This document shows positions 1-64,000 of a stretch of DNA of 64,000 nt, piece by piece. The DNA comes from a virus, in IMG/VR virus record IMGVR_UViG_3300030380_006185, positions 62,001 to 126,000 of that record. One strand, written 5' to 3'. Position numbers and translations under genes: made by a program. The first letter of the stretch is position 1, and every line of letters begins with the position of its first letter. The notes beneath the pieces were generated by a model. It was given only the letters and a program-made list of their open reading frames with translations, searched no databases and was not told the origin of the DNA.

Positions 1-461
1 CCTTTCCATTTAATTTTAATAATTAAAGTAGTTTCCTTTTCTAACATTTCATTTTTATAATCAAACCAATTCTTACCCCAATTTTCTTCATATTTTAAAA
101 AGAAATTCCTATACCAATACCAACTATAATCACTTAATTTACAAATTTCAACTTCATATTTACCAAAATCCTTACTATTTAAATAATCTTTTACTTTATT
201 AAATTTTTCATTATCACTAATTAATCTATTTTTATCACTTAAACTATTATATACATCATCATTATAATTACTAATCCATCCTTTTAACCTTCTACACTCA
301 CCTCCTTTAACACTATATAAATCATTATAACTAACATAAAAACTTAAATTTAAATCTTTAAATATTTTATTTAATAATTCATTTTTAAAATCATTACTTT
401 CTTTTAATAAACCTTTCCTAATACTTTTTAACTCTTTTACTTTACTACTTTCCTTAAACAT
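1..461 (-). CDS. Hypothetical protein, 3' end beyond window
   Basis: An open frame runs from an ATG at 459-461 to the window edge with no stop, so about 153 residues are visible and the C-terminus is missing. The product is rich in Lys, Asn and Tyr, with an aromatic stretch (WYWYRNFF) near residue 125. I do not recognise it. A terminator hairpin and a promoter-like motif lie just upstream. Base use matches its neighbours. Confidence 0.75.
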   Translation of the reverse strand, partial: MFKESSKVKELKSIRKGLLKESNDFKNELLNKIFKDLNLSFYVSYNDLYSVKGGECRRLKGWISNYNDDVYNSLSDKNRLISDNEKFNKVKDYLNSKDFGKYEVEICKLSDYSWYWYRNFFLKYEENWGKNWFDYKNEMLEKETTLIIKIKWK

Positions 462-481
462 ATTTTATCTTTTTAATTATA

Positions 482-518
482 CTACAATATACAAATTTTT
501 ATTAAATAACAGAAGTCC
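482..518 (-). promoter_or_regulatory. Phage promoter-like motif (weak upstream box)
   Basis: On the minus strand a GGACTT box, a 17-base spacer and TTTGTATATTGT precede the gene that runs off the left edge. The downstream box fits the family; the upstream box is the weakest of the 22 sites. It overlaps a terminator hairpin. Confidence 0.5.
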
Positions 519-532
519 TTTAACAGGACTTC
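512..532 (-). terminator. Rho-independent terminator
   Basis: A perfect 7-bp stem (GAAGTCC/GGACTTC) with a 7-base loop follows the stop of the gene at 555-968 and leads into a T-rich run. It shares bases with the next promoter. Confidence 0.65.
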
Positions 533-554
533 CATTACTATATATAATTAAAAA

Positions 555-968
555 TTAACTCTTAAATTCTTTACTTACAAAATCCTTAACCATATTATTA
601 ATTAATTCTTTAATATCAATTCCTTTATCAATACCATTTAATATTAATTCTTTTTCAATATTTCTTTTACAATTATAATCAACACTTCCTACAATATTAA
701 ACAAATTTTTATTTTCCTTATAACCATATCTTCCTACACTATTATAAGTAATTCTAATATTAAATTCATCATTAACCTTATTAACAAAATCATTTAATTC
801 ATTTTCTAATTTTTCCTTTTTTAATTCTACTTCTCTTAATTCCTCTAATAAACTAAAATCAACATTTTCATTAACAATTTTTAAACATTTATCATTAACT
901 TCCTCTACAACTTTACTATAAACTTCATTACTAACAACATCTAACTCAATTCTACTTAATTTACCCAT
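555..968 (-). CDS. Hypothetical protein with coiled-coil character
   Basis: A 137-residue protein not recognised. Residues about 37-70 are rich in Glu, Leu and Lys (LLEELREVELKKEKLENEL) and should form a coiled coil. Starts at an ATG after an A-rich leader and ends just before a terminator hairpin, so it probably closes a transcription unit. Confidence 0.7.
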   Translation of the reverse strand: MGKLSRIELDVVSNEVYSKVVEEVNDKCLKIVNENVDFSLLEELREVELKKEKLENELNDFVNKVNDEFNIRITYNSVGRYGYKENKNLFNIVGSVDYNCKRNIEKELILNGIDKGIDIKELINNMVKDFVSKEFKS

Positions 969-1020
969 AATTTACCTTTTTTAACTTTTAATTTTTAATA
1001 ATTTAACTTTTTAAATATAA

Positions 1021-1056
1021 TATAATATATAAAATTTCTATTAAAATAAATATTCC
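1021..1056 (-). promoter_or_regulatory. Phage promoter-like motif
   Basis: GGAATA, 17 bases, then TTTATATATTATA on the minus strand, about 50 bases upstream of the ATG at 968. It matches the bipartite family found throughout the left 17 kb. Confidence 0.65.
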
Positions 1057-1057
1057 T

Positions 1058-1411
1058 TTATTTTATCTCTTCAACAAATTCTTTAAAACCTTCCCAATAA
1101 AAATTACTATATTCCATTCCTATAGTACTATAATATAAATCATCTTCACTAGTATTCATATCTAATACTTCTTCCATACTAATTTTATTTTTTCCTTTAA
1201 TACACATTAATTCAGGTTCAATCATTTCACCATCTTCATCAGATTTAAATTCATTCATAATATGATCATTCATTACTTCATAAACATCTCCTTTATAAAA
1301 TACATCACTAAAACAATCTTTCCATTCATCACCTACAAACATTTCTTCATCAATTCTGTAATCAACAATTCCTGTACATACATCTTCAATAACTCTAAAT
1401 TTTCTTCCCAT
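1058..1411 (-). CDS. Hypothetical acidic protein
   Basis: A 117-residue Asp/Glu-rich protein (about a quarter of residues acidic) with several Tyr/Trp residues near the C-terminus (NFYWEGFKEF). Not recognised. Small acidic early proteins are often DNA mimics or host-protein binders in phages, but nothing here proves that role. Confidence 0.7.
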   Translation of the reverse strand: MGRKFRVIEDVCTGIVDYRIDEEMFVGDEWKDCFSDVFYKGDVYEVMNDHIMNEFKSDEDGEMIEPELMCIKGKNKISMEEVLDMNTSEDDLYYSTIGMEYSNFYWEGFKEFVEEIK

Positions 1412-1430
1412 TTTATTTTATCTTTTTAAT

Positions 1431-1471
1431 TATAATACAATATACAAATTTCTAGTAAATTAAACTATTCC
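1431..1471 (-). promoter_or_regulatory. Phage promoter-like motif
   Basis: GGAATA, 17 bases, TTTGTATATTGTATTATA on the minus strand, 20-60 bases upstream of the ATG at 1411. The upstream box lies inside the last codons of the gene at 1465. Confidence 0.65.
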
Positions 1472-1650
1472 TTTAATTTTTTAACCAATTTATTAAACAT
1501 TAATTCCAATTCTTTACTTTCATCCCTATTTAATATTACATTTTCAAATAAGTTAATAGGATTTATTTCTACCACTGTGTTGTTTTCTAGTATAACATCT
1601 GTAGTGTAAATATCTCTATTGTCAGTACCTTTTATTTCAACTCTTTTCAT
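1465..1650 (-). CDS. Hypothetical small protein
   Basis: A 61-residue protein, not recognised, with a basic N-terminus and a C-terminal helix (ESKELELMFNKLVKKLKE). It has an A-rich leader and sits just downstream of a family promoter. Confidence 0.6.
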   Translation of the reverse strand: MKRVEIKGTDNRDIYTTDVILENNTVVEINPINLFENVILNRDESKELELMFNKLVKKLKE

Positions 1651-1663
1651 AATATCTTTTTAA

Positions 1664-1704
1664 TATACTATAATATACGAATAATCTTTTTATAATAAAC
1701 TTCC
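1664..1704 (-). promoter_or_regulatory. Phage promoter-like motif
   Basis: GGAAGT, 17 bases, TTCGTATATTATAGTATA on the minus strand, immediately upstream of the ATG at 1650. Confidence 0.6.
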
Positions 1705-1791
1705 TGGGTAATATAGGTTTGTTTGGTTGGGTACAAACCTGAAAACCATCCCGTTACCTCTTGCATTACTCAGTAACCCGCTAGCAAACAT
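1690..1791 (-). CDS. Possible 33-residue peptide in an unusually GC-rich patch
   Basis: A short frame from an ATG at 1789-1791 to TAA. Its codons are much less AT-rich than those nearby, and its end overlaps a family promoter. It could be a real micro-protein or a structured non-coding element. No A-rich leader precedes it; a GGGGA run 6-10 bases upstream is the only start signal. Confidence 0.3.
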   Translation of the reverse strand: MFASGLLSNARGNGMVFRFVPNQTNLYYPGSLL

Positions 1792-1825
1792 TGTAATCCC
1801 CGTTCTAGTAGGGTAATAAACTATT

Positions 1826-1984
1826 TTAATTCATCCATGAACATCTATCTTCCTGATTTAAATATTCAATAGGTACATAACCATACGTGGCAACCTCTTG
1901 TTTCAGTATCGATATAGATTCTTTAATGTTGTAAGTTAAACCTAGTGATTTAATATAATCTTTTAAAATATCATTTTCTTTCAT
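1826..1984 (-). CDS. Hypothetical 52-residue protein
   Basis: Starts at an ATG (1982-1984) after an A-rich leader, with a family promoter immediately upstream, and ends with TAA. Not recognised: a helical N-terminus (KENDILKDYIKSLGL) and a polar C-terminus. The promoter-leader-ATG arrangement supports it as a real gene. Confidence 0.6.
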   Translation of the reverse strand: MKENDILKDYIKSLGLTYNIKESISILKQEVATYGYVPIEYLNQEDRCSWMN

Positions 1985-1998
1985 AACCTTTTTTTAAA

Positions 1999-2039
1999 TA
2001 TACGGTAACATACGAATTACCTTTTAATAATCCTCTTCC
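1999..2039 (-). promoter_or_regulatory. Phage promoter-like motif
   Basis: GGAAGA, 17 bases, TTCGTATGTTACCGTATA on the minus strand, upstream of the ATG at 1984. The downstream box has more substitutions than most family members. Confidence 0.5.
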
Positions 2040-2040
2040 T

Positions 2041-2395
2041 CTGGTAATAAACATTGTAATAAACATTGTAATAAACCTTGTGGTAATCCACGTTTTACCG
2101 TGTGTTTCACGTGGTTTTGTATATACTTTTGGAAGTACGTTAAAAGGACGTGTCTGGGCAATGGATGGGTTAGGGTAGTGTTAAAACTATCCCCAACACA
2201 TTGTAATACACTTTCCACACACTATATAATATTCTTGTAATAATCATTTTCTTTGGTAATAATCGTTTTCCACACCTTATCATTCATTCCACACATTGGT
2301 AATTCACTTTCCGTGGTAATCAACGATTTTTGGTAATAATCATTGTAATAGATGTTTTGGTAATAATCATTGGTAATCCACGTTTTATTTTGTTT
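2041..2395. repeat. Cluster of about a dozen degenerate (T)GGTAATNNNC units
   Basis: The plus strand repeats short units such as GTAATAAACATT, GGTAATAATCATT, GGTAATCCACG and GGTAATTCAC at irregular 12-40 base spacing. No long conserved gene covers it. An inverted CACGT/ACGTG-type word occurs near 2090-2115 (CACG...CGTG). The pattern resembles a clustered protein-binding array or iteron-type origin more than coding sequence. Weak minus-strand frames cross it (2024-2218 and 2222-2404). Confidence 0.55.
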
Positions 2396-2404
2396 ATTCT
2401 TCAT
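2222..2404 (-). CDS. Doubtful low-complexity ORF over the repeat cluster
   Basis: A 60-residue frame overlapping the upstream gene by 11 bases, as real neighbours here do. The product is repetitive (NDYYQN, YYNDYYQK, ENDYYKN) because it translates the repeat units. Coding potential is doubtful. Confidence 0.3.
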   Translation of the reverse strand: MKNKQNKTWITNDYYQNIYYNDYYQKSLITTESELPMCGMNDKVWKTIITKENDYYKNII

Positions 2405-2768
2405 CAATTCTCAATGTTGAACCAATTATGTTTTTCAGTGTATCCTCACATTCCTTTTTAAATGCACGTAACGATTCATCTATGTTTTCTCTTGTTACCT
2501 CATTTGATCCATACTCGTTTTGATACTTAATGTGTTCAATCAAGTCATATAATGGTGCTGCTTCCCTATGGTAATTCACGTCCTCAAAACTATCTAGTAA
2601 TTTCTCTAAATTATTTACACTCGTAGTTACCCCTGCTAATAACCCACAATTCAGCATTCCCTCATAATCAAAGTTTAAACTAAATGTATCACCTAATTTG
2701 TATGTTTCTTTTTTCTGGGTATTTTCCTTCACGTACCACTCTCCGTTTATGTTTATTCTATGTTCCAT
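2394..2768 (-). CDS. Hypothetical protein
   Basis: A 124-residue protein with good coding character, ATG start and A-rich leader. Not recognised. The N-terminus contains a short beta-like segment (ININGEWYVKEN) and the C-terminal half is helical and acidic. One GGTAATTCACG repeat word falls within its coding sequence near 2573. Confidence 0.7.
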   Translation of the reverse strand: MEHRININGEWYVKENTQKKETYKLGDTFSLNFDYEGMLNCGLLAGVTTSVNNLEKLLDSFEDVNYHREAAPLYDLIEHIKYQNEYGSNEVTRENIDESLRAFKKECEDTLKNIIGSTLRIDEE

Positions 2769-2769
2769 T

Positions 2770-2904
2770 TTATTTATTTTTCCTTTTTATATCACTAATA
2801 AAATTTTCTATGTACACTCCTACTCCTATAATACCTAAAACTATTACTAAACCAAGAGAAAAAACCATGAAATACATTAATATCCTAAGTAATAACATTT
2901 CCAT
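2770..2904 (-). CDS. Small single-pass membrane protein
   Basis: A 44-residue product whose ATG overlaps the TAA of the upstream gene (TAATG). One strongly hydrophobic segment at about residues 4-30 (LLLRILMYFMVFSLGLVIVL) is followed by a basic tail (IKRKNK). It probably sits in the host inner membrane. Function unknown. Confidence 0.65.
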   Translation of the reverse strand: MEMLLLRILMYFMVFSLGLVIVLGIIGVGVYIENFISDIKRKNK

Positions 2905-3161
2905 TATATTAAATTTTCTAATTCATCAATTTTATCACTTATTACCTGCATCTTTCTAGTAATTTTTTCTAATTCACGTTCTTTTTTATGAATAGCATCT
3001 GCATATTGATCACATATATGTCCACCCTCTGGTTCTGCATCTTCCTCCATTTCCCTATGTAATTGTTTTAACTCCTCTATAATACATTTTTGGTCATGTT
3101 CTAAATCCATGTGATCCATCCCTAAATTTAATTTTGCATCTAAAATATCTGTAATCTTCAT
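2904..3161 (-). CDS. Hypothetical helical protein
   Basis: An 85-residue, highly charged protein predicted to be a long helical hairpin or coiled coil (residues 20-85 rich in Glu, Lys, Leu, Ile). Not recognised. Start chosen at the ATG following a family promoter and A-rich leader. Confidence 0.7.
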   Translation of the reverse strand: MKITDILDAKLNLGMDHMDLEHDQKCIIEELKQLHREMEEDAEPEGGHICDQYADAIHKKERELEKITRKMQVISDKIDELENLI

Positions 3162-3177
3162 AATTTTTCTCTTTATT

Positions 3178-3218
3178 TATACTATAATATACGAACTTCT
3201 AGTTAATTAAACTATTCC
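3178..3218 (-). promoter_or_regulatory. Phage promoter-like motif (strong match)
   Basis: GGAATA, 17 bases, TTCGTATATTATAGTATA on the minus strand, 20-60 bases upstream of the ATG at 3161. It is close to the family consensus. Confidence 0.75.
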
Positions 3219-3222
3219 TTAT

Positions 3223-3363
3223 CTATTTTTTCCAAATTAACTTCCTATTAAACGAACTTATCATTACCTTATCTTTATTCCTTTGATAATAACTTTCAAA
3301 ACTTATATTTAGTTTTTCCTTAATGTAGTAAGGCCATAATTTCTTTTTTATCTCTTTTTTCAT
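3223..3363 (-). CDS. Hypothetical basic 46-residue protein
   Basis: Starts at ATG 3361-3363 directly after a family promoter, leaving a very short leader, and ends with TAG. The product is strongly basic with aromatics (KKKLWPYYIKEKL). Not recognised. Confidence 0.55.
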   Translation of the reverse strand: MKKEIKKKLWPYYIKEKLNISFESYYQRNKDKVMISSFNRKLIWKK

Positions 3364-3402
3364 ACATGTAATATACGAACTTCTAGTAAATTAAACTATT
3401 CC
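3364..3402 (-). promoter_or_regulatory. Phage promoter-like motif
   Basis: GGAATA, 17 bases, TTCGTATATTACATGTATG on the minus strand. The ATG of the next gene follows the downstream box within about 10 bases, so the transcript would be nearly leaderless. Confidence 0.65.
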
Positions 3403-3447
3403 CCTAGTATATACGTATTCGTTTGCTGGGTAGTATATAGTAAAAAG

Positions 3448-3699
3448 CTAGATCTCGTATTGTCCAACTATTTCATTTAGTAGCTCCTCCATTTCTAGCT
3501 CATCATCATGACATTGTTTTGAATTGTCACTATATCCACATAATGTGTGTCTTGACATGTGATATTCTATTATATTTCTTCCATTTACTAATTGCATTCT
3601 ACCATATCCATCACTATCAATATCGTATTGTGGAAATTTTTCGTTTACTACTTCGTAGAATCTACTTCTAATTTCTCTATGTATTTCTTTTTTTGTCAT
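3448..3699 (-). CDS. Hypothetical protein
   Basis: An 83-residue protein, not recognised. The N-terminal half is basic (KKEIHREIRSRFYEV), the C-terminus acidic with a short helix. It is a monocistronic unit behind its own promoter at 3717-3756. Confidence 0.65.
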   Translation of the reverse strand: MTKKEIHREIRSRFYEVVNEKFPQYDIDSDGYGRMQLVNGRNIIEYHMSRHTLCGYSDNSKQCHDDELEMEELLNEIVGQYEI

Positions 3700-3716
3700 A
3701 ATTTCTCTCTCTAAAT

Positions 3717-3756
3717 ATAGTATAATATACGAACTTTTTTTCTAGAAAAATATTCC
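3717..3756 (-). promoter_or_regulatory. Phage promoter-like motif (strong match)
   Basis: GGAATA, 17 bases, TTCGTATATTATACTATA on the minus strand. The upstream box overlaps the stop codon of the phosphomannomutase gene, and the spacer contains the palindrome TTTTTCTAGAAAAA. Confidence 0.75.
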
Positions 3757-4463
3757 TACTTTTTTAAGAGTTTATATGTTTCTTTCCAATCATTAACTTG
3801 AAATACTTTATGTTTATCTCCCTTTAATACTTTAGCTAAGTCATAATCATTACCTCCAATTTCAGTTTTATCACCGTAGAAGTGAATATTAACATCTTCA
3901 TTTAGGTAATTTAATATCCAATCTTTAGCTTGGCCTTTACTAGCTCCTTTGGGATATATGTCTATTGAAATTTGTCCCCCAACTGAAACTTCTAGTTCTG
4001 GGAATGTGTTCATGATTTTTTCAACCATTTGAATTCTTTCATTAGAATTTTTATCCCATTCATAATAAGCTTCTCTTTCTTCTTGGGTACAATCCCTTCC
4101 AATAACAGAAAAATTTAATAATCCTACTCTTTCTTCAATGTGGTTTGAAGTTCTTTTTTCATAACTAGAACTAACTAGAAACCCTTCTAATAGTTTAATC
4201 AGTTGTGAATTAGGTTTCCATTCATTTTTGTAAATTTCATCCCCATTAACAAATATTTGATTACCACATGATTGGAGTGAGGCTGTTACATTTTTCCATA
4301 TATTTAATCCTACTTGTTCAATAGTTTTATCACTGTTGGAACCTGTTACAAAAAACACCTTTTTTCCTTTCATCCACTCACTAAAAAACTTTTCAAATTC
4401 TTTATCAATTGGTAATCTACTAGGTGTTAAAGTTCCATCTACATCAAATACGTAAGCTATCAT
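3756..4463 (-). CDS. Phosphomannomutase, eukaryotic PMM type (HAD superfamily)
   Basis: A 235-residue HAD enzyme predicted to interconvert mannose-6-phosphate and mannose-1-phosphate. The nucleophile motif DVDGT is at residues 7-11 (Asp7, Asp9). The hallmark PMM segments follow: GSNSDKTIEQ (41-50), FSVIGRDCTQEER (118-130), GGQISID (162-168) and GDKTEIGGNDYD (197-208). These match the eukaryotic PMM family (PF03332) rather than the bacterial ManB/AlgC type. Length is near the family norm of about 245. A cupin at 32.1 kb and the glycosyltransferases are likely pathway partners. A sugar-phosphate phosphatase role is possible. Confidence 0.88.
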   Translation of the reverse strand: MIAYVFDVDGTLTPSRLPIDKEFEKFFSEWMKGKKVFFVTGSNSDKTIEQVGLNIWKNVTASLQSCGNQIFVNGDEIYKNEWKPNSQLIKLLEGFLVSSSYEKRTSNHIEERVGLLNFSVIGRDCTQEEREAYYEWDKNSNERIQMVEKIMNTFPELEVSVGGQISIDIYPKGASKGQAKDWILNYLNEDVNIHFYGDKTEIGGNDYDLAKVLKGDKHKVFQVNDWKETYKLLKK

Positions 4464-4473
4464 ATTTTTATTT

Positions 4474-4779
4474 TTATCTGCTTATTACTTTTTCAACCTT
4501 AATAGTTCCCGTGTTAATCATGTTTTTTACTCCAATCCAATCACCTTCATCTGCTATCCATTCTATTTCAAATGGTTTAAACTCGAATTGGAAATTACTT
4601 AAAGCAAATCCCATCCCACTCATTTTAAACTCATCATTATCATTCTTTCTGAATCGTAGTGTGTATTTATTATCACACATACAACTCACTACATAGAATA
4701 TTACTTCTTTAGCATTTTCCTTAACTGTTTTACCATTCATATAAAATGGGTTTTGTAATAACTCTTGATATTTACTCAT
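4474..4779 (-). CDS. Hypothetical protein
   Basis: A 101-residue protein cotranscribed with the phosphomannomutase (10-base gap). Not recognised. The central part looks beta-rich with alternating charged and aromatic residues (FQFEFKPFEIEWI). Confidence 0.65.
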   Translation of the reverse strand: MSKYQELLQNPFYMNGKTVKENAKEVIFYVVSCMCDNKYTLRFRKNDNDEFKMSGMGFALSNFQFEFKPFEIEWIADEGDWIGVKNMINTGTIKVEKVISR

Positions 4780-4787
4780 AACTTTCT

Positions 4788-5126
4788 TTATTTACTATTT
4801 GAATTTATAAACATTTTTTTAACATCAAATTCTTCCTTTTTAGAAACAATTCCTTTAACAGCTTCATCTACTAACTCTTCAACATTAACTCCTAATTCTA
4901 GCATTTGCTTTTTAAATCCTCTATATGCTTCATATCCTGTATCAATGGGCATTCCTAAAAATTTAACATCATAGATATCAATAAATTCCGTATCTATCCC
5001 AACTGATCCATCTTTTTTATCATAGGCAATTATTTGATGCTCTACAGTTGCTTCTATTGCATCGTTTTTTCCAATTTTAATTTCATTAACAACTGTTACT
5101 AATAATGTTTTACTTCTAATTTTCAT
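4788..5126 (-). CDS. Hypothetical protein
   Basis: A 112-residue protein, probably alpha/beta, heading a short operon with the genes at 4474 and 3756. Not recognised. A family promoter precedes the ATG. Confidence 0.65.
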   Translation of the reverse strand: MKIRSKTLLVTVVNEIKIGKNDAIEATVEHQIIAYDKKDGSVGIDTEFIDIYDVKFLGMPIDTGYEAYRGFKKQMLELGVNVEELVDEAVKGIVSKKEEFDVKKMFINSNSK

Positions 5127-5151
5127 AACTTTTTTCCTTTTTTTCTCTATT

Positions 5152-5192
5152 TATACTATAATATACAAAAGAGCTTTTAATTAAGCTCTTCC
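5152..5192 (-). promoter_or_regulatory. Phage promoter-like motif with hairpin spacer
   Basis: GGAAGA, 17 bases, TTTGTATATTATAGTATA on the minus strand. The spacer is largely a terminator-like hairpin, and the upstream box lies inside the last codons of the gene at 5177. Confidence 0.7.
5169..5190 (-). terminator. Terminator hairpin embedded in promoter spacer
   Basis: A perfect 8-bp stem (AAGAGCTT/AAGCTCTT) with a 6-base loop ends in TTTG on the minus strand. It spans the end of the upstream coding sequence and the spacer of the next promoter. Confidence 0.6.
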
Positions 5193-5707
5193 TCTATTTT
5201 AAATGCTGATTCAACAGGTCGTCTATAACCACCAAACTGCATATCACCATTATCAAATATTACACCACCTTTACATACTAAGGCATGTTTATTAACTAGC
5301 AATATATAAGTTCCTTTTCTAAATCGTTGCATAAATGTTTTAACTGTATATGCTACTTTTTTATGTGTATAGTCCTTATTAATTAATCGTCCACCTGTTT
5401 TAGGTGTATCACCAATGTGTTTTACTTTAATTCGTTTTCCACCATTATCACTAAATAAACTTAATTGTCCTTCAGGTTGGAATTCAATAACTTCATTTTG
5501 TAAATCTTTCATTCTAAGATTACACATTTTAGTTCCTTTACCGTTTTTTCTATTAAATCGTTCCGCTACAAATTCATGTGCTGCTTCATAACTAACATCA
5601 AATGCATTAGAACAAGCCCTAACAAAACAATCATTTTTTTCACCACCTGCTAGTTTTGATTTACTTGTAACATCATAACCGCTTTTAAATACTTTTTCAC
5701 TTAACAT
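5177..5707 (-). CDS. Papain-like cysteine protease-like protein
   Basis: A 176-residue protein with the layout of small phage papain-fold proteins: an NDCFVRACSNAF segment near residue 25 supplies the candidate nucleophile Cys27, and a LLVNKHALVCKGGVIFDN segment near residue 137 supplies the candidate His followed by Asn/Asp. The C-terminus has an RRPVESAF motif. Related phage proteins are usually annotated as C39-like or hypothetical; no substrate is known to me. It is transcribed from its own family promoter. Confidence 0.6.
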   Translation of the reverse strand: MLSEKVFKSGYDVTSKSKLAGGEKNDCFVRACSNAFDVSYEAAHEFVAERFNRKNGKGTKMCNLRMKDLQNEVIEFQPEGQLSLFSDNGGKRIKVKHIGDTPKTGGRLINKDYTHKKVAYTVKTFMQRFRKGTYILLVNKHALVCKGGVIFDNGDMQFGGYRRPVESAFKIEEELN

Positions 5708-5724
5708 AACTTTCTTTTTTTAAA

Positions 5725-5765
5725 TATACTATAATATACGAACTTTTTTTCTAGAAAAATATTCC
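5725..5765 (-). promoter_or_regulatory. Phage promoter-like motif (strong match)
   Basis: GGAATA, 17 bases, TTCGTATATTATAGTATA on the minus strand, upstream of the ATG at 5707. Its spacer is the same as that of the site at 3717-3756. Confidence 0.75.
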
Positions 5766-6134
5766 TTAATCAAATTCAAATAAATCAATTATATTTTCTT
5801 CTGTTAATTGTGTTTTTTCATGAAAATCCTCATCATACATTTCAAAATCTTCATAATCATCTATTCCATTAACTGTAACTTCACCCTTACATTCTATTCC
5901 ATCACAATCAACGTAAATAAATCTCATACTAACGTTGTGAACATACTTATCTTCTAGTAATTCTTTAATATCATCCCCAATAGCCCTATCAGGTACTTCA
6001 GGTGTTTGATAATAGATTGATCTATGTCCCACACACAAATCAGTTATATATAAATTATTCTTCTCCATTTTTATGTTTCTTTTTTCTAGTATACTTCTTT
6101 TTATTCTTTTGAATACTTGGACGCGTTGCGTCAT
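5766..6134 (-). CDS. Hypothetical acidic protein
   Basis: Up to 122 residues; the C-terminal third is very acidic (DYEDFEMYDEDFHEK). Not recognised. A second plausible ATG at 6066-6068 (MEKNNLYITD) also has an A-rich leader and would give 100 residues. The longer form carries a basic N-terminal extension, and I cannot decide between the two. Confidence 0.65.
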   Translation of the reverse strand: MTQRVQVFKRIKRSILEKRNIKMEKNNLYITDLCVGHRSIYYQTPEVPDRAIGDDIKELLEDKYVHNVSMRFIYVDCDGIECKGEVTVNGIDDYEDFEMYDEDFHEKTQLTEENIIDLFEFD

Positions 6135-6154
6135 TAATTTCTTTCTGTGTTACT

Positions 6155-6460
6155 TTAATCTGTTTCACCTTCTAGTATTGTTACATCAGCATATTTTATT
6201 TTGCCTACTGTTTTTTTACCTAACATATCATAAGTGTATAACGTAACACAAGTAGGACCAAACTTAGTTACATTCATTCCATCTGAAAAACCTTTAAATA
6301 TTGCACCCGTTCCACGTTTCCCTTCACTACCATGTGTTCTAAACTTAGTTGGGTAATCACCATATTTACCATCAGGTCCTTCTTGATAATCTTTATGTCC
6401 TTTAACGTTGAATACTACTTTTTTAAATTGTAACTGTTCTTTAATTTCCTTAATTGTCAT
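6155..6460 (-). CDS. Hypothetical protein
   Basis: A 101-residue protein, not recognised, Gly- and Thr-rich in the middle (RTHGSEGKRGTGAIFKGF), probably beta. It shares an operon with the next gene and has a family promoter upstream. Confidence 0.65.
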   Translation of the reverse strand: MTIKEIKEQLQFKKVVFNVKGHKDYQEGPDGKYGDYPTKFRTHGSEGKRGTGAIFKGFSDGMNVTKFGPTCVTLYTYDMLGKKTVGKIKYADVTILEGETD

Positions 6461-6476
6461 AACCTTTTTAATTTTG

Positions 6477-6513
6477 ATGTAATATACGAAAAAGATTAAT
6501 ATAAATCTATTCC
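6477..6513 (-). promoter_or_regulatory. Phage promoter-like motif
   Basis: GGAATA, 17 bases, TTCGTATATTACATC on the minus strand, upstream of the ATG at 6460. The upstream box lies within the 3' end of the gene at 6496. Confidence 0.7.
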
Positions 6514-6909
6514 TCTCTCAACTCTCAAATTACCTATTAATTTGTGCTGGTAGTTGATTATTTCACCATACAATTCATTAACTAGTTCTTCATCAACCTC
6601 CATGATTGATGGTTCAAATTGGTTAAATACATTATCCACATCTAATAATGCTGTCATGGTACTACCACTACTTACATTTGGGAGATCATTCTCAAATTGT
6701 CCCTCTAGCCATTCTAAATACCAATCCTTTTGTATGAATAGACTTTTTTCTATTTCTACCTTAACACAATCTAGGAATTGTATTTTAGCTATCTTTTCAT
6801 ATCCCTTCTTTGCACTAAGGTTTTGATATGTGTACCAATGTTGAGCTATTTCAAATGAAATATCTATTTCATTTTCTATTATTGTTTTAAATAAATCCTT
6901 TGCTTTCAT
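6496..6909 (-). CDS. Hypothetical helical protein
   Basis: A 137-residue mostly helical acidic protein with several Trp residues (WYTYQ, WYLEWLEGQ). Not recognised. Monocistronic behind its own family promoter. Confidence 0.65.
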   Translation of the reverse strand: MKAKDLFKTIIENEIDISFEIAQHWYTYQNLSAKKGYEKIAKIQFLDCVKVEIEKSLFIQKDWYLEWLEGQFENDLPNVSSGSTMTALLDVDNVFNQFEPSIMEVDEELVNELYGEIINYQHKLIGNLRVERGIDLY

Positions 6910-6925
6910 AATTTTTTTCTTTATT

Positions 6926-6966
6926 TATACTGAAATATACGAAAATATAGTTATATCTTCTATTCC
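6926..6966 (-). promoter_or_regulatory. Phage promoter-like motif
   Basis: GGAATA, 17 bases, TTCGTATATTTCAGTATA on the minus strand, upstream of the ATG at 6909. TATATTTC here is close to the Bacteroidota -7 element TAnnTTTG. Confidence 0.7.
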
Positions 6967-7098
6967 CTAATTTAAACTTCTAGCCCAAATCACTCTAGCT
7001 ATTTTAAAATCAGATAATAAATTTAATTTCAACCCGTAACATTTAGCAATGTGCTTAATGTGTGGAAGTGCTTCTGTTAATTTTATTTTATTGTTCAT
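6967..7098 (-). CDS. Hypothetical 43-residue basic protein
   Basis: ATG at 7096-7098 overlaps the end of the upstream gene by 11 bases; ends with TAG. Small helical basic product (IKHIAKCYGLKLNLL). Not recognised. Confidence 0.55.
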   Translation of the reverse strand: MNNKIKLTEALPHIKHIAKCYGLKLNLLSDFKIARVIWARSLN

Positions 7099-7333
7099 TT
7101 CTTCTTTCCTCAAGATTTTTATTTACTGCTGTAATTTGTTCAATTGCTGTTTCTAATAGATTTTTAAAACAACCTGCTTCATATGTGTTTCTATCTCTCC
7201 AATCTAATTTTTCTGATTCTTCTTGTATTTCTTTGAATCGCTTTGGGAGATAATCAGCATATAATTGTATTTGTCTTTCTACAAAGCTATCTCTTTGTAT
7301 TCTTGCTAATTCTTTACTAAATTCCTTTGTCAT
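7088..7333 (-). CDS. Hypothetical helical protein
   Basis: An 81-residue charged, helical protein (KRFKEIQEESEKLDW). Not recognised. First gene of a two-gene unit behind the promoter at 7347. Confidence 0.65.
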   Translation of the reverse strand: MTKEFSKELARIQRDSFVERQIQLYADYLPKRFKEIQEESEKLDWRDRNTYEAGCFKNLLETAIEQITAVNKNLEERRNEQ

Positions 7334-7346
7334 AACCTTTTTTATT

Positions 7347-7385
7347 TAATATAATATACGAAATTAAGTTTAATAACCTTATTCC
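7347..7385 (-). promoter_or_regulatory. Phage promoter-like motif
   Basis: GGAATA, 17 bases, TTCGTATATTATATTA on the minus strand, upstream of the ATG at 7333. The upstream box overlaps the last codons of the gene at 7379. Confidence 0.7.
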
Positions 7386-7609
7386 TCTTTAATATAATGT
7401 TTTATCTTTCTTAAATATTCTAGTGCTTTTTCTTCATCTACCCAGTATGCACTTTCACCTGGGGTTGAATTTGAAAATCCTTTAGTAACATGACTTAATC
7501 TTTCCTCTTTAATTTCACAAGAATCAGGATAGAAACTAACTTTTACTACATTAGCCTCAATTCTATAATGTACTTCTGGATCTTCTGGGAATTCTAATTT
7601 TAGTTGCAT
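7379..7609 (-). CDS. Hypothetical protein
   Basis: A 76-residue probable alpha/beta protein, last gene of a tightly packed operon (genes at 7612, 7799 and 7971 upstream). Not recognised. Confidence 0.65.
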   Translation of the reverse strand: MQLKLEFPEDPEVHYRIEANVVKVSFYPDSCEIKEERLSHVTKGFSNSTPGESAYWVDEEKALEYLRKIKHYIKEE

Positions 7610-7611
7610 AC

Positions 7612-7806
7612 TTATTCCTTAGTGAACATTAAGAATTTAATCTGATCAAAGTCATCTAAATAGTTTATTTCAATTTTATGCCCTTTATATACCCCTAAAT
7701 CTTCAGCGTATTCAATAAACGACATTCTATCTTCGGGGTGTGCTTTGGATTGCCATTTATTCCAATCCTCTCTTAATTTAACTTCTAATTCAATATTTTT
7801 ACTCAT
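7612..7806 (-). CDS. Hypothetical protein
   Basis: A 64-residue protein starting at ATG 7804-7806, which overlaps the previous stop as ATGAGTAA. A longer frame exists upstream but would overlap the neighbouring gene more. Not recognised. Confidence 0.6.
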   Translation of the reverse strand: MSKNIELEVKLREDWNKWQSKAHPEDRMSFIEYAEDLGVYKGHKIEINYLDDFDQIKFLMFTKE

Positions 7807-7978
7807 CATCTTGTTCTTTATTAAATTCATCAATTTGATCTGCTATTTGCATTAATCTTTCTGATGCGAAATTTTGTCCTTCATAGTTACCATCTCGTAA
7901 CAATAGAATAAGTGATGACATTTCTTCTCTCATTCCAAATTCCATTTTGAATGTTATTGTTTCTGCTTCTTTATTCAT
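7799..7978 (-). CDS. Hypothetical 59-residue protein
   Basis: Starts at ATG 7976-7978 overlapping the upstream stop (ATGAATAA). Acidic helical product (MREEMSSLILLLRDG) ending EFNKEQDDE. Translationally coupled to both neighbours. Not recognised. Confidence 0.6.
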   Translation of the reverse strand: MNKEAETITFKMEFGMREEMSSLILLLRDGNYEGQNFASERLMQIADQIDEFNKEQDDE

Positions 7979-8141
7979 AACTTTTATTTACTTCTAATTG
8001 ACGTTCTACAAAATAATTTAAACTTTCTAGTGATTTTTTTATATTTTCACTATTATACTCAGACGGTGCTGCGTTTAATGCTTCGTGTAAGCGATTTGAG
8101 TGAAATACAATTTTTCTCTTATAACCTTTTTCTCTTTTCAT
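7971..8141 (-). CDS. Hypothetical 56-residue protein
   Basis: First gene of a four-gene overlapping operon behind the promoter at 8156. Basic N-terminus (MKREKGYKRKIVFH) and a helical C-terminus. Could be a small DNA-binding protein, but no motif proves it. Confidence 0.6.
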   Translation of the reverse strand: MKREKGYKRKIVFHSNRLHEALNAAPSEYNSENIKKSLESLNYFVERQLEVNKSYE

Positions 8142-8155
8142 AACTTTTCTTTAAA

Positions 8156-8196
8156 TATACTGTAATATACGAAAATAATTTTATTCATCCTCTTCC
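8156..8196 (-). promoter_or_regulatory. Phage promoter-like motif
   Basis: GGAAGA, 17 bases, TTCGTATATTACAGTATA on the minus strand, upstream of the ATG at 8141. The upstream box lies inside the coding end of the gene at 8181. Confidence 0.7.
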
Positions 8197-8393
8197 TGAG
8201 TTAACCAAGATTGGAAAGTTATATTATCTAATTCTAAAATTTCTAGAAGCATATCACCTATTTCATTCATTGTTTGTTCTTTTGTTCTAATTAATGATTG
8301 TTCTAAATGACCTGTAGAATTATAATCAACATATTCTTTATGGTCTTTAAGTGTTTCTGCGAAATATTTTAATCGTCGTTTTAATTCTTTCAT
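8181..8393 (-). CDS. Hypothetical protein
   Basis: A 70-residue helical protein (KELKRRLKYFAETLKDH) overlapping the upstream gene as ATGA. Not recognised. Confidence 0.65.
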   Translation of the reverse strand: MKELKRRLKYFAETLKDHKEYVDYNSTGHLEQSLIRTKEQTMNEIGDMLLEILELDNITFQSWLTQEEDE

Positions 8394-8500
8394 TTTTCAC
8401 ATTTTATTGAATCCTCTTTAGTAGGTTCTGAGTTTCTTAATCCACATTTGGTACATTCAACTGTACCATCTTTGTCTATTTGTTTATATGTGTGTTTCAT
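8390..8500 (-). CDS. Small zinc-ribbon-like protein (36 residues)
   Basis: The product has CTKC at residues 16-19 and a further Cys near the C-terminus (IKCEK), suggesting a half zinc ribbon. It overlaps both neighbours by ATGA, which is strong support for a coupled gene despite its length. Function unknown. Confidence 0.6.
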   Translation of the reverse strand: MKHTYKQIDKDGTVECTKCGLRNSEPTKEDSIKCEK

Positions 8501-8595
8501 TGTTGTTTTGCTTTTAATATTGCTAAATATAATCCATAATCAAAATTGTCCCAATGTTCAATCCAGTCAATTACATTTGTTGCATTTCTTTTCAT
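8497..8595 (-). CDS. Hypothetical 32-residue protein
   Basis: ATG at 8593-8595, ending in an ATGA overlap with the next gene. Amphipathic helix with Trp residues (VIDWIEHWDNFDYG). Not recognised; accepted because of the coupled gene spacing. Confidence 0.5.
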   Translation of the reverse strand: MKRNATNVIDWIEHWDNFDYGLYLAILKAKQQ

Positions 8596-8596
8596 C

Positions 8597-8920
8597 TTAC
8601 CAACCTTTTTTATATTTTTCTAGAAATTCTTCTGTGTATAAATTACTAGCTCCGTTTCCTAAAACATCTTCCCACCAACGGATACCCATTTGTAAACGTG
8701 GTACTGCAAATTTACCTACATCATCATCTGCAATATAGAAAAATATATCATTTCTACCACCTGTTTCAGTACACTCTGGTGTGTCAGGTAATGTTTTTAC
8801 TTGTGTTTCAAATTTAACGGTAACATCCATTTGTTCTTTAAAGAAATTTTCTAATTCTTTAGCCCCGCCATCTGGCATGATTGTGCCTTGTAGTACACAT
8901 AATTGATTAAATTCACTCAT
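8597..8920 (-). CDS. Hypothetical protein
   Basis: A 107-residue alpha/beta protein with an IFFYIADDDVGKF core and a conserved-looking RWWEDVLGN segment. I take it as a conserved phage protein of unknown function. Confidence 0.65.
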   Translation of the reverse strand: MSEFNQLCVLQGTIMPDGGAKELENFFKEQMDVTVKFETQVKTLPDTPECTETGGRNDIFFYIADDDVGKFAVPRLQMGIRWWEDVLGNGASNLYTEEFLEKYKKGW

Positions 8921-8930
8921 AACTTTTATT

Positions 8931-9035
8931 TTAATAATTTTTGATGAAATCTAGTAAATCTTCTATAAACATTTCTCTCCCAGTTGGGCTTAGTTTTTTT
9001 AACTTATATTTGATTTTTATAAATACTTCTTTCAT
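8931..9035 (-). CDS. Hypothetical 34-residue basic protein
   Basis: A short frame with ATG at 9033-9035, A-rich leader and TAA stop. Basic helix (KEVFIKIKYKLKKLSP). It heads the operon behind the promoter at 9050. Confidence 0.5.
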   Translation of the reverse strand: MKEVFIKIKYKLKKLSPTGREMFIEDLLDFIKNY

Positions 9036-9049
9036 AACCTTTATTTTTA

Positions 9050-9089
9050 TAATTGTAATATACAAAAAATATTTTATAACCTTTATTCC
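9050..9089 (-). promoter_or_regulatory. Phage promoter-like motif
   Basis: GGAATA, 17 bases, TTTGTATATTACAATTATA on the minus strand, upstream of the ATG at 9035. It lies just downstream of the terminator at 9101. Confidence 0.7.
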
Positions 9090-9100
9090 TAAATTAAAAA

Positions 9101-9132
9101 CCACCTAGGGCTCGTTTTGAGCCCCTTGGTGG
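9101..9132 (-). terminator. Rho-independent terminator
   Basis: A GC-rich stem (CCACCAAGGGGCTC paired with GAGCCCTAGGTGG, one bulge) and small loop follow the stop of the DUF932 gene, with a T-rich run after it on the minus strand. Confidence 0.8.
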
Positions 9133-9143
9133 AAAAGAATCGG

Positions 9144-9974
9144 TTATGAAGCGATTTCTTGTGGTACCAACTCATTTGCCATTGCAAATAATTTCTTGTT
9201 GATATCCATGTCTTGTTTAAAGTTTTTAACTTCTCGTGCTTTACGTGATCTAGCACCTGATAGGTATGAAAAATCACCTGTAATAATTTTTTCCTGTATT
9301 ACATTAAATACACTCCATAAATCATTACCTTTATCTTCATCACGAACTGGGTTGATTATTTCATCTAAATTAATTTTTGCTACTTTCAATTGATCCTCAG
9401 TGAATCGAGTTGTAAGTGATTTTTGAGCTAATTCTTTCATTTGCTTTTTATCTAACTCAATTGCTTTCATTTTATTCATTGAATCAACTGTTAGTGGTAA
9501 TTGCTCTACCATTTCTTTAATTTGCACTTGCAAATCCTCAAATGTATAACCCATGTGACGCATTTTAACATCATTGAATTTTTTATCAGCAATAACTAAT
9601 CCATTTGAACATACTAGTCGAAATAAACCAGCTGTAAATGTAAATGCATTTTTACCATCATGACTATTTGTCAATAGGATTTGTGGAAATACTGTATCTC
9701 CATCTGCACCATTAATAACAACATCAGGATTTCGAAACGTTAATAGGTGTTTCTGGAATCCCTTAGTGGTATTCTTACGTGCTTTAACTTGTTGGGCATC
9801 TACTACTCCCCAACCTAATTTGCTCATATCTTCTAGCACTTGTGCTGTTGGGATATGTGTGTAATGTTTTGAAACATTAGAGGCAGGCGTTTCAGTAAAC
9901 ACTGCTGGTGCTATCTCTCTAATTTCATCATTACTTAAAAACTTTAACTCTTTTGAATTTTGATCTGTAAACAT
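9144..9974 (-). CDS. DUF932-family protein
   Basis: A 276-residue protein resembling DUF932 (PF06067), a family common on plasmids and phages, with typical features: a mid-protein LLTNSHDGKNAFTFTAGLFRLVCSNGL region (about 100-125) and a helical C-terminal half. The biochemical role of the family is not established. It is monocistronic, with its own promoter (10002-10042) and a strong terminator, which suggests an abundant early product. Confidence 0.7.
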   Translation of the reverse strand: MFTDQNSKELKFLSNDEIREIAPAVFTETPASNVSKHYTHIPTAQVLEDMSKLGWGVVDAQQVKARKNTTKGFQKHLLTFRNPDVVINGADGDTVFPQILLTNSHDGKNAFTFTAGLFRLVCSNGLVIADKKFNDVKMRHMGYTFEDLQVQIKEMVEQLPLTVDSMNKMKAIELDKKQMKELAQKSLTTRFTEDQLKVAKINLDEIINPVRDEDKGNDLWSVFNVIQEKIITGDFSYLSGARSRKAREVKNFKQDMDINKKLFAMANELVPQEIAS

Positions 9975-10001
9975 AACTTTTATTTTATTTTTTTTTAAAT
10001 T

Positions 10002-10042
10002 TATACTGTATTATACGAAAAATCTCCTGTAAAGCCAATTCC
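10002..10042 (-). promoter_or_regulatory. Phage promoter-like motif with hairpin spacer
   Basis: GGAATT, 17 bases, TTCGTATAATACAGTATA on the minus strand, upstream of the DUF932 gene. A 9-bp terminator stem overlaps both the upstream box and the spacer. Confidence 0.65.
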
Positions 10043-10056
10043 TCTTGTACAGGAGA
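10023..10056 (-). terminator. Terminator hairpin overlapping a promoter
   Basis: A perfect 9-bp inverted repeat (TCTCCTGTA/TACAGGAGA) just after the stop at 10065 is followed by TTTTT on the minus strand; that T-run is also the start of the promoter's downstream box. Confidence 0.75.
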
Positions 10057-10064
10057 AACTATAT

Positions 10065-10142
10065 TTAACCTTCTCTCCCACAATCAGGGCATATTTCATC
10101 TCCATATAACTCTGTTTCGTGGCAATTTTTACATTCATTCAT
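10065..10142 (-). CDS. 25-residue zinc-ribbon micro-protein
   Basis: ATG at 10140-10142 with A-rich leader. The product has two CxxC pairs (CKNC at 4-7 and CPDC at 18-21), enough to bind one zinc ion. It is the last gene of its operon, followed by the terminator at 10023. Possible protein- or nucleic-acid-binding knuckle. Confidence 0.65.
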   Translation of the reverse strand: MNECKNCHETELYGDEICPDCGREG

Positions 10143-10148
10143 AACTTA

Positions 10149-10376
10149 TTATTTTATTGCAACTGTTCTCCAATATTTAGCATTTGGGTCTGTGTTTTCA
10201 ACTTCTCTCTTAACATCACCTATTGTGTGAACACCTTGTGCTGTGTTATCTAATGGAATTACTGGTGTATCATCTGGTAGTAAGTGGGCTAGAGCGTTTA
10301 TAAATCTCATCCCATTGCTTCGAAATGCTACTTCAACATAATCATCTTTTACTTTTACTCCGAATGTTGTACTCAT
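10149..10376 (-). CDS. Hypothetical protein
   Basis: A 75-residue probable alpha/beta protein, 6 bases from both neighbours. Not recognised. Confidence 0.65.
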   Translation of the reverse strand: MSTTFGVKVKDDYVEVAFRSNGMRFINALAHLLPDDTPVIPLDNTAQGVHTIGDVKREVENTDPNAKYWRTVAIK

Positions 10377-10382
10377 AATTTA

Positions 10383-10919
10383 TTATTTTAATTTTCTAGC
10401 TTCTCTTATTGCTCCTTCTAAATAGTGAAAAACCCCACCTTGATGAAGTTCAGCATGATATTCATCATATAACCCATCTATTTTTTCTATAAACTCCTCA
10501 ATTCGTTTTGGTTTATTTAGTTGAAATTGGTTTCTTTTTTCCTCTTCACTTTTTTCATTATAAAATGTAATATGAAAACAATATGAAAAACTTTCATTGT
10601 AATCATTATTATTAGCCATTTCTTGAAGTTTTGCTACTGTAATATTTTCATAGAATTCTTTTCCTCTACCTACAACCTCACTTCGTAAATCCCCCCAACT
10701 ATCTTCACTAACATCTATACCTGGGTTTCCTAGCCAGTCATCATGGAATCGTTGACCTAATTCATTTACTTTGCTGCGAACAAACACATCAAGTTGTTTT
10801 ATTTCTGAGGGGGTGAAATTATCTATTAATTGTTGTTCAATTCTTCTATAATTACCATCTCTAGACCATTCTAGCTCTTTAATTTGTTGCCAATACTTAT
10901 CTTCTAACCATCTTCTCAT
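10383..10919 (-). CDS. Hypothetical protein
   Basis: A 178-residue charged, largely helical protein with many Trp residues (WLEDKYWQQIKELEW at the N-terminus). First gene of the three-gene unit ending at the 25-residue zinc protein. Not recognised. Confidence 0.65.
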   Translation of the reverse strand: MRRWLEDKYWQQIKELEWSRDGNYRRIEQQLIDNFTPSEIKQLDVFVRSKVNELGQRFHDDWLGNPGIDVSEDSWGDLRSEVVGRGKEFYENITVAKLQEMANNNDYNESFSYCFHITFYNEKSEEEKRNQFQLNKPKRIEEFIEKIDGLYDEYHAELHQGGVFHYLEGAIREARKLK

Positions 10920-10934
10920 AATTCTTATTTTTTT

Positions 10935-10975
10935 ATAATTGTAATATACAAAAACCTTATTTAAAATTCTATTCC
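10935..10975 (-). promoter_or_regulatory. Phage promoter-like motif (strong match)
   Basis: GGAATA, 17 bases, TTTGTATATTACAATTATA on the minus strand, upstream of the ATG at 10919. The upstream box overlaps the stop of the gene at 10969. Confidence 0.75.
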
Positions 10976-11229
10976 TCTAATGGAGTCATTGTAACAGCCA
11001 AATGAGTAGGTAAATAAAATACTTCACCAGCACACATATTATATTTAGGCCATTTATCATATTCTAGTATTTCATAATATGCTTTGTCACCTTCATAATA
11101 TAATAATCTAGCTTTTGTAGTTGGGGAAATATTTGTTGAAAATTTCCTTCCTATAACATTATCTAGTTTATCAATTACTACTTCTCTAGGTGTTATTCCT
11201 CTTCTTTGATCTGGGTAGCAATTACTCAT
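10969..11229 (-). CDS. Hypothetical protein
   Basis: An 86-residue protein, beta-rich in its second half (KARLLYYEGDKAYYEIL). ATGA overlap with the gene upstream. Not recognised. Confidence 0.65.
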   Translation of the reverse strand: MSNCYPDQRRGITPREVVIDKLDNVIGRKFSTNISPTTKARLLYYEGDKAYYEILEYDKWPKYNMCAGEVFYLPTHLAVTMTPLEE

Positions 11230-11450
11230 CTTTCTAGTATTACAAATGAACCAAAATGATCATCAAACACTTCTAGTAGATTTTCATAATCTCCTGATGT
11301 CATTAATTCTAGGAGTTGATCTTGATCTTCTTTTGAATATCCTAACTGTCTAGCAAATCGTCTTGCATAACCCATTAATACAAATGCATTACCATCTGGA
11401 CCAGTTAGGTCAATTATTACTTTTCTTTGTGGTTGTTTTTTTCTTATCAT
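11226..11450 (-). CDS. Hypothetical protein
   Basis: A 74-residue protein with an N-terminal strand (KVIIDLTGPDGNAF) and a helical middle (RRFARQLGYSKEDQDQLL). The IDLTGPDGNA segment looks like a recurring phage small-protein motif, but I cannot name a family. Confidence 0.65.
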   Translation of the reverse strand: MIRKKQPQRKVIIDLTGPDGNAFVLMGYARRFARQLGYSKEDQDQLLELMTSGDYENLLEVFDDHFGSFVILER

Positions 11451-11539
11451 TTTTTTCTTCTTTTTCTTATATATTTAATGACCCATCCAGTTAACATGAA
11501 TGTAGCAAATACCCAACTTATTACTAATAATGTAGTCAT
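11447..11539 (-). CDS. 30-residue membrane peptide
   Basis: ATG at 11537-11539, ATGA overlap with the next gene. One hydrophobic segment (residues 2-22, with WVFATFMLTGWV) and a very basic tail (RKRRKK) predict an N-out single-pass membrane peptide. Function unknown. Confidence 0.6.
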   Translation of the reverse strand: MTTLLVISWVFATFMLTGWVIKYIRKRRKK

Positions 11540-11542
11540 TTT

Positions 11543-11740
11543 TTATTTTAATTTAAATATTAACTTTGATGTTGGATAGTACATAACATCCCCAATCTTT
11601 AAATTGGATTTAAAGGGTACATCACCTAATCGTGTAATTACTACCTCTATACCATCATCAAAAACATCTTTCACAATACCTATCTTTTCCTGAGAATCAC
11701 CAGGGAATAATTCAATAGTTTTACCAATATACTTTTTCAT
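11543..11740 (-). CDS. Hypothetical small beta protein
   Basis: A 65-residue protein with alternating strands and short turns (GIVKDVFDDGIEVVITRLG), suggesting an SH3-like or KOW-like small barrel. Family not recognised. Confidence 0.6.
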   Translation of the reverse strand: MKKYIGKTIELFPGDSQEKIGIVKDVFDDGIEVVITRLGDVPFKSNLKIGDVMYYPTSKLIFKLK

Positions 11741-11760
11741 AACTTATTTTTTTATTTTTT

Positions 11761-11907
11761 TTAATTTAAAATTGTATGGATTTGTAACTCATTTAATTTA
11801 CTAATAAAGTTAGGTTTTGATGTATGCCACCTTTTACCATGTATACTAATAGCATATTGTTTAATTTGTATCTTTTCATGCATTGATAACTGGTTATACT
11901 TTTTCAT
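11761..11907 (-). CDS. Hypothetical 48-residue protein
   Basis: ATG at 11905-11907 after an A-rich leader; ends TAA. Basic, His-rich product (SIHGKRWHTSKPNF). Not recognised; first gene after the promoter at 11921. Confidence 0.55.
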   Translation of the reverse strand: MKKYNQLSMHEKIQIKQYAISIHGKRWHTSKPNFISKLNELQIHTILN

Positions 11908-11920
11908 AACTTATTTTTTT

Positions 11921-11961
11921 ATAATTATAATATACAAAAACTTTATTTAAAATTCTATTCC
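11921..11961 (-). promoter_or_regulatory. Phage promoter-like motif (strong match)
   Basis: GGAATA, 17 bases, TTTGTATATTATAATTATA on the minus strand, upstream of the ATG at 11907. Its sequence is nearly the same as the site at 10935-10975. Confidence 0.75.
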
Positions 11962-11965
11962 TTAA

Positions 11966-12310
11966 TTAAAGATTTTCTGAATAAAATGCTTTATGTGCTG
12001 CTTCTTCTAGATCAAAATCATCATCTTCATATGATTCCCAATCATCAATTATTTCTTCTTCAACATCATCCTCATCTTTATATTCAGGTAATAATCCTAT
12101 TTTTTCTACAACCCACCATACTCTATCTTTGTACATATTAATAGATGTTCCATCTATATCAGTTATACCTTTATCTGTTAATTGAGCTAGATGTGCTATT
12201 AAATCACAGGTTAAATGGTCTAGTTCTTCTAAATCGTAATTATCTTCTTTTGATTTGGTTTTGATTGTTAACCACTTTTTTTCTATAATATTTTTTTCTT
12301 TTTTAGCCAT
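11966..12310 (-). CDS. Hypothetical acidic protein
   Basis: A 114-residue protein with a basic start (MAKKEKNIIEKKW) and a very acidic C-terminal third (DEDDVEEEIIDDWESYEDDD). The ATG at 12308-12310 overlaps the previous stop (ATGGCTAA). Not recognised. Confidence 0.65.
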   Translation of the reverse strand: MAKKEKNIIEKKWLTIKTKSKEDNYDLEELDHLTCDLIAHLAQLTDKGITDIDGTSINMYKDRVWWVVEKIGLLPEYKDEDDVEEEIIDDWESYEDDDFDLEEAAHKAFYSENL

Positions 12311-12503
12311 TTTCACTATATTTTTTTAAATAATCTCTAATTTCTGCTGCTAGTTCATATTCTTCATCACTTACAGCATGTTCTTCCATATCTTTTAAGA
12401 GTAAATCCCAATTCCCCCCGAACTCTATCTTTAATAAACGATTTATTAAATGTTTTGATTCGAGGGATAGGTTACTTGCCTCTATAATTGGGTCTAATTT
12501 CAT
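12303..12503 (-). CDS. Small UVR-motif-like protein
   Basis: 66 residues starting at ATG 12501-12503, between the RadA-like gene and the acidic gene. The C-terminal half (EEHAVSDEEYELAAEIRDYLKK) resembles the UVR motif of UvrB/UvrC and Clp adaptors, a short helical hairpin with an AAEIRD core. It could be a repair or protease adaptor; this rests on motif resemblance only. Confidence 0.5.
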   Translation of the reverse strand: MKLDPIIEASNLSLESKHLINRLLKIEFGGNWDLLLKDMEEHAVSDEEYELAAEIRDYLKKYSENG

Positions 12504-12504
12504 A

Positions 12505-13326
12505 TTATTCACTTACAATTACTGAATATTCAATTTTATTGTTTGTTAGGAAGAAATTCATTCTATCCTCAGCTCTACCATTACGGTTTTTCTGAAATGA
12601 CATATAAGCACCACCACCATCACGATCAGATTCACGTCGCATTTCAAGCAATGCATCAGTCATGTGCTTTAATTTATTTGAACCTACAAACTCACCTGAT
12701 TTAGTAACTTGTTGAATTAATAGGAATGAAGTATATTTATCTTCCTTATTTTCACCTTTGTTATTTCTAACACAAGTTTCAACTAACCATCCTTCAGCGG
12801 TTTTTCTATCCCAACCATTGTCATCACGAACACCTTCAATCACTTCAGCAATTGAATCAATTAATACTAAATCATAACCACGATCTAATGATTGCTCAAT
12901 AACATCTTTCATATTAAAACTCATGAAATCAGATGTAAATAATGTATCAACTAATCCAAATTGAGGAAAACGTTTTGTATATTTAAACATTTGTTTTCTA
13001 CCCATTTCAGCAGAAATAAATAAACATTTTCTACCTTTATTTTGAACAGCAGCAACCAAATCTAACATAATTGATGTTTTACCTACACCTGGGTCACCTA
13101 TTGCCATTATGTTTGATGCACATGGTATACCACCTTCAAATGAAAATAGTTGATCTACATTACGTAAACCTGTTCTCATTGATTCTAACATTTTAGGATC
13201 AATATCTAATTTATTTAATTTTGTAATTTGGTCAAAATCAATTAATGATGGGACCGGGGTCAAATTTTGAACTTTTCTTGGACGACCTCTTTTACCTGTT
13301 TTAACAACTCTTTGTGTAACTTTCAT
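12505..13326 (-). CDS. RadA/Sms-like RecA-fold ATPase
   Basis: 273 residues. An AT-hook-like N-terminus (GKRGRPRK, residues 11-18) precedes a RecA-type ATPase core: Walker A GDPGVGKTS (77-85), FISAEMGRKQMFKYTKRFP resembling the RadA region after motif A, Walker B DLVLIDS, and a C-terminal QVTKSGEFVGSNKLKHMTD segment closely resembling RadA's VTKEG...GPrvLEHMVD. The RadA zinc finger and Lon-like domain are absent. Predicted role: branch migration or repair with the phage RecA at 63 kb. A KaiC- or DnaB-like helper ATPase is the alternative. Confidence 0.75.
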   Translation of the reverse strand: MKVTQRVVKTGKRGRPRKVQNLTPVPSLIDFDQITKLNKLDIDPKMLESMRTGLRNVDQLFSFEGGIPCASNIMAIGDPGVGKTSIMLDLVAAVQNKGRKCLFISAEMGRKQMFKYTKRFPQFGLVDTLFTSDFMSFNMKDVIEQSLDRGYDLVLIDSIAEVIEGVRDDNGWDRKTAEGWLVETCVRNNKGENKEDKYTSFLLIQQVTKSGEFVGSNKLKHMTDALLEMRRESDRDGGGAYMSFQKNRNGRAEDRMNFFLTNNKIEYSVIVSE

Positions 13327-13350
13327 AACTTATTTTATTTTTTTTAAATT

Positions 13351-13391
13351 TATACTATATTATACGAACTCTTATTTTAAAACTCTATTCC
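13351..13391 (-). promoter_or_regulatory. Phage promoter-like motif
   Basis: GGAATA, 17 bases, TTCGTATAATATAGTATA on the minus strand, upstream of the RadA-like gene's ATG at 13326. Confidence 0.75.
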
Positions 13392-13403
13392 TTAATTAAA
13401 AAT

Positions 13404-13604
13404 TTATTTGTTTTCATAAAAATTTGGATGCTGTGGCCAAGTTGGGTTTTGTTTATGGTCATAATATATTCCAATAGCTAGAATTGTATTTAACCAAAAG
13501 AAAATAAAATATTTTCCAAAATGTCCTTTTATATACCATACTAAAAATACATACGCTAGATAAAATGTAAATAAGCCTCCTAACAATTCTCCTAATTTTT
13601 TCAT
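13404..13604 (-). CDS. Small membrane protein
   Basis: 66 residues with two hydrophobic segments (about 8-24 and 33-48) and a polar C-terminus with several Pro and His. Likely two-pass inner-membrane protein, unknown function. Confidence 0.65.
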   Translation of the reverse strand: MKKLGELLGGLFTFYLAYVFLVWYIKGHFGKYFIFFWLNTILAIGIYYDHKQNPTWPQHPNFYENK

Positions 13605-13610
13605 ACCTCA

Positions 13611-13643
13611 AATATACAAAACTAATTTTTAAAACTCTATTCC
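13611..13643 (-). promoter_or_regulatory. Phage promoter-like motif
   Basis: GGAATA, 17 bases, TTTGTATATTTGAGG on the minus strand. The downstream element TATATTTG here is an exact match to the Bacteroidota TAnnTTTG box. The next ATG (13604) is very close, implying a very short leader. Confidence 0.7.
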
Positions 13644-13644
13644 T

Positions 13645-13854
13645 TTAAAGATAACTTTTTTCTAATTTAAATAAAGTCCCACGTTGGATCATTTCAACTT
13701 GACGTTGGTTTTCTAATGGTTTAGCATCATCAATATTATCGCTAAATGCAGGTAAACCATGTTTAAGACCACAAAAAACCTGGCAGTATTCATTTAATAC
13801 AATGAATTTTTTGACAGGTTTTTCAATTTCTTTTTTATTTAAAACTAATTTCAT
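13645..13854 (-). CDS. Hypothetical protein
   Basis: A 69-residue basic protein with two Cys residues (CQVFC). Not recognised. Monocistronic behind its own promoter. Confidence 0.65.
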   Translation of the reverse strand: MKLVLNKKEIEKPVKKFIVLNEYCQVFCGLKHGLPAFSDNIDDAKPLENQRQVEMIQRGTLFKLEKSYL

Positions 13855-13870
13855 TCTTTTTTATTTGAAT

Positions 13871-13905
13871 GAAATATACAAAAATAAAATTTAAAAAAAT
13901 ATTCC
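13871..13905 (-). promoter_or_regulatory. Phage promoter-like motif
   Basis: GGAATA, 17 bases, TTTGTATATTTCATT on the minus strand, upstream of the ATG at 13854. Confidence 0.7.
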
Positions 13906-13912
13906 TCTATTA

Positions 13913-14155
13913 TTAAAAGAAAAAATGTTTTAGCCAAGCTGTTAACCCATTTACATTAAGAATAACTAAATTCCACTGTTTTCGTACTGCAACTTGTACC
14001 AACACACAAATAAACCCCATAATATACAACGCAGGCTCAACAGTCCATTGAGCTGCAATTAAAAATCCTGTTCCCATATATCCTATTCTAGTAGCTAATC
14101 TTTCTGTTGGGGTTAATTTTCTATCTCTAACTAATGATTTAAACAGTTGTTTCAT
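13913..14155 (-). CDS. Membrane protein
   Basis: 80 residues with a basic cytoplasmic N-terminus (SLVRDRKLTPTERLATR) and two hydrophobic segments (about 28-60). The start resembles small phage membrane proteins seen in other marine myoviruses. Function unknown. Confidence 0.6.
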   Translation of the reverse strand: MKQLFKSLVRDRKLTPTERLATRIGYMGTGFLIAAQWTVEPALYIMGFICVLVQVAVRKQWNLVILNVNGLTAWLKHFFF

Positions 14156-14157
14156 AT

Positions 14158-14367
14158 TTAGTTAGGAATTATTTCCGCATCTTTAATTGTTTCTACAAAT
14201 AAAAAATGAGAATCAGTTCGTAAAACATGATCAACTCCATATAGCCCATCTCTCCATATTTTAACATTCTCCATATTTAATACTCCTTCTTTATCTGTAA
14301 AGTGGGAAATTCTAATGTCTCTATGGACAAAATAACATTCACCACCATTTCTATAAAATTGTTTCAT
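14158..14367 (-). CDS. Hypothetical protein
   Basis: A 69-residue beta-like protein; ATGA overlap with the gene upstream. Not recognised. Confidence 0.6.
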   Translation of the reverse strand: MKQFYRNGGECYFVHRDIRISHFTDKEGVLNMENVKIWRDGLYGVDHVLRTDSHFLFVETIKDAEIIPN

Positions 14368-14588
14368 TTAATATTATATTCTTTTTTGTATTGTTCAATA
14401 AACGATTTACCAATCCCTATTTCTATTATTTCATAATTACTTGGTAATAAAGGATTTCTTTTTCTAGAATTTATAACCTCATCCACTCCATTTTCTGTAA
14501 TTAACATCCAGTATTTTTTTCCTGTTGGTTTTTTATAAACAACAACTGTGGTAATTTTTTTTTCTTCTGGTCTTCCTTTACTCATCAT
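14364..14588 (-). CDS. Hypothetical protein
   Basis: 74 residues, beta-rich core (ITTVVVYKKPTGKKYWMLI). Begins with two Met codons, either of which can start translation, overlapping the stop of the upstream micro-gene. Not recognised. Confidence 0.6.
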   Translation of the reverse strand: MMSKGRPEEKKITTVVVYKKPTGKKYWMLITENGVDEVINSRKRNPLLPSNYEIIEIGIGKSFIEQYKKEYNIK

Positions 14589-14649
14589 CTAAGGTATTAG
14601 CCACTAATAACACTCCAAATAATACTATAAATACCATCGCTATACTCAT
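14578..14649 (-). CDS. 23-residue membrane peptide
   Basis: A tiny frame coupled to both neighbours (ATGA upstream, ATGATGAGTAA downstream). The product is almost entirely a hydrophobic segment (AMVFIVLFGVLLVA) with an acidic end (LDDE). Accepted because of the coupling; function unknown. Confidence 0.5.
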   Translation of the reverse strand: MSIAMVFIVLFGVLLVANTLDDE

Positions 14650-14732
14650 TCCTTTTTCCAATTATCTAGTATTACTGCTGCTATTAATAATAGAATACTA
14701 AAAGTTACTACTGCATATTCTATTGGGCTCAT
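14646..14732 (-). CDS. 28-residue membrane peptide
   Basis: ATG at 14730-14732, ATGA overlap with the next gene. Its N-terminus (SPIEYAVVTFSILLL) resembles that of the 31-residue peptide at 15508 (NGIEYVVVVFGIMLL), so the two are probably duplicates flanking the CHU_C gene. Confidence 0.55.
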   Translation of the reverse strand: MSPIEYAVVTFSILLLIAAVILDNWKKE

Positions 14733-14737
14733 ATTTA

Positions 14738-15511
14738 TTATTTTATTAAATTTATATGTCCGTGTACTTGTAATGTTTCTCCTAGAACATTAGTGTATAT
14801 TACTCTATAAAAATAAACTCCAATTGGAGAATTATTTCCATCCCAACCTTCATTTATGTTGTTATTTTCAAATACTATTTCATTCCATCTATTGTATATT
14901 TTGAAATCAAATTTTTCAATCCCATTCCCTATAGGTTGTAATATATCATTAGACCCATCTCCATTGGGTGTAAAAGAATTTGGAATATATAACCCAATTT
15001 CACATTCAGGTCCGACTTCAATGTAACCATCATATAATAAATAGTGATATGAATTGCAAACACTATTTATGTTATCTCCCCTAGATGTTACAATAATTGA
15101 TAAATCTAATTCTTCACAACTATCTTTAACTTGAATTTCAAAGCAAAATGAACGAATACAATCCCCAAAAAAATCCCAATCCCCTATATCATCTGAGGGG
15201 TTATTATTACTAGGGCCAAATTCAAAATGCCACCCATTATTCACCCACACCCAATCTCCTTCTGTTGTAATACTACAGTTTTGGGGTGGGTTAAGTGGAG
15301 TTAAATTTTCCCATCCTTCTCCTAATTCTACTTCTAGACTTTCTAATTTACAAGTACTACCTCCTGTCCATCCTTCCATTTGGTAACAAGCTAGAACTTT
15401 CTCACCTTTAGGGTAACTAGTTTTATCAGGGTCTAGGTATGATGTTTCTATCCCTATTGGGGATTGATTATAACTAAAAAGAGGTAATAATAAAAAAATT
15501 AATTTATTCAT
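14738..15511 (-). CDS. Secreted protein with C-terminal CHU_C / gliding-motility sorting domain
   Basis: 257 residues. Residues 1-16 form a signal peptide (NKLIFLLLPLFSYNQS). The C-terminal ~85 residues carry the hallmarks of the CHU_C domain (PF13585 / TIGR04131), which directs type B cargo to the type IX secretion system: YIPNSFTPNGDGSND near 173, FKIYNRWNEIVFEN near 205, WDG, then GVYFYRVIYTNVLG and a short end. The region between is Cys- and Trp-rich (about eight Cys), typical of an extracellular protein. T9SS is restricted to Bacteroidota, so the phage appears to export this protein through the host system. It is flanked by two similar membrane micro-peptides. Role (adhesin, receptor blocker, matrix protein) unknown. 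Confidence 0.88.
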   Translation of the reverse strand: MNKLIFLLLPLFSYNQSPIGIETSYLDPDKTSYPKGEKVLACYQMEGWTGGSTCKLESLEVELGEGWENLTPLNPPQNCSITTEGDWVWVNNGWHFEFGPSNNNPSDDIGDWDFFGDCIRSFCFEIQVKDSCEELDLSIIVTSRGDNINSVCNSYHYLLYDGYIEVGPECEIGLYIPNSFTPNGDGSNDILQPIGNGIEKFDFKIYNRWNEIVFENNNINEGWDGNNSPIGVYFYRVIYTNVLGETLQVHGHINLIK

Positions 15512-15603
15512 CTTCTATTTTTCTTCCACCATCTATTTGCTATAAAACCTATAACTAGTAACATTATACCAAATACAACTACTACATATTCTATTCCATT
15601 CAT
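15508..15603 (-). CDS. 31-residue membrane peptide
   Basis: ATG at 15601-15603; ATGA overlap with the CHU_C gene downstream. One hydrophobic segment (VVVVFGIMLLVIGFIA) and a basic tail (NRWWKKNRR). Similar to the peptide at 14646. Confidence 0.6.
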   Translation of the reverse strand: MNGIEYVVVVFGIMLLVIGFIANRWWKKNRR

Positions 15604-15633
15604 AATATTCTATTTTTGTTTTTTCCTAAATTT

Positions 15634-15801
15634 TTAATTATTTTCCAAATTAGAATTTTTTTTATCAAGTTTTTTATCATGTTTTTTGTCTTCTACATAA
15701 GCTGAAGGAGATGGTAATCCACTATAATGGCAATGATCTTTAGCAGGATAGTACTCCAATGTTTTAAAGCTATATTTTAATTTTTCTTTTCTTTTTTTCA
15801 T
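15634..15801 (-). CDS. Hypothetical basic 55-residue protein
   Basis: Start set at ATG 15799-15801 (KKRKEKLKYSF), after an A-rich leader; a longer frame would run deep into the upstream gene. Ends with a Lys/Asp-rich tail. Not recognised. Confidence 0.5.
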   Translation of the reverse strand: MKKRKEKLKYSFKTLEYYPAKDHCHYSGLPSPSAYVEDKKHDKKLDKKNSNLENN

Positions 15802-15967
15802 ATTTTTTTGGTGGGAATCTACCCCAATTACCATGACCATCATAATCTATACTGTCATCATCTTTTATTTTTTTATTTTTATTTTTTTCTTGTTTTTCAA
15901 AAAATCCATAAAAAAGTATGTAAGAAACAAATATTACAGAACCAACAAAAAATATTATAAATCCCAT
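15770..15967 (-). CDS. Membrane-anchored basic protein
   Basis: 65 residues: N-terminal transmembrane segment (residues 2-22) and a polar, Lys-rich cytoplasmic tail. Organised like the neighbour at 15968, with which it may share ancestry. Confidence 0.6.
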   Translation of the reverse strand: MGFIIFFVGSVIFVSYILFYGFFEKQEKNKNKKIKDDDSIDYDGHGNWGRFPPKKYEKKKRKIKI

Positions 15968-16201
15968 CTATCTTTTACTATATGGAAATTTCTTTCTCTT
16001 CTCTTCAATGCCATACCAAAATTTCTCCTGGGATTCTGTGTTATAGTTACCTGCACCCATTGATCCAAGTTTTTTAATTTGTCTTTTATATTTATTTTGT
16101 GCTTTTTCTTGGGATTTATGTGATCTATTAACCATTCTTAACAGAAAAAACATATATGTTACAAATATAAAGAAACCAATACTAAATATTAATATATTCA
16201 T
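15968..16201 (-). CDS. Membrane-anchored basic protein
   Basis: 77 residues: N-terminal transmembrane segment (NILIFSIGFFIFVTYMFFLL) then a basic tail ending FPYSKR. Directly abuts the gene at 15770. Confidence 0.6.
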   Translation of the reverse strand: MNILIFSIGFFIFVTYMFFLLRMVNRSHKSQEKAQNKYKRQIKKLGSMGAGNYNTESQEKFWYGIEEKRKKFPYSKR

Positions 16202-16205
16202 AACT

Positions 16206-16370
16206 TTACTTTTTTAATGTATTGAAAAAGGTTGCTAATCCCAAAATTGAAGGTACCCATATACCAACGAACATTCCTTCGTCTTTATAACCTCCAAACC
16301 ATAAACTAACTGAGAATAGGAAACTGATGAATGCTAGAAGTAAAGGATAATATTTTTCTAATTTTTTCAT
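16206..16370 (-). CDS. Two-pass membrane protein
   Basis: 54 residues with two hydrophobic segments (YPLLLAFISFLFSVSLW and FVGIWVPSILGLATF) joined by a short charged loop. Holin-like in size and layout, but far from the lysis genes; function unknown. Confidence 0.6.
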   Translation of the reverse strand: MKKLEKYYPLLLAFISFLFSVSLWFGGYKDEGMFVGIWVPSILGLATFFNTLKK

Positions 16371-16430
16371 TTTTTAAAAATTTTTATTTATTAAAATATA
16401 TGAAAAAATCCTTAGATTTCCAAAGAAAAA

Positions 16431-17105
16431 TTAATCAGTAGCAAATAAATCTCTTACTGCTTGTTCATTCCCTTCTGTATCTTCTTGTCCAACTAATTTA
16501 AGAATACCATCAATTATTTCCTCTTTAGCTTCTGGGGTGGTTTCGTTTCTGTATTTTAGAAGAAATTTAGTAATTGCTTCTTCTTTAGGTCTAGAAAGTT
16601 TCATTTTATAATCAACTATATCTCTAAAACTCATAAAACTATAACCATCTACTACACTACTATTTGCTAGTATTTGATCTGTTGATCCAACACTTATACC
16701 TGGTGGGTTCCAAGCTTTAAATGCTTCTATTTCATTTGAAGGTCTGTAGATACCCTTTTTATAATTTGATTTGTGTTTTTCCCAAGTACCATTCTTTTGG
16801 AGATATTTTTTTAAATTAGCCCATTCTTGTTCTCCTGGAATTACTAGGTCTAAATCACCTGGTTCAATTAATTTAAATGCTTTTCTAATTGCAGGGTATA
16901 AATACAATCTACCTGATCCAGATACTAAATATTTTTTGTGATCATCTTTTGTAATACCAAATGGTTCAAATATAAGTTCATCTGCTTGTTTTAGAAGGGA
17001 AGATAATTTACCTGTTATGGCTTCATCAATTTGAAGTGACTCTTCTATTTCACCCCATACTTCATTTACTAAAACCTCTTTAAGATAAATCTCTAATAAT
17101 TTCAT
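16431..17105 (-). CDS. Nucleotidyltransferase-fold protein with LxE-rich N-terminus
   Basis: 224 residues. A VSGSGRLYLYPAI segment followed by PGDLDLVIPG (about residues 60-95) is the G-S...DxD core of the nucleotidyltransferase superfamily, as in AbiEii/MNT-type toxins and tRNA-modifying enzymes. A later FRDIVDYKMKLSRPKEEA segment could hold the third carboxylate. The N-terminus (LLEIYLKEVLVNEVW) contains LKE and LVNE, matching L/I-x-E prohead-protease sites like those of the tagged array at 35-40 kb. It may be a virion-delivered effector, but no substrate can be named. Confidence 0.5.
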   Translation of the reverse strand: MKLLEIYLKEVLVNEVWGEIEESLQIDEAITGKLSSLLKQADELIFEPFGITKDDHKKYLVSGSGRLYLYPAIRKAFKLIEPGDLDLVIPGEQEWANLKKYLQKNGTWEKHKSNYKKGIYRPSNEIEAFKAWNPPGISVGSTDQILANSSVVDGYSFMSFRDIVDYKMKLSRPKEEAITKFLLKYRNETTPEAKEEIIDGILKLVGQEDTEGNEQAVRDLFATD

Positions 17106-17413
17106 TTTACTACTTTTTCTTTCACTTTTTTAATGATTTTTTCATCATAAAAACTTCTTAATTCTAAAGTTTTAAATGAAAAAAACATCCTTAGTGGACT
17201 TGGGCCTTTTAAATATAAAAAATTATAAGCTGACCACTCTGCTTTTTCCCAATAATTATCTTTAATAATTTCTAATAAAAGATCACCATTTTCATCAACA
17301 TGTTTCCAATCATAAATATGACATACTTTAGTAATACTTTTTAAAAATTTTCTAAATTTAATTGCTCTGATTAAAAATGATAATCCTATAAGTGATGTTC
17401 CTATTATATACAT
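17102..17413 (-). CDS. Membrane-anchored hypothetical protein
   Basis: 103 residues with an N-terminal hydrophobic segment (YIIGTSLIGLSFLI) and a basic C-terminus; ATGA coupling to the nucleotidyltransferase-like gene downstream. Not recognised. The partnership may be functional. Confidence 0.6.
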   Translation of the reverse strand: MYIIGTSLIGLSFLIRAIKFRKFLKSITKVCHIYDWKHVDENGDLLLEIIKDNYWEKAEWSAYNFLYLKGPSPLRMFFSFKTLELRSFYDEKIIKKVKEKVVK

Positions 17414-17428
17414 AACTTTTATTTTAAG

Positions 17429-17463
17429 GTAATATAAGAAAAAAAAGATAAAATCCCCATTCC
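17429..17463 (-). promoter_or_regulatory. Phage promoter-like motif (rightmost family member)
   Basis: GGAATG, 17 bases, TTCTTATATTACC on the minus strand, upstream of the ATG at 17413. It is the last clear member of the family; none was seen beyond the tRNA cluster. Confidence 0.6.
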
Positions 17464-17488
17464 TTTTTAAATTAATTTAATTAAAAAA

Positions 17489-17565
17489 TGGTGGAGGTAG
17501 AGGGAGTCGAACCCACGACCTCCTGCGTGCAAGGCAGGCGCTCTAGCCAGCTGAGCTATACCCCC
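17489..17565 (-). tRNA. tRNA-Ala (TGC)
   Basis: Complete cloverleaf with acceptor GGGGGTA/TACCTCC, anticodon loop TTGCACG and a T-loop GGTTCGACTCC. CCA is encoded. The 5' end overlaps the last codons of the gene at 17556 by about 10 bases. Confidence 0.93.
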
Positions 17566-17939
17566 ATTTTTCTATAGGAAATGGTAAATGAGAGACCAAA
17601 TACAATTCTTGCTAAGGCAACCCATAAAATGCAAATCCAAAAACTATTAATAGGAAGTGCTAAAAATAGTACACCCATAAATATAAACAAGTTTCTTAAT
17701 AGTTTGAAAAAATGCCAAGCATCTGTTAAACCTACTAGCAATGTAGTTGAAAAGAGAAATTTAGGGCCTTGTTTTGGGTCTCCATTTTTATATTTATTTT
17801 TCCATGAAATCTCTGGATTCCAAAATAATTGTGGGTTTTTAGAGTAAAAAACAGAATTATAAAAGTGAAATTGGAGGGTATCCATTACACCTTCACTTAC
17901 TCCTGATAAAATAAAGCAAACTAATCCAATATATTCCAC
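17556..17939 (-). CDS. Membrane protein
   Basis: 127 residues with three to four hydrophobic segments and a soluble loop rich in aromatic residues (NPEISWKNKYKNGDP). The MDTLQFHF and TDAWHFFK segments resemble a conserved Bacteroidota membrane protein of unknown function, so it may have come from the host. The stop codon lies inside the tRNA-Ala sequence. Confidence 0.65.
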   Translation of the reverse strand: MEYIGLVCFILSGVSEGVMDTLQFHFYNSVFYSKNPQLFWNPEISWKNKYKNGDPKQGPKFLFSTTLLVGLTDAWHFFKLLRNLFIFMGVLFLALPINSFWICILWVALARIVFGLSFTISYRKMGV

Positions 17940-18133
17940 TAGTTATCTTTTCTATATTGGAGATACCAAACTAAAGAAGCTATAAACCCACCATAAGCAG
18001 CAATTCCAGTAGCTATTTTTAAATAGGTTGTGTCTAAGTATCCATTAGCCCACCAAAATGGGTATAATATACACATTACTAACATAAATAAAATTTGTAG
18101 TATGTGAATTGAGTGTTTTTTAAATCGTTTCAT
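17939..18133 (-). CDS. Two-pass membrane protein
   Basis: 64 residues, two hydrophobic segments and charged ends. ATG overlaps the next gene by one base (TAATG). Function unknown. Confidence 0.6.
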   Translation of the reverse strand: MKRFKKHSIHILQILFMLVMCILYPFWWANGYLDTTYLKIATGIAAYGGFIASLVWYLQYRKDN

Positions 18134-18145
18134 AGTTATAAATAT

Positions 18146-18286
18146 TTAAACTTTTTTTATACTTCGGAGAGCTGATTTAAGGTGGGTAATAGTATCACTT
18201 AATGGTTTACTGTTTTCATCATTATACTTCTTTTCTAATTTAGAAATAAGTGTTTCTAATGAGGTTATTTCTACTTTTATTTTCAT
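18146..18286 (-). CDS. Hypothetical 46-residue helical protein
   Basis: ATG at 18284-18286 after an A-rich leader; basic, coiled-coil-like (SLETLISKLEKKYNDE). Sits between tRNA genes and the membrane genes. Not recognised. Confidence 0.55.
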   Translation of the reverse strand: MKIKVEITSLETLISKLEKKYNDENSKPLSDTITHLKSALRSIKKV

Positions 18287-18307
18287 AATTTTTATTTTTA
18301 TTAATTG

Positions 18308-18380
18308 TTGTCCCACAAGGGCTCGAACCTCGACTCTTCTGGACCAAAACCAGACGTGTTGCCAATTACACCATAGGACA
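18308..18380 (-). tRNA. tRNA-Gln (TTG)
   Basis: Acceptor TGTCCTA/TGGGACA, anticodon stem TCTGG/CCAGA with loop TTTTGGT, and GGTTCGAGCC T-loop. CCA is not encoded. Confidence 0.93.
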
Positions 18381-18384
18381 AAAG

Positions 18385-18458
18385 CGGACTGGACGGGACT
18401 CGAACCCGCGACCCCCTGCGTGACAGGCAGGTATTCTAACCAACTGAACTACCAGTCC
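18385..18458 (-). tRNA. tRNA-Asp (GTC)
   Basis: Acceptor GGACTGG/CCAGTCC, anticodon loop CTGTCAC, T-arm GCGGGTTCGAGTCCCGT. Discriminator G, as for tRNA-Asp. CCA is not encoded. Confidence 0.93.
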
Positions 18459-18462
18459 TTTG

Positions 18463-18534
18463 TAGCCCATAGGAGAATCGAACTCCTGTTTCTAGGATGA
18501 AAACCTAGCGTCCTAACCACTAGACGAATGGGCC
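18463..18534 (-). tRNA. tRNA-Glu (TTC)
   Basis: Acceptor GGCCCAT/ATGGGCT, anticodon stem CTAGG/CCTAG with loop TTTTCAT, T-arm CAGGAGTTCGATTCTCCTA. CCA is not encoded. Confidence 0.93.
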
Positions 18535-18538
18535 ATGT

Positions 18539-18623
18539 CCCCTAATAAAATCCCAAAAATATCTTTAGGTTTATTAGGGGGAAAGAAACATCTGAGAGTA
18601 AAAGGAGGGAGAACAGATGTTTC
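18539..18623 (-). ncRNA. Two long hairpins between tRNA-Leu and tRNA-Glu
   Basis: An 11-bp perfect inverted repeat (CCCCTAATAAA/TTTATTAGGGG, 18539-18580) and a 10-bp one (GAAACATCTG/CAGATGTTTC, 18585-18623) fill the gap. They may be tRNA-processing structures, a small RNA, or the remains of a tRNA-like gene. No reading frame explains them. Confidence 0.45.
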
Positions 18624-18632
18624 AAATGTTTG

Positions 18633-18716
18633 TACTCGAGGAGGGATTTGAACCCTCACGGGCTAATGCCCACAGGATTTTAAGTCCGGCGTGTCTACCA
18701 ATTCCACCACTCGAGC
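18633..18716 (-). tRNA. tRNA-Leu (TAA)
   Basis: A long-variable-arm tRNA: acceptor GCTCGAG/CTCGAGT, D-arm GGTGGAATTGGTAGACAC, anticodon loop CTTAAAA, T-arm GAGGGTTCAAATCCCTC. First tRNA of the cluster in transcription order. Confidence 0.93.
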
Positions 18717-18726
18717 TAAAATCCTC

Positions 18727-18828
18727 TTATCTCTTTTTCTTTTTTTTCTTTTTTAATTTAAATGCTTCAATTGTTGTTAACCAATCTTTTAATGCTTCAA
18801 TTCTTTGTCTTGGTGGGTTTTTACTCAT
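18727..18828 (-). CDS. 33-residue protein with poly-Lys tail
   Basis: ATG at 18826-18828, 9 bases after the upstream stop. The C-terminus is LKKKKKKKR; the rest is a short amphipathic helix. Possibly nucleic-acid binding; accepted on spacing. Confidence 0.5.
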   Translation of the reverse strand: MSKNPPRQRIEALKDWLTTIEAFKLKKKKKKKR

Positions 18829-18837
18829 TTGTTATAA

Positions 18838-19266
18838 CTATTTATTTTTTAATTCTTTAATATGTTTACATTCTCTAGTTTTGGATCTCCAATATCCAGG
18901 ACAATTACATTTGTAACTATCCATTATTTTTCTTACTGTATAAACTGTATCACTAGAACTTGATTTAAATTTAAATAAATTTGGTTCTACTTTTGGTTCT
19001 GGTTTGGTAGGTTTAATCCAATTAATATCATCTAGTGTAGTATTTGGATCTACTTCTTTCCAATCAGGTACAAGGTATTTTTTATCTCCTACATTAAGTA
19101 AAGAAGGTGAAATATATTCATGTATGTAGTCATATTTAAAACGCTTTACACCTACAAACCTTCCTAATCCTTTTGGATAAAATTTAAATTGAGAACTTTC
19201 TCTATATACTAATCTAGTTCTTAAATTTCCGTACTTGTTTAAATTTGAAAACTCAAATAATGGCAT
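18838..19266 (-). CDS. SWIM zinc-finger protein
   Basis: 142 residues. The C-terminus carries a SWIM motif (CNCPGYWRSKTRECKHI, CxC then CxH), which binds zinc and usually mediates nucleic-acid or protein contacts. The N-terminal 100 residues are beta-rich and unrecognised. It is the last protein gene before the tRNA cluster. Confidence 0.75.
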   Translation of the reverse strand: MPLFEFSNLNKYGNLRTRLVYRESSQFKFYPKGLGRFVGVKRFKYDYIHEYISPSLLNVGDKKYLVPDWKEVDPNTTLDDINWIKPTKPEPKVEPNLFKFKSSSSDTVYTVRKIMDSYKCNCPGYWRSKTRECKHIKELKNK

Positions 19267-19300
19267 AACCTTAATTTTATAAAAACATACGAAAAAATTT

Positions 19301-19645
19301 TTACTTATCCAAATTCTTTTTTGGACGTCCTCTTTTAGGTTTGTTTTCTAGATACTTTATTGCTTTTACAATTTCAGCACATCTCTCATACATTTCTTTC
19401 TCCTCAAAAATAGATAAATGGTTTTTAAGTGTAGTTGAAAATTCTACTCTATCTATTGTAATATCATACATTGTCTGTTCCTGAACTACTAGTACAGATA
19501 AAGCATGATGGTGTTTCTTTTTTCCTTTAAGGTTACTCAGTACTGTATCAACTAAGGCATTAGCAATTCTAATATCTTTTTCTGCTATTAATTTTTCAAA
19601 CTCTTCTGTATCAAACACACTAATTTCTGTTGCCATTAATTCCAT
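19301..19645 (-). CDS. Hypothetical protein with C-terminal AT-hook
   Basis: 114 residues, helical middle and a C-terminal KRGRPKK AT-hook, suited to binding the minor groove of AT-rich DNA. The same GRP core recurs in other proteins of this window (12505, 42736, 54492). Family not recognised. Confidence 0.6.
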   Translation of the reverse strand: MELMATEISVFDTEEFEKLIAEKDIRIANALVDTVLSNLKGKKKHHHALSVLVVQEQTMYDITIDRVEFSTTLKNHLSIFEEKEMYERCAEIVKAIKYLENKPKRGRPKKNLDK

Positions 19646-19646
19646 T

Positions 19647-19802
19647 TTAAAATAAATTTAAAAACTTTGGATCAATCTCCATTTTTTTGAGTTTAGTTGA
19701 AATTTCTTCATTCTTTAACATTTTAGTAGCTAATTTTTCTAAATGATTAGATCTTTGTTTAGAATAATCACTTACTAATTTATTATGTTTTTTCTTTTTC
19801 AT
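19647..19802 (-). CDS. Hypothetical 51-residue basic protein
   Basis: ATG at 19800-19802, one base from the next gene. Basic helical protein (KKKKHNKLVSDYSKQRSNHL). Not recognised. Confidence 0.55.
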   Translation of the reverse strand: MKKKKHNKLVSDYSKQRSNHLEKLATKMLKNEEISTKLKKMEIDPKFLNLF

Positions 19803-19816
19803 TCCAATTATAAATA

Positions 19817-20470
19817 TTATTTCTTTCTTGAAACAAGTGAATAAGGATCTTTATCTACTTTATCTTCCCATTCCCCTAATTCATCTAATTTCTTTTTGTG
19901 GTAATCATCTAATTGGAAATCTGAAGCATCTGTTGTATTGTATACAACTGAATGTCCTTCTAGTTTTTCAATATCTTTTTCATTAAATACTTTACCAATA
20001 TTTAAAAAATAACAATTATAACAAGACATTTGGGCATTACCATCTTGGAAATTATTTTTATTTCCATCTTTAAAAAACATTAATAGTGGTAATTTACCAT
20101 CTATATCTCGCTTTTCATCATAACCACAATGATAACACTGTTCTAGTAAATACCCAGCTTCAATCATTTTAAATTTAACTTTTTCCAAATTAAAAGATGA
20201 AGCATCTGCTCTACCATTTACTATATCATCAATCGCAGGTGCTTTTCTACCAAATGGAGTATCACTCATAAATTTTGGTATACCTTTTCCACTTTGATTT
20301 TTATGTAATTCAAATAAAGATAAACCTGTTTCATCATCTTTATATGATTGCATATAAGGTTTTAAATGTTGATATGAACAATTTAAATATCTAGCAGCTG
20401 CTAATACTGATTTGGTTTTAGCCATTGCTGCTAAACACATTTCTTTTGATATGGGTTTTGGTTTAGCCAT
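19817..20470 (-). CDS. HNH-like zinc protein with N-terminal helix-turn-helix
   Basis: 217 residues. Residues about 18-38 (KSVLAAARYLNCSYQHLK) look like a Fis/HTH helix pair. A CYHCG ... LLMFFKDGNKNNF ... CYNC arrangement (about 113-153) matches the two zinc knuckles and central strand of an HNH nuclease; the central H-N-H residues are mostly altered (FKDGNKNN), so nuclease activity is uncertain. It could be a regulator derived from an HNH protein. Confidence 0.55.
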   Translation of the reverse strand: MAKPKPISKEMCLAAMAKTKSVLAAARYLNCSYQHLKPYMQSYKDDETGLSLFELHKNQSGKGIPKFMSDTPFGRKAPAIDDIVNGRADASSFNLEKVKFKMIEAGYLLEQCYHCGYDEKRDIDGKLPLLMFFKDGNKNNFQDGNAQMSCYNCYFLNIGKVFNEKDIEKLEGHSVVYNTTDASDFQLDDYHKKKLDELGEWEDKVDKDPYSLVSRKK

Positions 20471-20843
20471 TAGTTTTCATCCATTTTTGATCACTATCTA
20501 ATTTAAAAGCTCCAATACATTGTTTATCCCATTCATTTGGTGATATTAATGATAGGAATACTTCTTCTTTAATATTACAATAAAGGTAATATGTCTCTCC
20601 TATTATAGGTTCAAAAGAATATTTTGAATTATAAACTAAATCATTCCAATCTATTTCTTCAATAAGTTGTCTGTATTGGTTTTTTAATTCTTCAAACCTA
20701 GTTTTAAATTGGTGATTTACCTTAATAACACTTCGTTGCTTCCACACTTCAATATCTTCTTTTTGTATAGCAGGTGCACCCACATTTGTAGTGTAAGGTG
20801 TTATACTAGGGTTATCTACTACTTGGTCTGGTTTTTTTGGCAT
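20463..20843 (-). CDS. DUF2452-like phage protein
   Basis: 126 residues. The order RFEELKNQYRQLIEEIDWNDLVY, FEPIIGETYYLY, FLSLISPNEW and GAFKLDSDQKW agrees with a conserved T4-type marine phage protein often placed in DUF2452. Function unknown. It overlaps the next gene by 8 bases. Confidence 0.65.
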   Translation of the reverse strand: MPKKPDQVVDNPSITPYTTNVGAPAIQKEDIEVWKQRSVIKVNHQFKTRFEELKNQYRQLIEEIDWNDLVYNSKYSFEPIIGETYYLYCNIKEEVFLSLISPNEWDKQCIGAFKLDSDQKWMKTNG

Positions 20844-20846
20844 GGT

Positions 20847-21326
20847 TTATTTTTTAATTGGGAGTCTTAAACCTACATTAAATATACTTCTAGTACCTAA
20901 AGAAATATCTCCCCCCGTACCTATTTCACCACAAAATACAAAGTGTAAACCAGTGTTAGGTCTAATATTTAATTGAGCGTAGCCCATCAATGGATAAGGT
21001 CTAATACCTAATATAATAGCTATTTGTTCCTTTTTACCATAATAAGAACCAACACCCACTTTTCCAGTTATAATATAAGGATAAGATAAACCTAGTTGTA
21101 TATCTATCAAACTATAGTCCCCCATAGGTATATTAGTACCTATCGATAATGAACCCATAAATTTATCATTATTTTCATAGGTTACACTCATATCTACAAT
21201 GTCTATAACTTCATCTTCATAGTTTACTGTAGTACTTACACCAGCATTAGCTTCTATATAAAAGGATTTGTTTTGTGAGTATAATAATCCAGGTATTAAT
21301 AAAATTAGTAGTAATATCTTTTTCAT
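20847..21326 (-). CDS. Secreted outer-membrane beta-barrel-like protein
   Basis: 159 residues. Signal peptide at 1-18 (KKILLLILLIPGLLYSQ), whose YSQ end is typical of Flavobacteria. The mature part has alternating strands with aromatic ends (FYIEANAGVS, YSLIDIQLGLSYPYII, GLHFVFCGEIG) and a C-terminal GLRLPIKK, consistent with a small outer-membrane barrel. A phage-encoded surface protein could block superinfection; this is inference. Confidence 0.6.
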   Translation of the reverse strand: MKKILLLILLIPGLLYSQNKSFYIEANAGVSTTVNYEDEVIDIVDMSVTYENNDKFMGSLSIGTNIPMGDYSLIDIQLGLSYPYIITGKVGVGSYYGKKEQIAIILGIRPYPLMGYAQLNIRPNTGLHFVFCGEIGTGGDISLGTRSIFNVGLRLPIKK

Positions 21327-21968
21327 TTATTTTATATTATGTTTTTTTAAAAATTCATGTAAATGTACTCCATCTGCAATATGGACCCACCCATCAGTTA
21401 TATCTCTTATTATAAATCCATCTTTATCGGTGTACTTATCATAAATGTTAATAAATATGTACCCATTTTCTAGGCATTTCTCATTTAGTAATTTATTGAA
21501 ATATAAATATGCTAATTTCCTTTCCTCATCACTTCCCACGTAAGGAGTATCTATTTCTGGGCAATCACTTTCTCTTGAGGGTGGCGGCACATTATATACA
21601 CAAATGTTTTTTAGGTTTACTTTTAGTCTATCTAAATTTACTTTTATAGCATTAAAGTAGTTGTTGATTAGTCTATCAATAACGTCTTTGTATGTTTGAG
21701 ATTTATTAACGTGTTTGTAAACATGACACCTACAGTCTATTTCTCCAAAACTAAAAACTAGACTATCTCCATCTTCTAGGTCAAATTTACTCACATCTAC
21801 CAATTCAAGTCCTTTAGTTCCAAAACTATTGCAAATAATAGCACCCATATGATGATGCTTAACACCTTCAGGCCATCCATTCCTTTTACATTTGTCGCTA
21901 AATCCTATGTTTATATCTGATTGAAGCGATTCTCCTGCGTGACTATCTCCAAATGTGTGAATTGCCAT
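21327..21968 (-). CDS. SGNH/GDSL-type hydrolase
   Basis: 213 residues. Block I FGDSHA (6-11) supplies the nucleophile Ser, a FSFGEIDCR segment matches block III, and DGVHLHEF near 201 matches block V with catalytic Asp and His. Such enzymes deacylate or deacetylate polysaccharides and lipids. No signal peptide. The glycosyltransferase block nearby suggests a sugar O-acyl substrate. Confidence 0.75.
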   Translation of the reverse strand: MAIHTFGDSHAGESLQSDINIGFSDKCKRNGWPEGVKHHHMGAIICNSFGTKGLELVDVSKFDLEDGDSLVFSFGEIDCRCHVYKHVNKSQTYKDVIDRLINNYFNAIKVNLDRLKVNLKNICVYNVPPPSRESDCPEIDTPYVGSDEERKLAYLYFNKLLNEKCLENGYIFINIYDKYTDKDGFIIRDITDGWVHIADGVHLHEFLKKHNIK

Positions 21969-21971
21969 TTT

Positions 21972-22214
21972 TTAATCGTTTAGTTTATCAAATCCCTTTC
22001 CTTTTTTCTTTTCTCTTTGTTTAAATGCCTTGAATTCATCCTCTTCCATAATCACTAAATCTGTCCAAGTATGATCTTTTGACCCAAACATTACAGGAAC
22101 ACCACTTTTTGCTCCAGTTGTAGAACAATTAACACAAACTTTTGTTCCAGGTAAAGCCTTTAACCTTAATGGGTTAATAGGTTTCTTACATTTTACACAC
22201 ATTTCATTTTTCAT
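21972..22214 (-). CDS. DksA/TraR-type zinc-finger protein
   Basis: 80 residues. CVKC at 6-9 and CVNC at 27-30 with an intervening INPLRLKALPGTKV segment match the DksA/TraR C4 zinc finger (PF01258). The remaining part is charged. It could act on host RNA polymerase, as TraR does, though the coiled-coil part of DksA is missing. Confidence 0.65.
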   Translation of the reverse strand: MKNEMCVKCKKPINPLRLKALPGTKVCVNCSTTGAKSGVPVMFGSKDHTWTDLVIMEEDEFKAFKQREKKKGKGFDKLND

Positions 22215-22590
22215 CGTACCGTTTTAAAAATTTTACTAATTGTCGAGGATTTTCAATAATATGTTCTTTTCCATCTTCATCCTCAATTGGTAATATTTTG
22301 TCATCTGGGGTTATACTTTCAAATACCCACCATAAGATAATTTCACTTTTCTTCTCCCCATAAAGTTTAACAATTAGGTCTTTAATAATAAATAAATATT
22401 TTTCTTCATACGCAAATAAATTTACTCCTGCTTTACTAACCCCCATTGTTAAAGATTCTATCTCACAAAGTCTTTCAATTAGTTCTAATAAAAATTTATC
22501 TTCTTTATTTTTGATAGTTCTTTTATTTTTTTTTAGATTAATTCCTTTTCCAAGTTTTTTAACTACTTTCTCAAATCTTTCTTCACTCAT
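22204..22590 (-). CDS. Hypothetical protein
   Basis: 128 residues; basic N-terminus, helical middle, acidic stretch (PIEDEDGKEH) before a basic end. It resembles unnamed proteins of T4-type marine phages. It overlaps the zinc-finger gene by 11 bases. Confidence 0.6.
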   Translation of the reverse strand: MSEERFEKVVKKLGKGINLKKNKRTIKNKEDKFLLELIERLCEIESLTMGVSKAGVNLFAYEEKYLFIIKDLIVKLYGEKKSEIILWWVFESITPDDKILPIEDEDGKEHIIENPRQLVKFLKRYDEK

Positions 22591-22632
22591 AACAAACTTT
22601 TTTAAGATAATACAATATATAAAAAGTATTCC

Positions 22633-22971
22633 TTATTTCCAAAATACCTGTATAAATATTAAAGAAAGAGATAGTAAAAGAGAAGTTAAAGTTTTTAATG
22701 TTATACCTTCTTTAAAAAATATTCCTACAAATAAAGCATAAACTAGTATTCCTACACCAAACCCTATAAAACGAGCTGGCCATAATGTACCGTCAAAGTG
22801 TTGTACTGTATATTTTGTTCCATAGATATATAAGTAAGAAATGGGTATACCAAATAATGCAAGTATAAAGGTATTTTTTTCAAACCAATTCCAAATGAAT
22901 TGACCATTTAATTGAAACCATGTTACTAAATGTGCTCCTAGAAAAAATAATATTCCAAATATTAATCGCAT
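22633..22971 (-). CDS. Multi-pass membrane protein
   Basis: 112 residues with four hydrophobic segments and an FDGTLWPARFIGFGVGI motif between the second and third. It resembles a widespread small phage membrane protein of unknown function. Confidence 0.65.
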   Translation of the reverse strand: MRLIFGILFFLGAHLVTWFQLNGQFIWNWFEKNTFILALFGIPISYLYIYGTKYTVQHFDGTLWPARFIGFGVGILVYALFVGIFFKEGITLKTLTSLLLSLSLIFIQVFWK

Positions 22972-24206
22972 ATAATTAAGTTGTTTTCGTATGTCGTTAA
23001 ATCGTTGATTTGAATTTTTAAATTACCTAATTCAAATTCACCTATCTCTCCACTATCCTGAATTATTTCAGACAATTGTTGTATTATTTGCATATCTTGT
23101 TGAGTAAATTTATTGCCATTTATTTTAACAGTAATATTATCTTTAATAACATGTTTATTTGGATCAAATCCTTTAACTCTTTCATCTATATTAAATGAAC
23201 TATATTTTTGTTCTTCTTCACTGTATAAAACAAATTCTTCTAAATCAACGTAAAGATAATCACACCATGGTTCTAATGCTTGTATTAATTGTATATAGCA
23301 ATTTTCAACTACAATACCTACTTCATATTTAGGTGGTACAATTGGTTTCATTAAAGCATCATGTTTACAAAAATGCCCCCATTTACGAATAAATTCTCTA
23401 GTTGATTTTTGGTTTTGAGCTAACCATTCATCTGTTTCTCTATTTTTCATAAACACTTGACCATCAGGGTTTCGTTTTGCTCCATCGGCAAATCTACTCC
23501 CTCTACAAGTCATATGATAAACAAATCCTTCCCATGTTTGAATAAACTTAATTCCATTTAAATGAAAACGATTGAATATATCTGTATCTTCTTTTGATTG
23601 TGGAGCAAATATAGGGTCATGACCTCCTATTTCTTGAAAATCTTTTTTCCAAAATGCCCAAGGTGCAAATATACCTTCTGTAGTTTCTGGCATTGAAGAG
23701 GTATTAGCATTCAGGGGTTGGCCTATTTTTTCATGCATAAACTTAACCCTGTCTAATAGTTTTCTTTCATCAAACTCTTCAGGTTCAATACCACAATCTA
23801 ATAATATTTTTTCAGGGCCAGGTGGATGTAATGGTGGTTCGATTCTAGTAAGTGATACGATTGTTTTTTCCTTTAAATGTTTTTCAATCGCATCTAACGC
23901 ACCTGGACATAAGTACATATCAGCATGGTAAATCATACAAATATCATGTGTTGCTACTTCATTAACTAAACGATCGTATAGTATTGTATGACCTAAACGA
24001 GTTGGTCCTTCATTTCTAATTGCCTTAAATAATGGGTCTTTTTCCATCATTTCTTTACACCATTCCCAAGTATTATCCTTATCACTAAAGTCATCTGCTA
24101 CACAAATTTCTACTTCATGGTCACCTTGGTTTTTACGAATTGAATCATATGACCATTTAAGGTATTTAAGATTATTTCTACTTGGTTGGATAATTGATAT
24201 TTTCAT
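22962..24206 (-). CDS. Family 2-type glycosyltransferase
   Basis: 414 residues. N-terminal GT-A domain: ISIIQPSRNNLKYLKWSYDSI (2-24), ICVADDFSDKDNTW with the nucleotide-binding Asp, and MIYHADMYLCPGAL as the DxD-like metal site. EDTDIFNRF near 215 holds the likely catalytic acidic pair. The C-terminal 130 residues are unrecognised. It begins a sugar block reaching to 30.8 kb. Confidence 0.8.
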   Translation of the reverse strand: MKISIIQPSRNNLKYLKWSYDSIRKNQGDHEVEICVADDFSDKDNTWEWCKEMMEKDPLFKAIRNEGPTRLGHTILYDRLVNEVATHDICMIYHADMYLCPGALDAIEKHLKEKTIVSLTRIEPPLHPPGPEKILLDCGIEPEEFDERKLLDRVKFMHEKIGQPLNANTSSMPETTEGIFAPWAFWKKDFQEIGGHDPIFAPQSKEDTDIFNRFHLNGIKFIQTWEGFVYHMTCRGSRFADGAKRNPDGQVFMKNRETDEWLAQNQKSTREFIRKWGHFCKHDALMKPIVPPKYEVGIVVENCYIQLIQALEPWCDYLYVDLEEFVLYSEEEQKYSSFNIDERVKGFDPNKHVIKDNITVKINGNKFTQQDMQIIQQLSEIIQDSGEIGEFELGNLKIQINDLTTYENNLIICD

Positions 24207-24212
24207 TTTTGA

Positions 24213-24737
24213 TTATTTAGGTTGTAAAATAGCTAATGTTTGAGTTGAATGAACTATTGAAGCTACTTCATTAAAATATTTTAAAGCTATGCGCCTATAT
24301 CTTTCACGATCTGGCATCCAGAAGTCATGAAAAAATACTAATCCATCTTCTTTAAGATATGGTAAACAATACTCAGCACAAAACTGTCTAGCCCTACCAT
24401 CTATTAATATTCTATCATATTTTTTCTTTATTTGTGACGGATATTCTATATAGGTTTTGTATCTATCAGGAGTACTTGGAAAATCAGACCCACCATCTTC
24501 TGTTGGTATATGATAATTTTGTATATTTTTGATTTTATCTTCTTTAATTTTATCATTAACTTTATCATACCATTCTTTATTATGTTCAATGGAATAATAT
24601 TTTTTAACATATTTAGAAAAAAGCATAGTACTGCCACCACAGCCCCATTCTAACATACTTTGTTCTTTATTTAAAAATGCAATTATTAAATTAATTTCAG
24701 AATCATGCATCCATGGTTTACTTGGTACTTCACTCAT
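24213..24737 (-). CDS. Class I SAM methyltransferase-like protein
   Basis: 174 residues from ATG 24735-24737, which overlaps the previous stop as ATGA; a longer frame is less likely. SMLEWGCGGSTMLF is motif I of the SAM-binding fold, YYSIEHNKEW the acidic motif II, and DRILIDGRAR the next strand. It may methylate a sugar or glycan intermediate. Confidence 0.75.
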   Translation of the reverse strand: MSEVPSKPWMHDSEINLIIAFLNKEQSMLEWGCGGSTMLFSKYVKKYYSIEHNKEWYDKVNDKIKEDKIKNIQNYHIPTEDGGSDFPSTPDRYKTYIEYPSQIKKKYDRILIDGRARQFCAEYCLPYLKEDGLVFFHDFWMPDRERYRRIALKYFNEVASIVHSTQTLAILQPK

Positions 24738-25525
24738 ATTTGTGTTATTGTTTGGTTTGGAAATTGATAATGACATACACCATCAATCATCATATTTTTA
24801 TGACTACAGTCATGTATTTGTTTATCTTTTATTTCTTTTAATAAGATTTTATATGATTTAGGTGATATTAAATGGTGTTTTGTTAAATCATTTCTTAGAA
24901 CACATTTTCTTAAAAATCTCTCACAGGTCCACCCATTAAAATACTCCCAGATTTTGCCATTATAATTTTTTATTTTTGAAATTGCTTTATAAGTCTCATT
25001 TAAATATTCTTTATCATTTAAATAATCAATTTTAGAAATGTTTATAAAATAAAAATTAGTTTGAGGAAAAAAATCATTTTTAATAATATCCTCAAAATTA
25101 AAATTATACTTAATCATTCCTCCATAACCTATACTACCTAAATAATAAAAATCAGCTTCTGGTATTTCTTTAAAGAAGATTTCATAATTTAATATAATAT
25201 CATTAGATGATTTACATAACCATGTTATATTATTTACTTTACAATAATCAACTAGTAAATTATCTAAATCAGCAGTTCCAAAGTTATGTCCTCTGTTAAT
25301 TTTAGAATCTAATATAATACAATCTGGAAAATATTTTTTCCATACTTCGTTATTTTGGTCTTGTAAATTGCAACTATAGTTTGTCGCTACTATTATATTT
25401 TTAAATTCTTCTAATACCTCTAAATTATATAATATATATTGTTCTAATGTCTCAAGATCATCTTCATTAGAAATATACCCTATAGTACCATAATATGTTT
25501 TATTAATAAGTTGCTTTAAATTCAT
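24734..25525 (-). CDS. Glycosyltransferase-like protein
   Basis: 263 residues. Features of a GT-A fold: NIIVATNYS, CIILDSKINRGHNFGTADL (a common GT2 segment), WLCKSSNDIIL as the DxD-like site, then an aromatic acceptor region. Assigned from this motif order and the neighbouring glycosyltransferases. Confidence 0.6.
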   Translation of the reverse strand: MNLKQLINKTYYGTIGYISNEDDLETLEQYILYNLEVLEEFKNIIVATNYSCNLQDQNNEVWKKYFPDCIILDSKINRGHNFGTADLDNLLVDYCKVNNITWLCKSSNDIILNYEIFFKEIPEADFYYLGSIGYGGMIKYNFNFEDIIKNDFFPQTNFYFINISKIDYLNDKEYLNETYKAISKIKNYNGKIWEYFNGWTCERFLRKCVLRNDLTKHHLISPKSYKILLKEIKDKQIHDCSHKNMMIDGVCHYQFPNQTITQI

Positions 25526-26117
25526 CTGGTGATATTAAAGTTAATAATTTAGTTCTATTAGTATTAAAATATTCCCATGAATCAATACCTTGTTGTAATT
25601 CATTTTTATCTATTTCAAAATCTTTTTGATTTTTTAAAATAACACCTACACCCCAATCATCATCTACCACAAAATGTTTATGTTGTGGATTATTTATTCT
25701 GGATTGTAAAAAGGCTTTATAAACATCTCCATTCCAATTTATTTGCCCATTTCTTGGAATTTGAGCATGTGCTTTAGTTGGTGGATTACAATCATGCATA
25801 GCAATTACACCTGTGTCAATACTATGTTTTAGACTATTATTAATATCTTTAATAACTTGAGTACTATGATGTAAACCATCAATGAATACTATATCATATT
25901 TAATATCAGGATGGTCTTTAATTAATTCAAAAAAATCATCTGATGTAACTGGATAGTTTACTTTGGGGTGTACTACACCTTCAGCTCCTGGGTCTACTCC
26001 ATCTTTATGAGGAATATTTACTGCTTCAATACATTCACCATTAAAAACTCCAATTTCTAAATAATTTACAAAGTTATTCTTTTTTATAAAAGTATTTATA
26101 ATATCAAATCTACGCAT
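25503..26117 (-). CDS. Class I methyltransferase-like protein
   Basis: 204 residues. NYLEIGVFNGECIEAV is a SAM motif I, YDIVFIDGLHHSTQVIKDI a motif of the Methyltransf_24 type, and VIAMHDCNPPT follows. Overlaps the next gene by 23 bases. Likely modifies the sugars made by its neighbours. Confidence 0.7.
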   Translation of the reverse strand: MRRFDIINTFIKKNNFVNYLEIGVFNGECIEAVNIPHKDGVDPGAEGVVHPKVNYPVTSDDFFELIKDHPDIKYDIVFIDGLHHSTQVIKDINNSLKHSIDTGVIAMHDCNPPTKAHAQIPRNGQINWNGDVYKAFLQSRINNPQHKHFVVDDDWGVGVILKNQKDFEIDKNELQQGIDSWEYFNTNRTKLLTLISPDEFKATY

Positions 26118-26773
26118 TATATTAATGTATTATAAAATTCATTTTGTTTTTCTTGTTTTGTGAGTGTTTTAGGATGTTTTAAACACCATTCTTCTTCTGT
26201 TGGAAGGCAAGCTACTGTTTTATAACCTTCAAGAAATTCATGGATTTTTCGTGTCCACTTAATATTTTTAACATTTTTATAAACTCTCCATTGGTAATCA
26301 GGGAAATTAACCCAACCCTTATTATTTACCATCCAACCCCATTTATTAACATGTTCTTGTGTTAACCCTTCAACAGTATTAATTCTTGGAACTAAAATCA
26401 CATCAACATTGTTGTTTTCTAATACTTCTGGTAGGGCTTCTATCATATAAAGTGAAGGCATCTCATCTGCATCAATTTGGTAAATATAATCTCCTGAGCA
26501 ATATTTTGATATGTTGTTTTTAAAATTAGCAAAATGTCCATCCAATGCAAAATCACATATAAATTTAATTTGTCCTTCTCTATCTAAATTACCACAATAT
26601 AAATTAACTTCCATTTCAGGGGTTAATGGGGTATGGGATGCAGATTTTTTACATGCTTTGTCTTGTTGTACAACTATTTCATCTTGGGGTCGTTTGTTTC
26701 GGATTAAAAAATTGACTAAATTTTGTATTTCTACAAATTCATTACATACTGTTATAGCGTAACTTATTTTCAT
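26117..26773 (-). CDS. Family 2-type glycosyltransferase
   Basis: 218 residues. KISYAITVCNEFVEIQNLVN is the GT2 N-terminal strand and helix, and YIYQIDADEMPS (about 93-104) the DxD metal site. RVYKNVKNIKWTRKIHEFLEG resembles the acceptor part of lipopolysaccharide-type glycosyltransferases. Confidence 0.75.
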   Translation of the reverse strand: MKISYAITVCNEFVEIQNLVNFLIRNKRPQDEIVVQQDKACKKSASHTPLTPEMEVNLYCGNLDREGQIKFICDFALDGHFANFKNNISKYCSGDYIYQIDADEMPSLYMIEALPEVLENNNVDVILVPRINTVEGLTQEHVNKWGWMVNNKGWVNFPDYQWRVYKNVKNIKWTRKIHEFLEGYKTVACLPTEEEWCLKHPKTLTKQEKQNEFYNTLI

Positions 26774-26952
26774 TGAGCATGGTTTTCTAAATCATTTAAT
26801 AGTGCTAATGCTTCACCAAAATTAAAATAATGGGCTTTGCATATTCTTATGTAATACTCATTTGTTTTTGTTATTTGTCCTATACTAATTTCAATGTTTG
26901 TAACTTCTATAGCTTTATCTACTTTTAATAACTTTGTTTCTTTTTCTGTCAT
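26770..26952 (-). CDS. Hypothetical 60-residue protein
   Basis: Probable alpha/beta protein with ATGA overlap to the glycosyltransferase downstream. Not recognised. Confidence 0.6.
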   Translation of the reverse strand: MTEKETKLLKVDKAIEVTNIEISIGQITKTNEYYIRICKAHYFNFGEALALLNDLENHAQ

Positions 26953-26961
26953 AACTTTTAT

Positions 26962-27288
26962 TTAAAATGGTAAATCATCTACTTTATTATTTGATTTAAA
27001 ATGAGGAAGTAACAGATCTATTTTATCTTCTAATAATTTAACTCTATCTTCTAATAATCTAATTTTATCTTCTAAAGCTACTTGTGCCGCAGGTTTTTTA
27101 TTAAAATATTCATCTAAAAATGAAGTTGGGTACATACAAACATATCCTGCTGGTACTAGGGATGTTTCTATATCTTTTTTCCCAACATAAACACCCTTAG
27201 AAACAGCAGCAGCATGTACTTTTGTTCCTAAATCTTTTCCTGCTGGTCTACCTAAATAATCATATAAACTTTGGGTTTCTATAAGCAT
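26962..27288 (-). CDS. Hypothetical protein with C-terminal leucine-rich coiled coil
   Basis: 108 residues. A repeated LLEDRVKLLEDKIDLL heptad pattern at about 78-96 should form a trimeric or dimeric coiled coil. The N-terminal part contains SLYDYLGRPAGKDLG, a conserved-looking element. Function unknown. Confidence 0.6.
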   Translation of the reverse strand: MLIETQSLYDYLGRPAGKDLGTKVHAAAVSKGVYVGKKDIETSLVPAGYVCMYPTSFLDEYFNKKPAAQVALEDKIRLLEDRVKLLEDKIDLLLPHFKSNNKVDDLPF

Positions 27289-27293
27289 AACTT

Positions 27294-27542
27294 TTATTTT
27301 ACTATGTAAACCATTTCTTGTCCCTTTTTTTCTCCTTCAGTCCACTTTGCAATTCCATGATTTTTACGAATATCAGAGATAATTCTACCTGCTTCGTTTT
27401 CAGAAATGTTTTTAAAGGATAAAGTGGTTTGGATACATTTTTTCTTCTTAGGTTTAAGAACAACGTTCTCTTTTGTGCCAACATTTACTTGATTTACTTC
27501 AAAAAATACTGGTTCTTCTAAGTGTACTGTTAATCTTGTCAT
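27294..27542 (-). CDS. Hypothetical basic protein
   Basis: 82 residues, beta-rich, with a Lys run (LKPKKKKCIQT). Not recognised. A promoter-like downstream box (TTTGTATATTTTAG) lies upstream, without a clear GGAATA box. Confidence 0.6.
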   Translation of the reverse strand: MTRLTVHLEEPVFFEVNQVNVGTKENVVLKPKKKKCIQTTLSFKNISENEAGRIISDIRKNHGIAKWTEGEKKGQEMVYIVK

Positions 27543-27597
27543 AACTTTTAATTTTTTAATATACTAAAATATACAAAACATTTATTAAGATACCTAC

Positions 27598-28062
27598 CTA
27601 TTCTGGTAGGATTCCAATATGGGATAATGCATCTATGTATTCTCTTTCTGGGAAGTATTTTATATTATCCATGTCCATTCTATATTCCATGAATTCACCT
27701 TCTTTACCAGGTATAGGGTATTTTTCTTTATCTTCTTCAGAAACTTTAACAGCTTTAACTGCTGCCCACCCCCATTGACTTGAATTAGATCCATTAGCAA
27801 ATATCATTCCTATACCTTTTTGGTTAATAGTATTTGGAATCCATACGAGTTTTGTTTTTGGGTCTTCCCAAGCTAAATCTTTATATAATTCAGGTAAAAC
27901 CTCCATTTGATGATTATAAAAATCTTCACCTTCTTTCATCAAACTGTTTGTCCAAAACCCACAACTCAAACTTAAGTAGTTAGTAATGTCAGGTGTTACT
28001 TGAGTTTTATAACATAAATCTCCTCCTGATTTTGGGCAGTTAATTATTTCTTCGTGTGTCAT
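27598..28062 (-). CDS. Conserved phage protein of unknown function
   Basis: 154 residues. The start (EEIINCPKSGGDLCY) recalls a T4-type marine phage protein with a zinc-ribbon N-terminus, here with one Cys pair lost. A KLVWIPNTINQKGIGMIFANG segment follows. No function known. Confidence 0.6.
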   Translation of the reverse strand: MTHEEIINCPKSGGDLCYKTQVTPDITNYLSLSCGFWTNSLMKEGEDFYNHQMEVLPELYKDLAWEDPKTKLVWIPNTINQKGIGMIFANGSNSSQWGWAAVKAVKVSEEDKEKYPIPGKEGEFMEYRMDMDNIKYFPEREYIDALSHIGILPE

Positions 28063-29375
28063 ACTTTTTTTAGTTTTGGTAATTGCAATTTTGGTAGTTC
28101 TGGTTTATCCTTTTTTATTTTTTTTAATTTAGGTAATTTTAATTCTACTTGTTTTGGGAATTCAGGTAATCTTTCTGTGAGTACTTTATCTATTTTTTCT
28201 TTCATTGCTTCAAATGAAAACTTTGATCTAGAATGAAAGCCTTGTCGTTTTGCTAAATCTTTATATCTTTTATAATTTGTAAAAATGTCTTTAAAATAGT
28301 GCCCTACTTGACCGGTATCAACATTAAACCATTGTGCTTCTTTTAATAACATATTGTTTGCTGCTGAAGGGTGAACTTCTTTTAAAGTTCCACTCATCAT
28401 TGTTGTAAAGTTAGGATTAAGATAATCTGTATGCCCACTCCAATTTGTTGTTAAAATTGGTTTGTTGGTTAAAGAAAATTCAAGTAGTGGTCTACCAAAT
28501 CCTTCACCTTTAGTTAAATTAACCATCGCTTTAACTTTTGAATGGTTGTATATCTCATTCATTTCCTCATCAGTAAACTCACCATGTAGTAAATATACAT
28601 TTGGTAAATTCTTTGATTTACAAGTAGCTTTAATTGCTTTAATTTTTTCAATTATAGTATCTCTATCCATATAAGAGGATCCAACTTGAGATGTTTTTAA
28701 AATAAGAGCAGGTTTCTTTGATTTATTTTTAAATGTTTCAAAAAACGCTTTTATCATTAACCCAACATTTTTTCTATCTTCACCTATATCTCCTTGAATC
28801 CAATGTCCTACAAACAAATATGCAAATGATTCTTTTACATTAGATAAATCAAATGTTGATTGTATTGGTTTATAAACATCTGTGTTTACTCCTTCAAACA
28901 TTATTTCACTTTCACCTTCCCATATAATATGCCCTACAGGTTGGTTTGTTTGTTTATCTCTTTTTTCAAATTTACTATTCTTTAAAACATCAATTGTATG
29001 TTTAGAAGAACCTAAAATTAAATCCATTCTTCTACAACCTTCAACCCATTCAGCAGGTGCTATAGTTGTTTCAATCCCTGCTGTAATTCCAATATTATAT
29101 TTACCTACTTTTTGAAATTCATTTGGAACTGTTATTTGTGCCCAAATCTCTGGTTGGGATGGTAATTGAGGGGTGGTTAATAAAAGTGGTTCTAGGAAAT
29201 CCCATTCAGGATTATTTTTAATAAAACCAAATGGGGTGTTTCCCCATCTTTGAGGTAGAATTTTTACATCATATTTTTCTAATTCTACAACTGCTTTAAC
29301 TATATCTCTTGATCTTGCTCCATATCCAGAGTAAGTATCAATAGGACAGCTTATTACAAATACTGGTTTGCTCAT
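28059..29375 (-). CDS. Family 4-type glycosyltransferase
   Basis: 438 residues, GT-B fold. The N-terminal domain starts FVISCPIDTYSGYGARSRD. The C-terminal nucleotide-sugar site is KGEGFGRPLLEFSLTNKPIL (E-x7-E type) near residue 285. The basic tail from 405 contains near-repeats of LPKLKK/ELPKLQ, perhaps for binding acidic partners. Confidence 0.8.
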   Translation of the reverse strand: MSKPVFVISCPIDTYSGYGARSRDIVKAVVELEKYDVKILPQRWGNTPFGFIKNNPEWDFLEPLLLTTPQLPSQPEIWAQITVPNEFQKVGKYNIGITAGIETTIAPAEWVEGCRRMDLILGSSKHTIDVLKNSKFEKRDKQTNQPVGHIIWEGESEIMFEGVNTDVYKPIQSTFDLSNVKESFAYLFVGHWIQGDIGEDRKNVGLMIKAFFETFKNKSKKPALILKTSQVGSSYMDRDTIIEKIKAIKATCKSKNLPNVYLLHGEFTDEEMNEIYNHSKVKAMVNLTKGEGFGRPLLEFSLTNKPILTTNWSGHTDYLNPNFTTMMSGTLKEVHPSAANNMLLKEAQWFNVDTGQVGHYFKDIFTNYKRYKDLAKRQGFHSRSKFSFEAMKEKIDKVLTERLPEFPKQVELKLPKLKKIKKDKPELPKLQLPKLKKV

Positions 29376-29381
29376 AACTTT

Positions 29382-30821
29382 TTAGTATAATAATTCGTGA
29401 TTAATTGTATCTTCTTCAACTTCATTTACATTGATTAGCTCATATTTTTCGCGTGGAGTCCACGTGTTAAATAATTTATCTATCGCATTAATTGCGCGTT
29501 CTGCCATAGCTTCACTTGTAAGTCCTGCTTTTTCTACAGCCCACTCTCTACCTTCTTTACCTAAACGTTTTCTTTCATCTCTACCCATATAATATAAATT
29601 TTCAATTTGGATAGTTGCATCTTCAGGTTTGCACCTATCATCCCAAATATAAGGGGTTTTAGGAGAACCTTGTAAAGATCTATTTGTTGGGAATACTGGG
29701 AATGACCAACTTCCATGTTTTTGATATCTTCCAGTATGATTTGAAGGTATTTCAGGGGTTGGTTCATACCAATTCCCATCTTCATCTTCAAATCCCATTT
29801 GGTCTTGCATTCCACCAGTTACATTAGCTATAATTGGAGTACCTGCTAATATTGCTTCGGTTAATGTTAATCCCCAACCTTCATTTGAAGTTAATAATAT
29901 TTGAGCATCAGCTAAATTATACATAAAATTTAACTCTTTATTTCCTAACTTACTAGTAGAGAATAAAATTGCTTCAGGGTAATCTTTAAATAAAATTTTT
30001 CTTACTTCCTCAAGATTAGTTCCATGCTCACTTACTATTTCAGTATGGAGAATTAAAGAACACTTTTCTGCTTTTTCTTTAGGTAATTTATCTAAAAAGT
30101 ATCTAAACGCAAGCATTGTATCTGGGATTTGTTTTCTTCTAATGTTTCTTGAATTGAAAAATAAAACAAAATCTTTTTCTTTCCCACCAAAGATATGTGA
30201 TTTAAATTGTTCAAATTCTTTTAGATCAGATTCATTTTCAAGTGGGTAATAAATGTTATGATTTAAACCATGTGGAACATATTCTATTACTTTATTTTTT
30301 GCTTTATCTCCTAAAACAAGTTCATTTATAAGCTTTGTTTGTTTGGAAATAGCTAAAAGTGCATCACATGACTCGTAAAATGATTTATTATAAAGAGGAG
30401 TTGGATAATCATCCCAAATATTCAAATAAATAATTGGAACCTCTTGTCTAATTTCATTTTCCATAGCAAACAACCACTCAAAATATCTTGGATCAGTAAT
30501 AATCATTATAGCATCAGGCTTTTCAGTAGCCATTAATTGTCTAACTAAATTCCCATCTCCATAACCATCTACAGGATATAAAAATACTGAGGAATCTTCT
30601 ATTTCTGCATTTTTATTTGTATCGGAAGATAAATCAAATCTTTTACCTTTTTCAGGGTGTTTTATAGCTCCTGCTACATTAACCCAATTAAAGTGTTGGC
30701 AAGTATTAATTACCATTTCACGAGCAACTGTTGCTACTCCTGAGTGGACTCTAATATCATCGCAAATTAATAGGATTTTTTTTCTCTCATTTTGAGGGAG
30801 ATAACCAAATTTTTCTTTCAT
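29382..30821 (-). CDS. Family 4-type glycosyltransferase
   Basis: 479 residues, GT-B fold. ILLICDDIRVHSGVATVAREM begins the acceptor domain; the donor site NEGWGLTLTEAILAGTPII (E-x7-E) is near residue 322. Tandem with the gene at 28059 (6-base gap), so the two may add successive sugars. Confidence 0.82.
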   Translation of the reverse strand: MKEKFGYLPQNERKKILLICDDIRVHSGVATVAREMVINTCQHFNWVNVAGAIKHPEKGKRFDLSSDTNKNAEIEDSSVFLYPVDGYGDGNLVRQLMATEKPDAIMIITDPRYFEWLFAMENEIRQEVPIIYLNIWDDYPTPLYNKSFYESCDALLAISKQTKLINELVLGDKAKNKVIEYVPHGLNHNIYYPLENESDLKEFEQFKSHIFGGKEKDFVLFFNSRNIRRKQIPDTMLAFRYFLDKLPKEKAEKCSLILHTEIVSEHGTNLEEVRKILFKDYPEAILFSTSKLGNKELNFMYNLADAQILLTSNEGWGLTLTEAILAGTPIIANVTGGMQDQMGFEDEDGNWYEPTPEIPSNHTGRYQKHGSWSFPVFPTNRSLQGSPKTPYIWDDRCKPEDATIQIENLYYMGRDERKRLGKEGREWAVEKAGLTSEAMAERAINAIDKLFNTWTPREKYELINVNEVEEDTINHELLY

Positions 30822-30857
30822 ATAACTTTTTTATTTTTTAAATATAAAACTTAGATT

Positions 30858-31046
30858 TTAATCTTCCAAGCTTAAATTTGTGTGGTTATGAATTTGTTTT
30901 CTAAATTCTTCATCCGTTAAATATAAATGGATTGCTCTTTCGGATAATTTTTGAAATGAAAACTTTCTCTTAATACATTCTACTTTAAATGTTTCAAACA
31001 GTGTTTTATCAATTTTTACACTAGTTAATTGTTGATCTTTTGACAT
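30858..31046 (-). CDS. Ribbon-helix-helix-like protein
   Basis: 62 residues. TSVKIDKTLFETFKVECIKR then FSFQKLSERAIHLYL follow the strand-helix-helix plan of small MetJ/Arc-type repressors. It may regulate the glycosyltransferase operon just downstream. Assignment rests on pattern only. Confidence 0.5.
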   Translation of the reverse strand: MSKDQQLTSVKIDKTLFETFKVECIKRKFSFQKLSERAIHLYLTDEEFRKQIHNHTNLSLED

Positions 31047-31090
31047 TATATTCTTATTTTAATATTGTTGGATATACATATATGAGTATT

Positions 31091-32026
31091 TTAGTAAGTC
31101 GCAGAACATAAGTGAGTTTTGTTAAAAGGACACCAATGACAGTTTTTATGTGGAGTTGGTTGATGATCTTTATCTAAATACCCATCTTGACCAAATGCTT
31201 CATTTATAAAATTATTAAGGGATTTTTGAACTCTATTCATCTTAACTTTACCTGAGGGGGGTGTGAATGTTTGGATTCTTCTAATTACAAATTCTTTACT
31301 TTCGTATAGTTTACGTTTAACGATAAAAAACTCAACCTCTATTTTTTCAACGGGAACATTATATAGTTCAGCAAAATATTTTTTATACAACACCAATTGA
31401 AGTTGTTTATTTTCATCTGATTTCATTGTTTTATTCCAACCAGATTTGCTTGTTTTAATATCTATAATTTTAAATGTTTGGGTTGGTTCATGATACATTA
31501 CAACATCTAAATATCCCTGTAATAATAGGTTAGGTTTATATTTATGAGGTGTTACTTTAACAGGTACTTCACATCCAACTAAATGCCAACCACGTTTTGA
31601 AAAATATTTTTTCTTTCTTTTAGCAAATTCTCTAATTATTTCAACTCCATCTTCATAAAACTCTCTTAGCTCTTCTGGGGATGAGAAATGTTGTTTATTA
31701 TTGGATTTGTATTGTTTGATATATTCTTCTCTAAGAGTTTCCTCTAACATTTCAGAGGTATTTATTCGATCTGCTTCAGCATAGCTTTTATCATACATTA
31801 CTGTAAGGTAATGTTGTAATACTTCGTGCAAAGCGGTTCCAAATACAGTATGGATACTTGAGGTGAATTGTTTATGACCTTCTCTATATTGTAATGACCA
31901 TTTTTTAGGGCATTCATTAAACATAGATAGTTGAGAATAAGAAATTGCCTTTTGATAAGCAAAATTTATCTCAGGCAATTGTTTCTCTCTAATCTCTTTG
32001 AGGATAGAGGGTTTTTTCTTTGACAT
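31091..32026 (-). CDS. PD-(D/E)XK nuclease, Cas4/RecB-like
   Basis: 311 residues from ATG 32024-32026. SYSQLSMFNECPKKWSLQY opens like PDDEXK_1 (PF12705); the GTALHEVLQ segment, LLLQGYLDVVMYH and FKIIDIKTSKSGW supply the D and ExK core, and QLQLVLYKKYFAEL the following helix. A CHWCPF pair near the C-terminus and other Cys residues suggest an iron-sulphur cluster as in Cas4/AddB. Likely a recombination or DNA-end processing nuclease. Confidence 0.82.
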   Translation of the reverse strand: MSKKKPSILKEIREKQLPEINFAYQKAISYSQLSMFNECPKKWSLQYREGHKQFTSSIHTVFGTALHEVLQHYLTVMYDKSYAEADRINTSEMLEETLREEYIKQYKSNNKQHFSSPEELREFYEDGVEIIREFAKRKKKYFSKRGWHLVGCEVPVKVTPHKYKPNLLLQGYLDVVMYHEPTQTFKIIDIKTSKSGWNKTMKSDENKQLQLVLYKKYFAELYNVPVEKIEVEFFIVKRKLYESKEFVIRRIQTFTPPSGKVKMNRVQKSLNNFINEAFGQDGYLDKDHQPTPHKNCHWCPFNKTHLCSATY

Positions 32027-32044
32027 AACTATAAAATACAAAAA

Positions 32045-32065
32045 AAGCCTGTCAAAGACAAGCTT
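32045..32065 (-). terminator. Rho-independent terminator
   Basis: A 9-bp stem (AAGCTTGTC/GACAGGCTT with one T-G pair), a 3-base loop, then seven T residues on the minus strand, after the cupin gene. Confidence 0.8.
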
Positions 32066-32091
32066 TAATTTAATTTATATAAGAGTTTAGT

Positions 32092-32436
32092 TTATTTTCT
32101 ATTATAATCGTCTTCAATTCTTACTATATCATCTTCTCCAAAATACGAGCCGTGTTGGACTTCTATAAAGACTAAATCTTTTTCTTCTTTATTTTCAACT
32201 CTATGTTTTACACCTTGAGGAATTAAAACAGTTTCTCCATACTCATAATTACGTATTTCATCATCAAGAGTTATAGTGGCAACCCCAGAAACAACTGTCC
32301 ACACCTCACTTCTTTTAAAATGATATTGGTAACTAAGTCTACCTCCTGGGATAACAGTTATTTGTTTTACTTTACATTTTTCATTTGAGAGGAGAATTTC
32401 GTATTTACCCCAAGGTCTACTTTCATTTTCTTCCAT
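32092..32436 (-). CDS. Cupin, mannose-6-phosphate isomerase type II-like
   Basis: 114 residues. RPWGKYEIL (7-15), PGGRLSYQYHFKRSE, GETVLIPQGVKHRVEN and a final FIEVQHGSYFGEDDIVRIEDDY match the C-terminal cupin of ManC/WbuC-type enzymes, with metal-binding His residues. It could supply mannose-6-phosphate to the phosphomannomutase at 3.8 kb. Confidence 0.82.
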   Translation of the reverse strand: MEENESRPWGKYEILLSNEKCKVKQITVIPGGRLSYQYHFKRSEVWTVVSGVATITLDDEIRNYEYGETVLIPQGVKHRVENKEEKDLVFIEVQHGSYFGEDDIVRIEDDYNRK

Positions 32437-32442
32437 AGTGTT

Positions 32443-32865
32443 TTATTTTTTTAATAGCCAACTACTAGATTGTATCTTGTCACCAAGCCCATCTAAAAGT
32501 TTTATCCCTAATTCATTGCAAATTGGACTTTCTGGGATAGATTGGTTGTTTTGGTCTCCTCCATTGGCAAAATATAATTCCCATGTTTTACCATATTCAT
32601 TATGGATATGTTTTAGGGTTTCTATTTGCGTTCTGTCTTCATCTATAGAAATTAAAGCATGTCCAACATATTTTATAGAACTTACTATTTCTAATCTTTC
32701 ATTTTCTTCTTGGAATTCTTTTGATCCCTTTAATTCTCTTTGTAGGTCAGAATTAACTATAGCTATGACATAATCATCACTAAATTCTTTAGCTTTTCTT
32801 AAAAGTTCTAGGTGTCCTTTATGGATGGGGTTAAAATATCCACTAACTATAACTACTTTTCTCAT
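32443..32865 (-). CDS. Cytidylyltransferase-like nucleotidyltransferase
   Basis: 140 residues from ATG 32863-32865. VVIVSGYFNPIHKGHLELL holds the HxGH motif of the cytidylyltransferase/TagD family. Similar phage genes are thought to act in sugar or lipid precursor activation or NAD metabolism. The C-terminal ISSTE-like motif appears as IQSSSWLLK. Confidence 0.8.
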   Translation of the reverse strand: MRKVVIVSGYFNPIHKGHLELLRKAKEFSDDYVIAIVNSDLQRELKGSKEFQEENERLEIVSSIKYVGHALISIDEDRTQIETLKHIHNEYGKTWELYFANGGDQNNQSIPESPICNELGIKLLDGLGDKIQSSSWLLKK

Positions 32866-32867
32866 TT

Positions 32868-32936
32868 TTAACAATTACAGCAGTTACAGCTACAACTAGT
32901 TTTACATTTACATGTTTGGCAGTTACAATCTTTCAT
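32868..32936 (-). CDS. 22-residue metallothionein-like Cys-rich peptide
   Basis: ATG at 32934-32936, two bases from the next ATG and six from the gene upstream. Nine of 22 residues are Cys in CxC and CxxC spacing (CNCQTCKCK, CSCNCCNC). This is the pattern of a metallothionein domain. Codon use is that of a real coding region with TGT and TGC mixed. Function is inferred only. Confidence 0.6.
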   Translation of the reverse strand: MKDCNCQTCKCKTSCSCNCCNC

Positions 32937-32942
32937 TTTTTT

Positions 32943-33179
32943 TTATTTTATGATTCCGGCTCTCACCATCATTTTTTTTCTTTCAGCTAGTGCTTCTTCT
33001 CCACCCATTATAGCTTCAAAATCAATCATCCCTAACTCACCAGCAACTCTACTCAATTCAATCATATTATTTGCTACTTTACGGAGTTCTTCATCAGATG
33101 AAGCATCATCTTTAGCAAATTCTAGTACTCGAAGGAGTAAAGGGATTGATAATTCAACTGTAGTTTTTGGGTTTCTCAT
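32943..33179 (-). CDS. Conserved T4-type marine phage protein
   Basis: 78 residues. The start RNPKTTVELSIPLLLRVLEFA is typical of an unnamed protein that accompanies clamp-loader genes in marine T4-type phages. Helical; function unknown. Confidence 0.6.
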   Translation of the reverse strand: MRNPKTTVELSIPLLLRVLEFAKDDASSDEELRKVANNMIELSRVAGELGMIDFEAIMGGEEALAERKKMMVRAGIIK

Positions 33180-33565
33180 TATGCAAATTTTGCTCTTACT
33201 GCAGCTCCTAAATCCGCATCATTAGAATGTTTTTTAATCATTTTTCTAACTTCTCCTCTAATAGCTTCTGCACTAGCATCAATTCCTACTGCTTCTTCCA
33301 TTGTATCATCTTCTTCATAGTATGATTCTTTTACATCATCTTCCTCATACATACCTTCTTTAACTTCTTTTTCCTCTTTTTCTTCTCCTTCATTCATAAA
33401 ATGCTCAAAAGCCATTTCATAATCTGATTTTTCACGAGGTGGGATTTGGGTAATTGCTTCAACTCCAACGATTCCACCAGCCATGTAGTGTTCGTTTAAG
33501 TTTTCTTTTTCTTCATTAACAGGCACTCCTGCTAATTTTTGCATTCGATTTAATTCTTTTGACAT
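33179..33565 (-). CDS. Acidic protein with MQKLAG N-terminal tag (possible head core protein)
   Basis: 128 residues. The N-terminus LNRMQKLAGVPVNEE recurs on head-associated proteins of marine T4-type phages, and LNEH at 23-26 fits an L-x-E protease site. The middle is extremely acidic (repeats of YEEDD and EEKE), like prohead core proteins. It could be scaffold or internal protein; no direct proof. Confidence 0.5.
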   Translation of the reverse strand: MSKELNRMQKLAGVPVNEEKENLNEHYMAGGIVGVEAITQIPPREKSDYEMAFEHFMNEGEEKEEKEVKEGMYEEDDVKESYYEEDDTMEEAVGIDASAEAIRGEVRKMIKKHSNDADLGAAVRAKFA

Positions 33566-33588
33566 TTTATAGTATTTTATTATAAATA

Positions 33589-33798
33589 TTAACCTTTTAT
33601 TGTTCTTTCAATTTTTTCAAGATAAAGTATAGCATCCATATGTTCTTGTTTAGCATGTTCTATCCAATCTAGGATGCCTAAGTCTGTTCTATCTAAATCT
33701 GTATTGTATTTTTCTTTTCCAAATTTAGCTCTTTCAATAAATTGATCAATAACTGAATCAACTATTGAGTCTGTTTTTTCAATTTTTCTTTTTTTCAT
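33589..33798 (-). CDS. MazG-like / dATP pyrophosphohydrolase-like fragment
   Basis: 69 residues from ATG 33796-33798; a longer frame would overlap the upstream gene more. FGKEKYNTDL, DWIEHAKQEHMDAILYLEKIE fits the helical E-x-x-E / D-x-x-x-Y layout of small phage nucleotide pyrophosphohydrolases. It is shorter than usual, so activity is uncertain. Confidence 0.5.
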   Translation of the reverse strand: MKKRKIEKTDSIVDSVIDQFIERAKFGKEKYNTDLDRTDLGILDWIEHAKQEHMDAILYLEKIERTIKG

Positions 33799-34000
33799 GT
33801 ATGTACCAAGGTAAAGTGTCTTTTTTCTTTTTAGGTTTTTCATACCAACCTACATTAGGAAGAATTGTACCTAAATGACTTTTATCTAATAATTCAATGT
33901 TATAGGTTTTAGGAGATTTAATTTCTATTATTTCTCCTGTATAGCTTTCTCCTAAAAATGTACAATGTACTTTATCTCCTATTTTTAGTTTTTTACCCAC
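33779..34000 (-). CDS. Small KOW/SH3-like protein
   Basis: 73 residues: KIGDKVHCTFLGESYTGEIIEI opens like a small beta barrel, then a Lys-rich C-terminus. Overlaps genes on both sides. Function unknown. Confidence 0.55.
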   Translation of the reverse strand: MGKKLKIGDKVHCTFLGESYTGEIIEIKSPKTYNIELLDKSHLGTILPNVGWYEKPKKKKDTLPWYIHEKKKN

Positions 34001-34451
34001 TTTTTAATAGTTTTTTAGATTCTTTTTCATCAACACCCATAGTATGGAGTATATTTAGGGTTTCTTTCTTTTTTAAAACTTCTAAGTATCTAGCAGCTGT
34101 AAATTTACCACATTGAAAATAGTCACTTAAAATTTCTACAAGTTGTGGATTAGGGGATTTTTTCTTACTTTTTATATACTTTAAGAAAACCTTCTTTTTT
34201 GGAATCATTTCTCTATAAATATTATAGGTTTGTATTTTATTATCGTAAGGTATAGTTTGGACATGATTAGTCAATTCAACGTAATTTACATTCATAGACA
34301 CAAACCGATGAATCATATAGGAGTTAAAACAATCCCATGATTCATCAGTAAAACAATTAGCAGGTGTTTTATATAGAGTGATTTCATTTAACCACCCCCA
34401 TATATTTTTTATCTGCTTTCTGCCTGGTCTAGGGTATCTACTAGTCTTCAA
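33993..34451 (-). CDS. Clamp loader small subunit (gp62-like)
   Basis: 152 residues. The series IWGWLNEITLYKTP, SYMIHRFVSMN, YNIYREMIPKKKVFLKYIKSKKK and LSDYFQCGKFTAARYLEVL follows the T4-type gp62 pattern. It pairs with gp44-like ATPase (34706) to load the clamp encoded at 43.7 kb. Position next to gp44 supports this. Confidence 0.75.
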   Translation of the reverse strand: MKTSRYPRPGRKQIKNIWGWLNEITLYKTPANCFTDESWDCFNSYMIHRFVSMNVNYVELTNHVQTIPYDNKIQTYNIYREMIPKKKVFLKYIKSKKKSPNPQLVEILSDYFQCGKFTAARYLEVLKKKETLNILHTMGVDEKESKKLLKSG

Positions 34452-34695
34452 TAGTCATATCTTTATATTCTTCTCTAATTTCAGGTGGAATAGAATCTTT
34501 AAGAATTTTCTTTGATTCTAAATCATAAAATACAGGGATAGGCATAAGCATATCTTCATCTGTTCCTGTTACAAATTTGGATACTTTACGAATTACTACC
34601 GCTTGTCCAAATAATTTACCTCCATCGAATCCCTCTACTGCTGTAGTGTTTGTTAGGTCAATGTTTGGTTGTTGTGGGGGTGCTTGATTTTGCAT
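34441..34695 (-). CDS. Conserved T4-type marine phage protein
   Basis: 84 residues. PNIDLTNTTAVEGFDGGKLFGQAVVIRKVSKFVTGT and PIPVFYDLE recall a small protein found between clamp-loader genes in marine T4-type phages, whose relatives carry a zinc ribbon; the Cys residues are lost here. Function unknown. Confidence 0.6.
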   Translation of the reverse strand: MQNQAPPQQPNIDLTNTTAVEGFDGGKLFGQAVVIRKVSKFVTGTDEDMLMPIPVFYDLESKKILKDSIPPEIREEYKDMTIED

Positions 34696-34705
34696 TATTT
34701 ATTAT

Positions 34706-35614
34706 TTATTTAATTGTTTCTATTATTTTGGCTATTGCCGACATTATATTAATCTCTTTATCAATTCGGAAATTTGCTTGAAAAAGATGTTCATTTAGTA
34801 TTATAGTTACTGATCCTTCCTTATCTTTAGCATATACTGAAATATGTTCAAATAGTAAGCGGTATAGTTCTTCAAAATCTTTTACACCACTATCTGCTAT
34901 AATTTGTCTTATTTTAATCCAGTTTTTTGTTTGGGTAAGTTCTTTTAGTACTTCTTTAGTATAATTGTTTGAAGCTAAAACTGATTCATTTATTTTAAGT
35001 TTACCATCTTGGTTAGATAATTGGATTGTATTCAACATTTTTCTAACATCAGGATAGTTTTTATTTACTATAGTAGCTACTTCTTTAACATCATGTGAAA
35101 TACTTTCTTTTTCCATTACATCTGCTAAATGTTTTGCAATAACTGATTTTGATGGTGGAACAATTTTAAGTACTTGACAACGTGATTGTATTGGATCAAT
35201 AATTCTCTCAACAAAATTACACGTTAATATAAAGCGAGTTGAACGAGAAAATGTTTCAATTACGTTTCTAAGTGCTGCTTGTCCATTTATAGTAATAAAA
35301 TCTGCTTCATCTAAGATAACTACTTTTATACCATTCCAAGAAGCAGCAGAAGCGAATCCTTTTACTTTTTCTCTGATTGTATCAATTCCATTTTCATCAC
35401 TTGCGTTAATATAAAGATGGTCACAGTTTAGATTTTTAACTATAAGTTTAGCTAGTGTAGTTTTACCTGTTCCAGCAGGTCCATAGAATATAAAGTTTTG
35501 GATGTCGTTTTGGTCAAGATATTTTTGAATTGTCTCTTTGACTTGTTCATTTCCTACATAATCTTGTAAAACAGTAGGACGGTATTTTTCAACTAACAAA
35601 GTGTTGTCTTTCAT
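34706..35614 (-). CDS. Clamp loader ATPase (gp44-like, RFC small subunit type)
   Basis: 302 residues, AAA+ protein. LLVEKYRPTVLQDYVGNE is the RFC box I, GPAGTGKTT (45-53) Walker A, VVILDEAD Walker B, TCNF sensor 1 and QSRCQ the SRC arginine-finger motif. Loads the sliding clamp onto DNA with the gp62-like subunit. Confidence 0.93.
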   Translation of the reverse strand: MKDNTLLVEKYRPTVLQDYVGNEQVKETIQKYLDQNDIQNFIFYGPAGTGKTTLAKLIVKNLNCDHLYINASDENGIDTIREKVKGFASAASWNGIKVVILDEADFITINGQAALRNVIETFSRSTRFILTCNFVERIIDPIQSRCQVLKIVPPSKSVIAKHLADVMEKESISHDVKEVATIVNKNYPDVRKMLNTIQLSNQDGKLKINESVLASNNYTKEVLKELTQTKNWIKIRQIIADSGVKDFEELYRLLFEHISVYAKDKEGSVTIILNEHLFQANFRIDKEINIMSAIAKIIETIK

Positions 35615-35643
35615 AACTTATTTTTATAACCTAATTATACAAA

Positions 35644-35666
35644 AACTTTTACCAATAGGCAAGTTT
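35644..35666 (-). terminator. Probable terminator
   Basis: An imperfect stem (ACTTGCC/GGTAAAAGT) followed by TTTTT on the minus strand, at the end of the tagged-protein array. Confidence 0.5.
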
Positions 35667-36331
35667 TATTTTTTAAAATATTGATTATAAGTTGTTTCTA
35701 CAAATTCATCATAAACAGGATGAAACATATATTCATCGATTCCCCTTCTAAGGATATCATCAGTTGTTATAAGAAATTCTCTTGGGGTGTATGTACCAGC
35801 ATCATCTCTTATCCATTGTTTAATGTCTTCTTCAGTAAAACCTCTATATGTAGCAATATCAACTTTTTTAAATTTTATATAATCTTTTATATCCTTAACT
35901 ATTTTTGATTGTTTTGAATATAGAAAACTTTTTAATTCTTCAGGAGTACCAAGTTTATTTTCATTAATTGCGCTATGTATTTCCTCTAAAGTATCTATTT
36001 CTAATTCACTTTCAAATCCATACCTATTAGAAAGTTTAGTTAAAATATTTTTAACTTTAATTTTATCTTTTCTATTAACTAGTATTTTAAGATTTTTATC
36101 ACTAATCCCATGATCATTTTCTACTGCAGCGTCAAAAGATTGAAGAAGGGATTCAACGTCATTTCTAAATTTTTTATATTTTTTTTCAAAATATGGTTCC
36201 CCTACTTTATCACTGTAGGTCATTAAATACAAGTGGACTAAATCATCTTTTGGTTTATAATCTATTGTACGAAGTTCTAATACCTTAGATATTTCCTCTT
36301 TGATAAGTTGTTTTAGTTGGGAATGTTTCAT
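35666..36331 (-). CDS. Tag-I protein (possible virion-packaged effector)
   Basis: 221 residues. The N-terminus KHSQLKQLIKEEISKVLE is the type-I tag shared by five genes here, with an L-I-K-E prohead-protease-like site. The rest is unrelated to the other tagged proteins. A VDIATYRGF segment near 160 recalls the first motif of ADP-ribosyltransferases (YRG), but later motifs are not clear. Last gene of the array. Confidence 0.65.
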   Translation of the reverse strand: MKHSQLKQLIKEEISKVLELRTIDYKPKDDLVHLYLMTYSDKVGEPYFEKKYKKFRNDVESLLQSFDAAVENDHGISDKNLKILVNRKDKIKVKNILTKLSNRYGFESELEIDTLEEIHSAINENKLGTPEELKSFLYSKQSKIVKDIKDYIKFKKVDIATYRGFTEEDIKQWIRDDAGTYTPREFLITTDDILRRGIDEYMFHPVYDEFVETTYNQYFKK

Positions 36332-36333
36332 TT

Positions 36334-36945
36334 TTATCTTTTTGGAAGTCTTCTCTTTAAAAGTAACTTATAGTCATAATCAACCATTTTATCTAAACCT
36401 GAATGGAATCCACGATTTCCACCCTCACGGTAGAAAAAGAAATATAATTTATGTTTAGGTGAATAATAATATTCAGATGAAAGTGATGTTGACAATGGTG
36501 TTTTTTTATAATTTTGTTCTATAGCTTGTTTAAATTCATCACGTGTCATACCATCAGTAGCTACATAAAGTTGTGTATGACCTAATGCCCCACTTGAAGT
36601 TCCTTCAACGTATGCTTTTATTGCTATACCCTTTTCTTCTAGTTCTTTAGCTAAAGCAGAAGCATCGTTCCATACTTTACTATCAGTACGAACTTCATCA
36701 ATTGGAAGAGAATTAACTTGAGCTTCTGCATCTCTTACCATTTTAAAGAATTTAGGTAAATCTTTTTTACTAATTTTAAGGTATGCGTCTCCACCATATG
36801 AATCACTACCTATAATAAAATACAAGTTACCATCAACACCAAATTTTAAATTTGCTACACCCAACATCTTAGATAAATGTTTACCTTCATTTAATACGCT
36901 ACGTATTTCCTCTTTAATAAGTTTTTTTAGTTGTGAGTGTTTCAT
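36334..36945 (-). CDS. Tag-I protein, unknown function
   Basis: 203 residues. Tag KHSQLKKLIKEEIRSVLNE with two L/I-x-E sites. The body has a beta-rich N-terminal part (LYFIIGSDSYGGDAYLKIS) and an YYYSPKHKLYFFFYREGGNRGF segment. ATG overlaps or abuts both neighbours. Confidence 0.7.
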   Translation of the reverse strand: MKHSQLKKLIKEEIRSVLNEGKHLSKMLGVANLKFGVDGNLYFIIGSDSYGGDAYLKISKKDLPKFFKMVRDAEAQVNSLPIDEVRTDSKVWNDASALAKELEEKGIAIKAYVEGTSSGALGHTQLYVATDGMTRDEFKQAIEQNYKKTPLSTSLSSEYYYSPKHKLYFFFYREGGNRGFHSGLDKMVDYDYKLLLKRRLPKR

Positions 36946-37274
36946 CTTATTTTATTTAAAATGCTGTTAAAAATTTCTATCTCATCAGAAAAGAAATTAT
37001 CTCCCTTATTTTGCATTTCTTCAACCTTCATTTCTAGAAAATAAATTAATTTTCTTCTCTCTATAGGAGTAAGCTCAAGCGATTCATTTAATAGCTTATT
37101 TTCAGCTAATTGTACTTTTTTATTATAATGTGATTTTAGAACCATATTTATAGCATCTCTAAACTTCCAAAAGGGAGTTGAATATACTAAAGTTCTAATT
37201 TTACCTGCTAAATCAATTGTTGAAGCATTAGATATTTCTTCTTTAATAAGTTTTTTTAGTTGTGAGTGTTTCAT
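36942..37274 (-). CDS. Protein carrying both tag I and internal tag II
   Basis: 110 residues. N-terminus KHSQLKKLIKEEISNAS is tag I; residues about 54-65 (VQLAENKLLNESLE) match the core of tag II. This looks like fusion of two tagged genes or recombination between tag sequences. The C-terminal half is helical. Confidence 0.7.
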   Translation of the reverse strand: MKHSQLKKLIKEEISNASTIDLAGKIRTLVYSTPFWKFRDAINMVLKSHYNKKVQLAENKLLNESLELTPIERRKLIYFLEMKVEEMQNKGDNFFSDEIEIFNSILNKIR

Positions 37275-37756
37275 GATACGCTTTTTGTAATCTTCAGTTG
37301 TTTTAAATCTTTTAAATATTCATCTGTCATTACAAGAATTACTCCCATTTTGTAATGTGGTTGTTGAGAGGTAAATGAAAGTTCAGTTACTTTTGGGTTG
37401 AATCTAGGAGGTTTGTTATTGTAATATTGTATTTGATATACACCAAATTCTTTTCCTTCACCTTCTTTATCGGGGTGAGGGTCTTGTGGATAGTTCCCTT
37501 CAAATTGGTTATATTGAATATGTGAAAACATTGGAGATGTTGTTTTTTCAGGTGTCATCAAGTTCAATGTAGCTTCTTTCATACTACTAACTGCGTTTGG
37601 GAAGTATCGTTTAATAACTTCCATATCTTCAGCATCAGGTTTATTTCGTTCAACGTATTTTACAATTTTATCACCTGAAAAATTTTTGTAGGTGGCTTCA
37701 TTTAATGCGCTACGTATTTCCTCTTTGATGAGTTGTTTTAATTCGGAGTGTTTCAT
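37271..37756 (-). CDS. Tag-I protein, unknown function
   Basis: 161 residues. Tag KHSELKQLIKEEIRSALNE. The body is polar with Pro-rich stretches (YPQDPHPDKEGEGKEFG) and an LSFTSQQPHYKMGVILVMT strand pair. Not recognised. Confidence 0.7.
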   Translation of the reverse strand: MKHSELKQLIKEEIRSALNEATYKNFSGDKIVKYVERNKPDAEDMEVIKRYFPNAVSSMKEATLNLMTPEKTTSPMFSHIQYNQFEGNYPQDPHPDKEGEGKEFGVYQIQYYNNKPPRFNPKVTELSFTSQQPHYKMGVILVMTDEYLKDLKQLKITKSVS

Positions 37757-37757
37757 C

Positions 37758-37997
37758 TTATTTTTGTGAAAATCGAAAATATTTTCTTATTGTATCCTTA
37801 ATATCCAACTCATTATTTTTCCAGTATTTTTCATCAAAAGAATCATAATCATCACCAGGTTGTGCTTCTAACCCCTTTTCATATGCTACTTGAAAATGAA
37901 TTTTAAGAGCATTTGTTAATGAGGTATCTGGGAATTGGGTATCTTCATTTAATAGCTTATTTTCAGCTAAATATTTTTTTAAGTCAAAGTTTTTCAT
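37758..37997 (-). CDS. Tag-II protein, unknown function
   Basis: 79 residues. Tag KNFDLKKYLAENKLLNED with L-A-E and L-N-E sites. The rest is an acidic helical body (AQPGDDYDSFDEKYW). Not recognised. Confidence 0.7.
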   Translation of the reverse strand: MKNFDLKKYLAENKLLNEDTQFPDTSLTNALKIHFQVAYEKGLEAQPGDDYDSFDEKYWKNNELDIKDTIRKYFRFSQK

Positions 37998-38003
37998 TTT
38001 ATT

Positions 38004-38240
38004 TTATATATTGTTACTAATTTCTTTTAATTTTGAAATAATTGCTTTAATTTCTTTACTATAAAGTTGTATATTTTCTTTTTCATCAAACATGTATTCT
38101 CTAACATTTGAATTTAAAATGTTATTTAACTGTTCAATAGATCGATCAAATGCATCTTTAAAGGTATTAGGTTTATTATAAAAGTTTTCATTTAATAGCT
38201 TATTTTCAGCTAAATATTTTTTTAAATTAAAGTTTTCCAT
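38004..38240 (-). CDS. Tag-II protein, unknown function
   Basis: 78 residues from ATG 38238-38240 (an upstream TTG is less likely). Tag ENFNLKKYLAENKLLNEN, then a short helical body. Not recognised. Confidence 0.7.
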   Translation of the reverse strand: MENFNLKKYLAENKLLNENFYNKPNTFKDAFDRSIEQLNNILNSNVREYMFDEKENIQLYSKEIKAIISKLKEISNNI

Positions 38241-38241
38241 T

Positions 38242-38793
38242 TTAATCAAATTTATAATATTTCTTTTTGTTCCTTATAGTACCTAATAATATGTTATTTA
38301 TTACGTCTGTAACTGTTTTTAAACTTCTATCTAATTCCTCTTCAGATTGATCATTTTTTACTGCAGTCATAAAAACATCATCTAATGCTTTTACTATGGA
38401 TTTTCTTAGTGGATTATATAATTCTACTGATACTCCAGATACATAATTTCGGTGCATTGGATTAGCTTCAATCTCATTCACTTCATTTAGTTCTCCTTCA
38501 CTACGTAAATGTCCTACTACATATTCTTTATATCTTTCAATTATATCTAATATAGTAAAATTGTCTGGAAATTGGTTTGCTGTAGTTCTTTGTAACATTT
38601 CTTTATCAGTGTATCTGTTGGAATATTCAGGGTGTGCCTTGTCAAACCCATCCATTGAACCAAACTGAGCCTTCCATGATTTTCTTTTATATGCTTCTGA
38701 TCCTTTATTTTCGGGGTCTTGGTTAGGATCATATTCATTTAAAGCATTATGTACTTCTTCTTTAATAAGTTGTTTTAGTTCTGATGGTTTCAT
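38242..38793 (-). CDS. Tag-I protein, unknown function
   Basis: 183 residues. Tag KPSELKQLIKEEVHNALNE. The start of the body (DPNQDPENKGSEAYKRKSW) is polar, the remainder helical. Its ATG-stop junction with the next gene is TAATG. Confidence 0.7.
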   Translation of the reverse strand: MKPSELKQLIKEEVHNALNEYDPNQDPENKGSEAYKRKSWKAQFGSMDGFDKAHPEYSNRYTDKEMLQRTTANQFPDNFTILDIIERYKEYVVGHLRSEGELNEVNEIEANPMHRNYVSGVSVELYNPLRKSIVKALDDVFMTAVKNDQSEEELDRSLKTVTDVINNILLGTIRNKKKYYKFD

Positions 38794-38999
38794 TAATAGT
38801 ATCCTCCTCTATATTTTAAAGTTTTTGCTATTGGCTCTAGTTTTGATGCTAAAGCAACTTTACCATCTTTAGATAAAATATCACCTAAATCTTTTACTGC
38901 TTTAACAATTCCATCAATTTTTTCTAATTCTTCATCAAAATTTTCTTCTTTCACTAGCTTATTTTCAGCTAAGTATTTTTTTAAATTAAATTCTTTCAT
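38793..38999 (-). CDS. Tag-II protein, unknown function
   Basis: 68 residues. Tag KEFNLKKYLAENKLVKEE; the second L-x-E site has changed to VKE. Helical body (ELEKIDGIVKAVKDLGDIL). Not recognised. Confidence 0.7.
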   Translation of the reverse strand: MKEFNLKKYLAENKLVKEENFDEELEKIDGIVKAVKDLGDILSKDGKVALASKLEPIAKTLKYRGGYY

Positions 39000-39010
39000 T
39001 TTAATTAAAT

Positions 39011-39286
39011 TTACATTTTATATATTGTTGGCAAGTCATTTTTTGATACAGTATCACCTAATTCAATTACCCAATAAGCACTTTCTGGTAGACCCATTTC
39101 TTTTCCAATAACCGCTCGTATTTCTTCTAAAGTTGCTTCTCTGGTAAGTTCAAGAAAATCTCCATAGGATTCATAACGATCTATACTATATTTTAGTACT
39201 CTGTATATTCCAGGTTTGAAGATTTCTGTTTCCTCATTTAATAGCTTATTTTCAGCTAAGTATTTTTTTAAATTAAATTCTTTCAT
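39011..39286 (-). CDS. Tag-II protein, unknown function
   Basis: 91 residues. Tag KEFNLKKYLAENKLLNEE, then an alpha/beta body (FKPGIYRVLKYSIDRYESYG). Not recognised. Confidence 0.7.
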   Translation of the reverse strand: MKEFNLKKYLAENKLLNEETEIFKPGIYRVLKYSIDRYESYGDFLELTREATLEEIRAVIGKEMGLPESAYWVIELGDTVSKNDLPTIYKM

Positions 39287-40236
39287 AATCCTGCTCTTTT
39301 TTGCATTAAATATAGATCTAAATCAAATTCTATACCTTCTTTTAATGACGCCTTTTTAATTAATAGTTTTTGTCTTTGATCAGGTGAAATACCTGTTACA
39401 ACTAGTTTATATTTTCTTTTACCATCTACCTCAACTGGTTCAGTTTTATAATTTGCAGATGGAACATCTCCAATTTCTTTTTGAAATTGTTTTCTAATTT
39501 TTTCTACTTTATCTAAAGAATCAGCCATAGCAGAAAGTGGTGGAACAACTTTTTTTTCAGGTTTTTTAATTACCTCACCTGCATCGTCTGTTTTTTCAAC
39601 ATCAACAATTTCATACTCTAAACCTGAGTTATCCATTATTGTTTTCATTACTTTTTGAAGGTATGGTTTTGGTTTGTAAGGGCTGTTTTCTAATGGGAAA
39701 ATAATTTTACCATCTTTTACATTAAAATGAACATCTTTTTCTAATCTACCAGCATACTTTTTTAAGTTAGCTGGTGTTTTTAATGGGAAATAATTTTTAC
39801 CATATCTACCAATAAAATCTTTTGGGAGTTGTTTTCCCTCTAATGTATATAAATAATCTTCTATTTCACCTTCATTTCCTGCAGTTTGCCATTCTTCAAA
39901 TCCTGCTTTTGCTTGCTCCATTGCTTTTTCATAATCTTCGGGAGCTCGTTTTTTGATATCAATAAGTTTAAACCCTTTTGCATCATTAGATCTTTCTGTC
40001 CAATCATTCCAAGCTGCTCTTGTTTTTTGAGCAGGAACAGAAGGTCCAAATGCTTTTTGTATAGCTTTTGGGTCACGTAGGTTTTGAGCATAGATACCAT
40101 AGTTGTCTATATTATCTAAAGCGTCTAATGCAGCTGGTATATCTGTAGGTTGGATAGCAAGGTCGTATTGAACCTTAAGTTGCTTCATTCCATCTTCTTC
40201 ACCCTCTACCTCTCTTAAAATATCTGTTAATTTCAT
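39283..40236 (-). CDS. Virion-type hypothetical protein with a third N-terminal form
   Basis: 317 residues. The start KLTDILREVEGEE is not tag I or II but has the same hydrophobic-LxE character (ILREVE). The body contains a region of extended Pro/Lys sequence (KKPEKKVVPPL) and a late helix. Largest member of the array. Not recognised. Confidence 0.65.
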   Translation of the reverse strand: MKLTDILREVEGEEDGMKQLKVQYDLAIQPTDIPAALDALDNIDNYGIYAQNLRDPKAIQKAFGPSVPAQKTRAAWNDWTERSNDAKGFKLIDIKKRAPEDYEKAMEQAKAGFEEWQTAGNEGEIEDYLYTLEGKQLPKDFIGRYGKNYFPLKTPANLKKYAGRLEKDVHFNVKDGKIIFPLENSPYKPKPYLQKVMKTIMDNSGLEYEIVDVEKTDDAGEVIKKPEKKVVPPLSAMADSLDKVEKIRKQFQKEIGDVPSANYKTEPVEVDGKRKYKLVVTGISPDQRQKLLIKKASLKEGIEFDLDLYLMQKRAGL

Positions 40237-40496
40237 ATTTGGGCAATAGTTGGGTGTGGCCTATAATCAGGGTATTTTTCTTTAAAATGAGTTTTTAAAT
40301 GATGAGCTATTGCTAAATATGCGTTTTCTGCTTTTTCTGCTGTACGAATATCGTCTGATTTAAGAGCAAGAATAGCATTTGAAAATTTTGCTTGAGCTAT
40401 TGCTAAGTTTTCTGCTGCTCTACTTTCAAATTGGCCTATATACTGTTCCTCAAGTTTATTTTCAGCTAAATATTTTTTTAGATTAAAATTGTCCAT
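40233..40496 (-). CDS. Tag-II protein, unknown function
   Basis: 87 residues. Tag DNFNLKKYLAENKLEEQ, keeping the L-A-E site but lacking LLNE. Ala-rich helical body. First gene of the array in transcription order. Confidence 0.7.
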   Translation of the reverse strand: MDNFNLKKYLAENKLEEQYIGQFESRAAENLAIAQAKFSNAILALKSDDIRTAEKAENAYLAIAHHLKTHFKEKYPDYRPHPTIAQI

Positions 40497-40526
40497 TTGA
40501 TTATTTTGTTATAAATATATAAAAAA

Positions 40527-40550
40527 GGGGACCAATTACATTGGATCCCC
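40527..40550 (-). terminator. Rho-independent terminator
   Basis: Stem GGGGA-TCCAA/TTGG-TCCCC (one bulge), 5-base loop, then six T on the minus strand. The stop codon of the gene at 40536 lies in the hairpin loop. It separates the chaperonin operon from the tagged array. Confidence 0.8.
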
Positions 40551-40799
40551 GTAAATATTATATCTTTTAGTTGGTTCAGGAAGTATTTCCTCTTCTTCAC
40601 TTCTTATAGCAAATAATTTACTATCTAAAGGTGCTAAACGAAATTCAACTTTTTCTTGGTTTTTATCAAACCATGCTTCTAAAGCATCAGTTATTGATTC
40701 ATGAATTATTTCTTTTTCATCATTAACAAGTACCCACCTGTCTCCAGGTGGTACTCGTGTTGCAATTAATTCATTTATTTCTACTACTTGTGTTTCCAT
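40536..40799 (-). CDS. Hypothetical protein downstream of GroEL
   Basis: 87 residues, acidic, with a C-terminal Pro/Tyr-rich end. One base after the GroEL stop, so cotranscribed. Not recognised. Confidence 0.65.
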   Translation of the reverse strand: METQVVEINELIATRVPPGDRWVLVNDEKEIIHESITDALEAWFDKNQEKVEFRLAPLDSKLFAIRSEEEEILPEPTKRYNIYGDPM

Positions 40800-40800
40800 A

Positions 40801-42735
<1,935 letters not shown>

Positions 42736-42739
<4 letters not shown>

Positions 42740-43092
42740 AATTCTACTTTGTTTAATAATGTTTCTAATCCGTTTCTTACTTCTTCCCAAGAACTAATAT
42801 AGTCTTGGATTGAACTATATTCTCCTGGGTTGTTGTAAAATTTTTCTTTTGCTATTCTGTTTAAGGCATTTCTAAAACTTGAATAATAACCTACAGTTTT
42901 TTCAACTTCTTTACCTGTTGCTTTTCTTCCAGCAAACCCACGAGTAGAAATTGATTTTTCTATCACAGTAAAGTTTGTTGCATCTTTAGAAATATAAAAG
43001 GGTTCCATTAGTGGATCTTTTATAATACAATAAGATAAATTTTGTGTTTGTGTGTCTTTTGAGGGACGTCCTCTTTTTGTAGTTTTTGGCAT
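42736..43092 (-). CDS. Hypothetical protein with AT-hook-like N-terminus
   Basis: 118 residues, start KTTKRGRPSKD resembles an AT-hook. VGYYSSFRNALNRIAKEKF is a segment found in a family of small phage proteins of unknown function. First gene of the groES-groEL unit. Confidence 0.6.
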
Positions 43093-43136
43093 AACTAAAT
43101 TTAAATTTGTTCGTATAAATGTACAAATAAAATTGC

Positions 43137-43652
43137 GCTAGAGCACGCTTTTTTTAATAAAACTTACTTAATTTTAATTGATTTTGGTTTTGAACTTTCA
43201 GCTAAAGGAATAAATACTTCAAGCAATCCATTTTCTAGTTTAGCTTCTGTTTGAGCTAAATCAAATTTGGGAGCTATTTTATACCCTAGGTTAAAAGATT
43301 TTTTAGACAAACCATGATAAATTGTTCCTTCAGGAACGTTTTCATTTTTGTCATTTTTTTCATAACTAATTTTTAATACATCATCTTCAATATCTATTAT
43401 AATATCTTTCTTAGTTAAACCAGTACAAGCAATCTCAAAATTGAGGCCTTTACTATTATAAAAAATATTTAGTGGATGTGGTTGTTTGGAATTTAATGCA
43501 GGTGCAAATTGGTCTTGCGCATTAAAAAAATTGCGGAATAAAATATCGAAAGGACTATGTTGCCTTTCATAAAATTCTAATGTACTCATATCATTAATTA
43601 TTGTGAGCGCCTTAGCTGCTCGGGTTTATAAAAACATAACTTGTGCTCTAGC
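43137..43652. repeat. 10-bp inverted repeats flanking the hsp20 gene
   Basis: GCTAGAGCAC at 43137-43146 and its reverse complement GTGCTCTAGC at 43643-43652 lie on either side of the Hsp20 gene. Both copies are GC-richer than their surroundings. It may mark a gene cassette boundary or regulatory sites. Confidence 0.5.
43164..43589 (-). CDS. Small heat-shock protein (Hsp20)
   Basis: 141 residues. An alpha-crystallin domain spans about 40-135: FYNSKGLNFEIACTGLTKKDI, DVLKISYEK, SFNLGYKIAPKFD, and AKLENGLLEVFIP (A-x-x-x-n-G-v-L motif). The C-terminal KSIKIK is a variant of the I-x-I anchor. It holds unfolding proteins for a chaperonin, fitting the groES-groEL genes next door. A 10-bp inverted repeat flanks the gene. 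Confidence 0.9.
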   Translation of the reverse strand: MSTLEFYERQHSPFDILFRNFFNAQDQFAPALNSKQPHPLNIFYNSKGLNFEIACTGLTKKDIIIDIEDDVLKISYEKNDKNENVPEGTIYHGLSKKSFNLGYKIAPKFDLAQTEAKLENGLLEVFIPLAESSKPKSIKIK

Positions 43653-43676
43653 TACAATGTTATTTGTTAATACATA

Positions 43677-44411
43677 TTAAAAAGCACTTTCTTCTTTACG
43701 AATCATGTAATAAGTGCTTGTGGTATTTTCAGATTTAAATTCTAATTTAAGTAAACCTTGATAACTTAAACATAAAGTTCCTTCCTCTAGATCTTTATTT
43801 ACATTTAAAATAGTTTTAAACATATCTGAATTAAAAGGAATGCTTACATCTGCTTGTCTTATTTCTCCTGTTAGATTATAAGTAATTTTATTGTTATGAC
43901 CTTGTTCATCTCCAAAAGTAACTACACATAAATCATCTCCATCTAAATCTGTATCTGGGGATATAGTCATGTTTCCTATACCCGCTAAAGCAGATTTTGC
44001 TTTAACTAAATTATCTACTTGTTCTTTTTCAAGTGGTAAAACCATATCCCATTTAGGTTCATCTACTGTACCTGGTTTGGCTATAAGTAAAGGATCAGAT
44101 AAAGCATATGTTAAATTAAAATCACTATCAGCTAAAAACATTTTAGTGTAAACAGCTTTTGTTTTTTCAAAATTAATTAAAAGATCACCTGAAGTTATAT
44201 TTACTAAACTAAGTAGTTTTTTAGTGTCAAAAATAGCTAAATTACTATCTTCAACATTTATATCAGTATGAGTAACATTTCCTATTACTTCTTTATTTAT
44301 AGACATAAAGTCTATATTTAATTTTTTATCTTGTATATTCCATTTAACAGACTCTATCTCACCAAGATAATATTTGTTTATAACACTTTGTAAAACTAAT
44401 TTATTAACCAT
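43677..44411 (-). CDS. Sliding clamp (gp45-like)
   Basis: 244 residues, beta-rich, with the T4 clamp pattern: VLQSVINKYYLGEIESVKW, an LAIFDTKKLLSLVNI central strand-helix, and a long C-terminal LCLSYQGLLKLEFKSENTTSTYYMI series. Near the 228-residue T4 gp45. It tethers the split polymerase, encoded immediately downstream in transcript order, and its loaders are at 34 kb. Confidence 0.78.
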   Translation of the reverse strand: MVNKLVLQSVINKYYLGEIESVKWNIQDKKLNIDFMSINKEVIGNVTHTDINVEDSNLAIFDTKKLLSLVNITSGDLLINFEKTKAVYTKMFLADSDFNLTYALSDPLLIAKPGTVDEPKWDMVLPLEKEQVDNLVKAKSALAGIGNMTISPDTDLDGDDLCVVTFGDEQGHNNKITYNLTGEIRQADVSIPFNSDMFKTILNVNKDLEEGTLCLSYQGLLKLEFKSENTTSTYYMIRKEESAF

Positions 44412-44443
44412 ATTTTAAATATAATAATTTTTTATTAAATAAC

Positions 44444-45376
44444 CTAACTAAAATTGAAAAACTTGTCTTTATATGGATTTAAATTTAATGACCAACCTAA
44501 ATCATCATAAAAACCCTCTAACTTATTTAGTAATATAGCATCAAATATTTTTTGTCTATCAGCATATTTTTCCATAAACTCCTCTATTTTAGGTGGTAAA
44601 TCAAAATCTAAAAACCCTAATGTATCTATCTGGTATGGGTTTGGTTTTAGGTAAATGAATTTAATTTTATCACCTTGTGCTATATAAGAATGTTTAGTGT
44701 TTAATTTCCAAAATCTAATTAAATCGTTATATACAGCAGCAGCTTTAGCACTTACAGGGGCACCTTTAATCATTTGGGTAAACATTTCACCTGCTTTAGG
44801 TTTACGACCCATATACTTGTTTAATGTTTTTACTCCTGTTGGGTTGCCTAATTTAACTAAAGGGATATCTCCATTTAAGATTTGGTTTTTGAATTCTTTA
44901 ACTTTTTGATCTACATCAGTTTGTGTAGAACCCTTCAAAACATCAATTAAAATATCTTTAAAAAACTTACCTAATACAGGTGGAAAATTTGCTTTTTTAA
45001 ACTCAAGACCTTTTATATCAAGTGACTCTTTTACTATACCTTCTTGTTTAGTAATCCATTGAGCATATCTTCTAGTTTTTCTAAAATAAGCTGATCTGAT
45101 TACACATTCAGTCTTCATTTCAAGTCTATGAGTAGGGACATTAAAACATTCTTTAGCTAGTGTATTATAAGAATCTGTGATAATATCTTGATATTTAAGG
45201 GCTACCTTTTCAAGTTTTTCATCCTTATCTTCATCAGACATTTTATCAAAATCAGGATAGAAGTGTTTTAGGATAGGTTCAGCATGAAAGTAGTTGCTAT
45301 CTGTGTCTACATAAGCACAGTAGTTTACATCACCTTCATCACAAATCATCCACGGTACGTCTTCTATATGCTTCAT
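44444..45376 (-). CDS. Family B DNA polymerase, C-terminal part (motif C, thumb)
   Basis: 310 residues from ATG 45374-45376. CAYVDTDSNYFHAEPIL (about 18-34) is palm motif C with both catalytic Asp, absent from the larger polymerase piece upstream. A C-terminal KFIYLKPNPYQIDTLGFLDFD region matches the gp43 thumb. The 87-residue gene at 45378 separates it from the N-terminal part. The two pieces must assemble to be active. Confidence 0.88.
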   Translation of the reverse strand: MKHIEDVPWMICDEGDVNYCAYVDTDSNYFHAEPILKHFYPDFDKMSDEDKDEKLEKVALKYQDIITDSYNTLAKECFNVPTHRLEMKTECVIRSAYFRKTRRYAQWITKQEGIVKESLDIKGLEFKKANFPPVLGKFFKDILIDVLKGSTQTDVDQKVKEFKNQILNGDIPLVKLGNPTGVKTLNKYMGRKPKAGEMFTQMIKGAPVSAKAAAVYNDLIRFWKLNTKHSYIAQGDKIKFIYLKPNPYQIDTLGFLDFDLPPKIEEFMEKYADRQKIFDAILLNKLEGFYDDLGWSLNLNPYKDKFFNFS

Positions 45377-45377
45377 T

Positions 45378-45641
45378 TTAAAATCTTTGATCAATTCCAG
45401 GTGCTACCATTTTACCACTTGGTTTTTCTCCTTTTGAGGTAAGCACTTCATGAGGTGGAACTACTTCTATTTTAACACCTTGTATTTTACATTTGCCTCC
45501 TTGTTTAAGGAATTTTTTAAATAATATTTCTTGTTTTTCTGTCCAAGATTCACTTCTTTTTATTATAGTTTGTTTATCTACTATAACATTATCAAATTTA
45601 ACTTGAACATTTTTTCTTATTGATTGTGGGGAAAGTGCCAT
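45378..45641 (-). CDS. 87-residue protein inserted between the polymerase halves
   Basis: Begins with a TAATG overlap at the end of the N-terminal polymerase gene and ends one base before the C-terminal polymerase ATG. Basic, with FKKFLKQGGKCKIQGVKIEVV. Unrecognised; it could be a linker or processivity factor for the split enzyme, or a relic of the element that broke the gene. Confidence 0.65.
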   Translation of the reverse strand: MALSPQSIRKNVQVKFDNVIVDKQTIIKRSESWTEKQEILFKKFLKQGGKCKIQGVKIEVVPPHEVLTSKGEKPSGKMVAPGIDQRF

Positions 45642-47416
45642 TATATTTCTGTTTTCATTAGTTTATTAATATGTCTATTTGCTGCTAAAGCTGATTCCTG
45701 AATGATTCTCCATCCACTTAATGTAATTGCTTCGCTCAATATTGCTTCATTCATCGCGTATCTAAATGTAGGTAAGGCAGTTGCACCATACAAACTATTC
45801 AGCAAAATTTTCATTGTATATTGCTTTAAATGAAACGAAGCACCTAATTCAGAATTACCTGATTTATATGCTTTTTTCATAGCATTTTTATATTTTACCC
45901 TTTCATCAAACCATTTATTCAAAATAATTGAAAGTACTGATTGTTTATCTGTTCTAAAAAATGTACCATTTGCAGAAACAGCCATTTCCATATCCTCAAT
46001 TAAGTTAATTAAATTACCTACTTCAATTTGAGTGCGTTTACCTTTAGCATTTTCAATAGTAAGTTCTTCTTGTGGGTCTTTTTTCTTTAAATCATTTAAA
46101 CCTAAATAGTTATTTCTAGAAGGGGAATAATATGTTGATTTTGTCTCCTTATCAGTAACCATATAAGGTCTATATTTTAGGTTTTCAGGTAAAGTTTGAC
46201 TTATAATTCTACCTACCATTGTTTCTTTACCTATATTTAAAGACATAATAATACAAGGATATAGTGAAGTTAAATCTTCATCAAACATATATTTGTATAC
46301 ACCTGCTTTAGGACAAAACAGATAACCACCTGCATATCCTTTTTTCTTTTTAGGGTTTGGTTCTTTTCTAGGTGGTATTATACCTTCAGATAATAGATAA
46401 GCTGAAATGGCTCCATCTTGTGTAACTGTATTGTGGTATACTTCTCCATAGTTGTGTTTTCCTTTATGGGATAAGTTTTTAGTTAATGCTAGATATTCTA
46501 ATTTTTTGTCTAATTCAACTAAAATTTCAACATCACGAAAGTTATATTCTATAAATGTTTCAATATCTTCTTCAAATAGTCTATCTAAAGAACCATTATA
46601 TTCTATTTTATTTAAACCAGCATACTTTTCACCTAATGCATCTAACTTCCAACTTGGTTCATCTTCCCAACTATATTTTTTATGTAAACGCATATAATCA
46701 AGTGACTCAACCCCCGCTATCTCTATTGGTTGGTTTGAATCATATATCTCATTTGTTTTAAAACTACGTTTTTCTTTTACTTTTAAAATAGGAGATAAAT
46801 ACTCAACCATTTCTTCACCTAGTACATTTTTAATTCTATAGTACAAGTAAGGAATATCAAAATAATCACTATTATAACCTACAAGGATATCTGGGTCTAG
46901 TTCTCTCATGTAAGTGAGGAATTTAGATAGTAATACTTCTTCATTGTAAACAGGGATTATTTCTTTATTCCCATTTACTGTTGGTTGGATTTGTTGTTTT
47001 GGATCAAGAATAATGATTTTCCATTCATCTTCTTGTTTAAAATACCAAGCAATTGAAGTAACCTTTTTAGGTGCAGATTGAATATATTCAGGAGTTAAAG
47101 CATCTCCCATTTCAATCTCAATATCAAAAAATATCTCTTTATGAGTAGTTGAAGGTTCATCATTAATTCCATACTTATCAATTAAGAAATTTTGATAAGG
47201 TGACATATCATGAAAATGAAGACCTGGTGTGTCTCTTTTCCATTTATATATCTTTTTTAATGGTTCACCATTTAGACCTTTGTACTTTGCTTCACTTTCA
47301 CTACATTCAACATAAGCAGGAGAGGACCATTCACTAGTTGAATAGCCCTCATCAGTCCATAGGTGGATTAAATATTTATTATAACTTTTATATTCAGCAA
47401 AACACTTTTTGTACAT
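45641..47416 (-). CDS. Family B DNA polymerase, N-terminal part (exonuclease, palm motifs A and B)
   Basis: 591 residues. The 3'-5' exonuclease motifs are FFDIEIEMGD, VGYNSDYFDIPYLYYRI and YNFRDVEILVEL. Polymerase motif A is DEDLTSLYPC and motif B KILLNSLYGA. It ends KTEI before motif C, which lies in the gene at 44444. The layout resembles split B-family enzymes (Aeromonas T4-type gp43A/B; archaeal PolB1/PolB2). Confidence 0.92.
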   Translation of the reverse strand: MYKKCFAEYKSYNKYLIHLWTDEGYSTSEWSSPAYVECSESEAKYKGLNGEPLKKIYKWKRDTPGLHFHDMSPYQNFLIDKYGINDEPSTTHKEIFFDIEIEMGDALTPEYIQSAPKKVTSIAWYFKQEDEWKIIILDPKQQIQPTVNGNKEIIPVYNEEVLLSKFLTYMRELDPDILVGYNSDYFDIPYLYYRIKNVLGEEMVEYLSPILKVKEKRSFKTNEIYDSNQPIEIAGVESLDYMRLHKKYSWEDEPSWKLDALGEKYAGLNKIEYNGSLDRLFEEDIETFIEYNFRDVEILVELDKKLEYLALTKNLSHKGKHNYGEVYHNTVTQDGAISAYLLSEGIIPPRKEPNPKKKKGYAGGYLFCPKAGVYKYMFDEDLTSLYPCIIMSLNIGKETMVGRIISQTLPENLKYRPYMVTDKETKSTYYSPSRNNYLGLNDLKKKDPQEELTIENAKGKRTQIEVGNLINLIEDMEMAVSANGTFFRTDKQSVLSIILNKWFDERVKYKNAMKKAYKSGNSELGASFHLKQYTMKILLNSLYGATALPTFRYAMNEAILSEAITLSGWRIIQESALAANRHINKLMKTEI

Positions 47417-47419
47417 ATT

Positions 47420-47635
47420 CTACTTACTTGAGGTAGATTTCTTTTTAGTAGTTGTTTTCTTTGTTGTTGATTTTGTATTTAAAGATGGTTCTTTAATCAA
47501 TTCAATTTCTTTATCTAAACTATCAACAATCCCTATTAAAGTACTATGTGGTATTCTAGATATTACAGTTCTTGGAATATTATTCAAATGTGTTCTTAAA
47601 CTATTTGATAGTTGTTTTAAATTTTCTTTATTCAT
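47420..47635 (-). CDS. Small protein with Thr/Lys-rich C-terminus
   Basis: 71 residues. A helical N-terminal 50 residues (NLKQLSNSLRTHLNNIP) are followed by a TKSTTKKTTTKKKSTSSK-like tail, suggesting DNA binding. Sits directly upstream of the polymerase. Not recognised. Confidence 0.6.
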   Translation of the reverse strand: MNKENLKQLSNSLRTHLNNIPRTVISRIPHSTLIGIVDSLDKEIELIKEPSLNTKSTTKKTTTKKKSTSSK

Positions 47636-47640
47636 TATTT

Positions 47641-48240
47641 TTATTTTTTTAAGTTTAAAAATTGTTTTAAATTTGGTCTAAAGTAGTTTATATTTTTCAT
47701 TACTTTTCTATCACGTGTTCTATAGACGATATAATAGTCTTCAACCTTTTCATAGTGACATGCTTCCTTTTGCTCTTCGGCACGTACTCTAACGGTCTCT
47801 TGTGCCTCTTCTTCACTAGAACAAGCTTTTGACATATTCGATGCTTGTACTTCTTGATACGCTGGCCATATTTGGTCTTTAAGACCATGTAACATAGTGC
47901 CGTTGCCCAGGGAAACGTAGGCAATGTCACATAAAGCATCAAGAACTTCAACAATGTTTCCTGTTTCACAGGCTTCTTTATATTCTTCGAGCTCTTCAAG
48001 GATGAAGTCATATACAAACTGCCATTCCTTTTTTTCTGGGATTGTAGGTTCATAGTTATTTGGTTTACCCATTGTGTGATTAAATTCTTCTACCTCACTT
48101 ACAAATGGTATATAATTTGGTTGTGGTTCTGGTTGTAAAGGATTTACTTCTTCTGTTAGTCTTTCATAGTACGGATTTAGTTCTCCGGTTTGGGGGTCGT
48201 GAGTAGGAATTAAATCTACTACATTTTTTCCTTTATTCAT
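47641..48240 (-). CDS. MazG-like nucleotide pyrophosphohydrolase
   Basis: 199 residues. EELEEYKEACETGNIVEVLDALCDIAYV is the E-x-x-E, E-x-x-D metal site of the all-alpha NTP pyrophosphatase (PRA-PH/MazG-like) family. The C-terminal extension is unrecognised. Probably shapes the nucleotide pool or hydrolyses ppGpp-like or dNTP substrates during infection. Confidence 0.78.
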   Translation of the reverse strand: MNKGKNVVDLIPTHDPQTGELNPYYERLTEEVNPLQPEPQPNYIPFVSEVEEFNHTMGKPNNYEPTIPEKKEWQFVYDFILEELEEYKEACETGNIVEVLDALCDIAYVSLGNGTMLHGLKDQIWPAYQEVQASNMSKACSSEEEAQETVRVRAEEQKEACHYEKVEDYYIVYRTRDRKVMKNINYFRPNLKQFLNLKK

Positions 48241-48256
48241 AATTTTATATTTAGTT

Positions 48257-49294
48257 TTAAGAAATGTGAATTAAACTTGACCATAGCTCATGAGGTACAT
48301 CACTACTAAAGTTACTATCAGGAGCTAACATAACTGAAATAGCATCATGAGAATGGAGTGATTCTTGGTGTGAACATACCACTCTAAAATCTTTAATTCT
48401 TTTATCTTCTATTAATTGTTCATATAATAGTCTAGCAGCATCTTCAACAAATTTTAGATATGAACCATTTAGTTCTGCAAACGCCATTTCATCTTCTCGT
48501 TTAACCATTACTTGGGTTTCTGTTTGAAGTGCTTCAATACACATTTCTTGTAAGTCCTCAATCCAAACCATATCATCAAATTCTACAGATACTCTAGTTA
48601 CAGATCTTTGTGAATGGGATACTGTTGCTTTATTTCTATATTTTCTAGCAAACTCAGCTAATTCATAAGAGCAAGGACAAGCTGATGAGTATACAAAGTC
48701 AAAGTGAATAATTTTTCTTAGTTCACCTTGTTTATTTAAATCACCTTCTAAAGTAACATCATAATATTGATATCCAGCATTATCAGATCTTAGTGACTTT
48801 TGGATTATAGGGTATGAAAATTTAAGTGATATTTTAGAATCAAATGATTTCAATTTATCTTGGTAAGCAGACAAAACAGTTTCTAATTTATCTATACTAA
48901 AAGTATCATTTTTAAATTCATAAAATGATCTCATAATACGAGACATATTAATTCCTTTTTTATGAGCTTCAAGTGATACAGTTCCTGTTACTTTAGTTTC
49001 TAATTCTAAAATACCATTATCTCTTGTTTTATATTTTAAAGGTAATCTAAAGTTATGAATTCCAACTTGTTGAATCTCAACAGGAGAACCTTGAATAAGT
49101 GAAGAAGGGCCATTCTGTAAATCTGGGAATGTTTCAATATCTTCTTTAGTAGGGCTATAATCTACATCATATTCTCTATTAGGTTCATCATATTTAATTG
49201 AGTAATCATTTTCAGGGGGAGATTTATAAGATTTAACGTCTCCTACCCATTCATACTTTTTAATAAATTTCTTTTTTGTTTTGTTTTTTAACAT
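48257..49294 (-). CDS. folE2: GTP cyclohydrolase FolE2 (MptA family)
   Basis: 345 residues from ATG 49292-49294. VGIHNFRLPLKY, KKGINMSRIMRSFYE and YSSACPCSYELAEFA (Cys metal/catalytic region), plus VCSHQESLHSHDAI near the end, are FolE2 hallmarks. It makes dihydroneopterin triphosphate from GTP, the first step to preQ0. Its QueD, QueE and QueC partners lie at 50.1-52.3 kb in the same direction. Confidence 0.9.
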   Translation of the reverse strand: MLKNKTKKKFIKKYEWVGDVKSYKSPPENDYSIKYDEPNREYDVDYSPTKEDIETFPDLQNGPSSLIQGSPVEIQQVGIHNFRLPLKYKTRDNGILELETKVTGTVSLEAHKKGINMSRIMRSFYEFKNDTFSIDKLETVLSAYQDKLKSFDSKISLKFSYPIIQKSLRSDNAGYQYYDVTLEGDLNKQGELRKIIHFDFVYSSACPCSYELAEFARKYRNKATVSHSQRSVTRVSVEFDDMVWIEDLQEMCIEALQTETQVMVKREDEMAFAELNGSYLKFVEDAARLLYEQLIEDKRIKDFRVVCSHQESLHSHDAISVMLAPDSNFSSDVPHELWSSLIHIS

Positions 49295-49328
49295 ATAATC
49301 TATTTTTAATGTAAATATAAAAAATTTT

Positions 49329-49757
49329 TTAGTTTTTTCCAACCATTACTTTATAATCTTGTATAGGTTTTGAATCTTTATTTTCCCAAGGATAAACAAT
49401 CCAATCATTACTTTCAAATTTACAAGCATAGTAACGAGGTTCATACTTTGAAGTATGAGGTTTGTAATGGAGAACAGCAGTGTAATATTCATACAAATTT
49501 TGGAGAGTTTCTCCACTATCACAAATATCATCTACAAATAATGTTTCATTATGAGGATGTCTTTCAGATAAAGAATGATAAGGTATTCTCATTTTATGAG
49601 ATAACATAATAGCAGGAGTAAGCCCTCCTCTAGGTATTCCACATATATGAGTAAATTCTTTACCTGATTCTAAAATGTTTTTATGTAAGGTATCAACTAG
49701 TTCTTCTACCTCTTTCCAACTTATGTATATTTTTTTTATTTTATCTTTTTCCACCAT
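49329..49757 (-). CDS. Type I phosphoribosyltransferase
   Basis: 142 residues. LFVDDICDSGETL (about 74-86) is the PRPP-binding motif; GIPRGGLTPAIMLSHKM is the preceding loop. It is closest to small xanthine/hypoxanthine-type enzymes, and may salvage purines. In this neighbourhood it could also supply deazapurine or GMP precursors, which is inference. 17-base overlap with the nuclease gene. Confidence 0.8.
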   Translation of the reverse strand: MVEKDKIKKIYISWKEVEELVDTLHKNILESGKEFTHICGIPRGGLTPAIMLSHKMRIPYHSLSERHPHNETLFVDDICDSGETLQNLYEYYTAVLHYKPHTSKYEPRYYACKFESNDWIVYPWENKDSKPIQDYKVMVGKN

Positions 49758-50124
49758 AATATTTTATTCCGTGACCTTCAGCTATTAATACTTCTTGTAA
49801 TGTAGGAGAAGGGGGTTCATGTTTAAGTGATTGATCTTTATAAAAATCTATTAATTGAATTTCTCCTAAACATCTACCAAATTTACCTACTCCAAAAGAT
49901 CTTAAAATAAACCTATTTTCATTTTTTTTCAAAATTTCTATAACTCTATTTTTTGCAGCTAAACCTTTTTTCTTTTCTTCTAAATCTCTTGTACGGGATT
50001 CAGGGGCATCCATACCATGTAATCTAATTCTTATTTTTTTAAAAGTACTAAACCCTAAATCTACCATAGCGTCAATAGTATCACCATCAACTACTTTTAT
50101 TACTGTTGCATTATACTCAAACAT
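49741..50124 (-). CDS. Staphylococcal nuclease-like (SNase) protein
   Basis: 127 residues. VIKVVDGDTIDAMVDLGF, IRIRLHGMDAPESR, KNRVIEIL and FGRCLGEIQL match SNase (PF00565) in order; acid residues for Ca2+ (D, D, E) are kept. No signal peptide. May degrade host DNA. Confidence 0.85.
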   Translation of the reverse strand: MFEYNATVIKVVDGDTIDAMVDLGFSTFKKIRIRLHGMDAPESRTRDLEEKKKGLAAKNRVIEILKKNENRFILRSFGVGKFGRCLGEIQLIDFYKDQSLKHEPPSPTLQEVLIAEGHGIKYYGGKR

Positions 50125-50135
50125 GCCTTATATTT

Positions 50136-50921
50136 TTACACTCCTCTTTCTGTGTCAAATGCTATTATATGGTCTCTACCTGTTAAATTATAGCCATATT
50201 CAGCACATAAATCAAATACTAAAGGATACATTTTAATTAATTCTTTTCTTGTATCACCCGCAGGCATTATAAATGTTTTATGTTTTGGTATTTCCATTTT
50301 AATTCTAAAGTCCTCTATTTCTTTTAAACACTCATCAGTACCATCCCAAACTGGTTTATAATGATAATCAGTGTGGTAGTCTAATGTTTTTCTAATAGCA
50401 CTATAATTTAGTCTTAATTTATTATGTTGCTTAATCATTCTTTCATCTGTTTCTTTTCCATTAGGTGTTAAAGCACCTAATTTAGGAACAGAATTAGAAA
50501 ATTTAGGAGATAGAGAAATCAAACCTAATGGAAAATCAGTTTTAAGAAAATGAGAACCTTCAGTTTCAATAGTAATAAGAATGCCTCTTTGATTTGCAAA
50601 ATGAGTTAACTCATTTACTAATTTAGGATGCATTGTAGGAGAACCACCTGTTAACATCATTTCTTTTACATGGGGGTTTTCATCATATATTTTAATAATA
50701 TCATTAAAATTAAATGTTCCTTTTTCTGGGTGGATGCTTGTGTACCAAGAATCACACCACCCTCCTTCTTCTCCAAAGTAACACCTGTGAGTGCACCCAG
50801 TTGTTCTAACTGCAATGGTAGGTCTTCCAAATCGGCTACCTTCAGATTGAACACACCTATATAATTCTAGTATAGGTAATCTTTTATCAAAATCTTTTAT
50901 TCTTCCTAATGGTTTTTCCAT
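50136..50921 (-). CDS. queE: 7-carboxy-7-deazaguanine synthase (radical SAM)
   Basis: 261 residues. The N-terminus (VQSEGSRFGRPTIAVRTTGC) is QueE-like; Cys43, Cys47 and Cys56 (C-x3-C-x8-C) should bind the 4Fe-4S cluster, with an 8-residue insertion between the last two where the common motif has two. LTGGSPTMHP gives the SAM-binding GGE-like strand. It makes 7-carboxy-7-deazaguanine from QueD product. Confidence 0.88.
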   Translation of the reverse strand: MEKPLGRIKDFDKRLPILELYRCVQSEGSRFGRPTIAVRTTGCTHRCYFGEEGGWCDSWYTSIHPEKGTFNFNDIIKIYDENPHVKEMMLTGGSPTMHPKLVNELTHFANQRGILITIETEGSHFLKTDFPLGLISLSPKFSNSVPKLGALTPNGKETDERMIKQHNKLRLNYSAIRKTLDYHTDYHYKPVWDGTDECLKEIEDFRIKMEIPKHKTFIMPAGDTRKELIKMYPLVFDLCAEYGYNLTGRDHIIAFDTERGV

Positions 50922-50983
50922 ACTATTTTATTAAAATATATTTAATTTTTATGTTGTTATAAGTAACTGTTGATATCCAATAA

Positions 50984-51445
50984 TTATTCTCCATAAATTG
51001 CTGTATTTTTTCCATGTTCCATAAATTCAACTTGTACTACTCTTACTCGTCCATCTGTTTCTTCCTCAACAAACATATTAAGTTTATTGTAGATATACTC
51101 AGCAAATTTTTCTGCACCAGTAGCATCTATTACTCTTAATTGGATTAAATTTTGTGCATCCATCATTCTAAATGAATCCAATTCGGGGTCGTCGTTTGCA
51201 GCAATTAATGTGTGATCAAACATGTAATCCATCCAGTCTTTAGGGGACATACCATCTATTTGGGTTTTAGCTCGTTTCATTCCTCCAAAGTCCCAAACCC
51301 AATTTCTATGGTCAAGTAACCCTTCAAAAGTTACTTTAAATGATACTCCATACCCATGTAAATAACTACAATGTGTTTCTTTTGCTCTCCATTGACGGAA
51401 TACTGTACTAAATCCGTCAAATATTTTAGTTGATTGATGTTTCAT
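50984..51445 (-). CDS. queD: 6-carboxytetrahydropterin synthase QueD
   Basis: 153 residues. CSYLHGYGVSFKVTFEG (Cys and zinc His), a WVWDFGGMKR segment and DHTLIAANDDPE match the PTPS/QueD family. It converts dihydroneopterin triphosphate to 6-carboxytetrahydropterin, second step to preQ0. Overlaps queC by TAATG. Confidence 0.88.
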   Translation of the reverse strand: MKHQSTKIFDGFSTVFRQWRAKETHCSYLHGYGVSFKVTFEGLLDHRNWVWDFGGMKRAKTQIDGMSPKDWMDYMFDHTLIAANDDPELDSFRMMDAQNLIQLRVIDATGAEKFAEYIYNKLNMFVEEETDGRVRVVQVEFMEHGKNTAIYGE

Positions 51446-52311
51446 TATTTTATATTTAATTGTTCTTTTTCATACTCTGAAAGTACTTGTTCAACATATA
51501 TTCTTGCTGTTTCCCATTTTACAGGGCCTGTTTCATCAGCATATCTTACAGGATCAGGTCTTCCCAATTTAATAAATGCTTCTACTCGTTCAACTGAACT
51601 AGCTGATTTGTAATCTGAAAACCAATTATCACCTGAAGTAGATATAATTTGGATTGGTTTGTAACTTGTATTTGTACGAGAATAAACTTCATCAAAATCA
51701 AAACCTAAATATTTACATAGTTTTTCTCCATCTTGTAAGATAGTAAATTTATCACCTTCAAGATAAGGTGTAAAGTAACCTACTTTATCAGCATCCCAAT
51801 TGCCTATTCTAAAAGCTGCATCGTCTGCATCTCTAAACTCTTGTCTGCAATCTGGGTAAATAGCATGATCACCTGCATGGATACCAAGTGCAATATCACA
51901 ACCTTCACCTGTTTGGTTTGCTCTAGATAATGCTACTGCTTGTGTAATAGAGGCAAATATTTTATTTCTATTAGGTACAACAGTTGCTTTCATATTATCT
52001 TCAGCATAATGACCTTCGGGTACTTCATCTCCACCATCCACTAAAGCAGAATCAAGTAAATCAACTAAACCATCTAGCTTAATTACTCTATATTTAACAC
52101 CAGGATGTGAATCCCCATGTACTCCAATATTAATCATTACCTCATTATTAATATAATCTACTAATGATTGAGCGCGTTCTAACTCAACTCTATGTTTTTG
52201 TCCATAATCAAATGAAATAGCTGTTACCGTGTCATATTCTTTAAGACAACGTAACAACAATGTACTGGAATCCATTCCTCCAGATAGGGAAACTACAACA
52301 TGTTTTTCCAT
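51445..52311 (-). CDS. queC: 7-cyano-7-deazaguanine synthase QueC
   Basis: 288 residues. VVSLSGGMDSSTLLLR (P-loop), ISFDYGQKHRVELERA and VPNRNKIFASITQAVA are QueC motifs. It converts 7-carboxy-7-deazaguanine into preQ0. The usual four C-terminal zinc cysteines are not evident, as in some phage versions. Confidence 0.9.
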   Translation of the reverse strand: MEKHVVVSLSGGMDSSTLLLRCLKEYDTVTAISFDYGQKHRVELERAQSLVDYINNEVMINIGVHGDSHPGVKYRVIKLDGLVDLLDSALVDGGDEVPEGHYAEDNMKATVVPNRNKIFASITQAVALSRANQTGEGCDIALGIHAGDHAIYPDCRQEFRDADDAAFRIGNWDADKVGYFTPYLEGDKFTILQDGEKLCKYLGFDFDEVYSRTNTSYKPIQIISTSGDNWFSDYKSASSVERVEAFIKLGRPDPVRYADETGPVKWETARIYVEQVLSEYEKEQLNIK

Positions 52312-52478
52312 AATTCTTCGTTATTTAAATGTTTAAATTCTTCTATTGTTAATCCTTTCATTAACATAAATGCTTCAAAATCTATGTCTAATAAACGATA
52401 ATAATCATACCAATTTTCTTTCCATTCTTCACGGAATTTTTCAAATTCAATTTTTTTATTTAAATCTTTTTCAGTCAT
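52293..52478 (-). CDS. Hypothetical 61-residue protein
   Basis: Start set at ATG 52476-52478, which overlaps the micro-gene upstream as ATGA. Charged, aromatic-rich (FREEWKENWYDYYRLLDIDFE). Overlaps queC by 19 bases. Not recognised. Confidence 0.6.
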   Translation of the reverse strand: MTEKDLNKKIEFEKFREEWKENWYDYYRLLDIDFEAFMLMKGLTIEEFKHLNNEELWKNML

Positions 52479-52567
52479 TCTATCATCATTATTAATATCA
52501 TTATTATGGAAAAGATTACTATACCTAACCATGCTTCAAAACAACCTGTATTTTCTTCTTTACTCAT
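52475..52567 (-). CDS. 30-residue membrane peptide
   Basis: ATG at 52565-52567. Polar start (SKEENTGCFEAW) then a hydrophobic segment (LGIVIFSIIMILIMMI). Coupled to both neighbours (ATGAGTAA upstream, ATGA downstream). Confidence 0.55.
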   Translation of the reverse strand: MSKEENTGCFEAWLGIVIFSIIMILIMMIE

Positions 52568-52730
52568 CTTCTATGTTTTTTATTTTTTTAATAATAAACT
52601 CAGATGATATAAGTTCTCTTACCCATCCTTCAATACCATTAAACCCATTTTTAATAATGTCATTACATATATTTTTAGTATAGTTAATAACTAATTCTTC
52701 AAATTCTTTTCTTGAAATTTCTTTACTCAT
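52560..52730 (-). CDS. Hypothetical 56-residue protein
   Basis: ATG at 52728-52730 with the leader TAAACCAAAACAAAA. Helical, with KKIKNIEDE at the end. Not recognised. Confidence 0.6.
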   Translation of the reverse strand: MSKEISRKEFEELVINYTKNICNDIIKNGFNGIEGWVRELISSEFIIKKIKNIEDE

Positions 52731-52742
52731 TTTTGTTTTGGT

Positions 52743-53039
52743 TTATACAATTTGTGCAATCAATTCATCCTTATTAGTAAAGACATCTTCTTGACTATAC
52801 CAATCGTATGAACTTTGGGTACTTTTTGTATGTGGATGTATGAAATCTCTTTTTGTTTCTATAAGATAATCTATTTCAATACCCGACATTTCAGTAAAAG
52901 TTCCATCTAAATTACCCTTAGTATAAGGTTGTTGTTCGGTAACTCTAATCTTGTCTATCCTATTTTTACTTATCTTTTTATCTCTTAATACATAGACATC
53001 TTGCCCTACTTCATACTTTACATTATATTGTTTACTCAT
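52743..53039 (-). CDS. Hypothetical protein
   Basis: 98 residues, beta-rich N-terminal half (YNVKYEVGQDVYVLRDKKIS) like a small barrel. Uses the repeated leader. Not recognised. Confidence 0.65.
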   Translation of the reverse strand: MSKQYNVKYEVGQDVYVLRDKKISKNRIDKIRVTEQQPYTKGNLDGTFTEMSGIEIDYLIETKRDFIHPHTKSTQSSYDWYSQEDVFTNKDELIAQIV

Positions 53040-53233
53040 CTTTGTTTTGGTTTTAAGTATTCTTCAATATCTCTTGACATCTCATCAAAGGTTATCCCTT
53101 GTGTGTCTGCCATATCTTGAATCTGTTTATCAGTAAGTACTAAAAAGTTAGCCTTAGGTTTTCTGTTCTTATGAATTTCATTAGCTTCCTTTAGTAACTT
53201 ACTGACTAATTTCTTATCTTCTTCTTTACTCAT
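53036..53233 (-). CDS. Hypothetical protein ending KPKQR
   Basis: 65 residues, helical and basic. Its last codons (KPKQR) and stop are the leader sequence of the next gene, read in another frame. Not recognised. Confidence 0.65.
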   Translation of the reverse strand: MSKEEDKKLVSKLLKEANEIHKNRKPKANFLVLTDKQIQDMADTQGITFDEMSRDIEEYLKPKQR

Positions 53234-53487
53234 CTTTGTTTTGGTTTATTTATAAGTAACTTTGTTAATTCTTCTTCAACATCAGGATGATAATATACAT
53301 CAAGTCCATTCCACCAACTAACAAAAGATTCTTCACCCATTCGTTTCTTTAATTGTTTCTTCTTCTTTCTGGGTAATCTACCGTACCATTCTTTATTATT
53401 TTCACAAACTTTCCATTCATGTTGTAATGGTATCACCTCACCCTTAACCTCAATGGTTTCTAACTGTATGTTAATCTCTTTACTCAT
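53230..53487 (-). CDS. Hypothetical protein ending KPKQR
   Basis: 85 residues with a Lys-rich middle (LPRKKKKQLKKRMG) and WW pair. C-terminal KPKQR comes from the shared leader. Not recognised. Confidence 0.65.
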   Translation of the reverse strand: MSKEINIQLETIEVKGEVIPLQHEWKVCENNKEWYGRLPRKKKKQLKKRMGEESFVSWWNGLDVYYHPDVEEELTKLLINKPKQR

Positions 53488-53632
53488 CTTTGTTTTGGTT
53501 TAAGTATTCTTGAAAATTTATTGTTCTATCAACTTCTTTTAGTGTTTCTTCCACCACCATTTTTAGTGTTTCATCTTCAGATTCAACCACCCATCCCTTT
53601 TTATGAACCCATTTGTAATTTACTTCTTTCAT
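53480..53632 (-). CDS. Hypothetical 50-residue protein
   Basis: ATG at 53630-53632; ATGAGTAA overlap with the next gene. Acidic; the end NQNKDE is again the leader read in a different frame. Not recognised. Confidence 0.6.
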   Translation of the reverse strand: MKEVNYKWVHKKGWVVESEDETLKMVVEETLKEVDRTINFQEYLNQNKDE

Positions 53633-53790
53633 CTTTGTTTTGGTTTAAGTGTTCTGATAGATTTAGGGATATAGGGTAATATTTTAACCTTACCGCCATA
53701 CTCTTCTTTAATGGACTTTATTATAGTTTCTTTCATTTCTTTAGTATACGAACTAAAATCTTCTGGTGTATGTACTGTTATTTTACTCAT
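53629..53790 (-). CDS. Hypothetical 53-residue protein ending KPKQR
   Basis: ATG at 53788-53790; ends ATGA with the next gene. Start KITVHTPEDFSSYTKEM; the rest basic. Not recognised. Confidence 0.6.
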   Translation of the reverse strand: MSKITVHTPEDFSSYTKEMKETIIKSIKEEYGGKVKILPYIPKSIRTLKPKQR

Positions 53791-53802
53791 CTTTGTTTGG
53801 GT

Positions 53803-53931
53803 TTATCTAGTTTCATAATAACCTTTGCCTTTGTAATTCACATTTTTGTCTTTTCCAATGTAAAACAAGAACCATATAATGGTAATAATAAAAACCAATT
53901 TAAGTATTAATCCAATATCAATTCTTCTCAT
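53803..53931 (-). CDS. 42-residue membrane peptide
   Basis: ATG at 53929-53931. Hydrophobic segment (IGLILKLVFIITIIWFLFYI) followed by a charged, aromatic tail. Function unknown. Confidence 0.6.
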   Translation of the reverse strand: MRRIDIGLILKLVFIITIIWFLFYIGKDKNVNYKGKGYYETR

Positions 53932-54124
53932 CTTTGTTTTGGTTTTTAATATTCAACACCCATTCCAGTAAATCAACCATACTACATTGTGTTTCGAATT
54001 GATGATGTTTTTCAGATATGCCCCACAAACCCCCATTTGGTGGATTATTTAAGAAATGAGATAATTCATCTTTATGTTTATTCATTTCTATTAATTTTTC
54101 ATATATTTCTTCTCTACTTCTCAT
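53918..54124 (-). CDS. Hypothetical protein
   Basis: 68 residues, helical, His/Gln-rich middle (ISEKHHQFETQ). The C-terminus NQNKDEKN derives from the shared leader. Not recognised. Confidence 0.65.
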   Translation of the reverse strand: MRSREEIYEKLIEMNKHKDELSHFLNNPPNGGLWGISEKHHQFETQCSMVDLLEWVLNIKNQNKDEKN

Positions 54125-54366
54125 CTTCTTTGTTTTTGTTTAGTATCAATAATATGCTCACCATCACCTAGATGTAATGTTTCCATATGGATTTTAGCTG
54201 AATAAAGGTAATCCTTTTTCCATCCAAAAATATCATCGGTCTGATAACCGTTTCCCATCAAGTATCTTTCAGCATGTAGTTTAGTTTCAAAATACATATA
54301 AGACTTAGTATTATACTTACCATCATATTGATTGAAGTTTATAATTGCTATTGTTTTGTTACTCAT
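54121..54366 (-). CDS. Hypothetical protein
   Basis: 81 residues, alpha/beta (TIAIINFNQYDGKYN start), ending TKQKQRR from the leader. Not recognised. Confidence 0.65.
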   Translation of the reverse strand: MSNKTIAIINFNQYDGKYNTKSYMYFETKLHAERYLMGNGYQTDDIFGWKKDYLYSAKIHMETLHLGDGEHIIDTKQKQRR

Positions 54367-54378
54367 CTTTGTTTTAGT

Positions 54379-54495
54379 TTATAATTTAGTTATTGAATAT
54401 AATAAAATACTTATGACAATTCCTATAAAAATACCAATAGTAATTCCTTTTGATAAAGCCCAGTTCATATCTCTAACGTAATCTTCGTGTCTCAT
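54379..54495 (-). CDS. 38-residue membrane peptide
   Basis: ATG at 54493-54495. Polar N-terminus (RHEDYVRDMNWALSK) then a hydrophobic segment (ITIGIFIGIVISILLY). Function unknown. Confidence 0.6.
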   Translation of the reverse strand: MRHEDYVRDMNWALSKGITIGIFIGIVISILLYSITKL

Positions 54496-54998
54496 CTTCT
54501 TTGTTTTGGTGGTCTACCTCTTCTTTCTATTGATCTACCAGAGCGATCAAATGTTTTTAAACAATACATATAAAATTCTTCTGTTGTACCATCAAAATTT
54601 ATAATATGCTCTTCATACTCATCTTTTGTCATAACAAATTCTCGTAAAAAACCTTTTTGTAGTGCTTCTAATTTAGCAGTTTCATCTTTTTCAAAATCTT
54701 CAATTAATCGTTTTCTTCGAGCTAAATCGACTTGGTTTGATTCAATTAATCTTTGATGATCATTACCATAAGATTTAAATACTTCATTAAGTTCTATCTC
54801 AGTTAATTTCCACTGCCAGTAATAATGTGAAAATTCATATTCACCGTTTTTAATACGATCTAAAAATGTTGATTTTTTTGGTAATGGTGGGGTTTTTGTT
54901 GTATATCGTCTCCACCAAAAGAATTGATTATAATTTAAGGGTTGTAACTGTTTTATTTTTTGTTTTACAGTTTTTTCATCAGACGTATTGTATAACAT
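54492..54998 (-). CDS. Hypothetical protein with AT-hook-like end
   Basis: 168 residues. Trp/Tyr-rich N-terminal third (YNQFFWWRRYTTKTPPLPKKS), a long central helix and a C-terminal RRGRPPKQRR that resembles an AT-hook. The last residues again match the leader. First gene of the small-gene string. Not recognised. Confidence 0.65.
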   Translation of the reverse strand: MLYNTSDEKTVKQKIKQLQPLNYNQFFWWRRYTTKTPPLPKKSTFLDRIKNGEYEFSHYYWQWKLTEIELNEVFKSYGNDHQRLIESNQVDLARRKRLIEDFEKDETAKLEALQKGFLREFVMTKDEYEEHIINFDGTTEEFYMYCLKTFDRSGRSIERRGRPPKQRR

Positions 54999-55045
54999 AA
55001 CCTTTAATTTGTAGTAATATAAGAAAAAAACTTGTAATCTCCAAG

Positions 55046-55840
55046 CTATAATCCGTTTATTTCACGAAACTTTTTAACATTATACTCTATAAACTCTAAA
55101 TTAGCATCCTTTTCTTCTATATCTTGAAAATTATTCATATTTGCCTCTGGTTTATGAGGTAAACCTAAATCAAAATACATTTTTTGTTCAATGCCCGCCA
55201 TTACTGGGTTTGATGTATCTATTGATTCAATACATTTCATGTTTTTATATAATCCAAATTCAATTGGGGAAGCAGTGCCTAATAAATGTACTCTATCTGT
55301 TGGGGATAATATTCCATCTTTTATTAAATTGTTTATAACCATATATCTACCAATTGCTTTACCAAAATCTTTATTTGGGTGGGGGCAAACATCATTATAA
55401 TATGAAGCACCGTATGAATATGCTATTTTTTTATATCCTAAATCTTTATACATTTGAGTACATAACGCTGCATAATGTTGTGTTTTAGCTTGTACTACTG
55501 CAACCTTAGTAACTCCTTCAGGTAATTCAATTTGAGACCATATTTTAGCATTTCTAACTGATTCGCTATAATCTTCCCAAACATCAGGTACTATAAATTC
55601 ATCAGGTTTAATTTCTTTAATCCAATGTAGTAAACGATCTGTATTATATGCTTCTCCTAATTCATGTAGTGAATTATCCATTACAACATATCTACCTATA
55701 CTTTTAACATTATTAAAAAATGTTCTATACTCTTCATTTTGATCTAATAAATGAGGTAAACAATAATCATAGTCATTAAATTCAAGACTTTTACTTAATA
55801 AACAAAATGGTACTTCGTGAGATATTTTTACTTTTTTCAT
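55046..55840 (-). CDS. dpdA: DpdA-like 7-deazaguanine DNA transglycosylase (TGT fold)
   Basis: 264 residues. The TGT-barrel series is visible: VVMDNS with Asp55 (the DSGG position), IVPDVWEDYSE (84-92, for LDxxP), VAVVQAKTQ (113-121, for VQGG), AYSYGAS (140-146), VHLLGTASPIEF (184-195, for LMGVGTP) and ESIDTS with Asp208 as candidate nucleophile. The tRNA-guanine transglycosylase C-terminal CxC zinc site is missing, as in DpdA-type proteins that act on DNA. With FolE2, QueD, QueE and QueC in the same window, the expected reaction is exchange of guanine in phage DNA for preQ0 or a derivative. A tRNA role is less likely. Confidence 0.75.
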   Translation of the reverse strand: MKKVKISHEVPFCLLSKSLEFNDYDYCLPHLLDQNEEYRTFFNNVKSIGRYVVMDNSLHELGEAYNTDRLLHWIKEIKPDEFIVPDVWEDYSESVRNAKIWSQIELPEGVTKVAVVQAKTQHYAALCTQMYKDLGYKKIAYSYGASYYNDVCPHPNKDFGKAIGRYMVINNLIKDGILSPTDRVHLLGTASPIEFGLYKNMKCIESIDTSNPVMAGIEQKMYFDLGLPHKPEANMNNFQDIEEKDANLEFIEYNVKKFREINGL

Positions 55841-55881
55841 AACCTAAATATAATTAATAACCTTTAAAAAAACACGTAACC

Positions 55882-56904
55882 TTAATAAGTTTTAGTGTTA
55901 TCTTCGTCTATTTCTTTTATTTTTTGTTGTAAATTTTGTATAGCAATCCCTGATTTTTTACTAGATGCTCCTTGTTTTTGGATTTTTTGGATTTCATCTA
56001 AATATTGTTGTTTTTCTTTTGAAATTAGAGGGGGAGATGAAGGTAAAATGATTTTAGGGGTTGGTTGTTTTTTAACTAATGTTCTTTTTTTTTCTTTATA
56101 TAAGTTAACTTTAGGTTTATTTTTTAAAAATAAATTATTTGCAGAAATAAGTAACATAACAGCTAAGGGATCAAAAACAAATATAAAAACTAATATAAAC
56201 CAATTTACTACTTGGTCAGTATCTTTTCCTGTAATATTAGCAACATATTTTAAAGGTCCAATTTCAGCAGCAACATCTGAGTTAGTTTCTAGGTCTAATA
56301 TATTTAAATCAAGTTGGGTTACACTATCATTTAAAGCATCTTGTTTTAAAGCTATACTATCTCTTCTAGCAGTTTGAGAATCTAATTGTTGTTGTATAAT
56401 TCTACGAGTTGAAGATGATTGAGTAGTTATAAGTTGCCCTTCACTATTAGTATATTGAATAACATTATTACCTAAACTTTCACTTAATTGAATAATTTGA
56501 GTATTTATATCTTGTTGTTCTTTTGATATGTTTTTTATTTGTTGTTTATATCTATCTCGTTTTTTTACTTGAACTTCAACTTGTTTATCTACTGCTTGCA
56601 TTTTATAGGATGTTTCTTGATATGCAGAAACTAAAAATCCGTAAATTCCAAGTGAGGTTATAGCCATCAATGCAATTAAAGCTGTAATAAGGTATGTTTT
56701 TTTAAGCCAATGGATAGTCTTCCAGAATCTTTCTAAATATGAAGCAGTAATCAGTTTAGATGCTTCAAGTATGCCAGCCATTATAATAACTGCTGTTGCT
56801 TGTGATGCAAATAACTTACTAATACCAAAAACACTATAATATGCCGCTACTGTTGCTAAACTTAAAGCAGCTACTAAAATTAATATTGGGAAAAATCGTT
56901 TCAT
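55882..56904 (-). CDS. Membrane protein with long periplasmic/cytoplasmic coiled coil
   Basis: 340 residues from ATG 56902-56904; a longer frame would run through a terminator. Three hydrophobic segments near the N-terminus (about 4-20, 32-50, 66-90), a coiled coil at about 105-175 and 190-215, a transmembrane segment near 230-255 and a Lys/Pro-rich tail. Next to the lysis genes; could be a spanin-like or tail-assembly membrane factor, but no family is recognised. Confidence 0.6.
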   Translation of the reverse strand: MKRFFPILILVAALSLATVAAYYSVFGISKLFASQATAVIIMAGILEASKLITASYLERFWKTIHWLKKTYLITALIALMAITSLGIYGFLVSAYQETSYKMQAVDKQVEVQVKKRDRYKQQIKNISKEQQDINTQIIQLSESLGNNVIQYTNSEGQLITTQSSSTRRIIQQQLDSQTARRDSIALKQDALNDSVTQLDLNILDLETNSDVAAEIGPLKYVANITGKDTDQVVNWFILVFIFVFDPLAVMLLISANNLFLKNKPKVNLYKEKKRTLVKKQPTPKIILPSSPPLISKEKQQYLDEIQKIQKQGASSKKSGIAIQNLQQKIKEIDEDNTKTY

Positions 56905-56918
56905 AGCGTGTAAAATAA

Positions 56919-56938
56919 GGAGCCCCTCTTGGGGCTCC
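56919..56938 (-). terminator. Rho-independent terminator
   Basis: Perfect 8-bp stem GGAGCCCC/GGGGCTCC with a 4-base loop, then TTATTTT on the minus strand. It closes the lysis-type unit. Confidence 0.85.
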
Positions 56939-56956
56939 AAATATTTTTAAATAAAA

Positions 56957-57112
56957 TTATGATTTAAAAGCAAGTAAGAATTCTCTTACTCCAATACCGA
57001 ATGCAATACCTGCATATAATACAGCACCTTTTAACAATAATGCAACACCAACTCCACCTGCTAAAGCAGCTCGGAACCATGATGAGTTTACGATTGATTT
57101 GATTTTATTCAT
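56957..57112 (-). CDS. 51-residue membrane protein
   Basis: ATG at 57110-57112; one or two Gly/Ala-rich hydrophobic segments (AALAGGVGVALLLKGAVLYAG) and a charged end. Lies between the amidase and a terminator; holin or antiholin role possible. Confidence 0.6.
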   Translation of the reverse strand: MNKIKSIVNSSWFRAALAGGVGVALLLKGAVLYAGIAFGIGVREFLLAFKS

Positions 57113-57131
57113 TATATTGATTTTTGGGGGT

Positions 57132-57836
57132 TTATACTATTTTACTAGATTCAACTTCTTGAATCATTTGGAAATGAACTTTAGCTATTCTATCTCTACC
57201 TTCTTCTGATAAAAGATACTTGTGACAGTTATCTGAATTAGTCATAAAAAAATTTTCAGAAAGTATTGCAGGCATTGAAGTATTAATAAGAACGTAAAAA
57301 TTAGATTCTTGATCTACATCACCATCTGAATAGGTGTCTTTTCTCATGTATTCTCCTGGAAACTCTCTAAGTGCTTTTTCAAATAATATAGTAGCTATAT
57401 CATCCGATTTAGTTTCACCTACTGAAGTATACACTGACCACCCATTAGCAGACTCACTACTAAATCCATTAGCATGTACACTTACATATATGCATTTTTG
57501 TGATGAAGATTTTGCTATTTGGTTGGCTGTTTTAACACGTTCTGAAAGGCTTATATCTTCTTGAGTGTCAACTAAATTAATATATTCGATTCCTGCTTCA
57601 TTGCACATTTTAACTAAACGATTTACAATTGCTCTATTAAATTCTCCTTCAAATAATTGAGTCCCATCAGGCCACACAGGTGATCTTTTGCCTGGTGTTT
57701 GGTATACCCCATCTATAATACCACCATGCCCATTATCAAATATCCAAAGATAATTTGATTTAGGTGTTGGGTTATTTTGGGTAACAGTAAGATCATATTC
57801 TGTCCCACAATTAGGACATTTTATTGTTTTATCCAT
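57132..57836 (-). CDS. N-acetylmuramoyl-L-alanine amidase (endolysin)
   Basis: 234 residues from ATG 57834-57836. Zinc-ribbon start (CPNCGTEYDLT), then Amidase_3: IFDNGHGG with first zinc His, FEGEFNRAIVNRL with zinc Glu, YVSVHANGF with second His and AILSENFFMTN with catalytic Glu. It cuts peptidoglycan for lysis; the start overlaps the holin-like gene by 8 bases (ATGGATAA). Confidence 0.92.
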   Translation of the reverse strand: MDKTIKCPNCGTEYDLTVTQNNPTPKSNYLWIFDNGHGGIIDGVYQTPGKRSPVWPDGTQLFEGEFNRAIVNRLVKMCNEAGIEYINLVDTQEDISLSERVKTANQIAKSSSQKCIYVSVHANGFSSESANGWSVYTSVGETKSDDIATILFEKALREFPGEYMRKDTYSDGDVDQESNFYVLINTSMPAILSENFFMTNSDNCHKYLLSEEGRDRIAKVHFQMIQEVESSKIV

Positions 57837-58074
57837 TGGAGTCTGTTTTATTTGTTTTAGAGTTAGCAAAGGCTTTAATTGTTGAAACACCCAACATAGT
57901 GGCTGAGAAGATAAGCATTGAGTCAAATAATCTTTCATTTATTGAAAAAAAATGAAAACCATCACCTATAAAGGCAATACAAACAAGAATCCCAGAAATA
58001 ATACCCATTGTTTTTTTAGAGGAATATTTACTGTCGTTTAGGTCTTCTTTAAAAATATCTTTTACAAACTTCAT
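57829..58074 (-). CDS. Holin-like membrane protein
   Basis: 81 residues with two hydrophobic segments (GIISGILVCIAFIGDG and FDSMLIFSATMLGVSTI) and charged ends, directly coupled to the amidase. Size and position fit a phage holin that lets the endolysin out. No family motif to prove it. Confidence 0.7.
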   Translation of the reverse strand: MKFVKDIFKEDLNDSKYSSKKTMGIISGILVCIAFIGDGFHFFSINERLFDSMLIFSATMLGVSTIKAFANSKTNKTDSNG

Positions 58075-58098
58075 AGTGTTGTTTGTTAATAAATATTG

Positions 58099-59808
58099 TT
58101 AACCGTCACAACTTACACAATCTGCAATTCTTGATCCTAAATCTCCTTTAATTACTGAGTCTGTTCTTAGGTAATAAAGGGTTTTTATTCCTAATTTCCA
58201 TGCTTCTATATGAACTTGATTTATCCATCTAGGTGAGTCAGTTGGTGAAAAACATAAATTAAGAGATTGAGTTTGATCTATATATTTTTGTCTAATAGCA
58301 GCTTGCTGAACTAAACCTAATTGATTAATTTCTGCAAAAGTTAAAAATACTTCTTTATCATCTTCATTTAATACTTCACTTGGTAAATTTTGAACAGACC
58401 CATCATCTGCTAAAATTTGATCCCATACTTTATCTATATCATGACCTTTTTCTCTTAGAAGATTTTGTAAATCTGGATTTTTAACAATAAATGTGCCTTT
58501 AGCACCATTAAATGTGTACATATTAGCAGGATAAGGCTCAATACCAGCTGAGCAGTTGCTAATTCTAGAATTGGAGACAGTAGGGGCAATAGCTAAAACA
58601 TGAGTATTTCTCATTCCAGTACCTTTACACCATAAAGGTTCACCGTATTCTTGGGCTAATTGTCTACTTGCTGCTTCTGCTTTAAGTTTTATATTACTAA
58701 AAATGGTGTGTGTCCAAGCTGTAGAAGCAATTGAATTAAAAGGTAAATTTTTCTTTTGTAAAAAGGTATGCCAACCCATTACTCCTAAACCTAATGCTCT
58801 GCCTTTTGAAGCATGTCTATGTGTACGCTTCATAGATTCTTGTCCACTAGTTTTATCTATAAATTCTTGCATTACACCATCTAAAAAGTAAACAGCAGTT
58901 TCAACTACATCAGTATCTTTCCATTCATCGTATTTAGCTAAATTTAATGAAGATAAACAACATATAAATGAATGCTCTTCGTCTGTGTGTAGTGTTATTT
59001 CAGAACAAATATTAGTCATAGACACGTTTAAATTATTCATTAAATATGCCATAGGATTATCTTTATTAATGTTATCTTCAAACATTATATAAGGTTCACC
59101 TGTTTCAACCCGTGACTTTAAAATTTCTAACCATAAATCCATTGCTTCTTGATCTCGATCATTTAATTTTCTCATAAAGGTATCATCAACAACTACACAT
59201 TGGTGTAAATTTAAACACTGTCTATTTGGGTCACCTTTAGGTCTACGAATTTGTAAAAATTCTTTAATATCTGGGTGGTTAATATTTAGATTAACAGATG
59301 CTGCTCCTCTTCTTACTGATCCTTGGTTGGTTGCTATAATGGTTGAATCATAAATTTTAGCCCAAGGTACTACACCTTCACTTTTACCATTTCCTCTAAT
59401 TGAAGCACCTCTTCCTCTAATTTTAGATAAAGAAATACCAACACCCCCACCATAAGAAGTTAATCTCATTAGTTCAGCATTTGTTAAACCAATACCTCTA
59501 ACTGAGTCAGGAGTATCAATTCCAAAACATGAGATAGGTAAACCTCTATCTGTTCCAGTATTTGATAAGACAGGGGAAGCTAAACCAATCCACCCATTCC
59601 AAATATATTTAAAAAACTTTCCTGCTAAATCAGGTCGTTCTAATCTATCAGCAACTGCATTAGCTACTCTTCTATATGCTTTTTTAGGTGTTTCACCTGG
59701 GAGGAGATATCCCTTTGAGATTGTAGACAAAGCTACTTCATCTAAAAATTCAGGGTAATCTTTACCTTTTTCCCATTGTGTATAATCTGCAATTAAATTG
59801 TTATCCAT
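58099..59808 (-). CDS. nrdA: Class Ia ribonucleotide reductase large subunit (NrdA)
   Basis: 569 residues from ATG 59806-59808. Catalytic residues are complete: LPISCFGID, NICSE (Asn, Cys, Glu), ICCLSSLN, the radical-transfer pair in LYYLRTDS, and CVSCDG as the C-terminal thiol pair. It lacks the N-terminal ATP cone of the ~760-residue bacterial form, so overall allosteric inhibition by dATP should be lost. Confidence 0.93.
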   Translation of the reverse strand: MDNNLIADYTQWEKGKDYPEFLDEVALSTISKGYLLPGETPKKAYRRVANAVADRLERPDLAGKFFKYIWNGWIGLASPVLSNTGTDRGLPISCFGIDTPDSVRGIGLTNAELMRLTSYGGGVGISLSKIRGRGASIRGNGKSEGVVPWAKIYDSTIIATNQGSVRRGAASVNLNINHPDIKEFLQIRRPKGDPNRQCLNLHQCVVVDDTFMRKLNDRDQEAMDLWLEILKSRVETGEPYIMFEDNINKDNPMAYLMNNLNVSMTNICSEITLHTDEEHSFICCLSSLNLAKYDEWKDTDVVETAVYFLDGVMQEFIDKTSGQESMKRTHRHASKGRALGLGVMGWHTFLQKKNLPFNSIASTAWTHTIFSNIKLKAEAASRQLAQEYGEPLWCKGTGMRNTHVLAIAPTVSNSRISNCSAGIEPYPANMYTFNGAKGTFIVKNPDLQNLLREKGHDIDKVWDQILADDGSVQNLPSEVLNEDDKEVFLTFAEINQLGLVQQAAIRQKYIDQTQSLNLCFSPTDSPRWINQVHIEAWKLGIKTLYYLRTDSVIKGDLGSRIADCVSCDG

Positions 59809-59813
59809 AACTT

Positions 59814-60803
59814 TTAAAATATTGAAGTGGAATCCCACTCTAAGTGTCCTTTACTATAATTTGTTACTCTATTAGCAAAAAAGTCTGTATGTTGCTTTCC
59901 AGCACTTAATGAATCAAACCATTTCATGTTTTTAACTGAAGTCATATCAACATCTAATATAATGGGTCTATATCCTAAGTCTGATAGTTTTGTATTGACT
60001 CTATTTTTAATAAAATTTTGTAGGTCATATTTTGAACATCCTTCAAGATCACCTAATTCATAAACTTTATCTATAAAATCTAATTCAAGTTGAAGAGAAA
60101 GTAATGCAGCTTCATTAATTGATGCTTCTAATTCAGGTGTTTTTAAATGTGGGTTTTCTTCTAATAATGTTCTAAATAACCAACACCCTGCTTCTGAGTG
60201 CATTGATTCATCTCTAATACTCCATTCAACAATTTGTCCTACACCTTTTAATTTGTTTCTCATTTTAAATGAAAGTAAAACAGCAAATGAAGAAAATAAA
60301 TTTACACCTTCTGTAAATGCAGAAAATACAGCTAACGATTTAGCTCTTTCATGCCAATCTACTTCTCCATTAAATGAATCTCTAACATCCATTAATGTTT
60401 CTATTTTAGCCATTGTGGTTTCATCTTCTAAAAATTCACTAAAATCATCTAATCCTAATTCTTCATTCAATAAAGAATAAGCTTCAGCGTGAATAGTTTC
60501 CATAGCACCAAAAGTTGTGGCCATTGCTATAATTTCAGGTTTTCTAAACCATTTTGTAACTAATCCTGTCCAATAATCATTTACAACGGTTTCAGTTTGT
60601 GCAAACCCTTTTAAAATTGAACCTATTATATTTTTTTCAGTTTCTGTAAGATTTTGTTTCCAGTCATTTACATCTGACATCATAGGTACTTCTGTGTGTA
60701 TCCAATGAGCTTGTTGTTGTTTTAGCCAATAGTCAAAGGCTTGGGGGTATTCAAAAGGTTTATAGACTATTCTTTCTTGTAGTAAGTTTGTTTTTTTAGA
60801 CAT
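59814..60803 (-). CDS. nrdB: Ribonucleotide reductase small subunit (NrdB)
   Basis: 329 residues, normal length. ETIHAEAYSLL and RDESMHSEAGCWLF carry the di-iron Glu/His ligands. Five bases from nrdA. Provides the radical for dNTP synthesis during replication. Confidence 0.93.
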   Translation of the reverse strand: MSKKTNLLQERIVYKPFEYPQAFDYWLKQQQAHWIHTEVPMMSDVNDWKQNLTETEKNIIGSILKGFAQTETVVNDYWTGLVTKWFRKPEIIAMATTFGAMETIHAEAYSLLNEELGLDDFSEFLEDETTMAKIETLMDVRDSFNGEVDWHERAKSLAVFSAFTEGVNLFSSFAVLLSFKMRNKLKGVGQIVEWSIRDESMHSEAGCWLFRTLLEENPHLKTPELEASINEAALLSLQLELDFIDKVYELGDLEGCSKYDLQNFIKNRVNTKLSDLGYRPIILDVDMTSVKNMKWFDSLSAGKQHTDFFANRVTNYSKGHLEWDSTSIF

Positions 60804-60824
60804 TTTTTTAATAAAATTTTTAGG

Positions 60825-62186
60825 TTATGAATTTAATTCAAAGAACTTTCTTTTTAACATTTGACGATCTAAATTGTCAAAATTATCATGACTTGAAGAA
60901 TTTGGTAATACAACGGTATCAGCTTCATCATCATAGACATCTCCAATCTCTATTTTTCCAATAGTTGTGTCTACATTTACTTGATAGGTAAGGCCATCCA
61001 TCCCATATCGGTTTTTCATAATGTGAAATCTTCCTGTTCCGTTAACTTTATCTTCTTTTTTCCGTGATAGAGAGATTGACAGATCTGTTATCATCATTTT
61101 ATCGTAGCTACCAGCTGCTTTGTCACCTTCTATGACATTATCTTTAGCGCCTGCTCTATTTACTTGGGAAACCGACCATATCGGTATATTTAGTTGTCTT
61201 GCCAATCCCTTTGTACTAGTATAAATATCATCAATTTCACCTTTACGATCAACTGTTTTCTTTTTTGTTGAAAGTAAATCAATATAATCAATAAGAATTA
61301 GATCAGGTTTGATTCCTAAATCAGTAACTTTTTTAATATGCGCTTCTATTGTAGACATAGTAGTTTTACCCATAGGATATTCTTTAATTATTAATTCGCC
61401 TGGGAGTTCGGGTACTGTTTCTTCTACTTTAGTTTTATGTTTTTCTAATGTATCTACAGGTACACTAGTAAAGAAAGCATCATATCGTCTACCTGTATAA
61501 GATTCACTTAATTCTAGTGTATAATGGATTACATTATATCCCATTTTAACAGCAAACCCACCCAAAGCAACTAATGTCCAAGATTTACCACCACCTGGGT
61601 TACCAAATATTAATCCTAAGTCACCATTACCTAAACCACCTTGTATTAATTGGTTTATAGGTTCCCAAGGAGTTGGGACAATTGTTCTATGATCTTCTCT
61701 ATATCTAGACTCTACATCTTTTCTATATTCATGTCCTATATTTTTATCTTGACCAGCTTTCATAGCTGCTTCAATCATAAATTTTATAGAATCATAATCC
61801 CCTGCTTTAAGTAAATCAACACTATTTAATAATGCTTTTTTAAGTTGTTGGTTTTTACAAAATGCAGAGAATTCTTCTTGAACATAAGCTAAATCATCAA
61901 TATCTGCTTTATATGCTTCACGAAGTTGTTCTCTAATTGAAACTTGAAGTACTTCATTCTCTACTTTTTTCATTTCAACTTTTAAAATATCCATTGAAAT
62001 AGTAGTATGATATTTTTCATAATAATCTAATATTTCATTTATAACCCATTTATGTGCTGGGTTGGTGAAATATTCACTATCTAAAACATCATTTATATTT
62101 TGTAAAAAATTCTTATGTGTTAACAGGGAAGAAATTACTTTCATTTGAAAGACTGGTCCATATTCGTCAATTGATTTTAACGTCAT
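60825..62186 (-). CDS. Replicative DNA helicase (DnaB/gp41-like)
   Basis: 453 residues. An N-terminal helical domain (1-150) precedes a RecA-fold core: Walker A GNPGGGKSW near 195, LILIDYIDLLST Walker B, QVNRAG motif and a C-terminal GRFHIMKNRYG arginine-finger segment. Works with the polymerase and clamp. Primase is not in this window. Confidence 0.9.
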   Translation of the reverse strand: MTLKSIDEYGPVFQMKVISSLLTHKNFLQNINDVLDSEYFTNPAHKWVINEILDYYEKYHTTISMDILKVEMKKVENEVLQVSIREQLREAYKADIDDLAYVQEEFSAFCKNQQLKKALLNSVDLLKAGDYDSIKFMIEAAMKAGQDKNIGHEYRKDVESRYREDHRTIVPTPWEPINQLIQGGLGNGDLGLIFGNPGGGKSWTLVALGGFAVKMGYNVIHYTLELSESYTGRRYDAFFTSVPVDTLEKHKTKVEETVPELPGELIIKEYPMGKTTMSTIEAHIKKVTDLGIKPDLILIDYIDLLSTKKKTVDRKGEIDDIYTSTKGLARQLNIPIWSVSQVNRAGAKDNVIEGDKAAGSYDKMMITDLSISLSRKKEDKVNGTGRFHIMKNRYGMDGLTYQVNVDTTIGKIEIGDVYDDEADTVVLPNSSSHDNFDNLDRQMLKRKFFELNS

Positions 62187-62219
62187 TTTTTATAACTTTT
62201 ATTTAAATGTAACAATAAT

Positions 62220-63248
62220 TTATTTGTCTTCCAACAAATTTTCAAAAACTTCTTTAATCCATATATCAACATTTCTTATTAAACCTCCAAGTTGGTCTTG
62301 TTGATACATTTCTACAAATTGTGAAGGTAAATAGTTTAAAGGTTCATTTTCTACAAACTTATCTATAAACATTTTATCCTTATCATCCATCATAGGATTT
62401 GACAGATCCATAACCTTATATTTATTTTCTAATAATTCTATATCGTGTAAAACACGAGCATATATTACATGATCTTTTAATTTTTCTTCACATAAATCTA
62501 ATAGATCATCAAAAGACATATTTTTTTCTGTAAGTTCAGGAAATAATTTATATAATTTTTTAAGTCCTAATCCTTTAATACCTGGTATTCCATCAGAGTT
62601 ATCTCCCATTAATAATTTATATAGTAAAAAATTGTGAGGTGTAACTTTAAATTTATCCTTTACAGTTTGACTTACATAAAACTCTTTTTCAATTGGTCTA
62701 TAAACAACAGTGTTTTCATCAACTAATTGAAGATAATCTTTATCACTAGATACTATAAAAGCCCTATCATCAGGTTTAGTAGGTAATGTTTGAGCTAAAT
62801 AAGCTATAATATCATCTGCTTCTACTTTATCAATTGATATAGTTTTTACTGGAAGGGTTTTTAGGTACTGAATTATTCTGGTGATTTGGTCAACTTTAGC
62901 TTGGTCTTCTTCTTCTATGTTATCAAATATATCCCAATTAGTAATTCTATTTACATTCCTATTAGATTTATATTCAGGGATAATGTTTTTTCTATTATTA
63001 GAAGACCCAACCCCATCAAACACAACATATACTTGAGTTGGTTGGATATGTTTAATCAAAAAACCAAGTGATCGAAAAAATCCCCCTAAACCTCCAATAT
63101 GTGCCCCATCGGGGTTGACAGCTCTTATAACACTAAAATTTCTGAAAAACAAATTTAAGCCGTCGATGAGCATATATCGTTCGGTTGTTGGCAATTCTTG
63201 TCCGTTTTCTTGAATATTATCAAGGAGGTTTAGAAGGTCTTTTTTCAT
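62220..63248 (-). CDS. 5'-3' exonuclease / RNase H (FEN-type, PIN domain)
   Basis: 342 residues from ATG 63246-63248. YMLIDGLNLFFR (first Asp), VYVVFDGVGSSNNRK, KVEADDIIAYLAQ, IVSSDKDYLQLV and a MGDNSDGIPGIKG helix-hairpin-helix are the FEN/T4 RNase H series. Removes primers of lagging-strand fragments. Confidence 0.92.
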   Translation of the reverse strand: MKKDLLNLLDNIQENGQELPTTERYMLIDGLNLFFRNFSVIRAVNPDGAHIGGLGGFFRSLGFLIKHIQPTQVYVVFDGVGSSNNRKNIIPEYKSNRNVNRITNWDIFDNIEEEDQAKVDQITRIIQYLKTLPVKTISIDKVEADDIIAYLAQTLPTKPDDRAFIVSSDKDYLQLVDENTVVYRPIEKEFYVSQTVKDKFKVTPHNFLLYKLLMGDNSDGIPGIKGLGLKKLYKLFPELTEKNMSFDDLLDLCEEKLKDHVIYARVLHDIELLENKYKVMDLSNPMMDDKDKMFIDKFVENEPLNYLPSQFVEMYQQDQLGGLIRNVDIWIKEVFENLLEDK

Positions 63249-63255
63249 ATAACTT

Positions 63256-64000
63256 TTATTCTGGTTCAGTAACAAAGGCTTCAACTTGTGAAGTATCGGA
63301 ATTTTCTTCAATTATATTAAAGTCTCCTCCACCTAACACACGTCTCCACTCTTCTACTTGTGATTCTTTGTATTTCTTTAAATCTTTATCTGTGTCTGTA
63401 ATAAATCCATGAGGGGTCATAATAATTCTTCCTCTAGATTGTATACCATTAATGTGATTTTTATCAATCTGTAAATTGGTTCGTTTAGCAAATTCTACTT
63501 GTTTACCATCTTTGATAGCTTTTAGCTTGGATGTTCCAGAATCTGCAATATTTCCAAATGTTACTACAAATGTAGCATCAAACCACATTGCAAAACCACC
63601 TTTATTCATTAATTTAGGTTGTCCCATAGGTACAACAGGTTTAGCTGCCCAAACTTTATTAACACAAACTAAAGTATTCGTGTATTTTGAGCTTTCTTTA
63701 CGTGATAATGTAATACGCTGGTTAACATTATTTCCGAATTGAGTTGACATAGCACCTGCATTCCATTCATTGTTGTTTTTGTTTGATTTAACAGACATTT
63801 CACAAGGTACAGAACCAATTGAATCCCATAAAAATAAGAGATCATATGGTAAATTACCTTTCTTTTGTTCATCCATTAAATCTAAAATAAATGCAGCAAC
63901 ATCTTCAATTGTGTTAATAGATTCTCTATCAACATAAATAAATTGACCTTCATAATCAATTAATTCACCTGTATTTTCATCTAATATTTCATTAACTTCA
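63256..64000 (-). CDS. RecA/UvsX-like recombinase, 5' end beyond window
   Basis: About 248 residues are visible; the frame is open at the right edge, so the N-terminus with Walker A is missing. LLFLWDSIGSVP is Walker B, VWAAKPVVPMGQPKLMNKGGFAMWFDATF contains the DNA-binding loop region, and the acidic end (VEAFVTEPE) is RecA-like. Acts in recombination-dependent replication, probably with the RadA-like ATPase at 12.5 kb. Confidence 0.85.
   Translation of the reverse strand, partial: EVNEILDENTGELIDYEGQFIYVDRESINTIEDVAAFILDLMDEQKKGNLPYDLLFLWDSIGSVPCEMSVKSNKNNNEWNAGAMSTQFGNNVNQRITLSRKESSKYTNTLVCVNKVWAAKPVVPMGQPKLMNKGGFAMWFDATFVVTFGNIADSGTSKLKAIKDGKQVEFAKRTNLQIDKNHINGIQSRGRIIMTPHGFITDTDKDLKKYKESQVEEWRRVLGGGDFNIIEENSDTSQVEAFVTEPE

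What the first reader, a model, noticed from the sequence alone, without database searches (positions are those of the whole stretch)
14738..15511. A phage gene with a type IX secretion (CHU_C) sorting domain
The signal peptide plus C-terminal YIPNSFTPNGDGSND ... IYNRWNEIVF ... GVYFYRV pattern is the CHU_C/gliding-motility domain used by T9SS type B cargo. A phage using T9SS to place its own Cys-rich protein on or outside the infected cell would be unusual: perhaps a receptor mask, a matrix protein or a toxin against competitors. It also fixes the host phylum.
Basis: partly seen in the sequence, partly recalled or inferred. Interest (0 to 1): 0.85.

Follow-up and report, generated by a model that had tools for sequence, protein, structure and literature searches.

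The report
Phage gene tagged for host secretion
A large virus of flavobacteria-like hosts carries a small protein bearing the address label of the host's own type IX secretion machine, which suggests that the virus places proteins on the outside of the cell it infects; similar labels turn up in dozens of other viruses of this kind, some with almost nothing attached to the label.

Summary
Observation confirmed. The 257-aa ORF at 14738-15511 (minus) ends in a complete type B T9SS sorting domain (PF13585 4.8e-14; TIGR04131 9.7e-11; both above curated cut-offs), follows a Bacteroidota-style signal peptide, and lies in a 156-kb T4-like phage record whose nearest cultured relative (TerL 57%) infects Flavobacterium. 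Both domains are under purifying selection against a syntenic sister phage (dN/dS 0.11 and 0.14), so the gene is not debris. The N-terminal part is a nine-strand beta-sandwich shared with other phage CHU_C proteins and Flavobacteriales surface proteins; it resembles pilin/adhesin folds, not enzymes or toxins. The pattern is not unique: one motif scan found 94 IMG/VR stretches with such proteins, with several unrelated cargos, seven having almost none. Type A cargo in 'Cryophage' and T9SS-tagged proteins in crAss-like phages are already published; type B phage entries exist as automatic names. New here: the type B breadth, the cargo-free forms, and that none of 43 such phage records carries the PorP/SprF shuttle that type B cargo needs. 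Best reading: orphan cargo that borrows the host's limiting shuttle, appears on the infected cell's surface and remodels it (superinfection exclusion most likely). Secretion and function are inferred, not shown.

The parts
14738..15511 (-). whole gene: 257-aa phage-encoded T9SS type B cargo protein
   Evidence: dN/dS 0.142 against the syntenic orthologue in L002
15467..15511 (-). signal peptide, about residues 1-15 (MNKLIFLLLPLFSYN), cleavage point approximate
   Evidence: by inspection; AF2 pLDDT below 50 there; fastest-evolving part, dN/dS 0.49
15002..15460 (-). N-terminal nine-strand beta-sandwich domain, residues 18-170, 8 Cys
   Evidence: AF2 pLDDT 85.7, pTM 0.84; homologues in phage proteins L048, L064, L068, L037, L013, L024, L025 etc. 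and in Flavobacteriales MAG proteins; dN/dS 0.106
14741..14986 (-). CHU_C / type B T9SS sorting domain, residues 176-257
   Evidence: PF13585 and TIGR04131 above cut-off; dN/dS 0.140
15508..15603 (-). 31-aa single-helix membrane microprotein ORF (MNGIEYVVVVFGIMLLVIGFIANRWWKKNRR); its stop overlaps the cargo ATG (ATGA), so translation may be coupled
   Evidence: counterpart at the same place in L002 (3747-3842)

Best explanation
The gene encodes a T9SS type B substrate of the phage. During infection the protein is exported by Sec, its C-terminal CHU_C domain is taken through the host's SprA/Sov outer-membrane pore, and it is collected by one of the host's own PorP/SprF shuttle barrels, because the phage brings none. 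It ends on the infected cell's surface as a short two-domain beta-sandwich protein. Its most likely benefit is to change the surface of the infected cell, by covering or displacing the host adhesins that other phages use, so that superinfection is reduced. Shown: domain, phage context, selection, family, absence of a phage shuttle in the records searched. Inferred: secretion, route and anchoring (from F. johnsoniae biology). Hypothesis only: surface remodelling against other phages.
For: Complete type B CTD at the extreme C-terminus. Purifying selection on both folded domains and conserved synteny with the sister phage L002. N-terminal domain shared with other phage CHU_C proteins and bacterial surface proteins; fold closest to pilin/adhesin beta-sandwiches. 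Recurrence: CHU_C genes in phages with TerL 51-74% identical to this one, with different cargo. No PorP/SprF match in 43 phage records versus 4-12 copies in each of 4 Bacteroidota genomes. Literature: type B CTDs require PorP/SprF shuttles, which are scarce and used stoichiometrically (PMC12618676), and anchor through them (PMC9143113); gliding/T9SS proteins are implicated in phage adsorption and phage resistance (PMC13288928).
Against: No experiment, no host in hand. Type B CTDs are shuttle-specific and those tested can need sequence beyond the conserved domain (PMC12618676), so a foreign orphan CTD might not be secreted. The five required motifs could not be checked letter by letter. The nearest cultured relative, Flavobacterium phage immuto, has no CHU_C gene, so the trait is dispensable. 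A role against other phages rests on analogy only.
Confidence: 0.5

Rival explanations
1. Shuttle or secretion decoy: the cargo part matters little; the CHU_C domain itself ties up the host's scarce PorP/SprF shuttles or the T9SS pore, so that adhesins such as SprB are no longer delivered and later phages find no receptor.
For: Seven of 70 complete phage proteins have under 40 aa between signal peptide and sorting motif, some none at all (L022, L077, L084), in at least two lineages by TerL (60% and 31% to ours). No phage shuttle. Endogenous shuttles are limiting and apparently not recycled (PMC12618676).
Against: This protein has a conserved N-terminal domain under at least as much constraint as the CTD (0.106 vs 0.140), which a pure decoy would not need.
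Confidence: 0.2
2. Released or surface adhesin that acts after lysis or on neighbours: it sticks infected cells, particles or debris together, or aids phage spread in aggregates.
For: [quoted passage not shown] related phage proteins carry SprB, PKD and Ig-like repeats; pilin-like folds.
Against: Only about 241 aa after the signal peptide, no repeat array, no recognised binding domain.
Confidence: 0.13
3. Virion component whose CHU_C domain is only a structural Ig-like unit.
For: Ig-like domains are common on virions (general knowledge); in some relatives the CHU_C gene lies just upstream of TerL (G021, G029).
Against: Signal peptide; the gene lies at 76.7 kb among small accessory ORFs, away from the terminase region; the domain is complete and exactly C-terminal.
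Confidence: 0.07
4. Passenger host gene without a function for the phage.
For: Patchy: found in 1 of 32 other TerL-related contigs (806 kb).
Against: dN/dS about 0.14 over 257 codons, GC 31% against 30% for the genome, only about 30-35% identity to the nearest bacterial and other phage homologues.
Confidence: 0.05
5. Toxin against competing bacteria.
For: T9SS exports toxins in some Bacteroidota (general knowledge).
Against: No toxin or enzyme domain; fold matches are structural adhesins.
Confidence: 0.05

Closest known systems
Cryophage T9SS type A cargo proteins (Bellas et al. 2020, PMC7468147)
   Same: Phage-encoded proteins with a T9SS C-terminal sorting signal; variable accessory cargo; authors suggest superinfection exclusion or competition
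   Different: Type A CTD (PorV pathway) on enzymes and a PA14 protein; here type B CTD (PorP/SprF pathway) on a small beta-sandwich; the type A profile fails here (13.1 bits vs 23)
T9SS sorting-domain proteins in crAss-like cluster 2 contigs (PMC6949934)
   Same: Phage genome, T9SS tag noted upstream of head genes
   Different: Associated with BACON domains; type A or B not stated in the passage read; different phage group
SprB and other F. johnsoniae type B substrates (PMC9143113, PMC12618676)
   Same: Sec signal plus C-terminal type B CTD; three F. johnsoniae substrates are also orphans without a linked shuttle gene
   Different: Cellular adhesins; SprB is 669 kDa and has a linked SprF; here 27 kDa, viral, no shuttle in the phage
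Uncultured-phage proteins named 'Gliding motility-associated, C-terminal domain' (A0A6J5L8Z9, A0A6J5NJX2, A0A7S9STS8)
   Same: Same sorting domain in viral records, partly similar model structure
   Different: Automatic names only; I found no paper describing them
GhpA grappling-hook protein of Aureispira (9flp)
   Same: Sequence match restricted to the CHU_C domain (E 3.6e-08)
   Different: 5898-aa cellular protein, unrelated function

Membership tests
T9SS type B substrate | TIGR04131 / PF13585 domain above curated cut-off | tested here: met
   41.7 bits (cut-off 35) and 52.7 bits (cut-off 27)
T9SS type B substrate | sorting domain complete and at the extreme C-terminus | tested here: met
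   TIGR04131 positions 3-84/85, residues 176-256 of 257
T9SS type B substrate | N-terminal Sec signal peptide | tested here: inconclusive
   typical hydrophobic N-terminus by inspection in both phages; no predictor on hand
T9SS type B substrate | five conserved CTD motifs A-E (PMC12618676) | not testable with these tools
   motif letters are in a figure not held; the full-length profile match is only indirect support
T9SS type B substrate | linked PorP/SprF shuttle gene (usual, not obligatory) | tested here: not met
   no PF11751 match in the 156-kb record or 42 other CHU_C phage records; positive control rang in 4 of 4 Bacteroidota genomes; orphans are known in F. johnsoniae (PMC12618676)
T9SS type B substrate | T9SS-dependent secretion | not testable with these tools
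   needs experiment
T9SS type A substrate (Cryophage kind) | TIGR04183 above cut-off | tested here: not met
   13.1 bits vs 23
phage-encoded gene (not host contamination) | lies within a phage genome, same strand, syntenic in a related phage | tested here: met
PHROGs phage protein family | match to any of 38,880 PHROGs | tested here: not met
   no family at E up to 1

The most novel reading that the evidence does not exclude
Large Bacteroidota phages use the type B sorting domain as a weapon in itself: orphan CHU_C proteins, in the extreme form a signal peptide plus the bare sorting domain, occupy the host's scarce PorP/SprF shuttles and so strip receptors such as gliding adhesins from the infected cell, a superinfection-exclusion mechanism that acts on a secretion system.
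Probability: 0.2. Interest if true: 0.85.

Novelty: new variant of a known kind. Interest (0 to 1): 0.57.

Why it matters
T9SS and the adhesins it delivers are implicated in phage adsorption in flavobacteria. Phages that send their own tagged proteins through that machine, without bringing the shuttle it needs, would be manipulating the receptor-delivery pathway. This is directly testable in F. johnsoniae with existing sfGFP-CTD tools. It would also give a sequence rule for finding exported proteins of Bacteroidota phages, most of whose genes have no known function.

Tried and rejected
Contamination: rejected (phage synteny, strand, sister phage). Decay or passenger gene: disfavoured by dN/dS. 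Toxin: no domain or fold support. PHROGs gave nothing. The whole-protein viral scan gave only the sister locus L002; a motif scan (TPNGDGxND) was needed to see the wider pattern. Protein searches of INPHARED with this protein and three other CHU_C sequences found three records in all, none cultured. The first PorP/SprF search rang in no control and was repeated with a positive control. Whole-protein fold matches had low TM to the query (about 0.2-0.46), so the N-terminal domain was modelled alone, which still gives only topology-level similarity (TM about 0.5). The 159-aa barrel-like protein at 20847-21326 was considered as a phage-made shuttle and set aside: too short for a 14-strand PorP-like barrel, no Pfam match, absent from L002. 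Promoter/terminator scan no better than shuffles. A first script with a wrong motif expression found nothing and was corrected.

Full report
Observation. The ORF 14738-15511 (minus) encodes 257 aa. Pfam gives one family, CHU_C PF13585 (E 4.8e-14, 52.7 bits, cut-off 27); NCBIfam gives TIGR04131, the T9SS type B sorting domain (E 9.7e-11, 41.7 bits, cut-off 35, residues 176-256 of 257), while the type A domain stays below cut-off. The CHU_C profile rings once in the 156,273-bp record and in none of 14 control genomes. The domain is thus real, complete and exactly C-terminal. The N-terminus looks like a Bacteroidota signal peptide (by eye).

Context. The window is bases 62001-126000 of an IMG/VR record. 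Of 244 called ORFs 232 lie on the minus strand. The terminase (genome 17360-18943) is T4-type; the best hit among phage records is Flavobacterium phage immuto (160 kb, 57% identity, host Flavobacterium sp. LMO8), followed by a phage recorded from Microcystis at 52.7%. The cargo gene sits at 76.7 kb, among small accessory ORFs, away from the terminase region. The 57-kb contig L002 holds an 84% identical orthologue in an almost gene-for-gene syntenic stretch. A 31-aa single-helix ORF ends in an ATGA overlap with the cargo start in both phages.

Selection. Against L002 the gene has dN/dS 0.142; the N-terminal domain 0.106, the sorting domain 0.140, the signal peptide 0.486. All eight Cys are in the same positions. 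GC is 31.3% against 29.8% for the genome. The gene is settled in the phage and under constraint.

The N-terminal domain. It is found in other phage CHU_C proteins (E 1e-18 to 1e-5 with a two-sequence profile; L048, L064, L068, L037, L013, L024, L025, L014, L102, L028, L045) and weakly in the 1670-aa protein of the 642-kb phage LR756502; those proteins are longer, with other domains in between. A scan of 84,980 species genomes gave six hits, all Bacteroidota MAGs; the five whose C-terminus lies in the fetched DNA end in their own CHU_C-like domain. AlphaFold gives a confident nine-strand beta-sandwich (pLDDT 85.7, pTM 0.84). The nearest solved folds are pilin and adhesin beta-sandwiches at TM about 0.5: similar topology, not proof of kinship. 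No enzyme or toxin signal.

Breadth. A scan of 2.9 million IMG/VR contigs for the codons of TPNGDGxND gave 94 stretches, each with an ORF carrying the motif near the C-terminus of a CHU_C-like tail; all 25 IMG/VR records then checked by profile, and both huge phages, passed the PF13585 cut-off. Sixteen of the 50 longest carry a Terminase_6N gene, so most contigs were not individually proved to be phage beyond IMG/VR's own call. The 70 complete proteins plus this one fall into 16 groups by cargo: 33, 19 (with this protein), 5, 2 and twelve singletons; single-linkage grouping can chain proteins, so the counts are rough. Seven have under 40 aa between signal peptide and motif; L022, L077 and L084 are 107-aa proteins in which the sorting domain follows the signal peptide directly. 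Cargo domains recognised elsewhere are Ig-like, PKD and SprB repeats. Phages whose terminase is 51-74% identical to ours carry CHU_C genes with unrelated cargo; in G019, G076 and G044 the gene lies within about 10 kb of the same DUF932 gene as here. It is not universal: 1 of 32 other TerL-related contigs (806 kb) has one, and phage immuto has none. Among 50,697 INPHARED records only LR756502, LR745206 and the 4.2-kb MT839536 were hit, none cultured.

Shuttle. In F. johnsoniae type B substrates need PorP/SprF shuttles, often encoded next to them; shuttles are scarce, apparently stoichiometric and not recycled, and three orphan substrates share one shuttle (PMC12618676). Type B proteins appear anchored through these barrels (PMC9143113). 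No PF11751 match was found in 43 phage records with CHU_C genes, while each of four Bacteroidota genomes has 4 to 12. Many of the phage records are fragments. If the phage cargo is secreted, it must borrow a host shuttle.

Mechanism. I favour display on the infected cell through a host shuttle, with surface remodelling against other phages as the likeliest benefit: gliding/T9SS proteins and the adhesins SprB and RemA are implicated in phage adsorption and resistance (PMC13288928). The cargo-free minis raise a sharper rival, titration of the shuttles; the strong constraint on this protein's N-terminal domain argues that, here, display matters too. Neither is shown.

Known or new. T9SS-tagged phage proteins were reported for Cryophage (type A; its authors called it a unique occurrence) and noted in crAss-like contigs. 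Uncultured-phage proteins with the type B domain are named automatically in UniProt. I found no paper on type B cargo in phages in the library searched, which lacks most subscription journals. Hence a new variant of a known kind; the cargo-free forms and the missing shuttle are the most interesting points.

Noticed in passing
window 20847-21326 (-): 159-aa protein with signal peptide and beta-barrel-like sequence (MKKILLLILLIPGLLYSQNKSFYIEANAGV...), no Pfam match, absent from the otherwise syntenic L002: a second candidate envelope protein of this phage.
   Followed up: partly
window 15508-15603 and 14646-14732 (-): Two similar tiny single-helix membrane ORFs (31 and 28 aa, both M..IEY.VV.F...LL) flank the cargo gene on either side; the first overlaps its start codon. 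Only the first has a counterpart in L002.
   Followed up: partly
L022 6237-6560, L077 4352-4675, L084 431-754: 107-aa phage proteins made only of a signal peptide and a CHU_C domain.
   Followed up: partly
L061 1698-4394; L011 5422-10434: Phage proteins resembling gliding adhesins; L061 matches SprB repeats (PF13573), PKD and CHU_C, and L011 (LR756502) looks similar by eye.
   Followed up: partly
window 40801-42444 (-): GroEL-like chaperonin gene followed by a GroES-like ORF (by sequence inspection).
   Followed up: no
window 22962-24206 (-) and ORFs up to about 30800: Glycosyltransferase family 2 gene and further glycosyltransferase- or methyltransferase-like ORFs, suggesting sugar modification by the phage.
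   Followed up: no
PP395634 (Microcystis phage Mel-JY01): Terminase 52.7% identical to this Bacteroidota-type phage although the recorded host is a cyanobacterium; the host assignment may deserve a check.
   Followed up: no
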